A stretch of 64,000 nucleotides of DNA from Flavobacterium alkalisoli (GTDB lineage: Bacteria; Bacteroidota; Bacteroidia; Flavobacteriales; Flavobacteriaceae), in assembly GCF_008000935.1 (NCBI RefSeq), contig NZ_CP042831.1, positions 124,001 to 188,000 on the forward strand. Reading direction: 5' to 3'. The position numbers and the translations under genes were made by a program. Position 1 is the stretch's first letter. Every line of letters begins with the position of its first letter. Shown piece after piece: positions 1 through 64,000 of the stretch. Under the pieces are notes generated by a model, which was not told where the DNA came from, ran no database searches, and saw nothing but the letters and a program-made list of their open reading frames with translations.

Positions 1-31
1 GTTTGGAACGATCAAAAGTTTCCTTTGCCAT
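1..31 (-). CDS. tuf: Elongation factor Tu, N-terminal fragment
   Basis: The reverse complement of the first 31 bases begins with ATG and reads MAKETFDRSK, the conserved start of Bacteroidetes EF-Tu, the GTPase that brings aminoacyl-tRNA to the ribosome. The rest of the gene lies beyond the left edge. It is downstream of three tRNA genes on the same strand, the usual tRNA-tuf arrangement in this phylum. Only ten codons are visible, so the call rests on this short match plus context. Confidence 0.85.
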   Translation of the reverse strand, partial: MAKETFDRSK

Positions 32-87
32 GATTTAATAATTTAATCTTAGTTATATAATTAGTGTTCAAATTTTTACTAATATTG

Positions 88-159
88 AGCCAATGACGGG
101 ATTTGAACCCGTGACCTCTTCCTTACCAAGGAAGCACTCTACCCCTGAGCTACACCGGC
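88..159 (-). tRNA. tRNA-Thr (anticodon GGT)
   Basis: The cloverleaf reads on the minus strand. The seven-base acceptor arms GCCGGTG and CATTGGC pair with two G-T wobbles, the anticodon loop TTGGTAA sits on a CTTCC/GGAAG stem, and the T arm carries GGTTCAAATCC. The anticodon GGT decodes ACC and ACU. The 3' CCA is not encoded. It is 56 bases upstream of tuf and is probably co-transcribed with it. Confidence 0.96.
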
Positions 160-187
160 TTAATCCTAAACTCTCGCTTAGAGTTAG

Positions 188-268
188 TGGGGAGAGCAGG
201 ATTCGAACCTGCGAAGGTTTCCCAACGGATTTACAGTCCGTCCTCGTTGGCCGCTTGAGTATCTCCCC
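188..268 (-). tRNA. tRNA-Tyr (anticodon GTA)
   Basis: A class II tRNA with a long variable arm. The acceptor arms GGGGAGA and TCTCCCC pair perfectly, the anticodon loop is CTGTAAA, and the T loop contains GGTTCGAATCC. CCA is not encoded. It lies between the two threonine tRNAs. Confidence 0.96.
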
Positions 269-304
269 TAACCTTTATCTTCAGTTGCTTTTCAAAAAAC
301 TTTG

Positions 305-378
305 AGCCGATGGAGGGACTCGAACCCACGACCTGCTGATTACAAATCAGCTGCTCTAGCCAGCTGAGCTACACCGGC
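305..378 (-). tRNA. tRNA-Thr (anticodon TGT)
   Basis: The acceptor arms are GCCGGTG and CATCGGC, the anticodon loop TTTGTAA sits on a CTGAT/ATCAG stem, and the T loop is GGTTCGAGTCC. The anticodon TGT decodes ACA and ACG, so the two Thr tRNAs of this cluster complement each other. CCA is not encoded. It is first in the cluster, just after the terminator of the hpf transcript. Confidence 0.96.
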
Positions 379-387
379 AACTTAGAA

Positions 388-416
388 TAAAAAAAGTCCG
401 CTATTTCTAACGGACT
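388..416 (-). terminator. Rho-independent terminator after hpf
   Basis: On the minus strand AGTCCG and CGGACT form a stem (395-400 with 411-416) followed by a run of seven T. It separates the hpf transcript from the tRNA cluster. Confidence 0.8.
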
Positions 417-470
417 GCAAATGTATAGATTTTTTATTTTAATCAAAACATTTTTGAACTTTTTTTTCAG

Positions 471-773
471 TTATGAATGCGCTCTTACTTTTTGTTTTCT
501 TTTCACCAATAAACGCTCCATGGAATCAGCCGCTAACATTACAGCCTCCTCAAATGTCTTACACTGTTTTTTGACTACAAATTCGTCTCCGGGAACACTA
601 ACTTTAAGCTCTGCAATCTTATTAATTTTTGCACTCGTATTATCCAGTTTAAAAAACACATCAGAACATACAACTCTGTCATAATACTTATCAAGCTTAT
701 CCAATTTTTCCTGAACATAGCCAACCAGTTTTCTGTCAACATTAAAGTTGACTGCATGAACATTTACTTTCAT
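471..773 (-). CDS. hpf: Ribosome hibernation-promoting factor, short form
   Basis: About 100 residues of the HPF/RaiA (YfiA) family, which bind the 30S decoding region and inactivate ribosomes in stationary phase. The whole protein is the S30AE-type domain: an N-terminal strand MKVNVHAVNFNVD, the helix LVGYVQEKLDKLDKYYD, and a basic C-terminal helix rich in Lys and Arg. There is no C-terminal dimerisation domain, so it is the short form. An ATG two codons upstream (779) is possible. I chose MKVNV because family members begin there. It follows xerC by about 25 bases and ends before a terminator, so xerC and hpf are probably one transcript. Confidence 0.9.
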   Translation of the reverse strand: MKVNVHAVNFNVDRKLVGYVQEKLDKLDKYYDRVVCSDVFFKLDNTSAKINKIAELKVSVPGDEFVVKKQCKTFEEAVMLAADSMERLLVKRKQKVRAHS

Positions 774-800
774 AAACATAACTTTTAAAATAGTTAAACA

Positions 801-1703
801 TTATGAATCATTTCGGTTACGGGGATGCGCTTCCTGATATACTTTTTTAAGCTCCGCAAGACTGCTGTGCGTGTATATTTGAGTAGAAGACAAACTTGCG
901 TGACCTAATAATTCTTTTACTGAGTTTAAATCTGCTCCGTTATTGAGTAAATGTGTAGCGAAAGTATGACGCAACACATGAGGACTCTTTTTAACCTTAG
1001 CAGAGACAACACTAAAGTAACTATTTATTAACCTATAAACAAAAGATTCACTCACTTTTTGACCCCTCCTGTTTAAAATTAACACATCTCTGTCTACTAT
1101 ATTTTCAAGCTCATTTCTTTCTGTAAGATATTTTGTAATAAGTTGAGCAGTACAGCTCAAAACTGGCAATATCCTCTCCTTATTTCTCTTACCCAAAACC
1201 TTTAAAGTCTGCCCGCCTTTATCATACGAGTTGAGCTTTAAACCAATAAGCTCTGCCCTACGCATACCTGTTGTATAAAATAGCTCAATAATAAGCCTGT
1301 CCCTAACACCATCAAAATCATCAGTATATTCCATTTCTTCATATACAGCAGTAAGCTCTTTTTCAGAAAAAGGAACCTGTACTTTTTTTTCCGTTTTAAG
1401 CGATTTGTGTTTTTGAAGCGGATTGATCTCAATCTGCTTTGCACGAAGTAAAAATTTATAAAACGATTTAAGCGAAGATATCTTTCGGTTTACCGAGCGG
1501 TTAGACAAACCCTGCTCTACCAAATTTACTATCCAACCCCTAATGTGACCGTAAACCACATCTTCAAGCTCCATACTTTCATCATGCTGTTTGATAAAAG
1601 ACTCAAATTCAGACAAATCATTAGTATAAGCCTTAAGGGTTAAAAGAGAATAATTCTTCTCCTTTAAAAGATAGTCTGCATATGCCTGTTTAGAATTAAC
1701 CAT
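801..1703 (-). CDS. xerC: Tyrosine recombinase XerC-like
   Basis: A 300-residue site-specific tyrosine recombinase, the normal length for Xer proteins that resolve chromosome dimers at dif. Residues 1-85 form the SAM-like core-binding domain. The catalytic domain shows the first Arg in [23 protein letters not shown] (His and Arg of the catalytic set), [15 protein letters not shown] with the His and the nucleophile Tyr, and the usual basic tail. It sits between rpsU and hpf, which supports a housekeeping role and not an integrase of a mobile element. No dif-like site or element boundary was recognised nearby. Confidence 0.9.
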
Positions 1704-1750
1704 AAAAAAACCGTTAACAGCAAAGTTAATGAACTTTTCTGTTAACGGTT
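1703..1750 (-). terminator. Terminator after rpsU
   Basis: A twelve-base perfect stem (AACCGTTAACAG, 1709-1720, with 1739-1750) is followed on the minus strand by a T-run. It lies between rpsU and xerC and ends at the xerC start codon, so it may attenuate read-through into xerC. Confidence 0.75.
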
Positions 1751-1774
1751 ATTATTTTAAATCCAAAAAAATAA

Positions 1775-1969
1775 TTAGTTCTCTACTGAGTCTCTTAATG
1801 TTTGGATATAAGCTGCTTTCTGGATTTGAGCTCTTCTTACAACAGATGGTTTCGTGAACTGCTGACGACTTCTTAGTTGTCTAACAACTCCTGTTTTATC
1901 AAATTTTCTCTTGTAGCGCTTTAGAGCTCTATCGATATTCTCTCCGTCTTTAATTGGTATAATCAACAT
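1775..1969 (-). CDS. rpsU: 30S ribosomal protein bS21
   Basis: A 64-residue bS21 beginning MLIIPIKDGENIDRALKRYKRKFDKTG and continuing with a strongly basic helix, the usual length for Bacteroidetes. In Flavobacteriia bS21, with bS18 and bS6, holds the 3' tail of 16S rRNA so that the anti-Shine-Dalgarno sequence is hidden (established for Flavobacterium johnsoniae ribosomes). The gene has a near-perfect Shine-Dalgarno sequence seven bases before its ATG, rare in this phylum, which fits autoregulation: ribosomes lacking bS21 would translate it best. Confidence 0.96.
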   Translation of the reverse strand: MLIIPIKDGENIDRALKRYKRKFDKTGVVRQLRSRQQFTKPSVVRRAQIQKAAYIQTLRDSVEN

Positions 1970-1976
1970 AATATAA

Positions 1977-1984
1977 CACCTCCT
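1977..1984 (-). promoter_or_regulatory. Strong Shine-Dalgarno sequence of rpsU
   Basis: The minus strand reads AGGAGGTG, complementary to the 16S rRNA 3' end, with seven bases to the ATG. Most genes in this window have no such sequence. It is probably the sensor of bS21-free ribosomes. Confidence 0.85.
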
Positions 1985-2041
1985 CTCGTTAAGGGTGCAA
2001 ACTTATAAAATATTTTTTGATTAAAAACCAATTATTCAAAT

Positions 2042-3394
2042 TTATTTTACCGACCAAACAGTATACCCATGAGGGGGCGCCTGAATTTTTACCCAGGTAT
2101 CACCCTGAGTAGTAGGCTCCCAACCGGAATTACCCGTATAATCCTTTATAACTGTATTAGCCCAGTTAGTATCTACCCACCTTTCCTGCCATGAATTACT
2201 ATTATTAATATAAACCACCAGCCCCGGGCTACCGTTTCTTCTTGCCACATACTCATCATTATCTGCATAAAGATAAGTTGTGTTACCCGAAGCCTTATTA
2301 TTATGTATCCATATAAGGTTATTCATCTTATTCTTATCCAGCCACTCTTCATAATCCCTGTAAAACACACAAGGATAGCCTTCATGCGTCATTATGTAAG
2401 CATACGCCAATAACTTATTATTATATATCTCATCGGTATCGTGGTTTGCAACAAAAGTTACAGCTTTATAAGAATTACGTTTTAAAAGCATATCTCCGTT
2501 TAGCTGAGTAAGATCATTACCCATAAACGCATCCCTCATCCTGTAATAACATGCAAAGTCAAAAGCACTGGCCTCAGCCTGATTAGCCCACCACTCTAAA
2601 GTAGCAGCGTTACCGTCCCAATACTCTCCTACAGCAAAACCTCCTGCAGCATTCTTAAAGTTCTTAACCACCCACGGTTCAAAACCTTTTACATAATCAA
2701 AGCGCCAACCGTCAAACCCCATTACATTCTTATAATATTTAGCTATGGAGTTAGAGTTGTTATACAACCAGTCCTGTACATATTGCTTATCATGACACAA
2801 ATCAGGATATCCGCCAAATGAACCGGAATCTCCGGAATGCACATCATTAGGATGAAAATCATAATAAGACCTGTTAAACAATCCCGATGCCGGCTGAAAA
2901 TCAGTCCATGTATTACCTCCCGTAAAAGGATTAGCCTGCGAAGCACCACCGCTGTTGTGATTAATAACGATATCAGCTATAACACTTATACCATTTGTGT
3001 GAGCCGTAGAAATAAGCGACTGAATCTCTGACAGAGACCCGAAGCGTGTTTCTGTACTACCCATTTGATTATAGCTTCCAAAATCAAAATAATCAAAAGG
3101 ATCGTATCCCATTGAATACGGGCCATTTTGCGCCTTAGTAGCCGGAGGAAGCCATATAGCATCTATACCGGCGTTTTTCCATGCAGGCACTTTACCTTTT
3201 ACAGTATTCCACCATGTACCACCAGCCGGAACATCCCAGTAAAAGGCCTGCATCATAACCTTAGAACCTATAGCCTTTGTATTGAATACCGGAGTGGTAA
3301 CCTCCTGACTTGTCTGGATGTCATCTTTAACATCCGCTTCATCGCTACAGCTTATTAAAGCCAAAGCGAACAGTAGAGTAAATATGTATTTCAT
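2042..3394 (-). CDS. Alpha-amylase, GH13, lipoprotein
   Basis: A 450-residue glycoside hydrolase family 13 enzyme expected to cleave alpha-1,4 bonds of starch. It starts with a lipoprotein signal (ALISC, then acidic SDEADVKDD, like the surface-export signal of Bacteroidetes lipoproteins). The TIM barrel shows the GH13 conserved regions in order: DIVINHN, GWRFDYVKGF with the nucleophile Asp, GFAVGEYWDG with the acid/base Glu, and FVANHDTDE with the transition-state Asp. The C-terminal 80 residues form the all-beta domain C. It is monocistronic, with a 22-bp near-palindrome about 72 bases upstream of the start that could bind a LacI-type maltose regulator. No sus genes for starch are adjacent. 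Confidence 0.93.
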   Translation of the reverse strand: MKYIFTLLFALALISCSDEADVKDDIQTSQEVTTPVFNTKAIGSKVMMQAFYWDVPAGGTWWNTVKGKVPAWKNAGIDAIWLPPATKAQNGPYSMGYDPFDYFDFGSYNQMGSTETRFGSLSEIQSLISTAHTNGISVIADIVINHNSGGASQANPFTGGNTWTDFQPASGLFNRSYYDFHPNDVHSGDSGSFGGYPDLCHDKQYVQDWLYNNSNSIAKYYKNVMGFDGWRFDYVKGFEPWVVKNFKNAAGGFAVGEYWDGNAATLEWWANQAEASAFDFACYYRMRDAFMGNDLTQLNGDMLLKRNSYKAVTFVANHDTDEIYNNKLLAYAYIMTHEGYPCVFYRDYEEWLDKNKMNNLIWIHNNKASGNTTYLYADNDEYVARRNGSPGLVVYINNSNSWQERWVDTNWANTVIKDYTGNSGWEPTTQGDTWVKIQAPPHGYTVWSVK

Positions 3395-3465
3395 AATTAA
3401 AAGGGTTAAATTTTACTTAATCTACATATTTAACTCCTTAATTTTACGAAATCAAAAAATATTTT

Positions 3466-3487
3466 AACACTACAACGTTGTAATGTT
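3466..3487. promoter_or_regulatory. Candidate operator (22-bp near-palindrome) upstream of the amylase gene
   Basis: A 22-bp inverted repeat centred on ACAACGTTGT with one mismatched pair. The central CG and A/T-rich arms resemble LacI-family operators. Its position between the amylase start and the upstream terminator suggests control of the amylase. The regulator is not in the window. Confidence 0.45.
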
Positions 3488-3499
3488 GATAAGTTTAAT

Positions 3500-3533
3500 A
3501 AAAAAGAGGAACTTATATATAAGCTCCTCTTTT
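3500..3533 (-). terminator. Terminator after the acyl-CoA dehydrogenase gene
   Basis: The arms AAAAGAGGA and TCCTCTTTT pair around a loop of about 14 bases and are followed by T residues on the minus strand. It lies 24 bases after the dehydrogenase stop codon. Confidence 0.7.
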
Positions 3534-3556
3534 ACAATTATTTATAATTTAAATAA

Positions 3557-4699
3557 TTAGTCTTTTAATATGTTTCGTGATATTACAAGTTTCTGGATTT
3601 CAGTTGTTCCTTCACCTATAGTACATAATTTGGAGTCTCTGTAAAACTTCTCAACCGGGTAATCCTTGGTATAACCATACCCTCCATGTATCTGTACCGC
3701 TTCATTAGAAACCCTCACACATACTTCAGATGAATACATTTTACCCATCGCTCCCGCAACAGTCATTTTCTTATTGTTATTCTTAAGATAGGCTGCTTTG
3801 TGAAGTAACAATTCAGATGCTTCGATTTCTGTAGCCATATCGGCAAGCTTAAAAGCAATACCCTGGAAGCTACTGATAGGCTGACCAAACTGATAACGCT
3901 CTTTAGAATATTTAAGAGCTGCCTCATAAGCTCCTTTTGCTATACCTAACGATAAAGCACCAATTGATATCCTACCACCGTCAAGAACCTTCATTGCCTG
4001 AACGAAACCATCACCTACTTCACCTAATCTGTTTGCATCCGGCACACGGCAGTTATCAAAAATAAGCTCGGCCGTTTCGCTGGCACGCATACCTAATTTA
4101 TCTTCTTTTTTACCACTTGTAAAACCAGGCATGCCTTTTTCAAATACAAAAGCAGTCATACCTCTTGAGTCACCTTTTTCTCCGGTACGAACAATTACCA
4201 CAGCTATATCACCCGATTTAGCGTGAGTAATAAAGTTCTTAGCACCGTTAACAATCCAGTGGTCTCCATCTTTTACAGCAGTAGTATTCATTCCCCCTGC
4301 ATCAGATCCCGTATTGTGTTCAGTTAAACCCCATGCACCAATATGCTCGGCAGTTGCCAGTTTAGGAAGCCATCTCTTTTTTTGTTCGTCATTACCAAAA
4401 GTAAGGATATGATTTGTACATAAAGAGTTATGTGCCGCTACCGACAAACCTATTGAAGGGTCTACCTTAGATATTTCTTCTACAACAGTAATATATTCAT
4501 GATAACCAAGTCCAGTTCCTCCATATTCTTCCGGAACAAGAACTCCCATATATCCCATTTCGCCAAGTTTCTTAAAAAGGTCTACCGGAAAGTGTTGTTT
4601 TTCGTCCCATTCCATAATATTAGGACGTATATGCTGATCTGCAAAATCCTTAATGGAGTCAGCAATCATTTTTTGGGTTTCGCTATATTCGAAATTCAT
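3557..4699 (-). CDS. Acyl-CoA dehydrogenase (short-chain/butyryl type)
   Basis: A flavoenzyme of about 380 residues that oxidises acyl-CoA to 2-enoyl-CoA in fatty or branched acid breakdown. The N-terminal helical domain begins MNFEYSETQKMIADSIKDFA, the middle has the signatures GAWGLTEHNTGSDAGGM and GMRASETAELIF, and the C-terminal part has QIHGGYGYTKDYPVEKFYRD and IGEGTTEIQ with the catalytic Glu. I placed the start at MNFEY (4699) and not at the ATG 13 codons upstream, because the longer form would overlap the preceding gene and adds a poly-Lys stretch foreign to the family. It follows the helix-hairpin-helix gene by 16 bases. Confidence 0.92.
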   Translation of the reverse strand: MNFEYSETQKMIADSIKDFADQHIRPNIMEWDEKQHFPVDLFKKLGEMGYMGVLVPEEYGGTGLGYHEYITVVEEISKVDPSIGLSVAAHNSLCTNHILTFGNDEQKKRWLPKLATAEHIGAWGLTEHNTGSDAGGMNTTAVKDGDHWIVNGAKNFITHAKSGDIAVVIVRTGEKGDSRGMTAFVFEKGMPGFTSGKKEDKLGMRASETAELIFDNCRVPDANRLGEVGDGFVQAMKVLDGGRISIGALSLGIAKGAYEAALKYSKERYQFGQPISSFQGIAFKLADMATEIEASELLLHKAAYLKNNNKKMTVAGAMGKMYSSEVCVRVSNEAVQIHGGYGYTKDYPVEKFYRDSKLCTIGEGTTEIQKLVISRNILKD

Positions 4700-4715
4700 T
4701 TTGACTATTTTTTTT

Positions 4716-5594
4716 TTAGAATTCCAAATATAAGGCAATTATTTTTTCTTTTTCAACAGGAAAACCATTTATTTCTAACAAATCCTCAATTTTAGAAAAG
4801 TTTCCTAACATGCTGCGTTGGGTAATAATTGCTCTGGCTAAATCTTTATTAAAATAAGGAAATCTTGAAAGTTGATGTAAAGAAGCCGTATTTACATTTA
4901 TGGTGTTTACTTCTGGCTGCGTTATTACTGCAAACCTATCGTATATATCATGCAGAGAATTAGCAGGAACATCTCCAAAATCATCCAGCTGATTCATATT
5001 CACATAACCACCAAGCTGTTCCCTTTTTTCTACAATACACTTGGCATAATAAGGCCCTATACCATATACGGCCTGCAATTGTTCACTGGTTGCTATATTA
5101 ATATCTATTACTTTAAACCCTTCTTCTTTTACATGTTTTTCTTTCGCCTCTCCCTTACTTACCATAACATCAGGTTTTTGAGAAAAACGCAGGTAAGGTT
5201 TTAGCTTTATCAATAAAGTATCATGTATGCCGGTAACTCCCTTAAACTCTTCGGAAGAGTTAACATAAGCCCCGGTTTTTCTAAATGCTGTAAGTTTATA
5301 AAGCTGTTCTTCATTCAGCCCAAGTATATACGCTTTGTAGTCGGAAATGAAATTAGGATTAAAAGGAAATATAGTATCTTTCTTAACAGACTTCGCTTCT
5401 TTAAGCTTGTCAATCTCTTCCTGATGAGACAACCATTCTGCCTCTTCAGGAGAAACCTCTTTATTACCCGAAAAACCAAATGAGGTGAATATAAAATAGC
5501 CAGCCTGAAAAATAATAATCAGGAACAGTAAAGCCATAACACCCTTTCGTTGCCCTTTAGTAAAACGCAAAAAGAATCCGAAAGGTTTTTTCAT
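4716..5594 (-). CDS. Membrane-anchored helix-hairpin-helix (ComEA-like) protein
   Basis: 292 residues. A basic start (MKKPFGFFLRFTKGQRKG) is followed by one membrane segment (about 19-40) and a soluble part with three ComEA-type helix-hairpin-helix units. The second is clearest: DINIATSEQLQAVYGIGP followed by YAKCIVEKREQLGGY. The third is INVNTASLHQLSRFPYF. Such modules bind DNA backbones without sequence specificity. ComEA proteins bind incoming DNA in natural transformation, but these three-repeat proteins are found throughout Flavobacteria and their role is not known to me. There are no other competence genes nearby. Confidence 0.8.
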   Translation of the reverse strand: MKKPFGFFLRFTKGQRKGVMALLFLIIIFQAGYFIFTSFGFSGNKEVSPEEAEWLSHQEEIDKLKEAKSVKKDTIFPFNPNFISDYKAYILGLNEEQLYKLTAFRKTGAYVNSSEEFKGVTGIHDTLLIKLKPYLRFSQKPDVMVSKGEAKEKHVKEEGFKVIDINIATSEQLQAVYGIGPYYAKCIVEKREQLGGYVNMNQLDDFGDVPANSLHDIYDRFAVITQPEVNTINVNTASLHQLSRFPYFNKDLARAIITQRSMLGNFSKIEDLLEINGFPVEKEKIIALYLEF

Positions 5595-5615
5595 TCTTAA
5601 GAATCTATGAGAAGT

Positions 5616-5843
5616 TTACAAATCGAATACCGAACTGCGTTTGGTATAAACAGCATCTTTTAAGCGAAGCCAGAAAGCAAGCGTAAGATATACCCCAAAC
5701 CATAACCCAACAGTTACAAAGGATATATATATAAAGAACAGTCTTACGTTTGTAGCACGCATACCCAGCCTGTCGGCCAGACGGGCTGACACACGAAAAC
5801 CATGTCTTTCAAAAAAGTGTCTGATGTTTGTTACAAATGACAT
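5616..5843 (-). CDS. PspC-like small membrane protein
   Basis: About 75 residues from MSFVTNIRHFFERHGF. The N-terminal half (FRVSARLADRLGMRATNVRLFF) looks like the PspC domain of phage-shock proteins, and the second half is a membrane segment (about residues 30-58) followed by a charged tail. An ATG ten codons upstream would give a longer form with hydrophobic residues atypical of the family. It lies 21 bases upstream of the helix-hairpin-helix gene on the same strand. It may be an envelope-stress component, but no PspA or PspB is nearby. Confidence 0.7.
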   Translation of the reverse strand: MSFVTNIRHFFERHGFRVSARLADRLGMRATNVRLFFIYISFVTVGLWFGVYLTLAFWLRLKDAVYTKRSSVFDL

Positions 5844-5886
5844 AAATAGAATTTGAACTCCAAATTTAAACAAAAAGTTAGTATTA

Positions 5887-7155
5887 TCAGCTTTTAATAA
5901 GCTCTAACCCTAAAGCGCACTGCATACATTTTTTATAAGCACAGTATTCATTCCTTAATTGCAATAAAGACTGACTATCGTATGCCGATTCTACCGGAAC
6001 TTTATAATATCTAAACTTATCGATAACAGCATTCTTTTCAGGCGCTATTTCCTGAAGCAGGGTAATCATTTCCTCGTCTGATTCTTTGCCTACATATTTA
6101 TTATAAGCAAACTTAAACGGGATAACTGTATTAATAACCAACAGATCTATAAATGACGACGAAAGGGTTTTTCTTTTTCTCGTACTTTCTTTATCAAACT
6201 GATAATGGGTTTGCCAATAGTCTCCTGCCTGAATCCTTAAAATATCATGAATACTTTTTAACGAATCTGCCTCTATTATTTTAGAAAATAGGTTTTGATG
6301 CAAATGATATAACTGTGCTAATTGCGACAGACGTATAGTAGGGAAATTATCGGGGCGCAGTTTAAAAAACTGCAGTTCGTTTATATAGACTTCTTCAAAC
6401 CTGTATTTGGTAAAGAGGTAATTGTACCTTGCCTGTAAATCTTTATAGTAAACATCCTCTTTATCTCCTTTAAGCACTCCTGCTCTACCCATAAATAGTG
6501 CTTCAAGGTTTTCTGCCTCAAATCCTTCTTTCCTTATAACAGAAAACGGAATTGACCTTGCTATTTTATAAAAAATCTCTCCGTTTGTATTTAACCCAAA
6601 GTTCTTAGCCAAAAAGCAGAACAAAACAGCCTCCCAGTCATTTGACGTTTCTTTTGCCAGTTCTAATATAGGGAGAGATTTTCTTTCAAGCCTCTCAAAA
6701 AATAATCTCTCTTTCCAGTTGGCAAAAACAAAACTGTTTACCGTAGCTAACTCCTTTTCACAATATATCCAGGTTTTGGGAGCAGTTAACGAACGGTAAC
6801 TATCTACAAGGTTTTTATCTGTATAATCCTTTAATTGTAATACCGGAATCTCAGTATTATCCTTTCTAAAGATTTCCGTATCATGTTCCCATACCACATG
6901 AAGTACCACATTTTCATAAGCGGCATCACGTTCATGATTATGCACATACCAATCGGAAGACTTTAAATGTATCTCCACATTGCCTGCCCATTTTTGTGTA
7001 CCTATTATAAGCTGTGCATTAAAAAAGTCAGGCCCTGCCTGTTGCAGGTATTGCCCTGAGTTAAGTATCTCTATTTTTTCTCCTTTTGTAGTATGTAGAT
7101 TCAACAGATCAAACTTTTTGAACTGCCATAAATAGTGGAGGAAATCTTCTTTCAT
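5887..7155 (-). CDS. DUF2851 family protein
   Basis: A 422-residue soluble protein matching the DUF2851 family of Bacteroidetes. Visible hallmarks are the N-terminal MKEDFLHYLWQFKKFD, GQYLQQAGPDFFNAQLIIG, and GNVEIHLKSSDWYVHNHERD, whose combination of D, E, K and H residues resembles a nuclease-type active site, though no activity is established. The C-terminal part is helical and ends with a Cys-containing stretch (CAYKKCMQC) that might bind metal. There is no signal peptide. It is followed after 43 bases by the PspC-like gene. Confidence 0.85.
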   Translation of the reverse strand: MKEDFLHYLWQFKKFDLLNLHTTKGEKIEILNSGQYLQQAGPDFFNAQLIIGTQKWAGNVEIHLKSSDWYVHNHERDAAYENVVLHVVWEHDTEIFRKDNTEIPVLQLKDYTDKNLVDSYRSLTAPKTWIYCEKELATVNSFVFANWKERLFFERLERKSLPILELAKETSNDWEAVLFCFLAKNFGLNTNGEIFYKIARSIPFSVIRKEGFEAENLEALFMGRAGVLKGDKEDVYYKDLQARYNYLFTKYRFEEVYINELQFFKLRPDNFPTIRLSQLAQLYHLHQNLFSKIIEADSLKSIHDILRIQAGDYWQTHYQFDKESTRKRKTLSSSFIDLLVINTVIPFKFAYNKYVGKESDEEMITLLQEIAPEKNAVIDKFRYYKVPVESAYDSQSLLQLRNEYCAYKKCMQCALGLELIKS

Positions 7156-7195
7156 TTTAGGGTGTGGTTATAAACCCCTAAAGTAAAGAAAAATC

Positions 7196-7708
7196 TTAAA
7201 AAAGCTTTATCTGATTATTATGAAGTAAATAAAGTTTAGCACAGGCTCTAGCATCAGACAATGCCTCATGGTGATTAAGTTCAATACCGTTGCGCTCACT
7301 ACAATATTTTAAATTAGCAGGCTTATAGCCTTTTGCCCTATAAATACGACAGGTGCACTCCCATTTATCTGCCAGCTCCAGTTCGTCATAATACAATCCG
7401 TAGTATCTCATGGTCTTTATCAGCACATTCCGGTCAAAAGCCTCATTATGTGCTACAATCTTCCTACCGTAAAGCCTTTTTTGTATTTCGGGAAAAATAT
7501 CATCAAAAGTTGGGATATCAAGAGTCTCTACAGGTTTTATACCGTGTACCATTATATTCCTGTACCAGTATTCATTTTCAGGTGGCTGGATAAGGGTATA
7601 ATATTCTTCAGTTATTTCACCATTTTCAACAGTTACAATACCTACTGCACAGGCACTATGGGCATAACCGGTTGCTGTTTCAAAATCTATGGCTGTAAAC
7701 GTACTCAT
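7196..7708 (-). CDS. 3'-5' exonuclease, DEDDh type (DnaQ-like)
   Basis: About 170 residues, all one exonuclease domain. The four acidic residues and the His are in place: FTAIDFETATG (motif I, D and E), KIVAHNEAFDRNVL (motif II, D), and NHHEALSDARACAKLYL (motif III, H and D). Proteins of this size act on DNA or RNA 3' ends, for example in repair or RNA trimming. I set the start at MSTFTAIDFE (7708). The longer reading (to 7744) would run through the terminator of the preceding gene. It sits alone between two minus-strand genes. Confidence 0.88.
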   Translation of the reverse strand: MSTFTAIDFETATGYAHSACAVGIVTVENGEITEEYYTLIQPPENEYWYRNIMVHGIKPVETLDIPTFDDIFPEIQKRLYGRKIVAHNEAFDRNVLIKTMRYYGLYYDELELADKWECTCRIYRAKGYKPANLKYCSERNGIELNHHEALSDARACAKLYLLHNNQIKLF

Positions 7709-7711
7709 ATT

Positions 7712-7741
7712 AAAAAAGAAAAGAGCCATAAAGGCTCTTTT
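7712..7741 (-). terminator. Terminator after the cystathionine beta-synthase-like gene
   Basis: The stem AAAAGAGCC/GGCTCTTTT (7719-7727 with 7733-7741) has a short loop and a T-run on the minus strand. It ends three bases before the exonuclease start. Confidence 0.8.
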
Positions 7742-7755
7742 CAAATATAGTCAAA

Positions 7756-9117
7756 TTATTTTATCGAACTTATGATATCATGCTTGGTTATAATATGGTG
7801 CTTACCATTTCCTAAATCTACCAATACAGCCTGATTATCTTTATTGATTAGCTTAGACACTTCTTCAATTGGGGTATTAGCCTGTACTACAGGATATGGT
7901 TTACCCATTACTTCCCTGATTGGTTTTTCGGCTATATCCTTATCTTCTACATAACTTCTGAATAAGTCTGTCTCATCAACCGAACCTATAAAGCCATTAG
8001 TGTCTATAACAGGTATTTGTGATATTTTATATTTACGTAAACGCTCTATGGCATGCGATACCAATTCTTCGGTTCTTACTACCACAAGAGGTTTATCCGC
8101 ATGATCTTTAATTAAATCTTCTGCTTTAGTAATTTCCTCGTCAAGGAAGCCTCTTTCACGCATCCAGTCGTCGTTAAACATCTTACCCACATAGCGGCTT
8201 CCGCTATCATGGAATAAAACAACAACAACATCATCCTTTTTAAAGTTCTCTTTCAGCTGAAGCAATCCTTTTATAGCAGCCCCGGCAGAGTTACCTACAA
8301 ATATGCCTTCTTCAAGAGCCAGTTTTCTGGTATATACCGCTGCATCTTTATCAGTCACTTTAGTAAAACCGTCAATTAAGGAGAAGTCAACATTTTTAGG
8401 TAATATATCTTCACCTATACCTTCTGTGATATAAGAATAAATTTCATTCTCATCAAATACTCCGGTTTCATGGTATTTTTTGAATACCGAACCATAAGTA
8501 TCAATACCCCATATCTTGATATTAGGGTTTTTCTCTTTTAAATATTTTGCAACACCAGATATAGTACCTCCTGTACCTACCCCTACTACAAAATGTGTAA
8601 TCTTTCCTTCCGTCTGTTCCCAAATCTCAGGACCTGTCTGCTCATAGTGAGCAACCGCGTTAGACGGATTATCATATTGGTTAACATACCATCCGTTAGG
8701 CGTTTCTTCCGCAAGCCTTTTTGACACCGAATAATATGAGCGTGGATCGGTAGGTTCAACATCAGTAGGACAAACCACCACCTTTGCTCCAACAGCCCTA
8801 AGAATATCCATTTTCTCTTTAGACTGCTTGTCTGAAATAACACAAATAAGCTTATACCCTTTAACAATAGCCGCTAAAGCAAGTCCCATACCTGTATTTC
8901 CCGAAGTACCTTCTATAATAGTTCCTCCCGGTTTTAAACGACCGTCAGCCTCTGCATCCTCAATCATTTTTACAGCCATCCTGTCCTTAACAGAGTTGCC
9001 CGGATTAAAAGTTTCAACCTTTGCCAAAACCAAAGCTTCAATATCTTCAGTCAGCTTATTAAGTTTTACTAAAGGTGTATTACCAATGGTTTCAAGTATG
9101 TTTTTTGCGTATTTCAT
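7756..9117 (-). CDS. Cystathionine beta-synthase/cysteine synthase with CBS domains
   Basis: A 453-residue PLP enzyme. Residues 1-320 are the fold-type II cysteine synthase domain: NPGNSVKDRMA with the PLP lysine, GTSGNTGMGLALAA binding PLP phosphate, and VGVGTGGTISGVAKYL. The C-terminal 115 residues hold two CBS domains. This arrangement is that of cystathionine beta-synthase (serine plus homocysteine to cystathionine), although O-acetylserine or H2S-producing activity cannot be excluded from sequence. There is no N-terminal haem domain. A TATCTTTG promoter box lies 33 bases upstream and a terminator follows, so it is probably transcribed alone. Confidence 0.88.
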   Translation of the reverse strand: MKYAKNILETIGNTPLVKLNKLTEDIEALVLAKVETFNPGNSVKDRMAVKMIEDAEADGRLKPGGTIIEGTSGNTGMGLALAAIVKGYKLICVISDKQSKEKMDILRAVGAKVVVCPTDVEPTDPRSYYSVSKRLAEETPNGWYVNQYDNPSNAVAHYEQTGPEIWEQTEGKITHFVVGVGTGGTISGVAKYLKEKNPNIKIWGIDTYGSVFKKYHETGVFDENEIYSYITEGIGEDILPKNVDFSLIDGFTKVTDKDAAVYTRKLALEEGIFVGNSAGAAIKGLLQLKENFKKDDVVVVLFHDSGSRYVGKMFNDDWMRERGFLDEEITKAEDLIKDHADKPLVVVRTEELVSHAIERLRKYKISQIPVIDTNGFIGSVDETDLFRSYVEDKDIAEKPIREVMGKPYPVVQANTPIEEVSKLINKDNQAVLVDLGNGKHHIITKHDIISSIK

Positions 9118-9149
9118 TATAATAGTAAATGTTGCCTCAAATTTGAGGA

Positions 9150-9157
9150 CAAAGATA
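9150..9157 (-). promoter_or_regulatory. Promoter -7 element of the cystathionine beta-synthase-like gene
   Basis: The minus strand reads TATCTTTG, matching the Bacteroidetes TAnnTTTG box, 33 bases before the start codon. No clear TTG lies at the expected distance upstream. Confidence 0.55.
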
Positions 9158-9195
9158 TTAGATAAAGCTTAAAAAAACAGTTAAATGACAGAATC

Positions 9196-11163
9196 TTAAG
9201 AGAAGAAATCCCAGATAACCCCAAAACGGATAACAAAATCCTTATAAGGATAAGTAGGTGCCGAATAATAATTATACCCTGAGAAAGAAGAATTAAAATG
9301 TTCTGCCTTAAGGAATACTCTAAACTGTTTCACTTTTGCATTGATAAAGAAATCCATTAAAGGGAAGTCTCCTATCTTCTTTTCATCCTGAACATAAAAC
9401 TCTCCTAAAAGCGGGTTATATCCATTCATGTAGTATTTTGTAAAATACTGGAAGGTTACCCCTGTCTGGATAAACAATGCTTTTTTAAACAGGTAATCGG
9501 AAAAATAAAGAGTATTTCTGGTAGTAAAGTCAGGTACATTTAAAATTGCATCACTTTGTGACACACTTTGATAAAGCAATGTATTATCCAGGCCAAACTT
9601 TCCAAATTTAATATCCTTTGAAGCTTTTACTGAGAAGTAGTTAATTGTACCGTCAAACTGAGCAGGTTTTACAATTAAAGGTTCAACATCATCCGGATCA
9701 TAAGCTACATCAACCCTCTCAAAATATAATTTATCTTTTAGCACTGTATACTGCATAGAAGCAGTAATCCATTTGGTCTTTGCCTCAAACTCAAAGTTGT
9801 TTATTTTTTCGTTCTTTAACTCATTATACCAGTTATATTCCACATAACTACTCTGATAAAGCCTGTAGTTTAGATCTGGTAACTTATTCATGTTCTGATA
9901 CCTGAAGCTAAGCTCATTTTCATCATTAAACTTATATCTGGCAGAAGCCTGTATATTAGCCAGCGACTGATCTGTAATAGAATTTGAGAAAAGAACTGAC
10001 CCTTTTAGCTTGCCTTTTTGATAAGTATATCTTGCACCATAAGTATCGACCCTGTCGTTTAGTAAATTAGGCACAAAGTTATCTCCCAATATAACCCTGT
10101 TATAGTAGTAGTTATACGTATAGTCTTCTACATAAAACTCAAGTGTCCCTATATTGTCATTTGTATAGGCTGCACCTACCATATTATACATTCTGTTATA
10201 TCTGGTTTTATTATTTATGTTTGACGTATACCATGGACCGAACCTTTCACTCGCAGTAGGCTGGGTATAAGTAAATGATTTATTTTCATAGTTAAACTGA
10301 TGATGCAACAGCAAACTATTAGGATTGCTCTTACTTAACCTAAAAGTATGATCAACAAAATACCTGTTCCCTTTTAGTAAAGAAGAAGCATCTTCAAAAT
10401 ACACTTCCAACCTTTCTCTGTCAGTATAAAGCGCATCACCACTCTCAAAAAGATCAGAATCTATAATACCCCCATTCTCCTGATTTGATATATCCTGAGC
10501 TGTTACATGAAGTTTTAAGTTATATCTTTTGTCTTTAGTATTATAACTTGTAATAAACCTGAAGTTTCCATTACTTGAAATAGAGTTTACATATTTACCA
10601 ATAGAGCGTAGACCTTTATAGGCAACTGCAAAGTTTAGGTTTTCTGAAGTATTTAAAGTAATAAAAGCATCAAGCATTTGTCCCTGAGACAGAACCGACC
10701 TGTAAAATAAATCAGTATAAGGAGTAGGAACGTTATAATAATTAATATCGTTTACCTCCATATAAGCAGCATGTTTAGCCTTAAAACCAAATTCCGGAAA
10801 CGGATTATGATCTACCAATCCATAATCAAGAATATTATAGGTTTGTCCGATATTAGGAAACTGTAGTAAGCCAAAATTATCTTTTCTTAGATAATTAACC
10901 TTATAATCATTTTGCACTGTTAGCGATGTATCAACATAAGTAGTATCCCTATCCAGTGTGATAATTTTATACATATCAACAGTAGCAATAGTATCTTTTT
11001 CCTTCTTAATCCCTCGCTTTGAATTGGTATTACTGTCAGACATCTGCATCTTATTTTCAGATGTTGTATTACCGGCAGACTTTAATCCTTTCTTATTGTT
11101 TATTTGCGAAAACAATACAACAGGAAAAAGCAACATAAAAAAAATAATAAACTTCTTTAGCAT
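9196..11163 (-). CDS. Putative porin (Bacteroidetes large beta-barrel)
   Basis: A 655-residue outer-membrane protein. A Sec signal (MLKKFIIFFMLLFPVVLFSQ) is followed by a low-complexity polar region (about 20-60) and then many alternating aromatic strands such as SFTYTQPTASERFGPWY, ending with the aromatic C-terminal strand FVIRFGVIWDFFS expected for barrel insertion. It fits the Bacteroidetes putative porin family (Porin_10). No TonB plug domain is present, so transport would be by diffusion. A TATCTTTG promoter box lies about 20 bases upstream. Its substrate cannot be inferred from the neighbours. Confidence 0.82.
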   Translation of the reverse strand: MLKKFIIFFMLLFPVVLFSQINNKKGLKSAGNTTSENKMQMSDSNTNSKRGIKKEKDTIATVDMYKIITLDRDTTYVDTSLTVQNDYKVNYLRKDNFGLLQFPNIGQTYNILDYGLVDHNPFPEFGFKAKHAAYMEVNDINYYNVPTPYTDLFYRSVLSQGQMLDAFITLNTSENLNFAVAYKGLRSIGKYVNSISSNGNFRFITSYNTKDKRYNLKLHVTAQDISNQENGGIIDSDLFESGDALYTDRERLEVYFEDASSLLKGNRYFVDHTFRLSKSNPNSLLLHHQFNYENKSFTYTQPTASERFGPWYTSNINNKTRYNRMYNMVGAAYTNDNIGTLEFYVEDYTYNYYYNRVILGDNFVPNLLNDRVDTYGARYTYQKGKLKGSVLFSNSITDQSLANIQASARYKFNDENELSFRYQNMNKLPDLNYRLYQSSYVEYNWYNELKNEKINNFEFEAKTKWITASMQYTVLKDKLYFERVDVAYDPDDVEPLIVKPAQFDGTINYFSVKASKDIKFGKFGLDNTLLYQSVSQSDAILNVPDFTTRNTLYFSDYLFKKALFIQTGVTFQYFTKYYMNGYNPLLGEFYVQDEKKIGDFPLMDFFINAKVKQFRVFLKAEHFNSSFSGYNYYSAPTYPYKDFVIRFGVIWDFFS

Positions 11164-11182
11164 CGGGCTTTGATAATTTGGA

Positions 11183-11190
11183 CAAAGATA
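11183..11190 (-). promoter_or_regulatory. Promoter -7 element of the porin gene
   Basis: The minus strand reads TATCTTTG about 20 bases before the ATG. A TTTG lies 16 bases further upstream (11207-11210), slightly closer than the usual 17-19 bases. Confidence 0.6.
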
Positions 11191-11213
11191 ATTTTTTAGC
11201 TTTAAACAAACAT

Positions 11214-11240
11214 ATAAAAAAACCCGCTTAACAGCGGGTT
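11214..11240 (-). terminator. Terminator after the SusC/SusD operon
   Basis: The stem AACCCGCT/AGCGGGTT (11221-11228 with 11233-11240) is followed by seven T on the minus strand. It closes the four-gene SusC/SusD transcript. Confidence 0.85.
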
Positions 11241-11265
11241 TTTAAATTATATATAAAATATAATA

Positions 11266-12123
11266 TTATTGCTTAGTCATTACAACATTAACCGGTCCAA
11301 CAGTAGTTGCTTGGTTTGTACCATAACGTAGGTTAAAGTCAAACTCAATAGTACCACCATTCTTACATGTAAAGTAGCCATCAAGACCCTGAACATATAC
11401 ATCACCTACCTGACCACTTGTAAATAAAAAGTTATCAAGAAGAGATGGGAAAGTTATAGTACCGTTTTCGTTAACATAAATAGTAGTTTGAGAAGCAGGA
11501 TTAGTATCATATAAGTTAGAAATAACTAACGAGTTAGGCTCAGCACCTAAAGCAACATTACATGTATACTGGAACTGACCGTCCTCTAATACATCATAAG
11601 TACCTACCATAGCATTGATATCATAAGCACCTACAACAAAGTTTTGAGAAACAATATTATTATCTTCAAAACCAATAGTTACATTAGAGTTACTTGTAGA
11701 AGTCAATGTAACCTTAAACTCTGTACATGAAATTTGAGCTGAAGCAGGAATAGTAAAAGTGATATTCGCACTAACTTCTCCTTTTGGAATGTAAACAGAT
11801 CCAGGAATACTAATGAAAGAAGATGAACCATCAATATCTTCAACAGTATAATTAACTGTTAATCCTTCATTTACAGGATTATTTGTTACAGGATTTCCAC
11901 TTAAGTCAATTAAGTCCACACTTTTAATAACAACAGGAATTGTAGCCTCTATTGTTGATTCAGTTCCCTGAACTGCATTTAGATAGCTAACACCATCCTC
12001 TTCAAATTGAACCCATCCTGCAGATGATTCACCACCGAATTTACCGTCGTTTGGATCGTGATAATCACAGCTAGCTAATGATAAAGCCGCCAAACCTAAT
12101 ATACCGTATATAAATTTTTTCAT
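11266..12123 (-). CDS. SusCD-associated lipoprotein A (unknown function)
   Basis: A 285-residue predicted lipoprotein (signal LAALSLASC, then DYHDPNDGKFGG). The rest is beta-rich: an N-terminal domain like the DUF1735/Calx-beta-like domains found beside SusD proteins (PVVIKSVDLIDLSGN, VYIPKGEVSANITFTIP), and a second sandwich from about residue 165. Such third and fourth genes of SusCD operons usually encode surface substrate-binding proteins. It is last of the operon, 18 bases after its paralogue-like neighbour, which shares the two-domain plan. The ligand is unknown. Confidence 0.65.
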   Translation of the reverse strand: MKKFIYGILGLAALSLASCDYHDPNDGKFGGESSAGWVQFEEDGVSYLNAVQGTESTIEATIPVVIKSVDLIDLSGNPVTNNPVNEGLTVNYTVEDIDGSSSFISIPGSVYIPKGEVSANITFTIPASAQISCTEFKVTLTSTSNSNVTIGFEDNNIVSQNFVVGAYDINAMVGTYDVLEDGQFQYTCNVALGAEPNSLVISNLYDTNPASQTTIYVNENGTITFPSLLDNFLFTSGQVGDVYVQGLDGYFTCKNGGTIEFDFNLRYGTNQATTVGPVNVVMTKQ

Positions 12124-12141
12124 AATTAATTACGTCGTTAA

Positions 12142-12999
12142 TTATTGTTTAACAAATGTAGCTGAATTCAGCGGAGACGGTGCTTCACAAGCCCCTCTTG
12201 CATTTTCAATGAATCTCATTGTAAAATTAGCATCATTAAATGTGTTATAAGAAGCACGATCTTCTCTGTCAGCTGGCTCAAACCAAATAGAAATAGGATT
12301 TCCATCCTCATCTTCTTCACCACAACCAACCTGAGTATTAATAGCGTTACCCAAGTTTAAATAGTCACACTGAAAGTTTATTGCAATTCTCTGAGCAGAT
12401 CCGTAACCTACATAACCATTAGCAACAAATGTTCTTTCATATGGATTTGAACCTTCTTCAAGTACAATATTAGTATTGTCACCAAAAGGATTAGCATTAA
12501 ATAATGCTGAGTCTGAAGACACTTTGTAAACTCCTAAGAAAGGACTTTGTAAAGGACAAACTTCATAAACATTAATTGTTGCTTCAGCAAAACCAAGAGA
12601 CTCATCAGTAATATCAGCCTCAGATAGTTTAATCTGGAAAGACTTGATAACATCATCAACTAAGCCATTATCAGCTCCTGTTAAATCAAATGTTGCAAGA
12701 TATTCTCCAGCAGGAACTGTTACAGAAGCCGGCACTGAATAAGTTGCAGGATTTGCTGTACCAGCAATAACTTCAATATTATAAGTTCTATCTGTAGTAG
12801 CAATTGTACTAACAGAAAGAGTTATAGTACTAGTACCTGTTGCATCTCTTTCAATCGGAAGAGAATATGTTCCGCTAGAGAAAGAAAGGAAGGTTTGTTC
12901 AGCAGGATCATCGCCATGAAAAATCGTTGGCTCAACATCATCACAAGATGTAACTACTGCTGCCAGTAATAATATTTTGAAAAATGTTTTCATATTCAT
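12142..12999 (-). CDS. SusCD-associated lipoprotein B (unknown function)
   Basis: A 285-residue predicted lipoprotein (MKTFFKILLLAAVVTSC, then DDVEPTIFHGDD, an acidic surface-export-like stretch). The N-terminal half is a Calx-beta or Ig-like sandwich (TSTITLSVSTIATTDRTYNI; PASVTVPAGEYLATFDL) and the C-terminal half is a separate domain with four Cys (CPLQSP, FQCDYL, VGCGEED, GACEAP) that may form disulfides. It has the same architecture as the next gene. It lies 12 bases after susD, so it belongs to the same transcript and probably helps bind the substrate at the surface. Confidence 0.65.
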   Translation of the reverse strand: MNMKTFFKILLLAAVVTSCDDVEPTIFHGDDPAEQTFLSFSSGTYSLPIERDATGTSTITLSVSTIATTDRTYNIEVIAGTANPATYSVPASVTVPAGEYLATFDLTGADNGLVDDVIKSFQIKLSEADITDESLGFAEATINVYEVCPLQSPFLGVYKVSSDSALFNANPFGDNTNIVLEEGSNPYERTFVANGYVGYGSAQRIAINFQCDYLNLGNAINTQVGCGEEDEDGNPISIWFEPADREDRASYNTFNDANFTMRFIENARGACEAPSPLNSATFVKQ

Positions 13000-13011
13000 T
13001 TTGTTTTAATT

Positions 13012-14499
13012 TTAGTAACCAGGATTTTGTTCAATCGTAGGGTTCGCGCTAATTTCAGTATTAGGTATTGGTAATGTAAATCTATAATCACCAGGATTTA
13101 ATTCACATGGAGCACTGAATGAAGCACAGTCTGTACCGTTTCTGCTAATACCTCTGTTTAACCTTTTAAGGTCAAGATATCTGTGTCCTTCAAAAGCAAG
13201 CTCTAATCTTCTCTCTAAAAGGATATCAGTTAAAGCAGCGTCAAGATTAGCATAAACCGGAGCCGGAGCATCATTAATATATCTTTTATCTCTTAAAGCT
13301 TTTATTGAATTTGCAGCAGCTGTTAAATTACCTCCACGAGCTTCACATTCAGCTTTGATAAGTTGCATTTCAGATGATCTGAAAACTTTAAAGTCATTAA
13401 TCTGAGCTCCGTCAGGTGTACCCTGATATTTACCAATAAGAAGGAAGTTCTCAGGAGAATCTGTAGCTACAAATTCTGATTCATCACCAAAATAAAGAAC
13501 AAGCTTTCTTACGTCATTATTAGAAAGAAGGTTGTAAAGACCGTTAGACATTTCAAAGAATGGGCTACCGTCTCCACCAGCTCCGTTAGCAGCATATAAA
13601 GCAACTAATCTGTTGTTACCTAAACGACGTGATAAACTCCAAATCTGCTCTGAAACACTTAAATCGTCAGAAAGGAACATATTTTGGTACGCCTGTAGTT
13701 CTGCTAAAGGGTGAGCCTGAACAAGCTCATTAGCTAAAGTTTCAGCTACACCATAGTTACCTTCAAATAAAGCAACTCTGGCCTGCATAGCTTTAATTAC
13801 ATCCGGATTAATATAGAATACCTCTTCTAAATCAGCTGAAGAGTAAGACTCATAAGTATCAAATGTATCTCCCATTAGTTGAGCAGCTTGCGCTAAATCA
13901 CCATCAACAAAAGTAAATACTTCACCAACTGTATTACGAGGGAATACCTGAGTAATTTCCGGAACAAAATCCATAATAATAACACCTGGCTGACTTAAAT
14001 CAGTGTAACTTGGAGCAAAATACTGAAGAAGTTCAAAGTGCATAAAACCTCTCATAGCTAAAAGCTGAGCTTTGATTTCATTTGCATCATTTCTTTCAGC
14101 CTCAGTCTCAAGAGTCGGGTAAATTCTATCCCATGCTCTTAAAACCCTGTTAGCGAAGTTAATCACAGAATATCTGCTACCCCAAATAGAAGTTGGGAAA
14201 CCTGTACCCGGTTGCATAATAAAGCTATAAACCTGGTTACCCTGACCTGAACTAGATGCACCTCTTTTAAGGTTATCTGTAAAAAGGTCGTTAAAAAGAA
14301 CAGAATTACCTGCACCATTTCCTCCTGAATCAGGACCATAGGCAGCATAAACACCTATCAAACCACTACGTAAATCGTCAACTGTCTGATAAGCAACATC
14401 TTCGGAAAGTTCTGATTCCTGAATTATGTCTGTAGCATCTTCACAGGAAACTGTCCCTATAAATAAAGCCAATAAACTTATTCTAAATATATTTTTCAT
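13012..14499 (-). CDS. SusD/RagB family outer-membrane lipoprotein
   Basis: A 495-residue SusD-like surface lipoprotein that captures ligand and forms the lid of the SusC channel. Signal FIGTVSC is followed by EDATDIIQESELSEDVAY. Typical SusD features follow: the N-terminal TPR helices, AQLLAMRGFMHFELLQYFA near 150, and the C-terminal LLERRLELAFEGHRYLDLKR and YRFTLPIPNTEISANP signatures. It lies 11 bases after susC. The nearest enzymes are two secreted proteases and not glycosidases, so a peptide ligand (as for RagAB) is at least as likely as a glycan. Confidence 0.92.
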   Translation of the reverse strand: MKNIFRISLLALFIGTVSCEDATDIIQESELSEDVAYQTVDDLRSGLIGVYAAYGPDSGGNGAGNSVLFNDLFTDNLKRGASSSGQGNQVYSFIMQPGTGFPTSIWGSRYSVINFANRVLRAWDRIYPTLETEAERNDANEIKAQLLAMRGFMHFELLQYFAPSYTDLSQPGVIIMDFVPEITQVFPRNTVGEVFTFVDGDLAQAAQLMGDTFDTYESYSSADLEEVFYINPDVIKAMQARVALFEGNYGVAETLANELVQAHPLAELQAYQNMFLSDDLSVSEQIWSLSRRLGNNRLVALYAANGAGGDGSPFFEMSNGLYNLLSNNDVRKLVLYFGDESEFVATDSPENFLLIGKYQGTPDGAQINDFKVFRSSEMQLIKAECEARGGNLTAAANSIKALRDKRYINDAPAPVYANLDAALTDILLERRLELAFEGHRYLDLKRLNRGISRNGTDCASFSAPCELNPGDYRFTLPIPNTEISANPTIEQNPGY

Positions 14500-14510
14500 A
14501 GTTATTTTTT

Positions 14511-17500
14511 TTAGAAATTAATAACAGCTCCAAGAGTATAAATCTTAGGAGTAGGATAGTTACCCCTATCTGTAGTACGGAAACCTGCTTCAGCATCCCA
14601 TCCTCTGTATGAAGAGAAAGTAAGTAGGTTTTCACCCTGAACAAAGAATCTTAAACCTGAAATTGGTAAGTCCTGAAGAGTTTCTTTACTGAAAGAGTAA
14701 CCTAATAAAACATTTCTTAATCTTAAGAAAGAAGCGTCTTCAAGGTATCTGTCTGTAGAGTTGATATAATCTACAGCTCCGTAAGGGTTACCCACTCTAG
14801 GAACTGAAGTAATATCACCAACATTTTGCCATACCGTAGCTGTAGATGAAACCCTGTTAGATCCGTCATCAATTATGTTAGTCTCTTCTAACTCTGCGTA
14901 GTCAAGGTTGTTTCTGTATAGGTCAGCAAAGTAGCTCCACTGAGTACTAAATTCGAAACCTTTGTAAGTAACTAAAGTTCCAAAACCACCTTGCCAAGCA
15001 GGGTAGCTTGATTTCCCTGTATTAACTCGGTCAGAATCATCAAGAGTTTCTGTTAAACCACCATCAGCAGTATAGAATAATGGGTTACCGTTTGAAGGGT
15101 TAACACCTGCATATCTAACAATATAGTATGTATTAATAGCCTCACCTTCAATTAATGAAGTTGAACCACCGTTAAATACCAGACCGTTGTAGCTATCCGG
15201 TAAGTCTCTGATAAAGTTTTTATTGTATGAAGTATTTCCGTTAAGAACAATGTTCCATCCGTTTTTGTCGTATACTGTATACTTTAAAGTTAACTCAACA
15301 CCTTTGTTCTCTAGGTTACCAATGTTGGTATCAATAGAACTTGTTGCATTAACCGGAGATACAGGAGTTGATTGGAATAGGTCGTTAGTACGTTTTCTAT
15401 AAACATCAACACTACCTGAAAGTTTATTATTCCATACACCGAAGTCAACACCAATATTAGTTTGTGCTGTTTCTTCCCATCTTAAATCAGTATAACCAAT
15501 TTGAGTAGGAACAGTACCTACTGAACCATTATAGTTACCACCCTGACCATATAAACTACGAGTTAAGTTTAATGCAGAGTATTGAGCATTGTTTATACGT
15601 TGGTTACCAGAAGTACCGTAAGAAGCTCTCACTTTAAGATCAACACCTTTTCCTTTAAGGAACTCTTCCTTATCTAAATTCCATCTACCACCTACTGACC
15701 AGAAAGTACCCCATTTGTTATCGTCAACGAAACGGAATGAAGCATCACGTCTAATAGTAGCTGTTAAACCAAATCTACTTTCGTAATCGTAATCAAAGTT
15801 AGCAAAGTAAGAGAATAGACCTTCTGAAACTTTAAAAGAAGTCAAAGTAGGGATATAAGGCTGGTTATCACCCTCAACAGTAGTACCAGGAATGAATGCC
15901 GCATCAGTACCTACAAGCCTTGGATCAAGACCTAACTGATTGAAACCAATACCATCATAATGAGATTTATTGTACTCAACAAAGAAAGTTGCATCAAGTG
16001 TATGCTTTTCAGCAAAAGTATTGTTATAGTTTAATCTTGTTACAGAGTTAAATCTAAAGTCTCTTGTAGAAGATTCAGTTTGTGTACCACCAAATTGAGT
16101 ACCATTTGTACCATCAACCTGGAAAGGACCAAGTAAGCTGTTTGGATGAAGGATTTCAAGTGTTTTGAAACCTGAGTAATCCATACCCATTTGGAAACCT
16201 GCGGTTAAATGCTTAGCAAAATTCCAGTCAGCAGAGAAACCAGCTAAAATCTTGATCTCATCTTCGACATCAGTATTCATTTTAGCAGAGTTCAATAATA
16301 CATAAGGAACTTTATCAACAGTAATAGCACCCGCATCACCAGGAGTAAGACCTCCATCGTTTGTTACGCTACCATCTGCATCGTATGGGCTAAGGTATGG
16401 TAAACCGTGTAGAGCAGCTCTAAACGGAGCAAAGAATACTGCATTTGTACCTGCACCATCTATACCTTTTGACCTGGAGAAGTTACCGTTAAAATTAAAT
16501 GAATAATTAAATTTATTATTCTCAGATCTACCACTAAAGTTATTTCTAACACTGAAACGCTTGAATGTAGTATTCATAAAAATACCTTCCTGCTCAAAGT
16601 AACCTAATGAAGTAAAGTTACTCGTAGTTTTAGAACCTGTAGTTATAGCTAAGTTATGAGACTTAGTAACACCTTTTCTAAAGAAAATATCGGTCCAGTA
16701 AGTATTGTTTTGTCTAGCTAACAATTCTCTTTCAGCATCTGTAAGCTCTGCTCCTAAACCTTGACCAACTCTGTTTTGGAAACTTAACAATTCACTTGAA
16801 TTCATTAGCTCCATATTTAGAGGCTGAAGTTCACTGTAACCAAATTGTGAAGTATACCTAAACTGCATTTTTTGATCAAGACTACCTCTTTTAGTAGTAA
16901 TAACAATTACACCGTTAGCACCTCTGTTACCGTAAATTGAAGTTGCAGCCGCATCTTTATAAACCTGAACATCTTCGATATCCATTTGGTTTAAGCTTCT
17001 AAAACCATCCTCATCAACAGGAATACCGTCAATCACGAATAATGGCTCTACGTTACCACTGATACTACCAACACCACGAAGGATAATTGTACTATCAGCA
17101 CCGGGCTGTCCTGAACCGGTACCAATATTTAAACCGGCAATTTGTCCTTGAAGACTCTGTAACACTGAAGCATTAGCCCTGTCTTCAATAGCTTCTGCAG
17201 AAATACCTACAACTGCCATTGCTGATTTCTCCTTAGTTATACTCCTATAAACGTCTTTTACAACAACTTTTAGAGTAGTACCTTCAGCTAAAATCATGTT
17301 ATAAGTGTTTTCAGCACCTACAGTTACAACTTTCGTTTCATAACCTGTGTAAGAAAACTCTAAAACCTCTCCCTGATTAACACTAATGGAAAATTTACCA
17401 TCAATATCAGTTTGAGTACTGCGCTGTGTTCCTTTTACAAAAACATTAGCACTTGGCAACGGGCCCATTTCATCAGACACCGTACCACTCACCACTTTCT

Positions 17501-17570
17501 CCTGCGCAAAAGAGAAATTAAATGTCAACGCTAATAAAAGCGTCATAATCCAAGTAAACTTCGATCTCAT
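14511..17570 (-). CDS. SusC/RagA family TonB-linked outer-membrane transporter
   Basis: A 1019-residue TonB-dependent channel. It has a signal peptide (ALTFNFSFAQ), a carboxypeptidase-regulatory-like domain (about 25-100, VSGTVSDEMGPLPSANVFVKG), and a plug with the SusC signature GVGSISGNVEPLFVIDGIPVD and the TSIYGNRGANGVIVITTKRG motif. The 22-strand barrel ends YPTPKIYTLGAVINF. It imports oligomers with energy from TonB/ExbBD, which are not in the window. It is first of a four-gene operon. No sigma factor/anti-sigma pair or SusR-like regulator is adjacent. Confidence 0.94.
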   Translation of the reverse strand: MRSKFTWIMTLLLALTFNFSFAQEKVVSGTVSDEMGPLPSANVFVKGTQRSTQTDIDGKFSISVNQGEVLEFSYTGYETKVVTVGAENTYNMILAEGTTLKVVVKDVYRSITKEKSAMAVVGISAEAIEDRANASVLQSLQGQIAGLNIGTGSGQPGADSTIILRGVGSISGNVEPLFVIDGIPVDEDGFRSLNQMDIEDVQVYKDAAATSIYGNRGANGVIVITTKRGSLDQKMQFRYTSQFGYSELQPLNMELMNSSELLSFQNRVGQGLGAELTDAERELLARQNNTYWTDIFFRKGVTKSHNLAITTGSKTTSNFTSLGYFEQEGIFMNTTFKRFSVRNNFSGRSENNKFNYSFNFNGNFSRSKGIDGAGTNAVFFAPFRAALHGLPYLSPYDADGSVTNDGGLTPGDAGAITVDKVPYVLLNSAKMNTDVEDEIKILAGFSADWNFAKHLTAGFQMGMDYSGFKTLEILHPNSLLGPFQVDGTNGTQFGGTQTESSTRDFRFNSVTRLNYNNTFAEKHTLDATFFVEYNKSHYDGIGFNQLGLDPRLVGTDAAFIPGTTVEGDNQPYIPTLTSFKVSEGLFSYFANFDYDYESRFGLTATIRRDASFRFVDDNKWGTFWSVGGRWNLDKEEFLKGKGVDLKVRASYGTSGNQRINNAQYSALNLTRSLYGQGGNYNGSVGTVPTQIGYTDLRWEETAQTNIGVDFGVWNNKLSGSVDVYRKRTNDLFQSTPVSPVNATSSIDTNIGNLENKGVELTLKYTVYDKNGWNIVLNGNTSYNKNFIRDLPDSYNGLVFNGGSTSLIEGEAINTYYIVRYAGVNPSNGNPLFYTADGGLTETLDDSDRVNTGKSSYPAWQGGFGTLVTYKGFEFSTQWSYFADLYRNNLDYAELEETNIIDDGSNRVSSTATVWQNVGDITSVPRVGNPYGAVDYINSTDRYLEDASFLRLRNVLLGYSFSKETLQDLPISGLRFFVQGENLLTFSSYRGWDAEAGFRTTDRGNYPTPKIYTLGAVINF

Positions 17571-17747
17571 ACTTTATTAATTTGAGTTAGTTAACCGCAA
17601 ACTTCTTAATAATTTATTAATAAAACAAATATTACTTCGGAATAATAATGTTAAATCAAAGAAAAATTGCACTATTAAAAATTTGCAAATCATATGATTA
17701 ATAGATACAAAAAATGTTAAATGGTTGCGTATAAAATTTAACTAAAA

Positions 17748-17776
17748 CAAAAAAAGCTACCTTAAAGGCAGCTTTT
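17748..17776 (-). terminator. Terminator after the first protease gene
   Basis: On the minus strand AAAAGCTGCC pairs with GGTAGCTTTT and is followed by further T. It closely resembles the terminator of the neighbouring protease gene, as expected if the whole unit was duplicated. Confidence 0.8.
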
Positions 17777-17814
17777 CAATAAATTAAACGTAAATAAACT
17801 TTATTACAAAAATA

Positions 17815-19749
17815 TTATTTTACCATTATTTTTTTAGACTCTGTATATCCGTCATATTCAATATTTAAAATATACATACCTGAGTTTAATGACGAAACAT
17901 CAACCTTGTCAACCAGGCTATTGAATTGCCTAACAATTCTTCCCTGTAAGTCATACATCACAACATTACCTTCAGCACCCTGAATACCAGAGCCTAACTG
18001 AATATTAATAACATCATTTGCCGGATTTGGAGAAACTGAAACATTATTATATTGAGAACTTCCCACATTAAGCTCATCTGTTACTGCATTAACAACAAGC
18101 GAAAAACGCTGAGGCAAATTTCCCTCTAAAGTATTCTTATGAGTAACAGTTATAGTATATACACCAGGAGTAATTTCGTTTTGAGGCACTAGTACGTCCT
18201 CAACATTATCTCTTGCATTATCAGCTTTTACAGCCCCAAAACCTAAGAACTCGCCTAAACCCCATGGTAAGTATGGAAACATATCTCCACTACGCTTTAC
18301 TCTAACATCAAGGTCGTTAATAAGTTTAATAGCCGGATCGTTAGCAGTCGTTGTTGGATCACCAGCAGGATCTGTCCAAACCACGGTAACCCTTAAATCC
18401 TGATTCCCATCAACGACAATCTCTCTTTCAATTGTTTCTCCGGGATTTAGAACAAGTTCTTCAATAAGAGAAGTTTCACCATTATTATTTATGGTTTCTA
18501 TAGCCCTTTTCGAATTGATAAGCCCCCATCCAAACTTCTGGTCAGGCCCGGGAAAACTCCCTGCTTCATCAGCACTATTTATCATAAGCGCCTTTAAAGT
18601 AGCCGCAAGCATAGATTCTTCATCATGTAGATTCATGTAATGTTGCTGCCATAAAAGCAATGTACCCGCAACACCGGGAGATGCCATAGATGTTCCAGGC
18701 ATATCCTTATAATAACTTCCGATATTAAAACCTTGTGTTCCAATAGGATAAGCAGAATGTACCGCAACACCTTTCATAGAGATATCCGGCTTTATTCTCC
18801 AGTCATCAGTAGGACCATAGCTACTGAAATCAGACATATCAACATCACTTGGGCTATTATAATTTGCAACACCTTCTACAGCAGCAACTACAATAGCATT
18901 TTTTGAAGTTTTGTTCCCCATAAGCAAATCGTTCTCTTCGGCCACTCTGTCATTACCGGCAGAAATAACCGCCTGATAAGTAGGAACCGCATGCATTACC
19001 AAATCCCACTTCCAACTTTCAGCCGAGTAGGCACCCGGCAAAAATGGAGGAGCAGTCTCCAAAACTGCACCATAAGAGTGATTGGAAATTAGAAGACCAT
19101 CTTCCGCAGCATCAAGAGCCTCTTCATCATCCTCTATATAATCATACGCCACTAAAGTTGCCTGAGGCGCCATACCCATAGCAGTAATATCTCCATTACC
19201 GGAACCTATAAGAGTACCTGCAACGTGAGTCGCGTGTCCTGAGTCATTTAACGCATTCTGAGTAGAACTGCTAAAAGCAACATTATCGCCTATAGAAATT
19301 CTTCCTATCAATTGTTCATGTGAAGTTAAGGGACCTCTAATTTCCCACATACCTACAACCATACCCTGACCCTCAAGATCAAGACCAAGGCTACCACCCG
19401 ATCTTAAATGATTAACACGAGCTGTAATAGCTGAACTGGAAGGACCAAAATTATTATGACTCGCTTTGTAGATAGGCTCATCAAGATCAGTAACACCACT
19501 AAGATAGCCATAATGTCCCTTCTTATATTCTATCACATGAGGCCATCCGTTAGCTTCTGCAAGCTCAAGGGTTCTTTTATGATTCTTCTCGTTATACTCT
19601 TTAAGCTCTGCACGAACTCTGGCAATTTCAGCCTTATCATGCCGCGCTGTAATTTTAGCCTTAGTTTCCGGAGTCGTTTGAGCATTTACCGTCAAGCCCA
19701 CAAAACCAAAGGCCAACAGCAAAAAAGCTGATAAAGTATTTTTTTTCAT
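17815..19749 (-). CDS. Secreted S8 (subtilisin-like) serine protease with type IX secretion domain, copy 1
   Basis: 644 residues. Signal peptide (1-23, VNAQ), a short pro-region, then the S8 catalytic domain: GHATHVAGT with catalytic His172 and PGTSMASPGVAG with the Ser. Around the expected Asp the sequence is VVGMWEIRGPLTSHEQ, so Glu136 stands where related proteases usually have WDGG. A beta-sandwich P-domain-like region (about 430-560) follows. The last 75 residues are a type A type IX sorting domain (SVSPNPANDVINI; GMYILNIEYDGYTESKKIMV), which sends it to the cell surface or medium. It is a tandem paralogue of the next gene, with long identical stretches. Confidence 0.9.
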   Translation of the reverse strand: MKKNTLSAFLLLAFGFVGLTVNAQTTPETKAKITARHDKAEIARVRAELKEYNEKNHKRTLELAEANGWPHVIEYKKGHYGYLSGVTDLDEPIYKASHNNFGPSSSAITARVNHLRSGGSLGLDLEGQGMVVGMWEIRGPLTSHEQLIGRISIGDNVAFSSSTQNALNDSGHATHVAGTLIGSGNGDITAMGMAPQATLVAYDYIEDDEEALDAAEDGLLISNHSYGAVLETAPPFLPGAYSAESWKWDLVMHAVPTYQAVISAGNDRVAEENDLLMGNKTSKNAIVVAAVEGVANYNSPSDVDMSDFSSYGPTDDWRIKPDISMKGVAVHSAYPIGTQGFNIGSYYKDMPGTSMASPGVAGTLLLWQQHYMNLHDEESMLAATLKALMINSADEAGSFPGPDQKFGWGLINSKRAIETINNNGETSLIEELVLNPGETIEREIVVDGNQDLRVTVVWTDPAGDPTTTANDPAIKLINDLDVRVKRSGDMFPYLPWGLGEFLGFGAVKADNARDNVEDVLVPQNEITPGVYTITVTHKNTLEGNLPQRFSLVVNAVTDELNVGSSQYNNVSVSPNPANDVINIQLGSGIQGAEGNVVMYDLQGRIVRQFNSLVDKVDVSSLNSGMYILNIEYDGYTESKKIMVK

Positions 19750-19911
19750 TTCAATAATTTTTTGATTAATTTTTTAGTTGGAATAATTTAAATTCAATTA
19801 AGAATACTTAAATAACGTAAAAAATTATTAAAAAAATATCAATTGTTAAAAATTTCACAAAATTTTTAAATCAACTTATAAATATTAAATATTCATTTAC
19901 CCCTTAATTAT

Positions 19912-19947
19912 AAACAAAAAAGCTGCCTTTAGGCAGCTTTTTTGTTT
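19912..19947 (-). terminator. Terminator after the second protease gene
   Basis: A perfect 16-bp inverted repeat (AAACAAAAAAGCTGCC, 19912-19927, with 19932-19947) has a four-base loop and a T-run. It may work on both strands. Confidence 0.85.
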
Positions 19948-19970
19948 ATGGAATAAATTTTATAATAAAA

Positions 19971-21914
19971 TTATTTTACCATTATTTTTTTAGACTCTGT
20001 ATATCCGTCATATTCAATATTTAAAATATACATACCAGAGTTTAATGATGAAACATCAACCTTATCAACTAAGGTATTGAATTGTCTAACAATCCTTCCC
20101 TGTAAGTCATACATTACAACACTACCTTCAGTACCCTGAACACCAGAACCTAACTGAATATTAATAACATCAGTTGCAGGGTTAGGATAAATTGAAACAT
20201 TGTTATATTGAGAATCTCTCACATTAAGCTCATCAGTTACAGCGTTTACAACAAGTGAAAACTGTTGAGGCTGATTACCCTGAAGTGTATTTTTATGAGT
20301 AACAGTTATAGTATATGTACCAGGAGTGATTTCAGTTTGTTCCACTAATACATCTTCTACATTATCTCTTATATTATCAGCTTTTACAGCACCAAATCCT
20401 AAGAAATCACCAAATCCCCAAGGTAAATACGGAAATATATCTCCACTAGCCTTTACCCTAACATCAAGGTCATTAACAAGTTTAATAGTCGGATCGTTAG
20501 CAGTCGTTGTTGATGTACCCGCAGGATCTGTCCAAACAACAGTAACCCTTAAATCCTGATCACCCTGAACAATAATCTGTCTTGTATAGGTTTCTCCCGG
20601 ATTTAGAACAAGCTCTTCAACAATTGAAGTTTCTCCAGCTCCATTCATGGTCTCTATAGCCTTTTTAGAATTTATAAGTCCCCATCCGAACTTCTGGTCC
20701 GGTCCAGGGAAACTTCCCGCCTCATCAGCACTGTTTATCATAAGTGCCTTTAATGTAGCTGCACGCATAGGTGTTCCTTCATGAAGATCCATATAATGCT
20801 GTTGCCATAAAAGCAATGCACCGGCAACACCCGGAGATGCCATAGATGTACCCTGAAGTTCAGCATAACCACTACCAAAAGTAGAACTTCCCGCAGCTCC
20901 GGCAGGATAAGCAGAATGTACTGCCACACCTTTCATAGAGATATCCGGTTTTACCCTTCTGTCATCTGTAGGACCATAGCTACTGAAATCAGACATGTCA
21001 ACATCATTTGGGCTATTATAATTTGCAACACCATCAACAGCAGCAACTATAATTGGATTTTTTGATGTTTTGTTACCTATAAGTATATCATTCTCTTCAG
21101 CTTCTCTGTCATTACCTGCAGAAATAACCGCCTGATAATAAGGAGCTGCATACAGAACCTGATCCCACTGACGACTCTCAGAGGAGTACGCACCAGGCAT
21201 CCATGAAGCTGCGTTTGCCAAAGGAATACCATAAGAGTGATTTGAAACCAAAAGTCCATCTTCAGTTGCAGCATCAAGAGCTTCTATATTATCCTGATTT
21301 GAATTGTATGCTACAAGAGTTGCCTGAGGCGCCATACCCTTAGCTGTTACATCACCATTACCTGAACCTATAAGAGTACCGGCAACGTGAGTTGCGTGCC
21401 CTGAACTATTTAATGCATCCTGAGTAGAACCATTAAAAGCAGTACCATTATCTCCAGAAGTAATTCTTCCAACCAGCTGTTCGTGTGAAGTTAGGGGACC
21501 CCCTATTTCCCACATACCTACAACCATACCCTGACCCTCAAGATCAAGACCAAGGCTACCACCCGATCTTAAATGATTAACACGAGCCGTAATAGTTGAA
21601 CTGGAAGGACCAAAATTATTATCGCTTGCTTTATAGATAGGCTCATCAAGATCTGTAACACCACTAAGATAGCTATACTGACCTTTTTTATACTCTAACA
21701 TAAGAGGCCATCCGTTTGCTTCTGCAAGCTCAAGGGTTCTTTTATGGTTTTTTTCATTATAATCTTTAAGCTCTGCACGAACTTTGCTAATCTCAGCCTG
21801 ATTATAACGAGATGTAATTTTAGCCTTAGCTTCCGGAGTTGTTTGAGCACTAGCTGTTAAGCCAACAAGCCCCAAAGACAACAACAAAAAAGCTGATACA
21901 GTATTTTTTTTCAT
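19971..21914 (-). CDS. Secreted S8 (subtilisin-like) serine protease with type IX secretion domain, copy 2
   Basis: 647 residues, the tandem paralogue of the downstream protease with the same plan: signal peptide, pro-region, S8 domain (GHATHVAGT; LQGTSMASPGVAG), beta domain, and type IX sorting domain identical over its last 26 residues. It again has MWEIGGPLTSHEQ, with Glu in place of the usual Asp. The copies differ most between the catalytic His and Ser (about residues 190-270), which lines the substrate cleft, so they may cut different sequences. Each has its own terminator. A TATTTTTG box at 22008-22015 on the minus strand could be its promoter. Confidence 0.9.
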   Translation of the reverse strand: MKKNTVSAFLLLSLGLVGLTASAQTTPEAKAKITSRYNQAEISKVRAELKDYNEKNHKRTLELAEANGWPLMLEYKKGQYSYLSGVTDLDEPIYKASDNNFGPSSSTITARVNHLRSGGSLGLDLEGQGMVVGMWEIGGPLTSHEQLVGRITSGDNGTAFNGSTQDALNSSGHATHVAGTLIGSGNGDVTAKGMAPQATLVAYNSNQDNIEALDAATEDGLLVSNHSYGIPLANAASWMPGAYSSESRQWDQVLYAAPYYQAVISAGNDREAEENDILIGNKTSKNPIIVAAVDGVANYNSPNDVDMSDFSSYGPTDDRRVKPDISMKGVAVHSAYPAGAAGSSTFGSGYAELQGTSMASPGVAGALLLWQQHYMDLHEGTPMRAATLKALMINSADEAGSFPGPDQKFGWGLINSKKAIETMNGAGETSIVEELVLNPGETYTRQIIVQGDQDLRVTVVWTDPAGTSTTTANDPTIKLVNDLDVRVKASGDIFPYLPWGFGDFLGFGAVKADNIRDNVEDVLVEQTEITPGTYTITVTHKNTLQGNQPQQFSLVVNAVTDELNVRDSQYNNVSIYPNPATDVINIQLGSGVQGTEGSVVMYDLQGRIVRQFNTLVDKVDVSSLNSGMYILNIEYDGYTESKKIMVK

Positions 21915-22066
21915 AACTGTTTTAAATAATTTAAAATAAACAAATCAATCAATAGATAAACTCATTTTCAAAAAGCCAAACTTCTAACAACTTGAAAATA
22001 AGATTCGCAAAAATATAAATAAATATAAATTAACTAGTATTAATTTTAATTTTAACGCAACTAAAC

Positions 22067-22074
22067 TACATTTG
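22067..22074 (+). promoter_or_regulatory. Promoter -7 element of rnhB
   Basis: TACATTTG matches TAnnTTTG and ends 38 bases before the rnhB ATG. No clear -33 TTG is seen. Confidence 0.5.
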
Positions 22075-22112
22075 CGTATAGTTATTTACGAAAAAAAGCA
22101 ACAATTCGGTTT

Positions 22113-22718
22113 ATGTTATCATTAAAATTTTCAGAGTTCATGATTGAAACAGGTACAGATGAAGCAGGCAGAGGATGCCTTGCCGGCCCGGTTACCGCAG
22201 CAGCTGTTATTTTACCGGAAGACTTTGAATTAGAATTACTTAACGACTCTAAACAATTAACCGAAAAAACCAGAGACCTCCTTCGTCCTTTAATTGAACA
22301 AAAGGCTCTTTGTTATCATGTTACAAACATCGAGCCAGACATTATTGACGAAATAAATATTTTAAATGCCTCAATAAGAGCAATGCAGGAATGTATTACT
22401 AAACTTGAGCCTGTACCTCATTACATTATAGTAGACGGAAACAGATTTAAACCCGTAAACAACATTCCATATAGTTGTATAGTAAAGGGCGACAGTAAGT
22501 TTTTAAGTATTGCAGCAGCTTCTGTTTTAGCCAAAACTTACAGAGACGAATACATGAACCGTATTCATGAAGAATACCCAATGTACAACTGGAAAAAAAA
22601 TAAAGGTTACCCAACAGTTGAGCACCGTGAAGCGATTAGAAAATATGGCATTACCAAATACCACCGTAAATCATTCAGGCTATTACCAGATCAGTTAGAA
22701 CTGGATTTTGGATTATAA
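22113..22718 (+). CDS. rnhB: Ribonuclease HII
   Basis: 201 residues. It cleaves the RNA strand of RNA-DNA hybrids and single ribonucleotides in DNA. The type 2 RNase H active site is complete: [14 protein letters not shown] with Asp and Glu, IIVDGNRF with the third Asp, and the [21 protein letters not shown] signature. A downstream start at MIETGTDE (22140) is possible, but related proteins have a similar nine-residue lead. Its stop codon directly abuts that of lipB on the other strand, with no bases between and no visible hairpin. Confidence 0.95.
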
Positions 22719-23447
22719 TTAAACCTTAAGCAGTAGTTCAGCTTCGGCATTTACAATCTCTGCCTCAAAAAGTTCAACAAAGTACTTAAGGATTTTTTTC
22801 TTTATCTCTTCCTCATCAACTTTATCAACTCTTAACTCAACATTTAGCGAGGTTACAGCTTTGTCCTTTATTCCGCACGGAATAATATTATCAAAGTAAC
22901 CTAAATCAGCATTTACATTAAAAGCAAAACCATGCATAGTTACCCATCTTGAGGCTCTAACACCCATAGCGCATATCTTTCGTGCGAAAGGAGTACCTAC
23001 ATCAAGCCATACTCCGGTTTCTCCTTCACTCCTAACCCCGTTAAGACCATAGTCGGCCATTACTTTTATTATCACTTCCTCTAAAAAGCGCAGGTATTTA
23101 TGTATATCAGTAAAGAAATTTTCAAGATCTAATATTGGATATCCTACAACCTGACCGGGACCGTGATAAGTGATATCCCCTCCCCTGTTAATTTTATAGA
23201 AAGTAGCCCCTTTACTTTCAAGCTGCTTTTCATTAAGCAACAGGTTTTCTATATCCCCGCTTTTTCCTAATGTATAAACATGCGGATGCTGTGTAAACAA
23301 CAGGTAATTAGGCGTATCATCATTACGCTCTTCCCTCCTGTTTTTAATCTTTACATCAAGTATCCCGCTAAAAAGGCTTTCCTGAAAATCCCACACCTCT
23401 TTGTAATCTTTCATTCCTAAATCCAGGAACTTTACTTGTTTATTCAT
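22719..23447 (-). CDS. lipB: Lipoyl(octanoyl) transferase
   Basis: 242 residues. It moves octanoate from acyl carrier protein to lipoyl domains, the first step of lipoate synthesis. Signatures: NRGGDITYHGPGQVVGYPI (the family pattern), the lysine in FARKICAMGVRASRW, and the catalytic Cys in NIIPCGIKDKAVTSL. The length is normal. The C-terminal helix (FVELFEAEIVNAEAELL) is typical. It is transcribed alone and converges on rnhB without a gap. Confidence 0.95.
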   Translation of the reverse strand: MNKQVKFLDLGMKDYKEVWDFQESLFSGILDVKIKNRREERNDDTPNYLLFTQHPHVYTLGKSGDIENLLLNEKQLESKGATFYKINRGGDITYHGPGQVVGYPILDLENFFTDIHKYLRFLEEVIIKVMADYGLNGVRSEGETGVWLDVGTPFARKICAMGVRASRWVTMHGFAFNVNADLGYFDNIIPCGIKDKAVTSLNVELRVDKVDEEEIKKKILKYFVELFEAEIVNAEAELLLKV

Positions 23448-23491
23448 AGCAGTAAAATAAGTTGACTACAAAATTACAAAACTTAAACCAA

Positions 23492-23518
23492 TAAAAAGAG
23501 GTGCTTAAAGCACCTCTT
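23492..23518 (-). terminator. Terminator after the Met-rich lipoprotein gene
   Basis: The stem AAGAGGTGC/GCACCTCTT is followed by a T-run on the minus strand, 23 bases after the stop codon. Confidence 0.8.
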
Positions 23519-23540
23519 AAATATTCTGTATAAATATAAT

Positions 23541-24275
23541 TTATTCGAAATTTACCTCAATCCCCATATTCTTAGGATCAACATAATAATCGCTAAGAGT
23601 ATATGTAACGGTAACTGATTTTCTGTCTTCACTAATTATGGCAGCAGAATTTGACACCGACTTGATTCTTTTAGGAAACTTATAATTCATTACATATTTA
23701 GAACTTTCAAACATAGCCATATACATTGCAAGGCTATCAGGAATTTGTTTCATTTCGGCAGGCATAGTTATTTTTTTAATAAACTTTTTACCATTATAAA
23801 AATAGCTTACTTCCGAATCATTTTTAAAAGCATCAGGCATACCATCCTGCTCATTGGCTCCTCCCTGCATATTTTTAACTTCCTTCATAAGCTTCATCAT
23901 ATCCTGAAGTTCGTTAACTCCTTTAAAATCCGTTATCATATCAAATTTAAATTCGGTTGTAGCAGGATCCATCAACATTTTCATTTTCATATTAGAAAAC
24001 GCCTGCATCATCTTTCTTTCCTTTTCAGGCAGCATAGCAATACTATCCTTATGTTCTTCAAGAAGTTCCTTAAAATTTATAATAGTATCCATACGCTCAC
24101 CTCCTGTTTCCTTTGTCATTTCTTCACCTGCCATAGCCATTAGCTGAGAGGCGTCCATAGCTAATGTCATGGTACCGCTACCATCTTCGTTTATAACCAG
24201 TGTTTCTGTAAAGTTGCAGGAAGTAGCAAACAGTGACAAGAAAAGACTGAACGCTAAAAGTAATTTTGTTTTCAT
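23541..24275 (-). CDS. Met-rich lipoprotein, function unknown
   Basis: A 244-residue predicted lipoprotein (signal LFLSLFATSC, then NFTETLVINEDGSG). I do not recognise a named family. About 27 of 244 residues are Met, many in clusters (LMAMAGEEM, NMKMKMLM, MMKLM, MYMAMF). The N-terminal strands TLVINEDGSGTMTLAMD and the C-terminal TVTYTLSDYYVDPKNMG suggest a lipid- or outer-membrane-associated beta domain around a helical middle. It has its own promoter and terminator, so it is a single-gene transcript. Compare the equally Met-rich secreted protein at 57125-57928. Confidence 0.75.
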   Translation of the reverse strand: MKTKLLLAFSLFLSLFATSCNFTETLVINEDGSGTMTLAMDASQLMAMAGEEMTKETGGERMDTIINFKELLEEHKDSIAMLPEKERKMMQAFSNMKMKMLMDPATTEFKFDMITDFKGVNELQDMMKLMKEVKNMQGGANEQDGMPDAFKNDSEVSYFYNGKKFIKKITMPAEMKQIPDSLAMYMAMFESSKYVMNYKFPKRIKSVSNSAAIISEDRKSVTVTYTLSDYYVDPKNMGIEVNFE

Positions 24276-24302
24276 ATTAAGGTGTTTGTTTTGTTAATGA
24301 GC

Positions 24303-24331
24303 CAAAGATAATCTTTTTTAAAAGCTAACAA
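24303..24331 (-). promoter_or_regulatory. Promoter of the Met-rich lipoprotein gene
   Basis: On the minus strand TTG (24329-24331), 18 bases, then TATCTTTG (24303-24310): a full match to the Bacteroidetes consensus. It faces away from the lysS promoter. Confidence 0.75.
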
Positions 24332-24359
24332 AAAGTCCTGATACAGTTAAAAATGCAAA

Positions 24360-24389
24360 TTGATTATTTGTTAATAATGATTATCTTTG
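24360..24389 (+). promoter_or_regulatory. Promoter of lysS
   Basis: TTG (24360-24362), 19 bases, then TATCTTTG (24382-24389), ending 23 bases before the lysS ATG. It rules out the upstream ATG at 24353 as the start, since that codon would lie upstream of the transcript. Confidence 0.8.
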
Positions 24390-24412
24390 CGGGCTTAAAA
24401 ACATTAATAATC

Positions 24413-26107
24413 ATGCAGCTTTCAGAACAAGAAATCATCCGTAGAGAAAAACTGGACTCGCTGAGAAATCTCGGCATCAATCCGTATCCCGCTAATTTAT
24501 TTCCTGTAGACCACACGTCTAAACAGGTTAAGGAAGATTTTGCTGAAGGTAAGAAGGTTATTATTGCCGGACGTGTTATGTCATTCCGTATTCAGGGTAA
24601 AGCGTCTTTTGCCGAAATACAGGACAGCGAAGGCCGTGTACAGATTTACATTAACAGAGATGAAATTTGTCCTGATGAGGATAAAACAAAATACAACGAA
24701 GTATTTAAAAAACTTATTGACCTTGGTGACTTTATTGGTGTGGAAGGTACTCTTTTCACCACCCAGGTTGGAGAAAAATCAGTTCGTGTAAGCGATTTTA
24801 CTCTTTTAAGTAAAACACTTCGTCCGCTTCCTATGCCTAAAACAGATGCAGAAGGAAAAGTATACGACAGTTTTAGTGACCCTGAACTACGTTACCGTCA
24901 GCGTTATGTAGACTTAGTAGTTAACCCTCAGGTTAAAGAAGTTTTTGTTAAGAGAACGAAACTTTTTAACGCCATGAGAAGCTTCTTTAACGACAAAGGT
25001 TACTTTGAGGTAGAAACCCCTGTATTACAGCCTATACCGGGAGGAGCAGCGGCAAGACCGTTTGTAACGCACCATAACTCACTTGACATTCCTCTATACA
25101 TGAGGATAGCAAATGAGCTTTATCTTAAAAGGCTTATTGTAGGTGGTTTTGACGGTGTGTATGAGTTTAGTAAAAACTTCCGTAACGAAGGTATGGACAG
25201 AACACACAACCCTGAGTTTACGGCAATGGAGATATATGTAGCCTACAAAGACTACAACTGGATGATGGAGTTTACCGAAAACCTGCTTGAGCACTGTGCT
25301 ACAGCTGTTAACAGAACTACCAAAGCTACATTTGGCGAGCACACTGTAGATTTTAAGGCTCCTTATGCAAGAGTTACCATGACTGATGCCATTAAGCAGT
25401 TTACAGGCTTTGACATTACCGGAAAAACTGAGGCAGAGATTTTTGAAGCTGCTAAAGGTATGGGTATTGAGGTTGATGAGACTATGGGTAAAGGAAAACT
25501 TATCGACGAGATTTTTGGTGAGAAATGTGAGGGTAATTTTATACAGCCAACATTTATTACCGACTATCCAAAAGAGATGAGCCCACTTTGTAAAGAGCAC
25601 CGTGAAAATCCGGAACTTACAGAGCGTTTTGAGCTTATGGTTTGCGGTAAGGAAATAGCTAATGCTTATTCTGAACTTAACGACCCTATTGATCAGAGAG
25701 AGCGTTTTGAAGCTCAGCTTAAACTTGCCGAAAGAGGTGATGATGAGGCAGGTCAGTTTATAGACTTTGACTTCCTTAGAGCTTTAGAATATGGTATGCC
25801 TCCTACATCTGGACTTGGTATTGGTATGGACAGGTTAATAATGTTCTTAACCAACAACCAGTCTATTCAGGAAGTATTATTCTTCCCTCAAATGAGACCT
25901 GAGAAAAAAGGCCCTGAGCTTACGGAAGACGAAAAACTTATTGCAGAGATACTTAAAGCAAGTACATCATTAGCATTAGACGCCCTTAAAGCAGAAGCCG
26001 GACTAAGTGGTAAAAAATGGGATGCTGCAATGAAAGGCCTTTCAAAACACGGACTTGTAAGAGTGGTAGTAGAAGGCGACATAAAAACTGTAGAATTTAA
26101 AGGATAA
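24413..26107 (+). CDS. lysS: Lysyl-tRNA synthetase, class II
   Basis: 564 residues from MQLSEQEIIRREKL. It has an N-terminal OB-fold anticodon-binding domain (about 50-150) and a class II catalytic core: motif 1 around FFNDKGYFEVETPVL, motif 2 FRNEGMDRTHNPEFTAMEIY, and motif 3 GLGIGMDRLIMFL. After the usual end (LFFPQMRPE) there is an extra tail of about 60 residues with helices and KKWDAAMKGLSKHGLVRV, a DNA- or RNA-binding-like segment common in Bacteroidetes LysRS. The start is set by the promoter just upstream. It ends before a shared bidirectional terminator. Confidence 0.96.
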   Translation: MQLSEQEIIRREKLDSLRNLGINPYPANLFPVDHTSKQVKEDFAEGKKVIIAGRVMSFRIQGKASFAEIQDSEGRVQIYINRDEICPDEDKTKYNEVFKKLIDLGDFIGVEGTLFTTQVGEKSVRVSDFTLLSKTLRPLPMPKTDAEGKVYDSFSDPELRYRQRYVDLVVNPQVKEVFVKRTKLFNAMRSFFNDKGYFEVETPVLQPIPGGAAARPFVTHHNSLDIPLYMRIANELYLKRLIVGGFDGVYEFSKNFRNEGMDRTHNPEFTAMEIYVAYKDYNWMMEFTENLLEHCATAVNRTTKATFGEHTVDFKAPYARVTMTDAIKQFTGFDITGKTEAEIFEAAKGMGIEVDETMGKGKLIDEIFGEKCEGNFIQPTFITDYPKEMSPLCKEHRENPELTERFELMVCGKEIANAYSELNDPIDQRERFEAQLKLAERGDDEAGQFIDFDFLRALEYGMPPTSGLGIGMDRLIMFLTNNQSIQEVLFFPQMRPEKKGPELTEDEKLIAEILKASTSLALDALKAEAGLSGKKWDAAMKGLSKHGLVRVVVEGDIKTVEFKG

Positions 26108-26123
26108 CATCCTTAATATATAA

Positions 26124-26156
26124 ACAAAAAAAGGAACCGAAACGGTTCCTTTTTTT
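26124..26156. terminator. Bidirectional terminator between lysS and the barrel gene
   Basis: The inverted repeat AAAAAAGGAACCG/CGGTTCCTTTTTT has A/T tracts on both sides, so it can end the plus-strand lysS transcript and the minus-strand operon. It touches the stop codon of the latter. Confidence 0.9.
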
Positions 26157-27108
26157 ATAAGCTATAATTAAGATTTAAAGCCAATCGGTAATTTGCCTCC
26201 ACCTTACCTCCCGTAAGATTTTGGCTTATGGGCAACATTCCGTTTACTCCAAAAGAAAATTTATTCATACCAACCTCAAAGCCTGTCCTTCCAAAAAGGA
26301 TATCACCTTTAGTGTTGGGCACATCTTCACCATATTGCCTGTTTGAAGCATAAACTTCTCCTGCTAACCCTGCCTGAGGTACAAATGTAAACTTTTGCTT
26401 CTCTATCACATAAAAGAATGTACCTGCATAATTAAACTGGTCACCAAACTGATAGTTTTCATTGTTTTCGGTCTTGAAAACATAATTAACCATTGCATTA
26501 AAACCAAATTGTTTATGCTTCACAACATATTCTGTTGCAAGCAGGTAATCCCAACTACCGGTGCCCAACTGAAAGCTTGGGTTAACACTACCATTATTAG
26601 CACTGTTATAAGTACCTGTAGGTGCCTTAACCCCTGCACCTGCCTGGAGCGTATGCCTAAATGCTAACGTATCTGCTTTGGTTTGATAAACCGTATAAAG
26701 ACCCAAAACTGTTATATCACCTATACCGTCTATTGACTGTTTACCTGTAGAAGGCGTACGGCTATTAAAGTGATAAGGCACCAATGCCGAAACCTGTATA
26801 TTTTTTGCCACAGGTATCCTTGACCAGGCCTGTATAGTATTAAAGCTCTCGTCTATCCATGGTGAATTATTAAAAATACCTTCACGGCTCGAATAACTTT
26901 GGTACATGTATCGTATCCCTACAAAATTCTGATCGAGCATAGAACTGAATCCCATACCTCCCCCGCTGGCTGAACATCCGCAGGCATCACAAAAATCTTC
27001 AAATTCAAACATATACTGTCTGAAATTTGGATAAAGTGTATCTTTTTCTGTTTCGGCATAAAACATTTGCGACGCAAGAAGCAGTATGCCTATTATATAT
27101 TTTTTCAT
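26155..27108 (-). CDS. Outer-membrane beta-barrel protein of a copper-type locus
   Basis: 317 residues. Signal peptide (IIGILLLASQMFYA), then a Cys cluster FCDACGCSASGGGMGF (Cys40, 43, 45) and a barrel of about 12 strands ending with the typical LALNLNYSL. It resembles the transporter-like barrels that accompany MbnP/MbnH pairs. The Cys cluster at the mouth of the barrel could bind copper. It starts four bases after the di-haem peroxidase gene, so the two are translationally linked. The function is inferred from context only. Confidence 0.7.
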   Translation of the reverse strand: MKKYIIGILLLASQMFYAETEKDTLYPNFRQYMFEFEDFCDACGCSASGGGMGFSSMLDQNFVGIRYMYQSYSSREGIFNNSPWIDESFNTIQAWSRIPVAKNIQVSALVPYHFNSRTPSTGKQSIDGIGDITVLGLYTVYQTKADTLAFRHTLQAGAGVKAPTGTYNSANNGSVNPSFQLGTGSWDYLLATEYVVKHKQFGFNAMVNYVFKTENNENYQFGDQFNYAGTFFYVIEKQKFTFVPQAGLAGEVYASNRQYGEDVPNTKGDILFGRTGFEVGMNKFSFGVNGMLPISQNLTGGKVEANYRLALNLNYSL

Positions 27109-27112
27109 TTAA

Positions 27113-28156
27113 TTATGTTTGATAATAAAACATCGGGTTATTTATATACTCCTCATCGGTAAGTGTTTTTAGGAACGCTATAAGCGCCTCCTTTTCTTCC
27201 TGAGTGAGCGGAATACCCAACCCCCCTTCATGCTTAAGTTCCTCATCCAGTGTATCCGAATCTACCAAACCGTGTGAGTAAAAATTGAGTACCGACTGTA
27301 ACGAACCGAAACGCCCGTCGTGCATATAAGGCGCAGTAAGCTCCACATTGCGAAGGCTTGGCACTTTAAACTTATACTTGTCGGAAGCAAAACCCGTTAC
27401 CGTTTCCCTCCCTAGATCGTTTAGGTTAGGATTAGGAGGTAAGCCGTTATTGCGAAAAGCACTATCTGTAAACAAATCAGTTTTATGGCAAACAGCACAA
27501 TTTTGCTGAAACAGTTCCATACCATATTGTTCCTGCTGGCTAAAATTACCTCCCGGCTCATTTCTTACATGCTTATCATAACGGGAATTTGCCGAAACCA
27601 TCATCGTCATAAACTGCCCCAGGGCTTTTAGCACATTTCCGGACGACACCTCACCATTATCAAAAGCAACTCCAAAAAGCCTTACATATTCTGGGTCCTG
27701 CTTTAGCTTCAAAACAATATTTTCAAGTGTTTCATTCATCTCAACAGGGTTATGTATAGGCGCTATGGAAAGCATTTCTATACTGTTTGAAGCTCCGTCA
27801 TAGAAATACTCACTCTGAAAAGCCATATTTTGAACAGCCGGAGCATTACGCACCCCTACCAAGTCATTTATACCGTGACTAAAGTCATGTCCATGATGTG
27901 TAAAAGCCGAAGCCTGCTCATGGCAAAAAGAACAGGAAATGGTATTATCTGCAGATAGTCTTCCGTCATAAAACAGTTTCCTGCCCAGTTCAAATCCTTT
28001 TTGGGTTGGCCAGTTATGTTGTATATCCTGAGCCAAAGCAGGAAAATTTGCAGGAACCTGAAAATCCAAAGGCTCATTTATCTCTGTATACTCCTCTTCT
28101 TTAGAGCAAGATATAAAAAGACAGGCAAACGACAGTATTAAAATAATTGTCCTCAT
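27113..28156 (-). CDS. Di-haem cytochrome c peroxidase/MauG family, MbnH-like
   Basis: A 347-residue lipoprotein (signal FACLFISC). It has two c-type haem sites, CSFCH (75-79) and CAVCH (about 220), with the family context GRKLFYDGRLSADNTISC, VGVRNAPAVQNMAF and APYMHDGRFGSLQSVL. The last contains the signature MHDGRF. Related proteins reduce peroxide or, as MbnH does on MbnP, oxidise a Trp of a partner. The gene next upstream encodes an MbnP-like protein, which supports the second role. The Met or His axial ligand cannot be fixed by eye. It is in one transcript with its neighbours. Confidence 0.85.
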   Translation of the reverse strand: MRTIILILSFACLFISCSKEEEYTEINEPLDFQVPANFPALAQDIQHNWPTQKGFELGRKLFYDGRLSADNTISCSFCHEQASAFTHHGHDFSHGINDLVGVRNAPAVQNMAFQSEYFYDGASNSIEMLSIAPIHNPVEMNETLENIVLKLKQDPEYVRLFGVAFDNGEVSSGNVLKALGQFMTMMVSANSRYDKHVRNEPGGNFSQQEQYGMELFQQNCAVCHKTDLFTDSAFRNNGLPPNPNLNDLGRETVTGFASDKYKFKVPSLRNVELTAPYMHDGRFGSLQSVLNFYSHGLVDSDTLDEELKHEGGLGIPLTQEEKEALIAFLKTLTDEEYINNPMFYYQT

Positions 28157-28203
28157 AGTAAAGAGATTAAGCCCTACAATATTATATAGCAGGGCATTAT
28201 CAA

Positions 28204-29031
28204 TTATTCCCTGTGACCTGTATGACTACCGTTATGCACGTGATCTACAGTAAACATCTGTAAAGTGTTTTCTGCAATACTTATAAGGTTTTCTCCGCCC
28301 ATTATAGCACTACCTGTTTGTGCCTCATTTATATTGTCTGCCAGTTTGATTTTATTAGTACCGTCTAATATTACATTAGCATCAGTTTTTAGATGTATGT
28401 TAGGCATTTCATCTTCCCTTACCCTAGCGGTAGTAGGCAGGATTAAAGTAACTTCCCTGTAATTATCGGTAGCTGAGTTACTCCCTTGGTGTACCTGAAA
28501 TGTTTTTTCGCCCTCAACAGCCGATGAAGTATAAGTTCCTTCAAAGTTGATGAAACGATACCCTGTAGACCATGTCCAGGTAAGGTTATGTTGTACAGCT
28601 AAATCCCAAAAACTTTGCTGCTCGCTTTCTCCCTGTAAATAACGTTGTTGGTCTACCCCTATTCCAAATTTTACTTTAGTGTAATCTCCGGCAGGAACTC
28701 CTTCCAAATGAACCGTTAGCAAATCGCCTTCTTCACTAATAACAAAATAACTTTCTTCTTTAGGATAAGTAAACTCAGTACCGTCTTCTTTTATAAGCAC
28801 AAAGTTGCTTACTATATAATTTAAACGGTTAATAGTAAGGCTCTCATTATTAGAGTTAGTGTAAGTATTACCCAAAATAAGTGCATCTCCTGCAACACCA
28901 TTATCAAAGTAAAGCTCAACATCTCCGGTTGTACCTTCAACAACAGAAGAAGAGTCGTCATCATTAGAGCATGAAACAAAAAGAGCAGTAAGTGCCAATA
29001 CGACTATTGTATTTTTTAACTGAAATTTCAT
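28204..29031 (-). CDS. MbnP-like copper-binding lipoprotein
   Basis: 275 residues. Lipoprotein signal ending VSC, then SNDDDSSS, an acidic surface-export-like stretch. The core fits the MbnP family (TIGR04052-like): strands VELYFDNGVAGDALILG and NRLNYIVSNFVLI, and the hallmark LTWTWSTGYRFINFEG (Trp152, Trp154; also Trp142). In the best-studied MbnP a Trp is converted by MbnH to kynurenine, which binds copper. The C-terminal tail DHVHNGSHTGHRE is His-rich and could add metal ligands. The adjacent MbnH-like gene (47 bases downstream) makes this assignment strong. Confidence 0.85.
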   Translation of the reverse strand: MKFQLKNTIVVLALTALFVSCSNDDDSSSVVEGTTGDVELYFDNGVAGDALILGNTYTNSNNESLTINRLNYIVSNFVLIKEDGTEFTYPKEESYFVISEEGDLLTVHLEGVPAGDYTKVKFGIGVDQQRYLQGESEQQSFWDLAVQHNLTWTWSTGYRFINFEGTYTSSAVEGEKTFQVHQGSNSATDNYREVTLILPTTARVREDEMPNIHLKTDANVILDGTNKIKLADNINEAQTGSAIMGGENLISIAENTLQMFTVDHVHNGSHTGHRE

Positions 29032-29160
29032 CGTGTTTATTTATTAAGATTATATATGTTTCTCCGCACATAAAATTAATTATGCGCACAAGTGTAACCC
29101 GTAGCCACTAAAAAAGCAGTTACAGATATTTATGGCAGTACAACACTACCGGATAAAGTC

Positions 29161-29532
29161 TTAAGAAATAAATGCGGGCGGATGAAATACTGTAGAGTAA
29201 CCGGCATAAACATACAGGTTAGTATATAAAACCGACACTTCTTTTCTTGTATTTATATATAAAGGGGTAAATTCAAATTCTAATGAAGACTGACAGAATA
29301 AAACCTCTGTTTCCTGATGTGAATTTTTCTTTTGTGATACCGGTTTTTCATCTTCAGCTGCTTTGGCAAGCTCTTTCATAAGGTGACACTTACCGTTACA
29401 GTGAAGTTCAGGTTTTGCTTTATTTTCACAAAGCTCTTTTGCGATATAATCATATTTAATAAGGTATTCTGCAACCGGCATTAACGGCTTAAACAGCATT
29501 ACTAAACAACATATGATTATTAGTTTTTTCAC
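29161..29532 (-). CDS. Small exported protein with CNGKCH motif, start of the copper-type locus
   Basis: 123 residues, starting with GTG at 29532. An in-frame extension to 29745 would run into the divergent gene and contains no family-like sequence. The N-terminus KKLIIICCLVMLFKPLMPV is a signal or anchor. The body has YDYIAKELCENKAKPELHC then NGKCHLMKELAK, a CxxxCH arrangement (Cys45, 49, His50) plus Cys35. Such proteins occur in Flavobacteria before metal-handling genes, but I cannot name a family. Its position, 129 bases upstream of the MbnP-like gene, suggests a role in copper handling. A TACTTTTG box lies only four bases before the GTG. Confidence 0.65.
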   Translation of the reverse strand: MKKLIIICCLVMLFKPLMPVAEYLIKYDYIAKELCENKAKPELHCNGKCHLMKELAKAAEDEKPVSQKKNSHQETEVLFCQSSLEFEFTPLYINTRKEVSVLYTNLYVYAGYSTVFHPPAFIS

Positions 29533-29536
29533 AGTG

Positions 29537-29544
29537 CAAAAGTA
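29537..29544 (-). promoter_or_regulatory. Promoter -7 element abutting the GTG start
   Basis: The minus strand reads TACTTTTG four bases before the GTG codon, so transcription would begin at or beside the start codon. The -33 element is not clear. Confidence 0.4.
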
Positions 29545-29641
29545 CTGCCCAAATGCTATATAAAAAATTTTTTCTCTCCATTTTAAACTTTTTCTTTTTA
29601 AAAATGTCTTAATGGTATATAACTTAAAAAAAAATAAGATT

Positions 29642-30073
29642 ATGAAAACATGGATTTTAACAGCAGTATTACTGGTTGGCTTTAATGTATTTGCACAACA
29701 CGGAGGAAGAGGAGACAGACAAAGACTTACTGCCGAACAGCGCACCGAACTTCAGGTTAAGAAACTTACTCTTGAGCTTGATTTGAACGACAGTCAAAAA
29801 GCCAATGTACAGAAACTGTTTTTAGACAAAAATAAAAAAGTCGAAACCGCAATGGCGGAGCACAAGCAAAACAGAGAAGCAGGACAAAAGCTTACTGATG
29901 ACCAGAAATTTGAAATGAAAAGCAAAATGCTGGATGAGGAGATTACAACAAAAGCAGAAATGAAAAAAATACTTACCAAAGATCAGTACGAAAAATGGGA
30001 AAAAATGAGAGCTGAAAAAAAGAATAAGTTTGAAAAAAGAAGTAAAAAATATCAAAAAGGCAATAAGAGATAA
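29642..30073 (+). CDS. Spy/CpxP-like small exported protein
   Basis: 143 residues from MKTWILTAVLLVGFNVFA (signal peptide), then a very charged helical protein: QRLTAEQRTELQVKKLTLEL, the LTDDQKFEMKSKMLDEE repeat-like turn and LTKDQYEKWEKMRAEKK. The LTxxQ turns and Met/Lys-rich helices are like the Spy/CpxP family of periplasmic chaperones or metal sensors. The ATG ten codons upstream (29612) lacks signal-peptide logic. It is divergent from the copper-type locus, so a shared stress or metal response is possible. Confidence 0.7.
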   Translation: MKTWILTAVLLVGFNVFAQHGGRGDRQRLTAEQRTELQVKKLTLELDLNDSQKANVQKLFLDKNKKVETAMAEHKQNREAGQKLTDDQKFEMKSKMLDEEITTKAEMKKILTKDQYEKWEKMRAEKKNKFEKRSKKYQKGNKR

Positions 30074-30092
30074 TTTTTTTTCTGTTAAAGTT

Positions 30093-30122
30093 TTGTGTTG
30101 TTTTATAAATTAATTAGATTTG
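30093..30122 (+). promoter_or_regulatory. Promoter of the small exported protein gene at 30157
   Basis: TTG (30093-30095), 19 bases, then TAGATTTG (30115-30122): a full consensus match, 34 bases before the ATG. Confidence 0.8.
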
Positions 30123-30156
30123 GCGTACATAACACTAAACAAAAACCAGTTAAATC

Positions 30157-30510
30157 ATGAAAAAAATAATTGCTTTATTCGTTATCATGCTTGCTTTTAG
30201 CGTGAACGCTACTGCTCAGCAGAAAGCTGCTTCTAACCAGGCAGTTGCTCAGCAACAGGAAAATTACAAAGTTGCCGCTCAAAAAGATTTAAAGGCACTT
30301 AAAGAAGTTGTAGAACTTGAAGGTACTCAGGAAGAAGCTTTTATGAACCTGTTTACTAACAAACACCAATTGCTTGCAATGGATTTAAGCCAGGAGCGTA
30401 AAGACATTTTAGCTCAGTCTATTGAAAGTAAACTAACTTCTACATTAACTCCGGAGCAAAACAAAAAACTTGCTACAGCACCGGGCTTACTAAAAGTTTT
30501 AAGTCACTAA
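30157..30510 (+). CDS. Small exported helical protein, function unknown
   Basis: 117 residues. A signal peptide (IIALFVIMLAFSVNATAQ) is followed by a Gln- and Ala-rich helix (QKAASNQAVAQQQ) and LKALKEVVELEGTQEEAFMNLFTNKHQLL, then LTPEQNKKLATAPGLLKVL. The LTPEQ turn again recalls Spy-like helical hairpins, but it is shorter than Spy. I do not recognise a named family. It has its own promoter and a strong terminator, and is 83 bases after the Spy-like gene. Confidence 0.75.
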   Translation: MKKIIALFVIMLAFSVNATAQQKAASNQAVAQQQENYKVAAQKDLKALKEVVELEGTQEEAFMNLFTNKHQLLAMDLSQERKDILAQSIESKLTSTLTPEQNKKLATAPGLLKVLSH

Positions 30511-30528
30511 TATTATAAAATATAATAT

Positions 30529-30560
30529 TAAAAAAAGCTCCCTTAAAGGGAGCTTTTTTA
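30529..30560. terminator. Bidirectional terminator between the small exported protein gene and hemL
   Basis: The inverted repeat AAAAAAGCTCCC/GGGAGCTTTTTT with a short loop serves the plus-strand gene ending at 30510 and the minus-strand hemL ending at 30562. Confidence 0.9.
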
Positions 30561-30561
30561 T

Positions 30562-31848
30562 TTATAGATCTTTTGCTACTTTTCCTATCGAATTTATTGT
30601 AAAGTCCAGATCCTCATAAGAAAGAGCATCTGTAATAAACCAGGTTTCATAAGCCGAAGGCGCTATATAAATCCCTTCTTTAAGCAAACCGTGGAAAAAC
30701 TTCTTAAAGGTATCATTATCCCCGTTTGAAGCTGTTTTAAAATCGGTTACCGGATTAGCATCAAAATGTACCGAAATCATAGAACCTCTTCTATTGATAG
30801 TATAGTCTAAGCCTGCTTCAGTCAGCTTCTCACGAATTCCTTTTTCAAGATAAGCTGTTTTTTCTTCAAGTCTTTTAAACACATCAGTATCATCATTTAA
30901 AGCTTTAAGCATTTCCAGACCTGCTGCCATTGCTAACGGGTTACCCGAAAGTGTACCGGCCTGATAAACCGGACCTACAGGTGCCAAATAATTCATTATT
31001 TCGTTTCTTGCAGCAAAAGCACCTACCGGAAGACCTCCTCCAATTACTTTACCAAAAGCAACAATATCGGCTTTGATATCAAAAAGCTCCTGAGCACCAC
31101 CTTTAGCAAGACGGAAACCTGTCATAACCTCATCAAATATCAATAGTGAGCCATTAGCATCACAAACCTCTCTTAATCCCTGTAAAAAACCTTCGGCAGG
31201 AGGTATACATCCCATGTTACCCGCAACAGGCTCTATTATTATAGCAGCTATCTGGTCTTTATTTGCTTCAAATAAATCCTTTACATTCTGTAAATCATTG
31301 TAGGTAGCAAGCAGAGTATCTTTTGCCGTACCCTGAGTTACACCCGGGCTGTTAGGCGAACCGAAAGTTACTGCACCACTACCCGCCTGTATAAGAAAAG
31401 AATCGGAATGACCATGATAGCATCCTGCAAACTTTATAATCTTATCGCGTCCAGTATATCCTCTTGCAAGTCGTATTGCACTCATACAGGCCTCTGTACC
31501 CGAGTTTACAAAACGTATTTTATCTATATTAGGAACCATGCTTACCGCAAGTGCAGCAATTTCTGTTTCCAATTGTGTAGGCATACCAAAAGAGGTACCT
31601 TTTTTAGCTTTCTCAATAACAGCATTTACAACGGGTTCATAGGCATGGCCCAAAATCATAGGCCCCCATGAGTTAATATAATCTATCAGCCTGTTACCGT
31701 CTTCATCATATAAGTATGCTCCTTTTGCCTCTTTTACAAATATTGGAGTACCTCCTACCGATTTAAATGCACGAACGGGCGAATTCACACCGCCCGGAAT
31801 AACTTTTTCAGCTTCAGCAAAAAGCTGGCTGCTTCTTTGATATAACAT
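30562..31848 (-). CDS. hemL: Glutamate-1-semialdehyde 2,1-aminomutase
   Basis: A 428-residue PLP enzyme converting glutamate-1-semialdehyde to 5-aminolevulinate for haem. Signatures: [16 protein letters not shown] near the N-terminus, [33 protein letters not shown], and [18 protein letters not shown] with the PLP Lys. Full length. It is last of a compact minus-strand run: it starts four bases after the stop of the glucosaminidase gene. Confidence 0.96.
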
Positions 31849-31852
31849 GTTA

Positions 31853-32755
31853 TTATTTTACTTTAAGAATCTGTCCTATTGATATTGCGTTAGAGCTAAG
31901 ATTGTTTAGTTTCATAAGCTCATCCACAGTAAGATTATGTTTTTTTGAAATAGAATAAAGGGTATCTCCCTGCATTACCTGATAGGTTTTACCTGAAGAG
32001 GAAACATTAGCAACAGCTTCTTCTTTTTGTTTCTCTTCTTCCCTGTCTCTTTTTCTTGTTTTATGTGATTTGCCTAAAACCTCCTCGTCATAACTGTTTA
32101 AGTCATAACGCTCAATTAAATCGATAAGTTTAGCAGGATACTTAGGATCGGTTGCATAACCTGCTGCCTTAAGCCCGTGTGCCCAGCCTTTGTAATCATC
32201 TTCATCTAGTTTGAAGAGTGATGCATACCGTCCTCTTGTTGTCAGGAATAAAGAGTGATCCTCATAAGACCCGGCAGGATCATCATATTTCCTGAAACAT
32301 TCTCCTTTTGCATCATCATCATGATATACTTTGTCTCCATCCCAGTCGCTATGGCATTTTATACCAAAGTGATTGTTAGCATTAACACAAAGTGTACCTC
32401 TTCCAGCCCCAGACTCCAATATACCCTGAGCAAGTGTTATACTGGCAGGAATGCCATGACGCCTCATGTTATCCATAGCTGTAGGTGCAAACTGAGCGAT
32501 ATAGTTTTTAACCACATCAGCATACACTACGGTTTTAGAAGAAGATTCAAGTGTCTCGGTTTTACCAGAACTGCTGTTATTATTAGAAGCCGTTCTTGTA
32601 TCGGCTGTACTGCTCTTAGATCTTGACTTTTTATCTTTTTTTGTCTTGTGCTTTGCCGTACTGTTTTTAGTTGTTTGTATACGCGACTTGTGAGAACCGC
32701 AGCTTACAAAAATACCAAGTACCACCAAAACTAAAATTTTCTTTATCATCTGCAT
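31853..32755 (-). CDS. Glucosaminidase-LysM lipoprotein
   Basis: 300 residues. Lipoprotein signal ([10 protein letters not shown]), a Lys/Ser-rich linker (about 22-70), a glucosaminidase (FlgJ/N-acetylmuramidase-type) domain at about 85-215 with [15 protein letters not shown] (catalytic Glu), NNHFGIKCH and [19 protein letters not shown], a basic linker, and a C-terminal LysM ([19 protein letters not shown], ending with IGQILKVK) that binds peptidoglycan. It probably cuts or remodels the cell wall. Its first base overlaps the stop of the upstream gene; a start at the second Met (32749) is equally possible. Confidence 0.9.
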
Positions 32756-33642
32756 CAGGTTTTAATCGTGGGCAATCCTTTTTTTAGTAATTCTTTATTC
32801 ATTCCTGCTATCCCCTGTAAGCCTCCTGTATGTATCATTAAAACACGGGAACCATCAGGAAAATAGCCTCTTTCTATTAAATCTATAACGCCAAAAACCG
32901 CCTTACCCGTATACACAGGGTCTAACGGAATACTTGTTTTGGCATAAAAGTCGTTTATAAAAGCAACAAGCTCTTCGTTGACTTTTGCATATCCGCCAAA
33001 ATGATAATCGGTAATAAGTGCCCAGTTATCCTGCTGTGCAAATTTAGCAATATCAAACGATAAATCAGCTTTTAAAGCGGGGAAACCCAGTACTTTTTGA
33101 TGGGGTTTTGAAGTATTTATTATACCCGAAATGGTTCCTCCCGTACCTACCGCGCAGGCTATATAATCAAACGCTTCATCCCCATCCGTCAATATTTCTT
33201 CACATCCTTTTACGGCAAGCTGATTGGTCCCTCCCTCGGGCACCAGATAAAAATCACCCAGTTCTTCTCTTAGCTTACCTATAAATTCTTCTTCTGTCTT
33301 TTTCCTGTAATCTTCGCGCGAAACGAACACAAACTCCATACCACAGTCCTTAGCAAAACTAAGGGTTGGATTACTCTTTATCTTATCGGCAAGTTCTTCT
33401 CCTCTTATAACCCCAATGGTTTTTAGTCCATATTCTTTGCCTGCAGCAGCAGTTGCCGCTATATGATTGGAATAGGCTCCGCCAAAAGTTAGCAAACTGT
33501 CTGCATTCTGCCTCTTGGCTTCCAGTACATTATATTTTAATTTCCTGAATTTGTTTCCTGAGATATGGGGGTGAAGGAGGTCTTCCCGTTTTATAGCGAG
33601 ATTAATGTTGTTTGGAAAATTAATTTGCACCGTTTGGTTCAT
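32755..33642 (-). CDS. ACC deaminase/D-cysteine desulfhydrase family PLP enzyme
   Basis: A 295-residue fold-type II PLP enzyme. HPHISGNKFRKLKYNVLEA holds the PLP Lys, LLTFGGAYSNHIAATAAAG the phosphate-binding Asn and His, and VGTGGTISGI the glycine loop. Homologues break D-cysteine or 1-aminocyclopropane-1-carboxylate. The sequence alone cannot decide between them, and the annotation of true ACC deaminase is often wrong, so D-cysteine desulfhydrase-like is safer. First of the three-gene run with the glucosaminidase and hemL genes. Confidence 0.85.
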   Translation of the reverse strand: MNQTVQINFPNNINLAIKREDLLHPHISGNKFRKLKYNVLEAKRQNADSLLTFGGAYSNHIAATAAAGKEYGLKTIGVIRGEELADKIKSNPTLSFAKDCGMEFVFVSREDYRKKTEEEFIGKLREELGDFYLVPEGGTNQLAVKGCEEILTDGDEAFDYIACAVGTGGTISGIINTSKPHQKVLGFPALKADLSFDIAKFAQQDNWALITDYHFGGYAKVNEELVAFINDFYAKTSIPLDPVYTGKAVFGVIDLIERGYFPDGSRVLMIHTGGLQGIAGMNKELLKKGLPTIKT

Positions 33643-33740
33643 AAAACTTAAAAGACACTACAAAATAAACATAAAATAACCGAAAAATGTTGCAAAATAT
33701 GTTAAACATCGTGTTTAGTGTAGCGTGTTTTAATTTTTTG

Positions 33741-33748
33741 TAAATTTG
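33741..33748 (+). promoter_or_regulatory. Promoter -7 element of the GAF-domain gene
   Basis: TAAATTTG matches TAnnTTTG, 22 bases before the ATG. No TTG sits at the expected distance. Confidence 0.5.
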
Positions 33749-33770
33749 ATGTACTTTATACCTAGCTAAA

Positions 33771-36140
33771 ATGGAAGATGAAAAATATGAAAATAGTCCC
33801 TTAACAGCCCAGATTTCTTTTCATAAAGTATTGGAAAAACTGGAAGAAATTGCCGAATCTGATGTAGACTACAGATCAGACTATGCCAAGGCATTATTAA
33901 GGCATGCCGAACCTTTTCCTGAGCTAAGAGAGGGTATTACCGACCTAACTTTACTTGATAAGCACAAATTACTTATAAAAAACCTGTTAGCAGATCTTTT
34001 TCCAACTGCCCTTACACATAATGAGATTAAGGCTGCTTCTATACCTTTTTTCAACATTACATTTAATCATACCGAACGTTTCGATAAAATACTTAAAAAT
34101 GCCGGTAAGGATTTTGGCATGCAGATAAGGAACTTTGACGATCATCAGTTCTATGTGTTCTGCTGTTGCCTTATCCTAAATTTTTATTACGGACAGAATC
34201 TTGATTTCAGCAAACCACTGTTTTATGACATTCCTGATTCGGACGGAATAATGAAGCATTACCGAATACTGATTAATGCTGATTTTCTCGAAATAATGCC
34301 TACCGAAAAGGCAATTCCGTTAACTAAGGAAGACATTAATGTGCTGACAGACAACTATGACAACCTGGAACTTTGGAAAGAGAAATTCCCGCCACATAGC
34401 TGGATTTCCAGAGGGTTTGGTATCGTTACGCTTTTTGATGCTACAGTAGAAAATGCCATATCAAACCTAAAAACAAACCTGTTATTGCCTCATGAATTAA
34501 AAGAAGCAGCAAAAGGAAATATGGAAGCAATTTTCAAGTCGATCTACAAAATACCTGATCTTAAAATAGGCTTTACTGAGGTAAATGAAGAGGACAATGT
34601 TTTCACTCTGGCTCCATTTAAGGAAGTCAAGAGTTTCATACTAAAAGATTGCAGGGAGATAAACTGTAATAATCTTTTTTGCGATTCTACCCTTAAAACA
34701 ATGATGAAAGACAAAAGGGAATTCATCATTTCTGACGTTGAGGAATACAGACTGCAAAGACCGGAAGATACCCGATTTGCAGACAGTCTTTTAGAACAGG
34801 GAATAAGAAGCTGTATACTGGCCCCTATTATCAAAAACGATAAGATGTTAGGTTTTATAGAGCTCGTTTCCTCTAAACCAAGAGAACTAAACAGTATTAA
34901 TGCCATAAAACTTCATTACATACTTCCTTTCCTTACAGACACTATGGAAAGATATTATTCTGAGCTTCAGAATGAGATAGATGCCATTATCCAAAAGGAA
35001 TACACTGCTATCCATCACAGTGTTTACTGGAAGTTTAGGGAAGAAGCACTTGCTCACATTAAAGCAGGCAATAATCCTGACCTTGCCTTTAAGGAAATTA
35101 TTTTCAAAGAGGTATATCCACTTTACGGACAGATAGACATTAAAGGCTCTTCAACTGCCCGTAACCAGTCTACAGAAAAAGACCTCATCCGCCAGATTGA
35201 AAAGCTAACAGTACTGTTCAGGTTCATTAATGAAATTGAAAAGCTTCCGCTGATTGAGCAGCACATGTATGAGCTTGAGAAAATGCAAGACGACCTTAAA
35301 CAGGAACTAAAAGCTGATACCGAAGCTGTAGTACAGGGATATATCATCAATGAAATTCATGTACTACTTCAGCATTTTGATACCACCAATACCAAAATAC
35401 ATGATAAGATATCGGAGTATTTTGAGAGCCTGGACGGTAAAGCTAAGATGGTGTATGAAAACCGTAAGGATTTTGACGATGCACTATCGGTCATCAATAA
35501 AAAAATGGCCGAAGTACTGGATAAAAAACAGGCAGAGGCACAATCGTTTTTCCCTCATTATTACGAGCGTTTTAAAACAGATGGCGTTGAACACAACCTG
35601 TACATAGGTGCGTCTATAGCCCCTAAGCTAAATTACAATCCATTATACCTTAACAACCTAAGGTTATGGCAGCTACAGGCTATGTGCGAAATGGAAAACG
35701 AGTACTACAAACTTCGCCCTACCCTGCCTTATGACCTGGATGTTACTTCTTTAATACTGGTATTCAGCGTTCCTATATCTATCCGTTTCAGGATGGATGA
35801 AAAGCGTTTTGATGTAGACGGAACTTATAATGCCAGATATGAGGTTGTAAAAAAACGTATAGACAAATCGTACATTAAAGGGACTCAGGAAAGAATAACG
35901 CAACAGGGTAAAATTACCATTGTATATTCTCAAAAACAGGAAGAGGCCGAATACAGGAGATATATTAAATACCTGCAACATAAAAACATGCTGGGCAGCT
36001 CTATTGAAAACTTTGAGGTTGAAGATTTACAGGGCGTAACAGGCCTGCGCGCCCTTCGTGTTGAGATTATATACGACAAATCGGAAAACCCCGAAACCTA
36101 TAGCTATCAGGATCTTTTAAAGGAAATGACTACGAAATAA
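33771..36140 (+). CDS. GAF-domain protein, large and soluble
   Basis: 789 residues without signal peptide or membrane segment. A helical N-terminal part (about 1-250) is followed by a GAF domain at about 265-400 (KEVKSFILKDCREINCNNLF; GIRSCILAPIIKNDKMLGFI), then helical or coiled-coil regions and a C-terminal part with DDLKQELKADTEAVVQGYI and the basic LRALRVEIIYDKSENPETY. GAF domains bind small ligands or cyclic nucleotides, but no output domain such as kinase or phosphatase is recognisable. It converges, with a seven-base gap, on the HD/Pycsar-like gene. Function unknown. Confidence 0.75.
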   Translation: MEDEKYENSPLTAQISFHKVLEKLEEIAESDVDYRSDYAKALLRHAEPFPELREGITDLTLLDKHKLLIKNLLADLFPTALTHNEIKAASIPFFNITFNHTERFDKILKNAGKDFGMQIRNFDDHQFYVFCCCLILNFYYGQNLDFSKPLFYDIPDSDGIMKHYRILINADFLEIMPTEKAIPLTKEDINVLTDNYDNLELWKEKFPPHSWISRGFGIVTLFDATVENAISNLKTNLLLPHELKEAAKGNMEAIFKSIYKIPDLKIGFTEVNEEDNVFTLAPFKEVKSFILKDCREINCNNLFCDSTLKTMMKDKREFIISDVEEYRLQRPEDTRFADSLLEQGIRSCILAPIIKNDKMLGFIELVSSKPRELNSINAIKLHYILPFLTDTMERYYSELQNEIDAIIQKEYTAIHHSVYWKFREEALAHIKAGNNPDLAFKEIIFKEVYPLYGQIDIKGSSTARNQSTEKDLIRQIEKLTVLFRFINEIEKLPLIEQHMYELEKMQDDLKQELKADTEAVVQGYIINEIHVLLQHFDTTNTKIHDKISEYFESLDGKAKMVYENRKDFDDALSVINKKMAEVLDKKQAEAQSFFPHYYERFKTDGVEHNLYIGASIAPKLNYNPLYLNNLRLWQLQAMCEMENEYYKLRPTLPYDLDVTSLILVFSVPISIRFRMDEKRFDVDGTYNARYEVVKKRIDKSYIKGTQERITQQGKITIVYSQKQEEAEYRRYIKYLQHKNMLGSSIENFEVEDLQGVTGLRALRVEIIYDKSENPETYSYQDLLKEMTTK

Positions 36141-36147
36141 CTTTACA

Positions 36148-37332
36148 TTACATCATTTTAAAAGCATAGATAAACAATGCTACCGATACTATTATACCAA
36201 TCATGAAAATAGTATAGGTTATACGTAAAAGCTTGTATTTTCTGTGGAGCACAAGCCCCAGAAAATACAGGTCTTTTATCATTGAATTGTACAGATAATC
36301 CCTGTCTTTCATCATTTCGTTTACCGCCCATTCATATTCTCCTAAAGGCATTTTATAAAAATTACCAAAGAACAGAAGATTCACTTTTTTATCTTCTATA
36401 TCCTTTCTGGTGAAAGTACCGCTGGTGACCTTTGGCCTGGTAGAAAGAATAGCAAAAACTATAGACACTACCGAAAAAAGCATCATTACCAGTGTTGGTA
36501 TAATGAGGTGCGCATTATTAGGGCTGTCCAGCTTAGGGATAAGAGTTGAAAGCGATATAGAAATAATAATTGCATTTACAGAAAGAAGGATATTTGCCTT
36601 ACTGTCGGCTATATCACTCAGTCTTGTATGATTATTAAGTGTAATCCTAAACATGGTATCAATACCCCTTTCAGGCCTGTCCAGTTTTTCAAGCTTCTTC
36701 TTGTTTATTTTTTCCTTAGAGCTTTTTTTACTGTCTTTTTCAAGTTTAGCAATAGCCAGCTGTATATCAGCAAGGTTTTTTTCCTTTAAAGGCTGCAGGT
36801 TTTTTTGAGCATAATCGGTAAAAAAGCGATGCTTTATAGAAAGCACATGCCTGTTTACTGTTGCCCATTCCATATCAGTAAACTCTTTATGGTGGGTAAG
36901 CTTCCATTCTGCCCTTAAAAGCTCAGAAAGATTACAGTAATTCTTATCTGCAAAATGACAGCAGTCGGCATCCTTGATTATCTTTTCAAGGTGCGTTTGT
37001 GGTTCTACGCCAAGCTTAGTAACTCTAATCAGCGATTCAATAAGGCTTATTCTGTCTTCCGGATAGTTGTTTTCTCTTAAGAATTCAACCGCCAGTTTAC
37101 AGCTCTCCTCTTCATGTTCATTATCACTAACAACGTAGCCGGCATCATGCAACCAGGCAGCAAGTACTAATGCTTCAAAATCCTCCTCTCCCACTCCTTC
37201 TTCAGAAGCAATAAGCTTCGCATTGTTTACCACACGTAAAGTATGGTTAAAATTATGGTAAATATAATCGGGAGATAGTTTATCTTTGAATAAGTTAAAA
37301 ACGTAGCTTTCGGCTTTTTGGACAACACTCAT
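36148..37332 (-). CDS. HD phosphohydrolase fused to a Pycsar-effector-like membrane domain
   Basis: 394 residues. The N-terminal HD domain has NFNHTLRVV (His30), WLHDAGYVVSD (His62-Asp63) and IIKDADCCHF (Asp121), the metal set of nucleotide phosphohydrolases. A Lys-rich linker (about 200-225) leads to a membrane domain like PycTM (Pycsar effector family): ADSKANILLSVNAIIISISL, then two or three more membrane helices, one ending the protein. In Pycsar defence, PycTM-type effectors respond to cyclic CMP or UMP. No pyrimidine cyclase is adjacent, so a complete Pycsar system cannot be claimed. It is divergent from the metallophosphoesterase-barrel gene, with only 26 bases between start codons. 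Confidence 0.85.
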   Translation of the reverse strand: MSVVQKAESYVFNLFKDKLSPDYIYHNFNHTLRVVNNAKLIASEEGVGEEDFEALVLAAWLHDAGYVVSDNEHEEESCKLAVEFLRENNYPEDRISLIESLIRVTKLGVEPQTHLEKIIKDADCCHFADKNYCNLSELLRAEWKLTHHKEFTDMEWATVNRHVLSIKHRFFTDYAQKNLQPLKEKNLADIQLAIAKLEKDSKKSSKEKINKKKLEKLDRPERGIDTMFRITLNNHTRLSDIADSKANILLSVNAIIISISLSTLIPKLDSPNNAHLIIPTLVMMLFSVVSIVFAILSTRPKVTSGTFTRKDIEDKKVNLLFFGNFYKMPLGEYEWAVNEMMKDRDYLYNSMIKDLYFLGLVLHRKYKLLRITYTIFMIGIIVSVALFIYAFKMM

Positions 37333-37358
37333 AAGTATGCAATTAACACTACCAAATT

Positions 37359-40300
37359 ATGAAATTCTTTTGGGTTAACATGGTAAGGTGCAGAAATATT
37401 AAACTCCTGTTACCTTTTTTTATTGTGTTTACACTTTTTTCCTGTGCCTCTTACGATGTTAGGTATGGCAAAAATGCAACTGCAAGACCACTGGACACTA
37501 TAACTCAACATACTATATCCCACAGGTTTGTATTAGTGGGAGATGCCGGCTACGCTGCCAGGCCAAACTCTCAGGAAGTTCTTGGTTTTGCTTCACAAAA
37601 ACTTAAAGCAACAGGCAAGAACACCACATTACTATATCTTGGCGATAATATCTACCCTCACGGAATGCCTCCTAAAAAAGATAAGGAAGGCAGAAAAGCC
37701 GCAGAGGAAAGCCTTTTGTTACAACTTAAATTATCGGATAATTTTGAAGGGACAACACATTTCATCCCCGGTAATCACGACTGGTATAGTGGCCTTGACG
37801 GACTTAAAGATCAGGAAGATTTTATAAAAGACTATTTGAAAGTTAAAAAATCATACCTTCCCGGTGATGGATGTGGTATAGATGACCTTGAAGTCAACGA
37901 CAGCCTTACCCTTATAGTCATAGACAGTGAATGGTTTTTAGAGGACTGGGACAAATATCCTACCATTAACGATGACTGCGATATTAAAACCAGAGAGGGG
38001 ATGATTCTCGAACTTGAAAGCCTGTTAAATAAAAATCAGGGAAAAACAATTATCCTTGCCATCCATCACCCTTTAATGACTAATGGCTCACATGGCGGTC
38101 AATTAACATTGAGAAAGCAGCTATATCCGTTAGAGGGTAACATCCCGCTACCTGTATTGGGCTCCATTATGAACTTTGTACGAAATACATCAGGCGGAAG
38201 CCCTCAGGATATTCAGGGCAAACAATACAACATCCTTTCTAAAAGAGTCAAAACTCTTGTACAGGGCAAAGACAATGTTATTGTTATATCCGGCCACGAC
38301 CATAACTTACAATACATATACAAAGACAACATACACCAGATTATTAGTGGTGCGGGCTCTAAGGCAGAAGGAGCTAAAGCCATCAACCCTGATGATTTTT
38401 CGTATGGGGGTTCGGGTTATGCAATATTAGATGTATATGACACCTACACTTCTAAAATAACATACTATGCCGTAAAAGACGGTAAAGAGGAAATGGTATT
38501 TGAAAAGTATATTACTAGGCCGAAACCGAAAACCTATACCGCTGAAAAGTTCAGATCGGATTTTCCTAAAACAGTAGAAACATCTGTTTACACTCCGGAA
38601 ATGACTAAGAAAGGTGGTTTCTACAAATTCCTTTTTGGGAACTATTACCGTAGTTACTTTAGCACTCCAATAGAGGTTAGTACCGTAAACCTTGACACTC
38701 TATACGGGGGCTTAACTCCCTTAAGGGAAGGTGGCGGACACCAGTCAATGTCGGTAAGAATGGAGAATCCTGCAGGTAAGGAATATGTAATGAGGGGAGT
38801 AAAGAAAAGTGCCAACCGCTTTTTACAGACTGTAGCTTTTAAAAACCTTTATATAGGCAGTGATTTTGATCAAACTGTTACAGAATCTTTCTTAATGGAT
38901 TTTTACACCTCGTCACATCCGTTTACGCCTTTTATAGTAGGAGACCTGGCCGATGCTGTAGGCATTTATCACACCAATCCTAAACTATATTATATACCGA
39001 AGCAAAATGCGTTAGCTGAATTCAACACCGAATACGGCAATGCCCTTTATATGCTGGAAGAACGACCAATGGGCAAATTTAAGGACGAAGCCAGCTTTGG
39101 CAACCCTGATGATATTGAAAGTACCGACGATGTACTGGATAACATGAGGAAAAACCCTAAATATACTGTTGACGAAAAAGCTTTTATCCGTGCCCGACTG
39201 TTTGACATGATTGTAGGCGACTGGGACAGGCATACCGATCAGTGGCGTTGGTCAAGGTTTAACGAAAAAGACAGTGTTGTTTACAGACCTATACCTCGTG
39301 ACAGGGATCAGGCTTTCCCTAATTACGGAGGAGTGTTACTTCCTTTAATTATGAACATGCCTCCTCTGCGTTACATGCAGGATTACAAAGACCACATTAA
39401 AAGTGTTAAGTGGCTTGCCTTTGAACCTTACCCTATGGATATGGCATTGATAAGGAATGCCGATGAAACCACATGGTTAGAACAGGCACGCTTCCTCAAA
39501 GAAAATCTTACCAATGAAGTAATTGATAGTGCATTTAAAGAATTACCTAAAGAGGTACAGGATGACACTATGGAAGAAATAAAATCCAATCTTAGAAAAA
39601 GAAGGGATGATATTGAAAAATACGCTTTAAAATATAGGGCTGTACTTTTAAAAACCGTACTTATAACAGGTACCGATAAAAAAGAGCACTTTGTAATAAA
39701 CAGGCTACCTGAAGGAGAGACAAGGGTACAGATTTACAGTATTAAAAAGGATGATGAAGAGCTTATTCGTGATAACACCTACAACCGCAAACAGACTAAA
39801 GAATTATGGATTTACGGTTTGGATGATGATGATATTTTTGAAGTAAAAGGAAAACCTGAAAAACCAATACTTATTCGTTTACTGGGCGGACAAAACCATG
39901 ACGAATACCTTGTTGAAAACGGTAAAAAAGTAAAGGTATACGATTTTAAAAGCAAGAAAAACACCTATAACATTGACGGCAAAACAAGACTACTGCTTAC
40001 CAATGATTATGAAACAAATACCTATAACTTTAAAAAGCCTACTTATAATGCCTATACCGGACTGCCAACTATTGGTTTTAACCCGGATGACGGAGTTAAA
40101 CTGGGCTTTATAGCTAATTACACCGTAAACAATTTTAACCGCAGACCATTCTCTCAAAAACATACTGTAAAAGCAAACCTGTATTTTGCAACCACAGGAT
40201 TTGAGTTAGACTATATTGGCAAGTTTATGAATGTGGTAAGCAAATGGAACTTTGGTTTTAATGTACACTATACAAGTCCAACGTTTAGCATAAACTACTT

Positions 40301-41090
40301 TGGCTATGGTAATGAAACACCTAATAATGATGACAATTTAGGAATGGATTACAACAGAGTTAAACTGCAAACATTTAGCGTAGCTCCTGCTGTATTTAAG
40401 GAAACACCTAACGGAAGTTATTTTGAAGTATACACAATGTTCACTACTGTAGAAGTGGAAGAAACCAATAACCGCTTTATAAGCACACCAGGCATAATAC
40501 CTGATTACCTTATGGAGCACAGGCAATTTGCAAGGGTTAATGGTAAATACAAATTTGAGAACTACGATATCAGGTCTTTACCATCTATGGGAATGCTGTT
40601 CTCTGTAAATGCGGGATGGACAGTAAGTATGGATGAGTTTGAAAGAAACTTCCCTTATCTGGAAGGTACTTTAGGCTTTACCCATAAAATAACAGGTGAC
40701 AATAATTTGGTTTTCTCTACCACCTTTAAAGGAAGAAGCCTGTTAAATAACAACTTCGAATTCTACCAGGCATCTACATTGGGTGGTGATACCGATTTGA
40801 GGGGTTATCGCAATCAGCGTTTTACAGGTAAAGAATCTTACCTTCAAAGCTCTGATTTAAGATTAACTCTGGGCCGCTTTAAAAGCAGCATAATCCCGAT
40901 TAAATATGGAATTTTTGGAGGGTACGATTATGGCCGTGTCTGGATAGACGGTGACGATTCAAGAAAATGGCATCAGTCGGCAGGTGGAGGTATCTGGCTT
41001 AATGGTGTAGAGGCTTTAACAGCTAAAGCTTTTTACTTTCATGGTTCAGACGGAGGAAGGATAGCGTTTGGTTTATTGTTTGGCTTTTAA
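37359..41090 (+). CDS. Metallophosphoesterase, kinase-like middle domain and outer-membrane barrel in one protein
   Basis: 1243 residues. Lipoprotein signal FTLFSC (Cys29). Residues 55-390 are a calcineurin-like phosphoesterase: VLVGDAGYA (Asp62), LGDNIYPHG, FIPGNHDWYSG, AIHHPLMTNGSHG and ISGHDHNLQ, all metal ligands present. The middle (about 450-680) has motifs recalling the protein-kinase/HipA/FAM20 fold: YVMRGVKK, the hinge-like YMLEERPMG, VGDWDRHTDQWRW (619-631) and IPRDRDQAFP. From about 900 a barrel of BamA/TamA type follows (GGDTDLRGYRNQRFTG; IPIKYGIFGGYDYGRVW). It appears to be an enzyme displayed on an outer-membrane barrel. The start could be Met8 (37380). Its 3' end overlaps the next, opposite gene by 18 bases. 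Confidence 0.8.
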   Translation: MKFFWVNMVRCRNIKLLLPFFIVFTLFSCASYDVRYGKNATARPLDTITQHTISHRFVLVGDAGYAARPNSQEVLGFASQKLKATGKNTTLLYLGDNIYPHGMPPKKDKEGRKAAEESLLLQLKLSDNFEGTTHFIPGNHDWYSGLDGLKDQEDFIKDYLKVKKSYLPGDGCGIDDLEVNDSLTLIVIDSEWFLEDWDKYPTINDDCDIKTREGMILELESLLNKNQGKTIILAIHHPLMTNGSHGGQLTLRKQLYPLEGNIPLPVLGSIMNFVRNTSGGSPQDIQGKQYNILSKRVKTLVQGKDNVIVISGHDHNLQYIYKDNIHQIISGAGSKAEGAKAINPDDFSYGGSGYAILDVYDTYTSKITYYAVKDGKEEMVFEKYITRPKPKTYTAEKFRSDFPKTVETSVYTPEMTKKGGFYKFLFGNYYRSYFSTPIEVSTVNLDTLYGGLTPLREGGGHQSMSVRMENPAGKEYVMRGVKKSANRFLQTVAFKNLYIGSDFDQTVTESFLMDFYTSSHPFTPFIVGDLADAVGIYHTNPKLYYIPKQNALAEFNTEYGNALYMLEERPMGKFKDEASFGNPDDIESTDDVLDNMRKNPKYTVDEKAFIRARLFDMIVGDWDRHTDQWRWSRFNEKDSVVYRPIPRDRDQAFPNYGGVLLPLIMNMPPLRYMQDYKDHIKSVKWLAFEPYPMDMALIRNADETTWLEQARFLKENLTNEVIDSAFKELPKEVQDDTMEEIKSNLRKRRDDIEKYALKYRAVLLKTVLITGTDKKEHFVINRLPEGETRVQIYSIKKDDEELIRDNTYNRKQTKELWIYGLDDDDIFEVKGKPEKPILIRLLGGQNHDEYLVENGKKVKVYDFKSKKNTYNIDGKTRLLLTNDYETNTYNFKKPTYNAYTGLPTIGFNPDDGVKLGFIANYTVNNFNRRPFSQKHTVKANLYFATTGFELDYIGKFMNVVSKWNFGFNVHYTSPTFSINYFGYGNETPNNDDNLGMDYNRVKLQTFSVAPAVFKETPNGSYFEVYTMFTTVEVEETNNRFISTPGIIPDYLMEHRQFARVNGKYKFENYDIRSLPSMGMLFSVNAGWTVSMDEFERNFPYLEGTLGFTHKITGDNNLVFSTTFKGRSLLNNNFEFYQASTLGGDTDLRGYRNQRFTGKESYLQSSDLRLTLGRFKSSIIPIKYGIFGGYDYGRVWIDGDDSRKWHQSAGGGIWLNGVEALTAKAFYFHGSDGGRIAFGLLFGF

Positions 41091-41942
41091 AAAGCTTAAA
41101 TCAAATTCATATAGCTTCCCTCCTGTCTTATTAGATTTTTCGTCTGCAATAAGCAAGGTATTGCTGTCTTTAAAACAAATCCCTTCCTTTTGGGAAAAAT
41201 CCCCTAAAGGATATTGTACCATATTTTCCTGAAGGAAATTATCGTTTTCAAAATTGGTAAGTAGCCAGATTTTATCTGCTGCTAATAGAACTATTGTTTT
41301 ACCGTTGGGACTAATATCTGCTGCAGTAATAGCACATTTACTGAACACTTTACAGGACTTTAAGGTAGTTATAAGCTGTGCAGCATGATTACCTTCTTTG
41401 TTAGGCACTTTGTATACATAAAAGTCGCCTTCAAACTTTGCACTTCTGTTTTTTGTAAAGAGGTAAAAATTTCCGTCTAGCTCAAAGAAAGATTCAACAT
41501 CAAAAAGCATTTGGGAACGCTTAGGTGGAAACTCTTTTTGTTCGGGATAATAAAAGGAAACAGTATAGGAAGCTTCTGCCTCTTTTTCATCAAGATCTGT
41601 TTTATTCACCTTATGAATAGCCAGATTTTTTCTGTTGTTGTCGTTATTACCAAAATCACCAATATAAAGGTTTCCCTCGGTATCGGAAGTAATATCTTCC
41701 CAATCAATATTTTTAACATTGGTAATTTTAACCTCATGGGCTATATCGCCGTTTTCATCAAGGTTATAAATTATATTCTTATTACCACTGTCTTGTATTG
41801 CCCAAAGCTTTTGGGATTCTGAGATATATTCTAATCCCGAAACCTCTTTAAGATCAAGCTTCCCTAATACCTTTAACCCTTCCTGATTTGTACTGTTACA
41901 CGAAAAAAACAAAATGGGGATTAATAGCTTTATAACTCTCAT
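41073..41942 (-). CDS. Beta-propeller-like lipoprotein, function unknown
   Basis: A 289-residue lipoprotein (signal IPILFFSC). The body has repeated strand groups typical of a beta-propeller: VSGLEYISESQKLWAIQDSG, EDITSDTEGNLYIGDFGNN and ITAADISPNGKTIVLLAAD, ending with EGICFKDSNTLLIADEKSN. Such proteins resemble SdiA-regulated or YncE-like propellers. No enzyme motif is evident. Its last 18 bases overlap the 3' end of the phosphoesterase-barrel gene. A terminator hairpin stands 30 bases upstream of its start codon. Confidence 0.75.
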   Translation of the reverse strand: MRVIKLLIPILFFSCNSTNQEGLKVLGKLDLKEVSGLEYISESQKLWAIQDSGNKNIIYNLDENGDIAHEVKITNVKNIDWEDITSDTEGNLYIGDFGNNDNNRKNLAIHKVNKTDLDEKEAEASYTVSFYYPEQKEFPPKRSQMLFDVESFFELDGNFYLFTKNRSAKFEGDFYVYKVPNKEGNHAAQLITTLKSCKVFSKCAITAADISPNGKTIVLLAADKIWLLTNFENDNFLQENMVQYPLGDFSQKEGICFKDSNTLLIADEKSNKTGGKLYEFDLSFLKAKQ

Positions 41943-41972
41943 AACTTACCGATTGCTACAGTAAAGTTAAAT

Positions 41973-42000
41973 AAAAAACCATCGGCTAAAAAGCCGATGG
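41973..42000 (-). terminator. Terminator hairpin upstream of the propeller lipoprotein gene
   Basis: The stem CCATCGGCT/AGCCGATGG (41979-41987 with 41992-42000) has a four-base loop and six T on the minus strand only. No minus-strand gene ends there, so it is either an attenuator of the lipoprotein gene or the end of a small RNA. Confidence 0.8.
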
Positions 42001-42316
42001 CACAACTACTAAAAAAAATCAATGTTTCCTAATTAAATCAGAAATGAGAAAAAAATAATCTTTTACAACGAACTCATTACAAACATACATTCGCAATTTT
42101 AAAAACCATCCTAACACTTAAAAAAAACGTTAAAATGCTATTTTTTTAGGATAAACGGAACAAAGCTTTAAGATAACCTGTTAATCATGAGTTAATTACA
42201 AATTCTTTATAAAAACTTCTGTATTTTGATTGGTAACTTTATGACACAGCAGTTGTTTGAATACAACTTAACTCAACTGCTTATAAATAATTTAAAAACA
42301 ATAAAAACTGAATATT
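42001..42316. other. Intergenic region without a gene
   Basis: 315 bases, very A/T-rich. No tRNA or coding stretch was found. On the minus strand TATGTTTG at 42080-42087 is a -7 box that would start a transcript of about 100 bases ending at the hairpin 41973-42000. On the plus strand the last part is the leader of the small gene at 42317. Confidence 0.5.
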
Positions 42317-42586
42317 ATGGCAACTAATGAAAAAAACAGAAAAGAGAAACTTAATAAACCGGATAATGCACTAAACAATCCTGATGAGCAGTTGATAACA
42401 ACTAATGATCCCGCTATTATAAACCCGGTAGAACTGGCAACTTTTCCAAAACAGAAAAAAACGGAAAACCCGGATTTGGAAGAGGAAAGAGAAAACCATA
42501 TGGTTAATAGGAAAACTACACCTGTAAGAAGTGGTAGAAATATCACTAATACAGACAACAATCCTGATAAGGACAATTATATGTAA
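42317..42586 (+). CDS. Small charged protein with C-terminal TDNxPDKDxYM motif, copy 1
   Basis: An 89-residue hydrophilic protein without signal peptide, and probably disordered. The shared core is DPAIINPVELATFPKQKK, then a variable stretch, and it ends with ITNTDNNPDKDNYM at the very C-terminus. The next gene encodes a paralogue with the same two motifs. I know no function. It has its own terminator 2 bases after the stop. The long opposite-strand reading frame here is an antisense shadow. Confidence 0.8.
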   Translation: MATNEKNRKEKLNKPDNALNNPDEQLITTNDPAIINPVELATFPKQKKTENPDLEEERENHMVNRKTTPVRSGRNITNTDNNPDKDNYM

Positions 42587-42587
42587 T

Positions 42588-42615
42588 TAAAAAAGCCTCA
42601 GGTGAGGCTTTTTTA
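42588..42615 (+). terminator. Terminator after small protein copy 1
   Basis: AAAAAGCCTCA/TGAGGCTTTTTT forms a tight hairpin with a T-run on the plus strand. Confidence 0.85.
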
Positions 42616-42741
42616 ACATAACACTATTAAAACATTGTTACTATTTATAAAAAATAGCTTACAAATTGATAAACTTAACATTGAAAAGTTGTGAAATCGT
42701 TAATTTTTGATTATATTTAACTAATTAAATTTTAAGCGATT

Positions 42742-43035
42742 ATGACAAATGAGCTATTCGGGCGTCAGGATCCAGGCTATCAAGGCGCACCAAATGAAGG
42801 AATGAATGCTTATGGTAACGGGGCAAGTGGCTACAATATGTGGTCTCAGGAAGGTTTACCATATGAAGACCCTGCAATTGTCAATCCCCAGGAACTTGCA
42901 ACTTTTCCTAGACAGGTAAAAAAGAACAATCCAAATTATCATCATCATTCACATCATCATCATCACTACGAGCAGAAAGACGGTATGCGAATTACCCGAA
43001 CTGACAATCATCCGGACAAAGACGGATACATGTAA
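42742..43035 (+). CDS. Small His-rich protein with C-terminal TDNxPDKDxYM motif, copy 2
   Basis: A 97-residue hydrophilic paralogue of the preceding gene: DPAIVNPQELATFPRQVKKN, then YHHHSHHHHHYEQ (eight His in eleven residues), then ITRTDNHPDKDGYM as the last residues. The N-terminal 35 residues are Gly/Asn/Tyr-rich (YQGAPNEGMNAYGNGASGY), as in disordered proteins. The His run could bind Ni, Zn or Cu. No signal peptide. A near-consensus promoter (TTG, 20 bases, TATATTTA at 42712-42719) precedes it. Confidence 0.8.
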   Translation: MTNELFGRQDPGYQGAPNEGMNAYGNGASGYNMWSQEGLPYEDPAIVNPQELATFPRQVKKNNPNYHHHSHHHHHYEQKDGMRITRTDNHPDKDGYM

Positions 43036-43062
43036 AAACGTAACAACTCATTAACCATAAAG

Positions 43063-43086
43063 AAAGGCTGTACCACACGGCCTTTT
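43063..43086 (+). terminator. Terminator after small protein copy 2
   Basis: AAAGGCTGT/ACGGCCTTT pair with one G-T wobble around ACCAC and are followed by T residues. Confidence 0.65.
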
Positions 43087-43176
43087 GTTATTTATAGCTG
43101 TTAAGCCTCAGTTAATTTAAAAGGATTTTCCATACTGTATTTGTAATTTTATAAACGGCAGGAAATTTAAAACAAC

Positions 43177-43452
43177 ATGGACTACACACAAATTACCGGA
43201 TTACTTGCTGCCATACTAACAACTGGTGCAAACATTCCGCAAGCCATAAAAGTGATTAAAACCCGTTCTACAAAAAGCCTCTCGGCAGCTACATACAGCA
43301 TGCTGTTTTTAGGTATGGTATTATGGGTAATTTATGGTGTAATTAAAAAAGACATCCCAATAATTCTTGCCAATGCGGTAGCAGGAAGTTTATGCGGAAT
43401 TATTTTATTTATGAAGCTGCTTGCCATATACCAGTCAAAAAAATCGGGTTAA
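43177..43452 (+). CDS. SemiSWEET sugar transporter
   Basis: 91 residues with three membrane helices. It has the PQ-loop typical of SemiSWEETs: ILTTGANIPQAIKVIKTRST (helix 1 and the PQ motif), TYSMLFLGMVLWVIYGVIKK (helix 2) and IILANAVAGSLCGIILFMKL (helix 3). Such half-transporters dimerise to move sugars down a gradient. It is monocistronic or co-transcribed with the next small gene. Length and motifs fit the family well. Confidence 0.92.
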   Translation: MDYTQITGLLAAILTTGANIPQAIKVIKTRSTKSLSAATYSMLFLGMVLWVIYGVIKKDIPIILANAVAGSLCGIILFMKLLAIYQSKKSG

Positions 43453-43527
43453 GTAAATATTAAATACTTAAAAACCATAACTAACTAAAAATAAATTCAT
43501 TATCTTTTACATCCTAAATTTTTAGTT

Positions 43528-43698
43528 ATGAAACAACTTAACCACGACCTTCCAAAAAACAATCATCCTTACGGCAATGAAGGGCATGACCTAAGCCCTA
43601 ATCAACTGGGAGAAGAAACAAGACACAGAAGAAAAAGAGAAAAATTCAGCCCGGGAGAAAGTCAGGATTACAACCCTGAAGACTTTAGCACAGACTAA
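43528..43698 (+). CDS. Very small charged protein of 56 residues, function unknown
   Basis: An open reading frame of 57 codons from ATG at 43528 to TAA at 43696-43698, starting MKQLNHDLPKNNHPYGNEGH and ending PGESQDYNPEDFSTD. It is hydrophilic, rich in Asn, His, Lys and Glu, with a basic patch RHRRKREK. Its composition is like the two small proteins 1 kb upstream but it lacks their motif. It ends 19 bases before the MgtC gene, and protein-like codon use and position between two genes support a real gene. I do not know its function. Confidence 0.6.
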   Translation: MKQLNHDLPKNNHPYGNEGHDLSPNQLGEETRHRRKREKFSPGESQDYNPEDFSTD

Positions 43699-43717
43699 AA
43701 ACCAACCTAAAGTAACT

Positions 43718-44389
43718 ATGCTCAGTTGGACAGAAATATTGCTTCGTTTAGTACTGGCAGCCATTTTTGGTGCCGTTATAGGTATTGAAAGAGAGCGGAA
43801 AGACTGGGCAGCGGGTATGCGAACCCATATGATGGTATGCATGGGCGCTTCACTTATTATGATGGTTTCTTCTTTTGGTTTTTCCGACACAATGGGGAAA
43901 GAGCATGTTGAACTTGATCCCTCACGTGTGGCTGCCCAAATTGTTAGCGGAATAGGCTTTATAGGCGCAGGTGCAATCTTATTTTTAAAACCGACTACAG
44001 TATTGGGGCTTACCACTGCTGCTGGATTATGGACAGTGGCAGGTATAGGGATGGCTACCGGAGGGGGTATGTATATCGCAGCAGGAATAACAACAGTTCT
44101 TGCTATTATCATTTTATGGGGACTACAACCCCTTCAAAAGAAATTCTTTCCAAAATTTCAGCAAAAATCACTCACTGTTATTGCTCAAAACGAAATGAAT
44201 CCTAAAACAATAATAGATGAACTTTTACAGGACAAAACCCTGGATTTTGCCAACTTTACCGTTACACGTGAAAGTGATGAAATAACTATAGAGCTTAAAT
44301 TGGAAAAATCGGATAATCCAATGCTTTCAAAAATTGTAGAAAAACTACATACCAACCCCAAAATAAAAAAGATCTATTGGGAAAAATAA
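43718..44389 (+). CDS. MgtC/SapB family membrane protein
   Basis: 223 residues. The MgtC domain (1-150) has four or five membrane helices and the signatures GAVIGIERERKDWAAGMRTHM, ASLIMMVSS and VSGIGFIGAGAILF, followed by a soluble C-terminal ACT-like domain (about 150-223). MgtC proteins inhibit the F-type ATP synthase in Mg- or acid-stressed cells of other bacteria; here the role is unknown. Its stop is one base from the stop of the opposite SRPBCC gene. Confidence 0.9.
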   Translation: MLSWTEILLRLVLAAIFGAVIGIERERKDWAAGMRTHMMVCMGASLIMMVSSFGFSDTMGKEHVELDPSRVAAQIVSGIGFIGAGAILFLKPTTVLGLTTAAGLWTVAGIGMATGGGMYIAAGITTVLAIIILWGLQPLQKKFFPKFQQKSLTVIAQNEMNPKTIIDELLQDKTLDFANFTVTRESDEITIELKLEKSDNPMLSKIVEKLHTNPKIKKIYWEK

Positions 44390-44390
44390 C

Positions 44391-45107
44391 CTACATGTAA
44401 ATCTTATTGGTTTCCTGACTAATCTTTTTAGCAACTCCGGTTTCCATAAAACGCTTAAAAGCCAAAATATCTTTCCTTATCGTTTTTTCAAAAGTTGGTG
44501 TAAGCAAACGGGCTATCTCCTCTCCTATACTACCAAGCGGTGCATGGTAAGAGAATACCACGTGTACCAAAGTACCCAGTTCTCCTGCATCCTTAAACTG
44601 TACTTTTCCGGCATTCTTAATTTTCGAACCCGGTAACGATTGCCATCCTATAAACCTATAAGGTTCTTCGGCTACAATTTCGGCTTTCCATTTTACCGTA
44701 CCCAATCCTCCCGGCAGTATAGCCTTCCACTCAGATAATGTATCACTCAAAACAGCAACACTTTCAAGATGCTCCATAAACAAGGGGAGATTACCCAAAT
44801 GACGCCAAAAATTATAGACTTCATCAATAGGCTTACTTATTACCATCCTGGTATGTATGTTTATATTAGAACTGTGCTTGTAGTTTTTATGAAGTATCCT
44901 TTCGCCTAAATGGCTCGCAGGGCAATATCCGCTTAACCCTCTAAACAGCATAAAACCTGCCGCTCCATATTCTGCAATCCCTCTTTTATGCCTTAAAGAA
45001 TCATACAACAAATAGCTACCTCCCAGTACAGATACTAAGCGTTCTATAGTACTGATGTTTTTCTTTAATTCCGGCAACTGTACATTAACTAACTTTTCCA
45101 TAAGCAA
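44391..45107 (-). CDS. SRPBCC (START-like) protein with N-terminal membrane helices
   Basis: 238 residues. Residues 1-75 have two short membrane segments of DUF2892 type (VSVLGGSYLLYDSLRHKRGI, YGAAGFMLFRGLSGYCPASH). The rest (about 85-230) is an SRPBCC fold: VISKPIDEVYNFWRHLGNLP, then PGGLGTVKWKAEIVAEEP, and a final long helix with TPTFEKTIRKDILAFKRFME. Such proteins bind lipids or hydrophobic ligands, and this one is like stress-related inner-membrane proteins (YgaP-like N-terminus). Convergent with mgtC, with one base between. Confidence 0.85.
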   Translation of the reverse strand: MLMEKLVNVQLPELKKNISTIERLVSVLGGSYLLYDSLRHKRGIAEYGAAGFMLFRGLSGYCPASHLGERILHKNYKHSSNINIHTRMVISKPIDEVYNFWRHLGNLPLFMEHLESVAVLSDTLSEWKAILPGGLGTVKWKAEIVAEEPYRFIGWQSLPGSKIKNAGKVQFKDAGELGTLVHVVFSYHAPLGSIGEEIARLLTPTFEKTIRKDILAFKRFMETGVAKKISQETNKIYM

Positions 45108-45399
45108 ATAATTATGTACCCTAAAAATACTAAAGCCATAGCTGTACTCATATCAGTTTAACACAACCTTAGCTGCTAAAAAAAATTGAAAATTTTAATA
45201 ATATTAAAGCATCACATACTGCATCAGACAACATAATCATTTTAAAAACAGATATTAAAAATTTAGCACCTCATTTTTTAAACACTTAGCATTTTCGCAT
45301 ATACTATTTTACGATATGTATAAATTTTATAACTAAATGATATAATAGTACACACTCTAATAGTCATTTTTACCTACATTTACTTTTTATGAAAATACT

Positions 45400-46494
45400 A
45401 TGCAAACACTACAAAAAATGCTTTGTTTGCTACTGGTATCTGCAATAGCGATATCGGTTGGCAAACCTTCACAAAAAACCGACCTGTATATTACTCAGGG
45501 CCGTACAGACAAAACAGCAAACAACGAGATTATCTTAGCAGGACCTGGTTCATCGGTTACTTTTAGCTTTAAAGGTTCAAAATGCACCCTGAATTTAAAA
45601 TCGCTAAACAACTATAACCAGTATGATTATGTTGCCGTAGAAGTAGACGGAAAATATACCGGTAAGCAAAAAGTATCTCCTACTACAGAAAGCATCTTTA
45701 TTAACGAACAGGACAACCGTACTCATAAAGTAACTATCTATAAAGCTACGGAAGCCGGAAACGGAAGTATCGTTTTTCTGGGTGCAGATGGCGATATTGT
45801 AAAAACAAAAAAAGAAAAAGAAAAGAAAAAAATCGAGTTTATAGGTGATTCTATCACTTGTGGCATGGGAGCTGAAACAGAAGAGATACCATGCGGTAAA
45901 GGAGAATGGTTTGATCAGCATAATGCTTATTTTGCATACGGCCCTGTAACTGCCAGAGCAATTAACGCCGATTTTGTACTGAGTTCGGTTTCCGGTATCG
46001 GTATATACCGTAACTGGAATGATGAGCACCAGAAAGAAAAGATCATGCCGGATGTATATGAGAACATTTACCTGAATAATTCTGACAGGACAATGGTTTA
46101 TCAATTTGGCTTTAATCCGGATATTACCTGCATAGCTTTAGGAACCAATGATTTTTCTGAAGGTGACGGTAAAAAAGAAAGACTTCCTTTTAGTGAAGAT
46201 AAATATGTTGCCAGCTATGTAAACTTTATTAAAACCGTTTACAGCCATGCCCCAAATACACAAATTGTATTACTAACCAGCCCTATGGTTAAAGGTGAAA
46301 AAGCCGAAATATTTTTAAGATGCCTTAAACGTGTACAGGCTGAATACAAAGACGACAAAAAACATAAACCTGTACAGGTTTTTGAATTTGATGATGTAAC
46401 TCCTCATGGTTGTGGCTACCACCCCGATGTTAAAGATCATCAGAAGATGTCAAACCAGTTAACTCCTTTCTTAAAATCACTTTTAAATGAATAG
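45400..46494 (+). CDS. SGNH carbohydrate esterase, CE2-like
   Basis: 364 residues. Signal peptide (LLVSAIAISVGKPS), an N-terminal jelly-roll (about 30-140) and a SGNH hydrolase domain: FIGDSITCGMGAETEE (Ser nucleophile), ITCIALGTNDFSEGDG, and the C-terminal HGCGYHPDVKDHQKMSNQL with the catalytic His. This layout is that of CE2 acetyl esterases, which remove O6-acetyls from mannan or glucomannan. It starts the plus-strand esterase/GH3 operon; its end overlaps the next gene by 8 bases. No transporter is in the operon. Confidence 0.87.
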   Translation: MQTLQKMLCLLLVSAIAISVGKPSQKTDLYITQGRTDKTANNEIILAGPGSSVTFSFKGSKCTLNLKSLNNYNQYDYVAVEVDGKYTGKQKVSPTTESIFINEQDNRTHKVTIYKATEAGNGSIVFLGADGDIVKTKKEKEKKKIEFIGDSITCGMGAETEEIPCGKGEWFDQHNAYFAYGPVTARAINADFVLSSVSGIGIYRNWNDEHQKEKIMPDVYENIYLNNSDRTMVYQFGFNPDITCIALGTNDFSEGDGKKERLPFSEDKYVASYVNFIKTVYSHAPNTQIVLLTSPMVKGEKAEIFLRCLKRVQAEYKDDKKHKPVQVFEFDDVTPHGCGYHPDVKDHQKMSNQLTPFLKSLLNE

Positions 46495-47869
46495 AATAAG
46501 CTTTTACATTTCCGTTCTTATCCTTTTTGTAACGGGCACGGCAAACGCTAATGTATTACTCCCATCCTTTTTTTCAGACAATATGGTACTGCAACGTAAC
46601 AGTGAGGTTACCATTTGGGGATGGGCAAGCCCTTTTGAAGACATTACCCTTACCGTAAGTTGGTCGGGCGAAAAAATTGAAATAAAACCCGGTAATCAGG
46701 CACACTGGCAGGTAAAACTTAAAACTCCTGAATCAGGCGGACCTTATACCCTGCATTTTAAAGGATACAATGAACTTACCATTAAAAACATAATGATAGG
46801 GGAAGTATGGCTTTGTTCGGGACAGTCTAATATGGAATGGTCGGCGGCGATAGGTATAGACAATGCCGAGGCTGAAATAGCTAAAGCGAACTATCCTAAT
46901 ATCCGTTTCTTTACCGCACCTAAAGTGGCAGGAACATCACCTCAAATGAATGTGGTGGGTAACTGGCAGGAATGTACGCCGGAGACTATGAAATACTTTA
47001 GTGCTGTGGCTTACTTTTTTGGCGAGCGCCTGCAAAAAGACCTGAAAGGTGTACCTATAGGCTTAATCAATTCCAGCTGGGGAGGTACACCTGCCGAGAT
47101 ATGGATGCCGGAAGATTATATTGCTAAAGACCGTGTACTTGCAGAAGCGGCTTCAAAACTTACTCCTGTTCCATGGGGACCAACCGAACCGGGACGTACT
47201 TACAACACAATGATAAACCCGTTTGTCGGCTTTAAGCTGGCAGGGGCTATATGGTATCAGGGGGAAAGCAACGTAGGTAGCAATGTATATGACAAGACAC
47301 TTGCCGGATTAATAAAATCATGGCGTAAGGCCTGGGAAGACGATTTCCCTTTTTACTTTATACAAATAGCTCCGTTTAATTATGAAAATGACACTTATGG
47401 TGGTGTTACTATCCGTAATTCACAGCGTAAAGTATTAAACGAAGTTCCAAAAACAGGAATGGTGGTTGTTGGCGATGTTAGCCCTACCGATGATATTCAT
47501 CCTCGTGATAAGAGAACCGTAGGCGAAAGACTCGGCAACCTTGTATTAAAATCACAATATGGCGTAGATACCGGAGTAGTCTACGGCCCGCTTTACAAAA
47601 ATATAAGTATCAGTAAAGACAAAGTAACTATATCTTTTGATTATGCCGAAGGGCTTCACTTCGATTCAAAAAAATCAGAACTATTTGAGGTAGCCGGAAA
47701 AGACGGTAAATTTTATCCTGCAACAGCAACCATAAAGAATAATACTATTGTGGTTTATTCCAAAAAAGTAAAAGAACCGGTGGTAGTACGTTATGCATGG
47801 CACAACACCGCAAAGCCCGATTTGTTTAACGGAGCAGGACTGCCGGCATCCTCTTTTTTAAGTGAATAA
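46487..47869 (+). CDS. Sialate O-acetylesterase-like carbohydrate esterase (SASA domain)
   Basis: 460 residues. Signal peptide (ILFVTGTANA). A beta-domain opens with LLPSFFSDNMVLQRNSEVTI, then the SASA/CE20-type catalytic domain: MIGEVWLCSGQSNMEWSAA with the nucleophile Ser, AGAIWYQGESNVGS, and the C-terminal DDIHPRDKRTVGERLGN with the His. Such esterases remove acetyls from xylan, mannan or sialic acids. The neighbours (CE2-like esterase, GH3) point to plant polysaccharides and not sialic acid. The stop is two bases before the GH3 start. Confidence 0.88.
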   Translation: MNRISFYISVLILFVTGTANANVLLPSFFSDNMVLQRNSEVTIWGWASPFEDITLTVSWSGEKIEIKPGNQAHWQVKLKTPESGGPYTLHFKGYNELTIKNIMIGEVWLCSGQSNMEWSAAIGIDNAEAEIAKANYPNIRFFTAPKVAGTSPQMNVVGNWQECTPETMKYFSAVAYFFGERLQKDLKGVPIGLINSSWGGTPAEIWMPEDYIAKDRVLAEAASKLTPVPWGPTEPGRTYNTMINPFVGFKLAGAIWYQGESNVGSNVYDKTLAGLIKSWRKAWEDDFPFYFIQIAPFNYENDTYGGVTIRNSQRKVLNEVPKTGMVVVGDVSPTDDIHPRDKRTVGERLGNLVLKSQYGVDTGVVYGPLYKNISISKDKVTISFDYAEGLHFDSKKSELFEVAGKDGKFYPATATIKNNTIVVYSKKVKEPVVVRYAWHNTAKPDLFNGAGLPASSFLSE

Positions 47870-47871
47870 TT

Positions 47872-50145
47872 ATGAAAAGAACCCTATTGATACTTGCTGT
47901 GCTTACTGTTTGCAGCGCCAGTGCTCAAAAAAAGAAAACAATGAACAACAAACAGGATACAGAACAAAGAATTGACGAGCTATTGGCTAAAATGACACTT
48001 GAGGAAAAAGTAGGCCAAATGAATCAGTATAACGGTTTTTGGGATGTAACAGGCCCATCTCCAAAAGAAGGCAACGCCGCTACAAAATATGAACATCTTC
48101 GTAAAGGATGGGTAGGCTCTATGCTTACCGTTCGTGGAGTAAAAGAAGTTCGTGCTGTACAAAAAATAGCAGTTGAGGAAACCCGCCTGGGTATTCCACT
48201 AATTATAGGTTTTGATGTAATACACGGTTATAAAACGTTAAGCCCTATTCCTCTTGCCGAAGCTGCCAGTTGGGATATGGAAGCTATAAAGAATTCGGCT
48301 AAGACTGCTGCATCCGAAGCTGCTGCTTCGGGTATTAACTGGACCTTTGGTCCTAACGTAGACATTTCACGTGATGCCCGCTGGGGTCGTGTAATGGAAG
48401 GCGCAGGAGAAGACCCGTTTCTTGGAAGTCGTGTTGCCGAAGCACGTGTAAAAGGTTTTCAGGGAGAGGACCTTTCAGATCCGCTTACCATAGCTGCATG
48501 CGCCAAGCATTTTGCTGCTTATGGCTTTGCGGAATCGGGAAGGGATTATAATACGGTTGATATTAGTAATGCTACATTATACAACACGGTACTGCCTCCG
48601 TTTAAGGCAGCTAACGATGCCGGAGTACGTACCTATATGAATTCATTTAATATACTTAACGGGATTCCTGCAACCGGAAACAGTTTCCTGCAAAGGGATA
48701 TCCTGAAAGGGAAATGGGGCTTTAACGGCTTCGTAATTACCGACTGGGCTTCTATCAGGGAAATGATTGCTCACGGATTTGCCAAAGATGGTGCAGAGGC
48801 CAGTGAGAAAGCAGTAAAGGCAGGAGCCGATATGGACATGGAGTCTCACCTTTATGTTTATGAACTGGTTAATCTGGTTAAAGAAGGTAAAGTGGATGAA
48901 GCCCTGATTGATGATGCCGTAAAACGTATATTAAGAGTAAAGTTTGAACTTGGACTGTTTGATGACCCATACCGTTACTGTGATGAAAAGCGTGAAAAAG
49001 AAACCATATACAGCAAAGCGAACCATGAAGCCGTACTGGATATGGCTAAAAAATCAATCGTTCTTTTAAAGAACGAAGGCAACCTGCTTCCGCTTAAAAA
49101 GAAAGGACAGAAAATTGCACTTATAGGTTCGCTTGCCAATGATAAAACGAGTCCGCTTGGAAGCTGGAGAATAGCTTCAGACGATAATACGGCGGTATCG
49201 GTACTGGAAGGCATGCAGCAATATAAAGGTAATACTTTGGTATACGAAAAAGGCGCCGACCTGACTATTGGTAAGACTACTTTCCTTGACGAACTGGTTT
49301 TCAATACTACTGACAGAAGCGGATTTGAAGCTGCTAAAAAAGCAGCCAAAGATGCTGATGTTGTGGTAATGGTTCTTGGTGAGCATGGTTTCCAGAGTGG
49401 TGAGGGCCGTAGCCGTACTAATCTTGACCTGCCGGGATTACAGCAGGAGTTGCTGGAGGAAATCTATAAAGTAAACCCTAACATAGTACTGGTACTTAAT
49501 AATGGGCGCCCATTGGCTTTACCTTGGGCAGCCGAACATATACCAACCATAGTTGAAGCATGGCAATTAGGTACCGAAACCGGTAATGCGGTAGCGCAGG
49601 TACTATATGGTGATTATAACCCAAGTGGTAAATTACCTATGAGTTTCCCCCGCAATGTAGGACAGGTACCTATTTACTACAACCAACACAGTACAGGAAG
49701 GCCAACCAATAGTGACAACAATGTTTTCTGGTCACACTACAGCGATGTTGAAAAAACTCCGTTATTTGCGTTTGGCCATGGGTTAAGCTATACTACTTTT
49801 AAATACGGCAGCGTTAAACTTGACAAGAAAACCTATGCTAAGGGAGAAGCTGTAAAGGTTTCTGTTGAAGTTACCAATACAGGAGATTACGATGGTAAGG
49901 AAGTAGTTCAGTTATATATAAGAGATATAGCTGCAAGCCTTTCACGACCGGTTAAGGAGCTTAAAGGATTTGAACTGGTTCCGCTTAAAAAAGGAGAAAC
50001 CAAAACCGTTACTTTTACCCTTACTGATAAGGAGCTTGGCTTCTTTAATAATGAAGGTGAATATCTGGTAGAACCCGGAACATTTAAGGTTTTTGTCGGT
50101 ACAAGTTCTGATAATGTTCAGGAAACCGAATTTGAGTTGAAATAA
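47872..50145 (+). CDS. bglX: Beta-glucosidase, GH3
   Basis: A 757-residue BglX-type exo-beta-glucosidase. Signal peptide (LAVLTVCSASAQ). GH3 N domain (about 30-380) with FGPNVDISRDARWGRVMEGAGEDPFLGS (written here as the region 155-185), KHFAAYGFAESGRDYN, and the nucleophile Asp in VITDWASIREM. The second GH3 domain (about 420-620) has DADVVVMVLGEHGFQSGEG, followed by a fibronectin III-like domain (about 650-757). It probably removes glucose or other beta-linked sugars from deacetylated oligosaccharides in the periplasm. Last of the three-gene operon, before a strong terminator. Confidence 0.93.
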   Translation: MKRTLLILAVLTVCSASAQKKKTMNNKQDTEQRIDELLAKMTLEEKVGQMNQYNGFWDVTGPSPKEGNAATKYEHLRKGWVGSMLTVRGVKEVRAVQKIAVEETRLGIPLIIGFDVIHGYKTLSPIPLAEAASWDMEAIKNSAKTAASEAAASGINWTFGPNVDISRDARWGRVMEGAGEDPFLGSRVAEARVKGFQGEDLSDPLTIAACAKHFAAYGFAESGRDYNTVDISNATLYNTVLPPFKAANDAGVRTYMNSFNILNGIPATGNSFLQRDILKGKWGFNGFVITDWASIREMIAHGFAKDGAEASEKAVKAGADMDMESHLYVYELVNLVKEGKVDEALIDDAVKRILRVKFELGLFDDPYRYCDEKREKETIYSKANHEAVLDMAKKSIVLLKNEGNLLPLKKKGQKIALIGSLANDKTSPLGSWRIASDDNTAVSVLEGMQQYKGNTLVYEKGADLTIGKTTFLDELVFNTTDRSGFEAAKKAAKDADVVVMVLGEHGFQSGEGRSRTNLDLPGLQQELLEEIYKVNPNIVLVLNNGRPLALPWAAEHIPTIVEAWQLGTETGNAVAQVLYGDYNPSGKLPMSFPRNVGQVPIYYNQHSTGRPTNSDNNVFWSHYSDVEKTPLFAFGHGLSYTTFKYGSVKLDKKTYAKGEAVKVSVEVTNTGDYDGKEVVQLYIRDIAASLSRPVKELKGFELVPLKKGETKTVTFTLTDKELGFFNNEGEYLVEPGTFKVFVGTSSDNVQETEFELK

Positions 50146-50160
50146 CTATTTCCCATAAAA

Positions 50161-50192
50161 TAAAAAAGCGCGGTAATTACCGCGCTTTTTTA
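50161..50192. terminator. Bidirectional terminator after bglX
   Basis: The inverted repeat AAAAAAGCGCGGTA/TACCGCGCTTTTTT has T-runs on both strands, ending the plus-strand operon and the minus-strand gene that stops at 50193. Confidence 0.9.
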
Positions 50193-50612
50193 TTAAAATG
50201 ATTGTTGTATTTCGTAATACTCTTTTAACTCCAGTGCTCTTGTCTTTATTATTTCCTTCACCCTATTTGCACTAACAACACGCCACATGCTTCCTTTTTG
50301 TTTTCCATAAAACTGAGACAAAAAAGAGCCTTCCATATCTTTATAAATAATCCACTGCCTTTGCGATTCTTTAAGCGCTTTTTGCTGTTCAGGATTAAGT
50401 ACACCCATTAACTGCTTGTAATATTTATTGAGCTCACCGTCCCATGCTTCGGCAGCATTAAGCTCACACTTTACTATTTCTGCATCTATGCCTTCACTCA
50501 GTTTAATACATTCTTTCAACTCAACATCAATAGAATAATTTGAGGTAGTATTATCCTGAGAATAACTAATAAAAGAAAACAGGCTAAAAGCTAAGAGTAA
50601 AATGTATTTCAT
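50193..50612 (-). CDS. LprI/DUF1311-type exported protein
   Basis: About 139 residues from MKYILLLAFSLFSFISYSQ (signal peptide). The domain has Cys in KECIKLSEGI and VKCELNAAEAWDGELNKYYK, then LMGVLNPEQQKALKESQRQWIIYKD, which is the DUF1311/LprI signature. LprI inhibits c-type lysozyme in Mycobacterium, but most family members are uncharacterised. The ATG seven codons upstream (50633) is less likely because it puts charged residues ahead of the signal. It is transcribed alone. Confidence 0.85.
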   Translation of the reverse strand: MKYILLLAFSLFSFISYSQDNTTSNYSIDVELKECIKLSEGIDAEIVKCELNAAEAWDGELNKYYKQLMGVLNPEQQKALKESQRQWIIYKDMEGSFLSQFYGKQKGSMWRVVSANRVKEIIKTRALELKEYYEIQQSF

Positions 50613-50660
50613 GATTGTATTTATTTCAGTCAAATATACTCAATCCTAAAAAACAAGCCC

Positions 50661-51314
50661 CTATCGCTTCCACTTTTCCAATTCATAGGCACTATCCCAA
50701 AACAGGTATTCCAAACGGCTGGCATCAACAAATGCAGCAGTCATTTGTTTTCTCTGTGCTTCAGTACAACTATCGGCTGCTTCATCACAAAGTGTAATAG
50801 CTTTTTCAACCAACTGACCGAACTCCTCTCCTCCGTAAGTATTTATCCAGTCGGCATACGGATTGTTTTCCTTTGTTTGTATTTGCAGTATATAATCTCC
50901 TACCTTTTTATAAATCCAAAAACAAGGTAATACTGCTGCCATACCTACCTCAACCTGCTGCATGTATACCGTGCTTTGCATATAATGCACATAGTGATGG
51001 CATGTAGGCGACATAGGCACCCTTTCCCCTACATTGAACTGCTTGAAGTAAGAATCGTGCAATGCCCTTTCTACCACTATTGCACCTTCCGAAAAACGGA
51101 TAAAATCTAACATAGTGTCCACACTTTGGGCTTTAGCACTAATAACGGCAAGCGTTCGTGCAAAGTATTCCAGGTAATGTGCATCCTGCTGCATATAGTA
51201 TTTAAACTTCTCTATATCCAGTGTCCCGTTTGCCAGTTCGGTAATAAAAGGCATCTGTGTAATATCGTTATATACAGGCAGTATTTCCTGCCATGTTTTT
51301 TCACTCCATTTCAT
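50661..51314 (-). CDS. tenA: Thiaminase II/aminopyrimidine aminohydrolase
   Basis: A 217-residue all-helical TenA. It hydrolyses aminomethylpyrimidine (a thiamine breakdown product) to HMP. Visible: YYMQQDAHYLEYFARTLAVI, AAVLPCFWIYKKVGDY with the catalytic Cys, and INTYGGEEFGQLVEKA. Its start overlaps thiD by 14 bases. Last of the riboswitch-controlled thi operon, which contains only salvage genes. Confidence 0.93.
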   Translation of the reverse strand: MKWSEKTWQEILPVYNDITQMPFITELANGTLDIEKFKYYMQQDAHYLEYFARTLAVISAKAQSVDTMLDFIRFSEGAIVVERALHDSYFKQFNVGERVPMSPTCHHYVHYMQSTVYMQQVEVGMAAVLPCFWIYKKVGDYILQIQTKENNPYADWINTYGGEEFGQLVEKAITLCDEAADSCTEAQRKQMTAAFVDASRLEYLFWDSAYELEKWKR

Positions 51315-52137
51315 TTTTTATCATGGTTTGAGGGTTATAAAAATGATTTAAAGGTCCATTACCTTTACCTATAAGTACATCACTACCGTAATAAATAGCC
51401 CCGTTAATATATTGCTGAGCCAAAGCAACCGCATCCCGCAATTCTTCTCCCCTTGCCAGATAGGAAGCAATAGCCGATGATAATGTACATCCAGAACCGT
51501 GAACATTGTTGGTCTCAACCTTATCGGAAACATAGGTATTCATTACCCCGTTTTTATTCATAAGAATTGAAGTAAGCTGTTCCGTTTTCAGGTGTCCTCC
51601 TTTCATTAGCAAAGTCTTACAACCAGTTTGGGCAATTACTTCTCCTGCATGTTGCATTTGGACAACAGTTTTAATAGTCATATTGGCCAGTAACGAAGCC
51701 TCATCCATATTTGGGGTAATCAGTGTAACAAGTGGAAAAAGCTTTGACACTATAACCTCAATAGTGGCATCTTCAATAAGTTTATCACCACTTGTAGCCA
51801 CCATAACAGGATCAAACACTACCGGGATATCAGGATATCGTTTAAGAGTATTTACAATAACCTCAACGAGCTGTGGTGTATGTACCATCCCTATCTTAAT
51901 AGCATCCGGACGAATATCCTCCATAACAGCGTCTAATTGTTGCTGTACAAATTCTGCCGGGACATTATGTATGGCTCTTACTCCAGTTGTGTTTTGAGCT
52001 ACTAATGCAGTAATAACCGACATACCGTAGCAACCAAGCGCAGAAAATGTTTTCAGGTCAGCCTGAATACCGGCACCACCACTTGGATCGGTACCTGCAA
52101 TGGTTAATACAGTTGGGTATGTATATTTCTTTTTCAT
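51301..52137 (-). CDS. thiD: Hydroxymethylpyrimidine/phosphomethylpyrimidine kinase
   Basis: A 278-residue ribokinase-fold enzyme phosphorylating HMP to HMP-PP. Signatures: TIAGTDPSGGAGIQADLKTF, KIGMVHTPQLVEVI, VFDPVMVATSGDKLIED, VNNVHGSGCTLSSAIASYLA with the catalytic Asp region replaced by the GSGC loop, and the C-terminal GNGPLNHFYNP. It overlaps thiE by four bases. Confidence 0.95.
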   Translation of the reverse strand: MKKKYTYPTVLTIAGTDPSGGAGIQADLKTFSALGCYGMSVITALVAQNTTGVRAIHNVPAEFVQQQLDAVMEDIRPDAIKIGMVHTPQLVEVIVNTLKRYPDIPVVFDPVMVATSGDKLIEDATIEVIVSKLFPLVTLITPNMDEASLLANMTIKTVVQMQHAGEVIAQTGCKTLLMKGGHLKTEQLTSILMNKNGVMNTYVSDKVETNNVHGSGCTLSSAIASYLARGEELRDAVALAQQYINGAIYYGSDVLIGKGNGPLNHFYNPQTMIKNEME

Positions 52138-52766
52138 GCTGTTTCTATTAAATTTCTAAGTGTTTCGGCTGCTTTTACAGGATTTTCTGCTGCACATATG
52201 GCAGACACCACGGCAAGGCAATCGGCTCCGGCATGAATCACCTGTTTTGCATTAAATTGATTTATGCCGCCTATTGCCACAAGTGGCTTATCAGTAAGAG
52301 TCCTTATCTGCTCAACACCTTTAAGCCCCCATTCGGTTACGGTATCAGTTTTGGTTGGCGTACTGAATACAGGGCTTACACCTAAGTAATTTGAAAATTC
52401 AATTTCAGTTCCTGAAAGTTGTTCCATATATTCTACCGAATAGCCTATCATGTTACAGCCGGGCCACTTCTTTTTAATCTCGGAAGGCGGTATGTCCGAA
52501 TTCCCTACATGAATACCATAAGCATTACAATTAACCGCCACTACAGGATTATCATTTACGATAAGTGGTACGGAATAGCTGTCCAGCATTTCTTTCATCA
52601 TTAAGCTACTTTCCAGAAAATCTGAATAGTTTTTATTCTTTTCCCGTATCTGTACCAAATCGACCCCGCCTTTAACAGCCTGCTCTGCCACCCAAAGCAT
52701 ATCCCTGCCACAACAAGCCTCTTCACTTATAACCAGATAAAGCTTATATGGAAACTGTCTTTCCAT
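52134..52766 (-). CDS. thiE: Thiamine-phosphate synthase
   Basis: A 210-residue TIM-barrel enzyme joining HMP-PP and HET-P. Visible: GGVDLVQIREKNKNY with the pyrophosphate-binding lysines, VNDNPVVAVNCNAYGIHVG, YLGVSPVFSTPTKTDTV and LVAIGGINQFNAKQVIHAGA. The first codons overlap thiM by 23 bases. A later start is possible, but the reading frame fits the family from MERQFPYKLYLVI. Confidence 0.93.
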   Translation of the reverse strand: MERQFPYKLYLVISEEACCGRDMLWVAEQAVKGGVDLVQIREKNKNYSDFLESSLMMKEMLDSYSVPLIVNDNPVVAVNCNAYGIHVGNSDIPPSEIKKKWPGCNMIGYSVEYMEQLSGTEIEFSNYLGVSPVFSTPTKTDTVTEWGLKGVEQIRTLTDKPLVAIGGINQFNAKQVIHAGADCLAVVSAICAAENPVKAAETLRNLIETA

Positions 52767-53562
52767 TTTCCTGACTGACTTTTATGTGTTTATTAAATTC
52801 CTCTTCGGTTATATTGTACAGTTTGTCCAGAAGGTTCATTTGGAGGCTTCCCGGTCCGTTGGACTGTGCTGTGGCTATTTCACCTGCAACACCCAATAGT
52901 GCCATTGCAGCAGCAGTCGCTTCAAAAGCATTTTCAGGCTGACCGGCAACAAAAGCACCTATTAAAGATGTAGCGGTACAGCCAAGTCCTGTTACTTTTG
53001 TCATCATTACGTGACCGTTATCAATAAGTATTTTTTGATTTCCGAAGATAACCACATCCGTAGCTCCAGATATACAAACTACTGTCCCGGTATTTTCATT
53101 TAACCATTTGGCAGCATCTATGGCTTCTGTACTTTGATGAAGGCTATCTACTCCTTTGGTTTTCCCTCCGGCATTGGCTAATGCCATAATCTCTGATGCA
53201 TTGCCTCTGATTACTGTAGGCTTATATTTTAAAAGTTGTGCAACTGTAGTATTGCGAAGGTTACTTGCCCCAGCTCCAACCGGATCGAGTATCCAGGGTT
53301 TACCCAACTCCTGTGCTTTTGCCGCTGCCTTATACATGCTTTCTATCCAGTATTCGTCAAGCGTACCGATGTTGATAACCGTAACGCCACAAATACTTAC
53401 CATCTCCTCGATTTCAGGATGAGCATGTGCCATAATAGGTGATGCTCCTACAGCCAAAAGCGCATTTGCCGTGTTGTTCATTACCACATAGTTCGTAATA
53501 TTATGTACTAAAGGGGAATTTTGTCTTACAGACAGGACAGACTTCCAAAGGGACTCTCTCAT
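52744..53562 (-). CDS. thiM: Hydroxyethylthiazole kinase
   Basis: 272 residues. It phosphorylates the thiazole half of thiamine in salvage. Signatures: SPLVHNITNYVVMNNTANAL, ASPIMAHAHPEIEEM, WILDPVGAGASNLRN and VTGLGCTATSLIGAFVAG with the GC pair. First gene of the thi operon, with a TPP riboswitch upstream. Its first 16 bases after A of the ATG repeat part of the riboswitch core, a feature described in the findings. Confidence 0.95.
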   Translation of the reverse strand: MRESLWKSVLSVRQNSPLVHNITNYVVMNNTANALLAVGASPIMAHAHPEIEEMVSICGVTVINIGTLDEYWIESMYKAAAKAQELGKPWILDPVGAGASNLRNTTVAQLLKYKPTVIRGNASEIMALANAGGKTKGVDSLHQSTEAIDAAKWLNENTGTVVCISGATDVVIFGNQKILIDNGHVMMTKVTGLGCTATSLIGAFVAGQPENAFEATAAAMALLGVAGEIATAQSNGPGSLQMNLLDKLYNITEEEFNKHIKVSQENGKTVSI

Positions 53563-53691
53563 ATTTAAGTTTTTTAATGATGAAATAAATATGGCTATAG
53601 AGTCTCCCGTAAAAAAATGGAAGATAAATGAATAAGCAATGCTTTTCCCTACGTCGGTATAAACCGTATCAGGTTCAAAGGGACTCTCTCA
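53546..53691 (-). repeat. 16-base direct repeat shared by riboswitch core and thiM start
   Basis: TGAGAGAGTCCCTTTG occurs in the TPP aptamer (53676-53691) and again from the second base of the thiM ATG (53546-53561), both read on the minus strand. The entry spans both copies. The flanks differ. Confidence 0.9.
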
Positions 53692-53719
53692 ATTCTTTTC
53701 AGAATACCCCTAAAGCCAG
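53638..53719 (-). promoter_or_regulatory. TPP riboswitch (THI element)
   Basis: The minus strand has all conserved parts of the thiamine pyrophosphate aptamer: P2 5' strand AGGGG, a P3 stem ATTCT/AGAAT with GAAA loop, the TGAGAGAGT junction, CCCTTTGAACCTGAT, a P4/P5 stem CGGTTTATACCG, and CGTAGGGAA. P1 is GCTTT/AAAGC. It lies about 75 bases upstream of thiM. No obvious terminator hairpin follows, so translational control is more likely than attenuation. Confidence 0.95.
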
Positions 53720-53769
53720 CTCAAATATAAGTAATGTTATTTATCAGGTAAAAAGAAACATGTTAAAAT

Positions 53770-53797
53770 AAAAAAGAGAGCTTACAGCTCCCTTTTT
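53770..53797 (-). terminator. Terminator after the AIM24-like gene
   Basis: On the minus strand AAAAGGGAGCT pairs with AGCTCTCTTTT (one mismatch), followed by a T-run. Confidence 0.75.
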
Positions 53798-53813
53798 AGT
53801 GTATTTATAAATA

Positions 53814-54614
53814 TTAAAATCTGTTATCTCCGTCAAGCAGGTTACCCAGTCCGCCAAGAATACTGCCTTCTCCTCTTTGCTGCCCGCCTCCCTGAGGTGC
53901 TGCTGCATAAATCCTTCCGGCAAGCCTGCTAAATGGTAATGACTGTATATAAACTACTCCGGGACCACGAAGTGTTGCATAAAACAACCCTTCACCTCCA
54001 AAAATGGTATTTTTTATACCTCCTACAAACTCAATATCATAATTTACATCTTTAGTAAAGCCTACAATACAACCTGTATCTACTTTAAGTACTTCGCCTG
54101 CCTGTAGTTCTTTACGTGCCAAAGTACCTCCGGCATGAACAAACGCCATACCATCACCTTCCAGCTTTTGCATAATAAAGCCCTCGCCACCAAAAAGGCC
54201 CCTGCCTAATTTTCTTGAAAACTCAATACCTACCGACACCCCTTTTGCCGCACAAAGGAAAGCATCCCTTTGACAGATAAAGCGTCCGCCGTATTTAGTA
54301 AGGTCTATTGGTACTATTTTACCCGGGTAAGGCGAAGCAAAACTTACTTTACGCTTTCCGTGATACTGGTTAAGGAATACTGTCATAAACAGGCTTTCCC
54401 CGGTAAGTAACCTTTTACCGGCCGAAAACAGTTTACCCATAACGCCCTGCGTTTGGTTAGAACCGTCTCCAAAAATGGTATCCATGTGTATACCAGTATC
54501 CATCATCATAAAGCTTCCTGCCTCTGCCACTACGGCTTCCTGCGGATCAAGCTCTATTTCTACATATTGCATTTCCTCACCATAAATATGGTAATCAATT
54601 TCGTGTGCTGTCAT
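53814..54614 (-). CDS. AIM24/TIGR00266 family protein
   Basis: 266 residues, no signal peptide or membrane segment. Beta-helix-like protein of the AIM24 (TIGR00266) family: [21 protein letters not shown] near the N-terminus, [24 protein letters not shown], and [20 protein letters not shown]. The C-terminal tail is Gly/Gln-rich ([19 protein letters not shown]). The family is widespread and its biochemistry unknown; mitochondrial AIM24 helps cristae organisation. Neighbour of the Na/Ca exchanger gene, with 63 bases between. Confidence 0.88.
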
Positions 54615-54677
54615 TTTCTTTATTGTTTTTTGATTTGATTGTCTATTAGTTGTAAAATCCTGAAAAATGTTACGCTT

Positions 54678-55670
54678 TTATCCCATATTATACAAGAAGA
54701 CGAGATTCACAACATATAAAAGGAAGATGACCAGGGTGTCCCAAGCAAGGAATATTCTCTTCCTTTGATAAGGAAAAATAAAACCGATTACAGCAACGGC
54801 TGTCATTACAACTACCATAAAAACAGTCATTACATTAATGTCGCTGGCATCTTTTAGTAATAATCCTTTTGTATAAAGAATATCATCTATGAACAGAATA
54901 AAGATATTAAATATATTACTACCCAACAGGTTACCTACAGCCATATCGGGCGAGCCCATGCGTACTGCAGCCAATGAAACGGCAATCTCTGGCAACGAGG
55001 TAGAAACTGCTAAAAACAATGTGCCTACAAATGATTTGCCTAATCCAGTTTGCTCAGCAATGTGTTCTGCAAAAAAGGGCAGTGCCAATGCCACAACAAT
55101 AATAACCAAGGCAAAAGCCGAGTATCTCAGTATAACCCCTCTTAAAGTGTATCCTTCTGTATGATTTTCCTCTGTTACTGTGGCATCTACAGGAATTGAT
55201 TTCTGGTATTTAAAGATTGTACGTACCGACATAAAGTATATTATACCAAAGCCTATACTTGTTATACCCAGTGTATGGCTAAGTACTATATCCCTGTCAA
55301 AAAACAACCCTAGGCCAGTGAGTGCCAATAATATTATACCAAAAGCCGCAGCCAGTATATGGCTTTTCGATACCTGCGAAAACAGGGGCTTATCCTTTTT
55401 AGTAAAAACATCCATTAGAGACAATATGCTAAGGTTAAGCGCACAGCTACCTAAAATATCGCCCATTGCCAGGTCGGCCGACTGTACAATAGAAACCGAA
55501 CTAATCCCTACCATCAGTTCCGGCAACGACGTTACGGTAGACATGAGTATGAGGCCTATAAAGGCTTTACCCATCCCTGTCATATCGGCAAGCAAGTCGC
55601 CGTAGAAAGAAAGTTTTTTACCTGCAAAAAATATAATTATCGCACAAACAAGAAATCCAGCTATATACAT
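54678..55670 (-). CDS. Calcium/sodium antiporter (CaCA family)
   Basis: A 330-residue inner-membrane protein with ten membrane helices in two homologous halves. The two alpha-repeats are clear: GKAFIGLILMSTVTSLPELM and GKSFVGTLFLAVSTSLPEIA, with the second-half LAAVRMGSPDMAVGNLLGSN. It exchanges Ca2+ for Na+ or H+ (YrbG-like). It lies upstream of the AIM24-like gene and follows the M15 pseudogene, each with its own terminator. Confidence 0.92.
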   Translation of the reverse strand: MYIAGFLVCAIIIFFAGKKLSFYGDLLADMTGMGKAFIGLILMSTVTSLPELMVGISSVSIVQSADLAMGDILGSCALNLSILSLMDVFTKKDKPLFSQVSKSHILAAAFGIILLALTGLGLFFDRDIVLSHTLGITSIGFGIIYFMSVRTIFKYQKSIPVDATVTEENHTEGYTLRGVILRYSAFALVIIVVALALPFFAEHIAEQTGLGKSFVGTLFLAVSTSLPEIAVSLAAVRMGSPDMAVGNLLGSNIFNIFILFIDDILYTKGLLLKDASDINVMTVFMVVVMTAVAVIGFIFPYQRKRIFLAWDTLVIFLLYVVNLVFLYNMG

Positions 55671-55724
55671 TAAAAGGGAAGTTTAATTGGTTTTGGTAAA
55701 TTTAGTAAAACATCCTTAAGAAGT

Positions 55725-55750
55725 AAAAGAAAAGGGGCTTTCGCCCCTTA
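55725..55750 (-). terminator. Terminator after the M15 peptidase pseudogene
   Basis: The stem AAGGGGC/GCCCCTT with a short loop is followed by TTTTCTTTTA on the minus strand. It still fits the old gene end at 55781. Confidence 0.7.
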
Positions 55751-55780
55751 CTAACTAGTAACTATACACTTAAACACAAT

Positions 55781-56595
55781 TTATGAAAACAATTTTGCTG
55801 CCTGAACATGCATCCAGTCGTAGTTTCGTTCACGTCCCAGGCTAACCCAGCCTTCCTCTTCCCAAAACTCCCACCATTTATTGTACTCAGGACGGGCAAA
55901 AGTTGCCTTATCCCTACCCCATTGCAGTTGGTTATTTATAGGATCAAAATCAAGGGCAATACCCCAATGAATGGGTACTTAGCGAACTACCCCCTCTAAT
56001 GGCACGGTAGTTAAAACATCCTCCAAAATAATTAAGCCTAAGTCTTTTTATTTCGGTAAACCCGTAATAATCGTGAACTTTATTTAAAACACGCAGCACT
56101 ATCCTTTACCTTAATGTGCGCCGTTATTTTGGTGATTTCCTTAGAAGTATCCCATGCTAATAACATAGGATAAGGTATATTGAAGGTTACAAGGTTTTTA
56201 TTCCCTATAGGTTTTGCTATTCCGTAAAAAGCCTCTAAAGCTGCCTGGGTTTGTATTGGCCAGTTATTTGGGTTAACCGGTTCTCTGTCTTCGGGACGCC
56301 ATGGTTCGGGCTGTTGCCCGTATAAAAGCATGTATGTTAACTGATCAAAAGCAGCTTGTGTACGCTGCCCCCATAAACCGTCTACAGGCCCGGGATCAAA
56401 TCCCTGCTCCTGTTCATACAACTGTATTGCCCCTACCAGTTTCCTTTCAGCTTTCCAGCTTTTAGGCAGTTCGTTAAGCTTATCGAGCGCGGCATAGGTT
56501 TTCTTACCTGCAATACCGTCTATAGCTCCCGGATTAAGCTTTTTTAAGGTGAGGTAACGTTGCGCAATTCTGATTATTTGAGGTGTGGGGTCCAT
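55781..56595 (-). pseudogene. Peptidoglycan-binding M15 peptidase, broken by two frameshifts
   Basis: The first 171 codons read normally: two peptidoglycan-binding-like repeats (GAIDGIAGKKTYAALDKL; PGPVDGLWGQRTQAAFDQL) and the start of the M15 (VanY/DD-carboxypeptidase) domain, then KVKDSAACFK and a stop. Two bases later, in another frame, VLRVLNKVHDYYGFTEIKRL and NYFGGCFNYRAIRGGSS continue the domain. A second shift just before the zinc motif STHSxGIALDFDP (an extra T at about 55966) leads to NNQLQWGRDKATFARPEYN and NYDWMHVQAAKLF to the true stop. The zinc ligands are intact, so the damage is recent or a sequencing error. Confidence 0.85.
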
Positions 56596-56686
56596 AACCT
56601 GAGTGCTTTATATCTTAAAGTTAAAACTTTAGATATAAAATTCCTCAAATATCTGATAAACAGTTTAAAAAAACCGACAAATGGGA

Positions 56687-57064
56687 TTAATACTCTCCGT
56701 CCAAATAATACCAGTTACCTCCCTGATTTATAAAACGTGAGTTTTCATGATGAATTTGTGCTTCCAGATTATAATCTATATAATATGCCTTAAATTCAAC
56801 TGTTGTCTCTGTTGCCTTAAGTACTTCCAGTTTTATCCACTGATTGCTTTTTGCCCACTCCAGTATAGCGGTTTTACTATGATGCCTTCTTTCTTTAGGA
56901 GCTGTGGTTAGCCATAAATAATCGGCATTACAAACGGCATAAGCAGAGTAACGCGAACGCATAAGTGCTTCGGCTGTAGGAGCTTTTTCTTTTCCTGTAA
57001 TATAAGGTTCGCAGCAGTTTGAAAACGGTTTCCCCGAACCACAATAACAATTTAATGAAGACAT
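56687..57064 (-). CDS. YchJ family protein with SEC-C zinc motif
   Basis: 125 residues from MSSLNCYCGSGKPFSNCCEP. The CxCxxxxxxxxCC motif is the SEC-C zinc-binding signature, followed by MRSRYSAYAVCNADYLWLT (the YchJ central domain) and a beta-rich NTF2-like end. Function unknown. The long reading from 57103 would cross a terminator, so the start is at 57064. Confidence 0.9.
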   Translation of the reverse strand: MSSLNCYCGSGKPFSNCCEPYITGKEKAPTAEALMRSRYSAYAVCNADYLWLTTAPKERRHHSKTAILEWAKSNQWIKLEVLKATETTVEFKAYYIDYNLEAQIHHENSRFINQGGNWYYLDGEY

Positions 57065-57087
57065 CTTTTTTATATTATTCTGCAAAA

Positions 57088-57112
57088 ATAAAAAAAGGGC
57101 CAAAGCCCTTTT
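57088..57112 (-). terminator. Terminator after the Met-rich secreted protein gene
   Basis: AAAAGGGC/GCCCTTTT has a short loop and a T-run on the minus strand. Almost the same sequence recurs at 57979-58005. Confidence 0.85.
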
Positions 57113-57124
57113 CTATATTCTTTA

Positions 57125-57928
57125 TTATTTGCCTTTACTTACTGTTGTAGCCTGAGTTATTTTAGTATTCATTTTCATACTTATAGCCATCCCTGCCTGC
57201 TCCATATCCATTACCATATCCATATCAGCATTGTATACAACAGGATATTTAGTATCGATATCATAAACCATTTCACCTTTTCCTTTTCCTGAACCTTTCA
57301 TATTCATACCTTCTTCAAGATCTCCATCCATAGAAATATCATGTATCACATCAAAATAAGCTTTTTTGCCTTCAATTCTTGTAAGCTTATAGGTAACCAC
57401 ATTATTCATTTTCATGGCTCCTCCCCCTAAAGGCATATTCACAGGAACGTCCTGAACAAAAGTTTCTCCTATTTTAAGTGTTTTCTTAGGATAAGAAACC
57501 TTTGTAAGCATTTCTTTTACCATATCCATAGCAGCCTGTTTAGCTGTAGATGGCATATCCTCTGCTATAATGGAATCAAAAACAGGAACAAATTCTCCTT
57601 GTTTTACCCTGCCATATATATCCATCTTATTGTTAGTGACATTATCCGGCATACCTTCCATTTTCATACCCATAGACATCAGCATATTCATAGTTACAGG
57701 TATCATGCCCTTGTCAGCTTTATCAGTTTGAATACTCCCTTTCATAGATATTGACATATCCATCTTTTTAGATTCTCCTCCATATGCCATTTCTATTTGC
57801 ATATTTTGAGCAGACACCTGATCATATTTTTTATTTGGTAATAATTGCATATCAAGTGTTACCGAATCCTGTGCCTTTACAGCTCCTGCTATAAGAAAAG
57901 CTGCTAAAAATAATGTTACTTTTTTCAT
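57125..57928 (-). CDS. Met-rich secreted protein, function unknown
   Basis: 267 residues, signal peptide (LFLAAFLIAGAVKA). About 34 of 267 residues are Met, mostly in stretches such as TMNMLMSMGMKMEGM, NMKGSG and DMVMDMEQAGMAISM. The rest are beta strands with many Asp and Lys. It has its own perfect promoter and a terminator. I recognise no domain. The Met clusters could bind copper(I) or oxidants, but this is only suggested by composition. It is similar in Met content, not in sequence, to the lipoprotein at 23541-24275. Confidence 0.8.
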   Translation of the reverse strand: MKKVTLFLAAFLIAGAVKAQDSVTLDMQLLPNKKYDQVSAQNMQIEMAYGGESKKMDMSISMKGSIQTDKADKGMIPVTMNMLMSMGMKMEGMPDNVTNNKMDIYGRVKQGEFVPVFDSIIAEDMPSTAKQAAMDMVKEMLTKVSYPKKTLKIGETFVQDVPVNMPLGGGAMKMNNVVTYKLTRIEGKKAYFDVIHDISMDGDLEEGMNMKGSGKGKGEMVYDIDTKYPVVYNADMDMVMDMEQAGMAISMKMNTKITQATTVSKGK

Positions 57929-57948
57929 GGTGTGTTTTTAATTTGGCG

Positions 57949-57978
57949 CAAATATAGCTTTATCTAAAACCAATACAA
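57949..57978 (-). promoter_or_regulatory. Promoter of the Met-rich secreted protein gene
   Basis: On the minus strand TTG (57976-57978), 19 bases, TATATTTG (57949-57956): full consensus, 20 bases before the ATG. It begins right after the terminator of the mannan operon. Confidence 0.8.
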
Positions 57979-58005
57979 GAAAAAAAGGGCCAAAAGCCCT
58001 TTTCC
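57979..58005 (-). terminator. Terminator after the mannan/galactose operon
   Basis: AAAAGGGC/GCCCTTTT with a five-base loop is followed by T on the minus strand. It ends the GH5 gene. Confidence 0.85.
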
Positions 58006-59328
58006 TTATTTTAATAACTTATTGTATTGCTTAATCATATTAAGTGTTGTTGTATCGGTGGCAAAAACCGAATTAAGCCCCTGTGGCTCCTGTGGCGGAT
58101 CGGTTGTAAAATCGTCTCCTTTATTCCATTTACCATTTTCAGGGTTATTATTTGCTATTCCCCCAAAGCCCCAAAAGTTAAGACCTGCAAAAGCTTCGTT
58201 ATGCTGTTTACTTTGCTCCAGTCTCTCAAAAATGGATTTGTAAAATGCATCCCTGTTTGCTACAGACGATTTTTTATCCAGGCTCTCTCCTTCACGTGGT
58301 AAACCAAACTCCTCTAGCACGATAGGTTTGTTTAGTTTTTGTGCCACAGCAATATGGTCGTTAATATATTGTTGTGCACTGGCAATACTAACCGGAAGGG
58401 TTTCTTTTGCATTTTCATGCTTAAACCATCCCCAGTTTTTAGGCCATATATGCATAGTTAAATAATCAATCTTAGGATTATTATGGGTACGCTCATAGAT
58501 GGCTATATCATCTGCCGAGCCTGCTTTGCCTTCAGATCCCGTACATATTAAATGGTAAGGATCCAGCTCATCAATAAGATCAACCACATCATTAAGCCAT
58601 TTAGTAAACTTCTCTTCATTATCAGCCGTAAACACCCTTGGTTCATTAGCTACCTGCCATGCCATAATGGTATTATCTTCTGTATACTTTTTATTATTGT
58701 AAGCATTGATTCTTCCCAATATGAACTTTATATGGTTTTTAAAGGCCTCCATACAGGGCTCACAGCTATGAAACTGTTTAGTGTACTCCATAAACTCCGG
58801 CCATGTATGTGGTGGTAAATTAGGGTTAGGAAAATCTCCCTTACCATTCCACTCAAGGTATTGTGCCATACCTCCGCTCCATTCCCAGTTATTGGTAAGA
58901 TACAATACGGCATGCATATCGCGCTTGGCCATCTCGTCCAGTAAATAATCCAGACCGTCAAGCAGATTATTATCATATTTACCCTGTTCAGGCTGTAATG
59001 CAGGATTTACGGTAAAATCCTGAGTACCGGCTTCGGCCCCAACCAAAATACGCAGGTTATCAATACCATGCTCTTTCATTATGTCCAGTTCCTTTGCCAG
59101 GCGATCCCTGTTACCTCCCTCTTTAGCTGCCAAAAGCACTCCATACCAATAGTTCGTACCTACATAATGATACGGTTTATCTCCTTTATAGAGTTCGTTG
59201 CCTTTAACAGTTATTCTTTCGGGTGTTGTAGTTTCATTCACTGAAGCAACCTCATCCGTTTTTTCTTTTTTACCCCCGCAGGAGAAAAATAAAGGTAGGG
59301 CAAGTAGGCCTGCCAAAATTCTGTTCAT
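58006..59328 (-). CDS. Beta-mannanase, GH5 (subfamily 7-like), lipoprotein
   Basis: 440 residues. Lipoprotein signal (LALPLFFSC, then GGKKEKTDE). A GH5 TIM barrel: HYVGTNYWYGVLLAAKEGGN near the start, WQVANEPRVF with the acid/base Glu, TMHIWPKNWGWF, and VLEEFGLPREGE with the nucleophile Glu. The WYG and NW motifs are those of GH5_7 endo-beta-1,4-mannanases. Its position after galK and galT, and the GH26 gene upstream, supports mannan as substrate. The start is three bases after the galT stop. Confidence 0.93.
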   Translation of the reverse strand: MNRILAGLLALPLFFSCGGKKEKTDEVASVNETTTPERITVKGNELYKGDKPYHYVGTNYWYGVLLAAKEGGNRDRLAKELDIMKEHGIDNLRILVGAEAGTQDFTVNPALQPEQGKYDNNLLDGLDYLLDEMAKRDMHAVLYLTNNWEWSGGMAQYLEWNGKGDFPNPNLPPHTWPEFMEYTKQFHSCEPCMEAFKNHIKFILGRINAYNNKKYTEDNTIMAWQVANEPRVFTADNEEKFTKWLNDVVDLIDELDPYHLICTGSEGKAGSADDIAIYERTHNNPKIDYLTMHIWPKNWGWFKHENAKETLPVSIASAQQYINDHIAVAQKLNKPIVLEEFGLPREGESLDKKSSVANRDAFYKSIFERLEQSKQHNEAFAGLNFWGFGGIANNNPENGKWNKGDDFTTDPPQEPQGLNSVFATDTTTLNMIKQYNKLLK

Positions 59329-59331
59329 AAT

Positions 59332-60363
59332 TTATATGGTTTGGTTAATGTCTTTAAGCAATTGTGCTGCCGACTCAGGTGTTATATCCCTTTGAGGGGT
59401 AGCGAGCATTTCATATCCTACCATGAATTTTTTAACGGTTGCCGAACGCAGTAATGGCGGATAAAACACCATGTGCCAGTGCCATTCATTATGTTGCTCA
59501 TCATCGGTTGGCGCCTGATGAATACCCGCCGAATATGGGAAGGATACATCAAACACCCTATCATAAATCATGGTTAACCTTTTATAAGCATCGGCAAGAC
59601 CTGTTTTTTCTTCATCGCTCATATCGGTTATTCTTGCCATAGCACGTTTAGGGATTATCATTGCTTCATAAGGCCATGTTGCCCAAAACGGAACAACTGC
59701 CGCAAAATGATCGTTTTCAAAAATTAAACGCTCATTCTTATTTATTTCCTTTTGCAGATAGTCTGAAAGGAGTGAATTATTATGCTTTTCAAAATATTCC
59801 TTTTGTGAACGTTGTTTTTTAAACGGTTCCACAGGAAGTTTTTGAGAAGCCCATATCTGGCCGTGCGGGTGCGGGTTACTGCATCCCATTATCTCTCCTT
59901 TATTCTCAAATATCTGTACGTAGTTAATTTCAGGATCACTACCCAGTGTCTGATATTCTTCTATCCACAGGTCTACCACTTTTCTTATATCTGCCACCTC
60001 CATTTGCGGAACGGTAAGGCTATGGTCGGGTGAAAAACATATTACCCTGCAAATACCTTTTTCTGATTCTGCCCTGAAAATATCACCCTCTTCAATATCA
60101 AAATCAGGAGAATCTTTTAAAAGAGCCGAAAAGTCGTTCGTAAAGACATAGACATCTTTATACTGCGGATTCTGCTCTCCACCTGAGCGTGAATTACCCG
60201 GACATAAATAACACCCCGGATCATACTGAGGCCTTGTATCTACAGAATGCTTTTCTACCTGCCCCTGCCACGGACGCTTACTCCTGTGAGGGGATACCAA
60301 AACCCACTCTCCAGTTAACGGGTTATACCTCCTGTGCGGATATTCGTTTAAATTCTTATCCAT
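59332..60363 (-). CDS. galT: Galactose-1-phosphate uridylyltransferase
   Basis: 343 residues. Leloir pathway enzyme making UDP-galactose and glucose-1-phosphate. Signatures: RRYNPLTGEWVLVSPHRSKR (N-terminus), YLCPGNSR with Zn ligands, and GCSNPHPHGQIWAS with the catalytic His. It overlaps galK by eight bases, so the two are translationally coupled. The partner epimerase galE is not in the window. Confidence 0.96.
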   Translation of the reverse strand: MDKNLNEYPHRRYNPLTGEWVLVSPHRSKRPWQGQVEKHSVDTRPQYDPGCYLCPGNSRSGGEQNPQYKDVYVFTNDFSALLKDSPDFDIEEGDIFRAESEKGICRVICFSPDHSLTVPQMEVADIRKVVDLWIEEYQTLGSDPEINYVQIFENKGEIMGCSNPHPHGQIWASQKLPVEPFKKQRSQKEYFEKHNNSLLSDYLQKEINKNERLIFENDHFAAVVPFWATWPYEAMIIPKRAMARITDMSDEEKTGLADAYKRLTMIYDRVFDVSFPYSAGIHQAPTDDEQHNEWHWHMVFYPPLLRSATVKKFMVGYEMLATPQRDITPESAAQLLKDINQTI

Positions 60364-61525
60364 TTTTTATTACAGTAGCGCCATCCCCTATGCTTACAGG
60401 GTATACTTTAAGCTCTTTTTTATATTGTTTGTAATAGCTTTCACTTACTTTACTGATAACATCGTTAACAGCCTCATTTTTTACAAGGTTAATGGTACAG
60501 CCGCCAAAGCCACCGCCCATAAGCCTTGCCCCTAAAACATCTTCGTTATCCCTTACGGCAGTAACCAAAAAGTCAAGCTCTTCACAACTCACTTCATACA
60601 ATGACCTTAACCCCTCGTGTGTTTCAAACATTTTTTGCCCTACTGCCTTAAGGTTACCGGCTTCTAAGAATGCCGCAACCTGCTGCACACGCTGATTTTC
60701 TTCCACCACATAACGGCAGCGGTTGTATACTGTCTTATCATTAGGGTAAACATAGTTGTCCAGCATTTCCAGCGAAATGTCACGAAGACTGTCTACCAAT
60801 GGCACATATTTTTTTACCATTGCAACACCCTCCTCACACTGCTGCCTTCTCACATTATATTCTGATGAAGCAAGGGAATGTTTTACATCACTATCAAAAA
60901 GTAAAAGGCTGGCTCCTTCCAGTTTTAATGGTTTATACTCATATTGCAGTGTGCGGCAATCCAATTTTATAAGGGTATCTCCCTTGCCAAAAATGCTGGC
61001 AAACTGATCCATTATACCACACTTTACCCCTGCATATTTATGCTCTGCCTTTTGAGCAACCAAAGCAAGTTCGCTATTATCCAGTCCTGCTTTGGTATAT
61101 TTATTTACGGCTACAGCCACAGCACACTCTAAAGCAGCTGAAGATGATACTCCGGCACCTATAGGTATATTTCCGGTAAATACGGCATCAAATCCGTTTA
61201 CACTATATCCTTTATTAATAAAGCCATCCACTACTCCCAGTATATAGTTAACCCAGGTTTTCTCGTTCGTTTTAGCCAGGTTTTCCACTTCAACGGAAAA
61301 TTCCTGATTCATATCAAGGCTATGAAGATGTATTGTATTATCTGTTCTGGGATTTAAAACAAAATACATCCTTTTATCAATAGATGCCGGCATAACAAAA
61401 CCGTTATTATAATCGGTATGTTCGCCCAATAAATTAATCCTTCCCGGAGCAAAAGATACTATACTGCCCTGTTGAATGTACGGTTCCAGTGATGCCGGAA
61501 CCTCTTGTTTAACTTTTATATCCAT
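60356..61525 (-). CDS. galK: Galactokinase
   Basis: A 389-residue GHMP kinase. Signatures: FAPGRINLLGEHTDYNNG (galactokinase), NIPIGAGVSSSAALECAVA (ATP loop), and ARLMGGGFGGCTINLV. It phosphorylates galactose freed from galactomannan side chains. It begins six bases after the GH26 stop. Confidence 0.96.
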   Translation of the reverse strand: MDIKVKQEVPASLEPYIQQGSIVSFAPGRINLLGEHTDYNNGFVMPASIDKRMYFVLNPRTDNTIHLHSLDMNQEFSVEVENLAKTNEKTWVNYILGVVDGFINKGYSVNGFDAVFTGNIPIGAGVSSSAALECAVAVAVNKYTKAGLDNSELALVAQKAEHKYAGVKCGIMDQFASIFGKGDTLIKLDCRTLQYEYKPLKLEGASLLLFDSDVKHSLASSEYNVRRQQCEEGVAMVKKYVPLVDSLRDISLEMLDNYVYPNDKTVYNRCRYVVEENQRVQQVAAFLEAGNLKAVGQKMFETHEGLRSLYEVSCEELDFLVTAVRDNEDVLGARLMGGGFGGCTINLVKNEAVNDVISKVSESYYKQYKKELKVYPVSIGDGATVIKNG

Positions 61526-61531
61526 TTATTG

Positions 61532-62758
61532 TTATGGTAGATTATACATATCCGGAATATTGTTTTGTAATACACTTTCCGTTTTATTGGCAAAAGTTAC
61601 AAAATCCTGAGTATCCTGCTGCCCTGAAGGCGGAACATAATACCCATTTTGCGAATTTGCCCAAAACATTACAAAAGCAACTTCGACATCGCTATAAGTC
61701 AATGCGCTGTAAATATAATCAGAAAAGAAATGGTCAACAGGACTACTTAGTGAATTTATTTGATATCCGGTTTCTGTAAGAGCTGCAATTTTATGTTTGG
61801 AAATTGCCAAATCAGAAACCATTTTGAGTTTGTTATTAGCTGTCGCAACACCCGATGCTCCCTGATTATTAAAATCGCCATAATTATCCATCCCTAATAC
61901 ATCAATATAGTTATCTCCGGGGTAACGGCTTAAGTATTGTGTGCTGGTTGTGTAAGAGTTATCAGGCGAAAAGGCATAAAGAACATTATGTACCTGCTTT
62001 ACATCCCTTAAATACTCAACGGTAAACCTCCAAATTTCCTGATATTGAGCAGGTGTACAATAAGCACTCCCCCACCAGAACCAGTTACCATCAAACTCAT
62101 GAAACGGCCTGAAAATAACAGGTATAAGTTTATTGTTGTTATCTTTAAGGTTCGCAAGAACATCGGCAACCTTATCCAGCTTTTGTTTATAATAATCATG
62201 ATTGCTACCTCCCGGAAGTATACTCGGTAGTGCATTATATTTTTGAAAATCGGTCAGATCGCTGGTATAGAAGCTCTCCCCTTCAAAGGGTTCCCTAAAG
62301 TGCCAGCAAAAAATATTGACCATTCCTTTGCTATATGCCTGCTTAACATTATCTGTTATTAATATTTCCTGCTGATAAAACCAGTTTTCGGGCTGTTCGT
62401 TATTCTGGTCATCTGTAATAAACATAAAGTCTGAGCCAAGCAATGCCGGATCACTTCCAGTGGCTTTCTTCATATCAGAATCGCCCATATCGTCATTATA
62501 AAAACCGGTATAGGCATCCTGCTGACCAACAAGAAATTTGGTTTTAGATAAATTATAAAGATTATAAAACAATGCTACCGTTTCATCAGTTGCATTGGGA
62601 TCTGTCATAAAGCTACGGACATTCTCTACAGTAAGTTCTTCTTGGGGCTGAACAATTGGCTCTTCTGTAACATTTTGCTTATCATCATCAGAACAGGCAA
62701 TAAATATAAGGCATGTAAAAAATACCGTTACCGGTATTAATCTATAAGTAAGTTTCAT
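61532..62758 (-). CDS. Beta-mannanase, GH26, lipoprotein
   Basis: 408 residues. Lipoprotein signal (CLIFIAC, then SDDDKQNVTEE, an acidic export-like stretch). GH26 features: LVGQQDAYTGFYND, FRPFHEFDGNWFWWGSAYC with the acid/base Glu in HEF, and IAALTETGYQINSL with the nucleophile Glu. It cuts beta-1,4-mannan, probably at the cell surface. Second of the operon seen here; a 16-bp perfect hairpin lies upstream. Confidence 0.92.
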   Translation of the reverse strand: MKLTYRLIPVTVFFTCLIFIACSDDDKQNVTEEPIVQPQEELTVENVRSFMTDPNATDETVALFYNLYNLSKTKFLVGQQDAYTGFYNDDMGDSDMKKATGSDPALLGSDFMFITDDQNNEQPENWFYQQEILITDNVKQAYSKGMVNIFCWHFREPFEGESFYTSDLTDFQKYNALPSILPGGSNHDYYKQKLDKVADVLANLKDNNNKLIPVIFRPFHEFDGNWFWWGSAYCTPAQYQEIWRFTVEYLRDVKQVHNVLYAFSPDNSYTTSTQYLSRYPGDNYIDVLGMDNYGDFNNQGASGVATANNKLKMVSDLAISKHKIAALTETGYQINSLSSPVDHFFSDYIYSALTYSDVEVAFVMFWANSQNGYYVPPSGQQDTQDFVTFANKTESVLQNNIPDMYNLP

Positions 62759-62773
62759 AGTAGTTTCGTTTAG

Positions 62774-62812
62774 AAAACAGTTGCTTTTTTGCAGTTAAAA
62801 AGCAACTGTTTT
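62774..62812. repeat. Perfect 16-bp inverted repeat between epimerase and GH26 genes
   Basis: The arms 62774-62789 and 62797-62812 are exactly complementary (AAAACAGTTGCTTTTT), with a seven-base loop. A following T-run is short, so it is a terminator of limited strength or an mRNA-stabilising hairpin that lets GH26 and later genes be made in a different amount from the epimerase. Confidence 0.8.
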
Positions 62813-62898
62813 TGTAGTGTGTTATATTTTTGAAAATTAAGCTTTCAAACGTTTTCGAACTACTTGTTTTTTGTCAAAAAGGTATACTATTCCTTCAA

Positions 62899-64000
62899 TC
62901 AGGGTAACCTTTTTATAAGCTCAATACATGCTCTTGAGTTGTGGTAAGGACATTTCCAAAAACCTGCCTTGTCTTTTTCTATAAGCGAGTAATCTTTATT
63001 TACACCCCATACCCACTCACCATTTTCTTTATCCAATATATGCTGCTGAACAAATTTCCAGTTCTTTTGGGTTAAGTCAATATATTTTTTATCTCCGGTA
63101 AGCTGCCATGCATTTACAAAGCCAATCCATAATTCCGATTGTGGCCACCAGTGCTTTTCCTTAATCATTTGGTTTTTGTGTGCATCAAACTCATACCACA
63201 ATCCACCATCATTATCTAATCCTTCCAGCGTACCTTCGGTTAATATTATAGCGTGCTTTTTATAAACAGCAGTAAGGTTTTCATCATCAATTGCCTCGGC
63301 ACACCATTGCAATAGCCAGGCAGCTTCAATATCATGACCATAAGAAACAACATCTTCTTTTTCTACCCATTCTTCATTAAAGAACAACCTAAGATGTTTA
63401 CTATCTGTATCAATAAAATACTTATCAATAGTTATAAGTAATTCCCTGGTTGTACTTTTAAGATCTTCATCTTTCCAAACTCTGTAAAGGTTAGCATAAG
63501 CCTCTACTATATGAAGATGCGTATTCATGGTCTTCTTCTCGTTAGCATCCTTATCACTTAGGCGAAGATCATCAATAGGCTGCCAGTCTCTTGTAAAGGC
63601 TTCAAAATAACCTTTATGCACAGGGTCAAAACTATACTCTTCTATTTTTTTATAAAGAGCTACAGCCATTTCCAGAGCCTGAGTATTTCCAGATGCAGCA
63701 TAAAATTCAGACAGCCCATATATAGTAAATGCTAAGGCATAAATCTGGTTTTTGGTATCGTTTGGAGTACCATCGCTGTTAAGGCTCCAAAAAATACCAC
63801 CATGCTCCCTGTCATAAAAGTATTGGGCTATATAATCAAAAGCCCGTTCAGCAATTTTTAGATGCTGCTCATTTTTGGTAATTGGATAGGATGCAGAAAA
63901 TGCCCATAAAATACGGGCATTTAGTACTGATCCTTTTGGGTCGTTATAGTGTTTTATCTCGTTATGGTCAATCGTCCCGATGAAACCGCCATTCTTATTG
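62899..64000 (-). CDS. AGE-family 2-epimerase (cellobiose/mannobiose type), C-terminal part
   Basis: The reading frame stays open to the right edge, so only the last 366 residues are seen. The visible part starts NKNGGFIGTIDHNEIKHYND, runs through LNARILWAFSASYPITKNEQ and IAQYFYDREHGGIFWSLNSD, and has the (alpha/alpha)6-barrel His and Trp repeats (KTMNTHLHIVEAYANLY, DIEAAWLLQWCAEAI, WWPQSELWIGFVNAW). These match cellobiose 2-epimerases, which turn mannobiose into mannosyl-glucose. The mannanases downstream make this the likely role. A later ATG (63669) is not the start. Confidence 0.9.
   Translation of the reverse strand, partial: NKNGGFIGTIDHNEIKHYNDPKGSVLNARILWAFSASYPITKNEQHLKIAERAFDYIAQYFYDREHGGIFWSLNSDGTPNDTKNQIYALAFTIYGLSEFYAASGNTQALEMAVALYKKIEEYSFDPVHKGYFEAFTRDWQPIDDLRLSDKDANEKKTMNTHLHIVEAYANLYRVWKDEDLKSTTRELLITIDKYFIDTDSKHLRLFFNEEWVEKEDVVSYGHDIEAAWLLQWCAEAIDDENLTAVYKKHAIILTEGTLEGLDNDGGLWYEFDAHKNQMIKEKHWWPQSELWIGFVNAWQLTGDKKYIDLTQKNWKFVQQHILDKENGEWVWGVNKDYSLIEKDKAGFWKCPYHNSRACIELIKRLP

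Follow-up and report, generated by a model that had tools for sequence, protein, structure and literature searches.

A probable copper-homeostasis operon of Flavobacterium alkalisoli, with its first reading frame as a proposed translational switch

What does a Flavobacterium do with an MbnP-like lipoprotein, a di-haem partner, a Cys-motif outer-membrane barrel and a small GTG-initiated reading frame, all in one row? This locus lies in a 64,000-nt stretch of Flavobacterium alkalisoli DNA (GCF_008000935.1, NZ_CP042831.1, positions 124,001-188,000), which we call the window, and an earlier note had read it as a surface system for copper acquisition or copper safety, with the small gene as an exported protein. 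The four open reading frames (ORFs) are indeed found in a row on the minus strand, with the motifs and at the positions given there. Based on the results below, we consider the locus to be probably a copper-homeostasis operon, translationally controlled by its own first ORF.

The gene order recurs more often than chance would allow. In 21 of the 149 Flavobacteriaceae genomes, among them that of the window, the genes keep this order on a single strand, and all four are present in 24 of the 24 named flavobacterial loci gathered via MbnP (L125-L148), so that the conserved four-gene unit supposed by the note is borne out by the comparative search. Two of these loci are irregular, the small gene lying 927 nt upstream of MbnP in L139 and being split into two pieces in L146, and only MbnP-MbnH is present at L149-L152, four loci from the same scan that are more distant. 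The reported absence of methanobactin genes was likewise upheld, since PF05114 (the MbnB family) had no match when the complete genome was searched. An Rfam search of positions 26000-30600 returned 11 matches up to E 1, all of which were rejected because each was below its own gathering score.

The central pair belongs to the families that had been proposed for it, as judged by the Pfam profiles. The MbnP-family lipoprotein (28204..29031, minus strand; 275 residues, with WTW152-154 in LTWTWSTGYRF and the C-terminal HVHNGSHTGHRE) scores 156.5 bits against PF20243 (cut-off 27), and the MbnH-like di-haem lipoprotein (27113..28156, minus strand; 347 residues, with CSFCH and CAVCH) scores 172.3 bits against CCP_MauG, PF03150 (cut-off 25.6), with two CxxCH motifs in 55 of its 57 gathered homologues. 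The closest known pair is that of Methylosinus trichosporium OB3b (7l6g, 6e1c), the second structure presumably being its MbnH. No PDB relative of the window's MbnP was found with the single sequence or with a close-family profile; a wider MbnP profile did reach 7l6g. Compared with the methanotroph pair, the one in the window falls below the curated equivalog cut-offs (39.1 bits against 140 for TIGR04052 and 207.4 against 362.85 for TIGR04039), its MbnP has a His-rich C-terminal tail, and it stands beside a barrel with a Cys motif and a proposed leader ORF, in a genome without an MbnB-family gene. These scores, together with a Leu (in the window and 16 of 28 close relatives) at the place of the Met adjoining WxW in 7l6g, would suit a pair that serves another metal or another oxidative modification, with copper uninvolved. 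We find this very unlikely, given that the WxW (invariant in 28/28 close relatives and 15/15 diverse members) and the His aligned with 7l6g are kept, and that the neighbouring genes are of copper type. In the methanotroph protein, it is the first Trp of the WxW motif that becomes kynurenine.

The last gene of the row (26155..27108, minus strand) encodes an outer-membrane β-barrel of 317 residues with an N-terminal CDACGCS, for which no Pfam family scored above its cut-off. As the note had it, the barrel carries a Cys motif; this motif is conserved, with C..C.C in 21 of 21 MbnP-linked barrels. The best folds for the structural model were 5o67 (E 1.5e-11) and 4rl8 (E 2.7e-9), by which it resembles FapF and the COG4313 outer-membrane channels; it differs from these in its low identity (only 12-15%), in having an N-terminal CDACGC motif and in having no Pfam family above cut-off. 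In the model, the motif lies in an N-terminal stretch (pLDDT < 50) ahead of the first strand, a position that would put it on the periplasmic side of an outer-membrane barrel, and not at the surface as had been suggested. An intrinsic-terminator-like hairpin with a T run (26124..26158, minus strand) is found at the end of the barrel gene.

The remaining, small ORF (29161..29532, minus strand) starts with GTG and encodes 123 residues, with a hydrophobic N terminus, C35, CNGKC45-49 (in CNGKCH) and a C-terminal FHPPAFIS. The protein has no Pfam family and no paralogue within the same genome, both up to E 10, and PF11162 (DUF2946/CruR) has no match in the genome. It is a member of a Bacteroidota family characterized by C-x9-C-x-G-x-C and by a Pro-Pro just before the stop codon, these six residues (C, C, G, C, P and P) being the invariant positions of the family. 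The segment from C35 to C49 (29386..29430, minus strand), invariant in 106/106 relatives, is a putative metal site, and the Pro-Pro codons (29176..29181, minus strand), 12-18 nt upstream of the stop codon, are a candidate arrest point. Of the 118 matches obtained for the family, some of which lie at a common locus, 100 have their neighbourhoods within the 100 loci and the window; full retrieval left aside one fragment and 12 of the 85 unlinked matches. Pro-Pro occurs within the last 20 residues in 106/106 members (in 105 within the last 15), collected with a model that includes the tail, and again in 106/106 when the model was restricted to the 57 N-terminal residues, compared with 13 of 858 other genes and 8 of 175 control genes of at most 160 residues. 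Outside Flavobacteriaceae, it is present in 42 of 42 small ORFs at 40 loci. The CxxxC-to-PP spacing is 63-73 residues (median 67.5), with 2-5 residues after the Pro-Pro in 97/106.

The conserved Cys motif, the hydrophobic N terminus and the conservation of the partner genes would all be expected of a real exported copper-binding chaperone or donor, acting with MbnP, MbnH and the barrel. Nevertheless, the sequence from the Cys motif to the tail is poorly conserved while its length and the Pro-Pro are fixed, the small ORF also precedes unrelated gene types, and an RNA stem (see below) covers its stop codon, and we therefore regard a working exported protein, as the note had seen it, as unlikely. 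What the fixed distance between Cys motif and C-terminal Pro-Pro, the site before copper-type genes and the stem suggest is a leader ORF acting in cis, similar to CutF and CruR.

Among the 106 members, the gene after the small ORF is a TonB receptor in 46, MbnP in 21, YtkA-like in 17, a barrel in 15 and something else in 7, the cluster labels having been assigned through Pfam matches on three members for the TonB receptor, two for YtkA-like and one for PepSY_TM. PepSY_TM follows the TonB receptor in nine operons, and cytochrome bd genes come directly after the small leader ORF at one locus and behind a barrel at another. Sequence alone cannot separate copper acquisition from copper safety; these other operons (TonB receptor with PepSY_TM, cytochrome bd) favour copper acquisition or a starvation response. 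A same-strand gene lies less than 150 nt upstream of the small ORF in 40/106, and so the latter is not always visibly the first gene. TAnnTTTG is the consensus of the Bacteroidota -7 promoter element, and in the window such an element, TACTTTTG (29537..29544, minus strand), ends 4 nt before the GTG start; of the regions upstream of the small ORF, 24 of 29 have one in the named set and 105 of 134 in a wider set, versus 9.6% of shuffles. Another upstream candidate, a GGTTTAA box about 58 nt from the small ORF, was set aside as local because it precedes 12/28 ORFs in the named set and 1/106 in the other; it is perhaps part of the promoter of the divergent neighbour.

The RNA between the small ORF and mbnP is predicted to fold into a stem, whose 5' arm (29159..29172, minus strand; TTTATTTCTTAAGA) consists of the codons FIS, the stop codon and two further nucleotides, and whose 3' arm (29036..29049, minus strand; TCTTAATAAATAAA) pairs with it at 13 of 14 positions and ends 4 nt ahead of the mbnP start codon. 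In the predicted fold of the window (z -3.13), an outer helix (29181-29188 with 29025-29032) covers the AUG too. With the stem windows picked after viewing folds of the same loci, the expected pairs between the stop region and the next leader amount to 8.16 versus 3.12 after shuffling (n=94, p 4e-12), and to 2.47 versus 2.81 for control gene pairs (n=232). When the arms were re-paired at random, every class did better with its own arm (MbnP, n=21, z -8.2; TonB receptor, n=40, z -6.3; barrel, n=15, z -4.6; YtkA, n=15, z -4.1; named MbnP, n=24, z -7.1, a set which counts the two pieces of the broken L146 gene separately and omits L139 for its 927-nt gap); control gene pairs of Flavobacteriaceae also show a small own-arm excess (z -2.2). 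Shuffling the 3' arm gave -2.76 kcal/mol, versus -0.47 in controls (p 1e-10). The pair test did not reach significance outside Flavobacteriaceae (5.49 versus 2.99, n=31, p 0.13), and at least four pairs were found there in 11/31 loci versus 17/47 controls; the arm permutation was significant (z -5.9, control -0.1), and shuffling of the arm yielded p 0.014, but no better than p 0.074 when compared with controls. The stability of the intergenic RNA as such carries no signal, since the overall folding energy of leader intergenics does not differ from that of others (-1.99 versus -1.94). The Pro-Pro codons, whose pairing with RNA further downstream was also considered, in fact pair less than shuffled ones (0.059 versus 0.153), and T-runs of at least six showed no excess in leader intergenics (33/87 versus 79/206 controls).

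How does this arrangement compare with known leaders? In PMC9973294, CutF of Rhodobacter capsulatus and CutF-like proteins are described as shorter than 150 residues, with CxxxC, a Pro-Pro near the C terminus (by the rules given there, in the last 15 residues), a Sec signal peptide as called by SignalP, a same-strand downstream gene (at most 1000 nt away) and an RNA stem masking the downstream start. The window's ORF agrees with that description in size, tail and gene order (123 residues, FHPPAFIS, next same-strand gene at 129 nt, intergenic gaps being lower bounds since ORF starts are longest-frame calls), its hydrophobic N terminus may correspond to the signal peptide, and stem masking of the downstream start is found in Flavobacteriaceae. 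Relative to CutF as presented there, the family differs in its CxxxC-PP distance (about 67 residues, not 45), in a third invariant Cys, in having its own stop codon within the 5' arm of the stem, and in its downstream genes, which in place of a multicopper oxidase encode MbnP/MbnH/barrel, TonB receptors or YtkA-like proteins. CutF-like proteins of Bacteroidota are already in print; we found no paper on the present operon link or stem in the open-licence literature, supplements aside.

The shared CxxxC and the stem in the CutF position (PMC9973294) would also agree with a leader of CutF polarity, in which copper prolongs the arrest and turns on MbnP, MbnH and the barrel against excess copper. 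We hold this to be doubtful, because the TonB receptors with PepSY_TM, and the cytochrome bd, behind the same leader suit copper scarcity, and because, in methanotrophs, copper down-regulates the related genes CorA/CorB and MopE (PMC3621798).

The second relative is CruR (DUF2946) of Bordetella pertussis, which, according to PMC9426467, is a small ORF before copper-type operons with a Cys motif and a C-terminal Pro-Pro at fixed spacing, followed by a TonB receptor and PepSY_TM (cruR-bfrG-bp2921, the order of the nine operons mentioned above), and with MbnPH-like genes in some operons. The present family departs from CruR in several respects: it has no DUF2946 match, it carries CxGxC and HPP/KPP/RPP/TPP at 63-73 residues where the DUF2946/CruR rule has CXXC and RAPP 45 residues apart, and it has a stem instead of, or besides, Rho. 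The TonB-receptor/PepSY_TM operons headed by CruR and the MbnPH-like genes in DUF2946 operons (PMC9426467) are also what would be expected if the leader acted, as CruR does, by Rho-dependent transcription termination, the stem being secondary; nevertheless, a stem over the leader of the next start suits translational control, and termination as the main mode appears to us rather unlikely.

In the translational mechanism that we prefer, translation of the small ORF would yield a nascent chain bound for export, and the three invariant Cys of this chain (C-x9-C-x-G-x-C) could bind Cu(I). About 68 residues past the Cys motif, the ribosome would reach the Pro-Pro and, if arrested there, its leading edge would rest on the 5' arm of the stem, leaving the mbnP leader free, so that MbnP could be translated together with MbnH and the barrel. 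If the small ORF were finished fast, the ribosome would depart, the stem would close and the operon would be off. The likeliest polarity is CruR-like, with arrest and expression at scarce copper and with copper as the release signal. MbnH would then oxidise the first Trp of the MbnP WxW to kynurenine, creating a copper site, and the barrel would carry copper or a copper complex across the outer membrane.

The regulation by copper in Bacteroidota is poorly known, and a 2025 EMBO J survey of RAPP/RGPP leader ORFs reports that copper-linked ones are absent from this phylum (PMC12992588), a gap which the present family would fill with a different arrest motif. We tentatively suggest, as a conjecture that could well fail, that arrest ORFs which respond to copper (Cys-x9-Cys-x-Gly-x-Cys ... 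Pro-Pro) form a wide class in Bacteroidota, joining the sensor logic of CruR to a CutF-type output, with the leader's stop codon in a stem that hides the next start. One leader design would then govern copper proteins of the kynurenine type along with a Cys-motif pore, TonB copper receptors plus PepSY_TM, YtkA-like lipoproteins and even cytochrome bd, and together these would form a regulon for copper starvation that has no dedicated transcription factor. The family would offer a simple and testable switch, it connects the chemistry of MbnP/MbnH with both a pore and a leader in a genus that is tractable, and it gives a route to spot copper operons in genomes through their leader.

The four minus-strand genes, a small GTG-initiated ORF (29161-29532), an MbnP-like gene (28204-29031), a di-haem MbnH-like gene (27113-28156) and a barrel gene (26155-27108), have the coordinates and motifs claimed in the earlier note, and the pair is indeed MbnP/MbnH-like. 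Pfam gives MbnP (PF20243) and CCP_MauG (PF03150); for the barrel and the small protein, no Pfam family scored above the cut-off. The genome is one complete contig (3.99 Mb) encoding one PF20243 and three PF03150 proteins, in which neither an MbnB-family gene (PF05114) nor a DUF2946 gene (PF11162) was found, the former bearing out the proposed lack of methanobactin genes at this locus. The two other CCP_MauG proteins lie at G000:C1:2006183-2006620 (frame of 624 aa) and 2038738-2039181 (frame of 657 aa). The MbnH-like protein (27113-28156, minus strand) has Tyr at residue 119, where the alignment to 6e1c places the inter-haem Trp region; this position is Trp in 31 and Tyr in 25 of 57 homologues.

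The conservation survey drew on 149 genomes of Flavobacteriaceae (roughly one for each genus), with matches to the small protein in 90, to MbnP in 71, to the MbnH query in 106 (a figure that takes in other di-haem peroxidases) and to the barrel in 30, 22 of these being strong (>160 bits). The order small ORF-MbnP-MbnH-barrel, on one strand, occurs in 21 of the 149 genomes, including the window's own, and in three of them a second small ORF precedes it. Within this order fall 21 of the 22 strong barrel matches, the remaining one (genome G015) being on a contig with an adjoining partial MbnH. The original observation is right, and the four-gene unit is conserved. Seven further MbnP-MbnH pairs have a small ORF ahead, separated by an intervening gene pair, and 50 more have neither barrel nor small ORF within 8 kb, forming a second class. 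All 24 named flavobacterial loci have the four genes, two irregularly: in L139 the small gene lies 927 nt upstream of MbnP, and in L146 the small ORF is split in two pieces (broken or misread), with MbnP, MbnH and barrel all there. Three loci (L027, L029, L032) carry tandem small ORFs with a lipoprotein of ~145 aa in between, followed by MbnP-MbnH-barrel.

The window and 100 loci fetched around matches to the small protein yielded 106 small ORFs, with six invariant alignment columns (Cys, Cys, Gly, Cys, Pro, Pro). Pro-Pro stands within the last 20 residues of all 106, vs 13 of 858 other genes of the same loci, and a model of the first 57 residues only recovered the same 106 ORFs. The distance from CxxxC to Pro-Pro is kept at 63-73 residues, despite poor conservation of the intervening stretch. 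The family occurs in 85 of 296 genomes across the phylum Bacteroidota, and the C-terminal Pro-Pro in 42/42 ORFs from 40 loci outside Flavobacteriaceae.

Within 700 nt downstream of each of the 106 lies a same-strand gene, encoding a TonB receptor (46), MbnP (21), a YtkA-like protein (17), a barrel (15) or another product (7); outside Flavobacteriaceae, TonB receptors (Plug, 17/39) and MbnP (10/39) again predominate. PepSY_TM follows the TonB receptor in nine operons, and two operons contain cytochrome bd genes (one member per family was checked by Pfam). The cytochrome bd genes come directly behind the leader ORF in L083, whereas in L072 a barrel and a gene for a small lipoprotein stand in between; their presence hints that copper starvation is what the system responds to. 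Because 40 of the 106 have a same-strand gene <150 nt upstream, the first position of the small ORF is not always clear.

In 56/102 cases, 4-5 nt separate the end of the promoter element (29530-29544, minus strand, in the window) from the start codon, and the leader mRNA may therefore be nearly leaderless. A GGTTTAA box lies ~58 nt upstream in 12/28 ORFs of the named set. The divergent gene at 29612-30073 (plus strand) encodes a small exported, DUF4890-like protein (28 bits, just under the cut-off of 29.7), which adjoins the small ORF in 15/24 named loci.

The stop-codon region of the small ORF is paired above expectation. Between this region and the 43 nt that run up to the next start, the native sequences gave 8.16 expected pairs vs 3.12 once the intergenics had been shuffled (n=94, p 4e-12), and 232 other same-strand gene pairs gave 2.47 vs 2.81. 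Relative to shuffled 3' arms, the native arms gained 2.76 kcal/mol vs 0.47 in controls (p 1e-10). When arms were re-paired among loci the energy was worse in every class, the true value being matched by 0/300 permutations, except for the YtkA-like class (1/300). The regions compared in these tests were chosen after some of the folds had been seen. Outside Flavobacteriaceae (n=31) the pair test gave 5.49 vs 2.99, short of significance at p 0.13, and the permutation test held (z -5.9 vs -0.1 in controls). In the window, 29172-29159 pairs with 29049-29036 at 13 of 14 positions, and the predicted fold would cover the mbnP start codon too.

In 107/118 cases the distance from Pro-Pro to the stop is 12-18 nt, and arrest at this point would place the ribosome over the 5' arm of the stem. 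Two leader ORFs related in kind have been described, CutF (PMC9973294) and CruR (PMC9426467). Since the former source includes Bacteroidota in its count of CutF-like proteins (40% with normalisation, 19% without), the class is already known there in outline; MbnP goes unmentioned in the main text of that paper. According to PMC9426467, MbnPH-like genes share operons with DUF2946 genes, mostly in Proteobacteria, and an EMBO J 2025 article (PMC12992588) reports copper-linked RAPP/RGPP leader ORFs as not found in Bacteroidota. What is new here is the proposed leader ORF with its stem. On the basis of the neighbouring genes, we propose a CruR-like polarity, on when copper is scarce, with a CutF-type output, in which the arrest, the role of copper and the polarity would all be part of the proposal.
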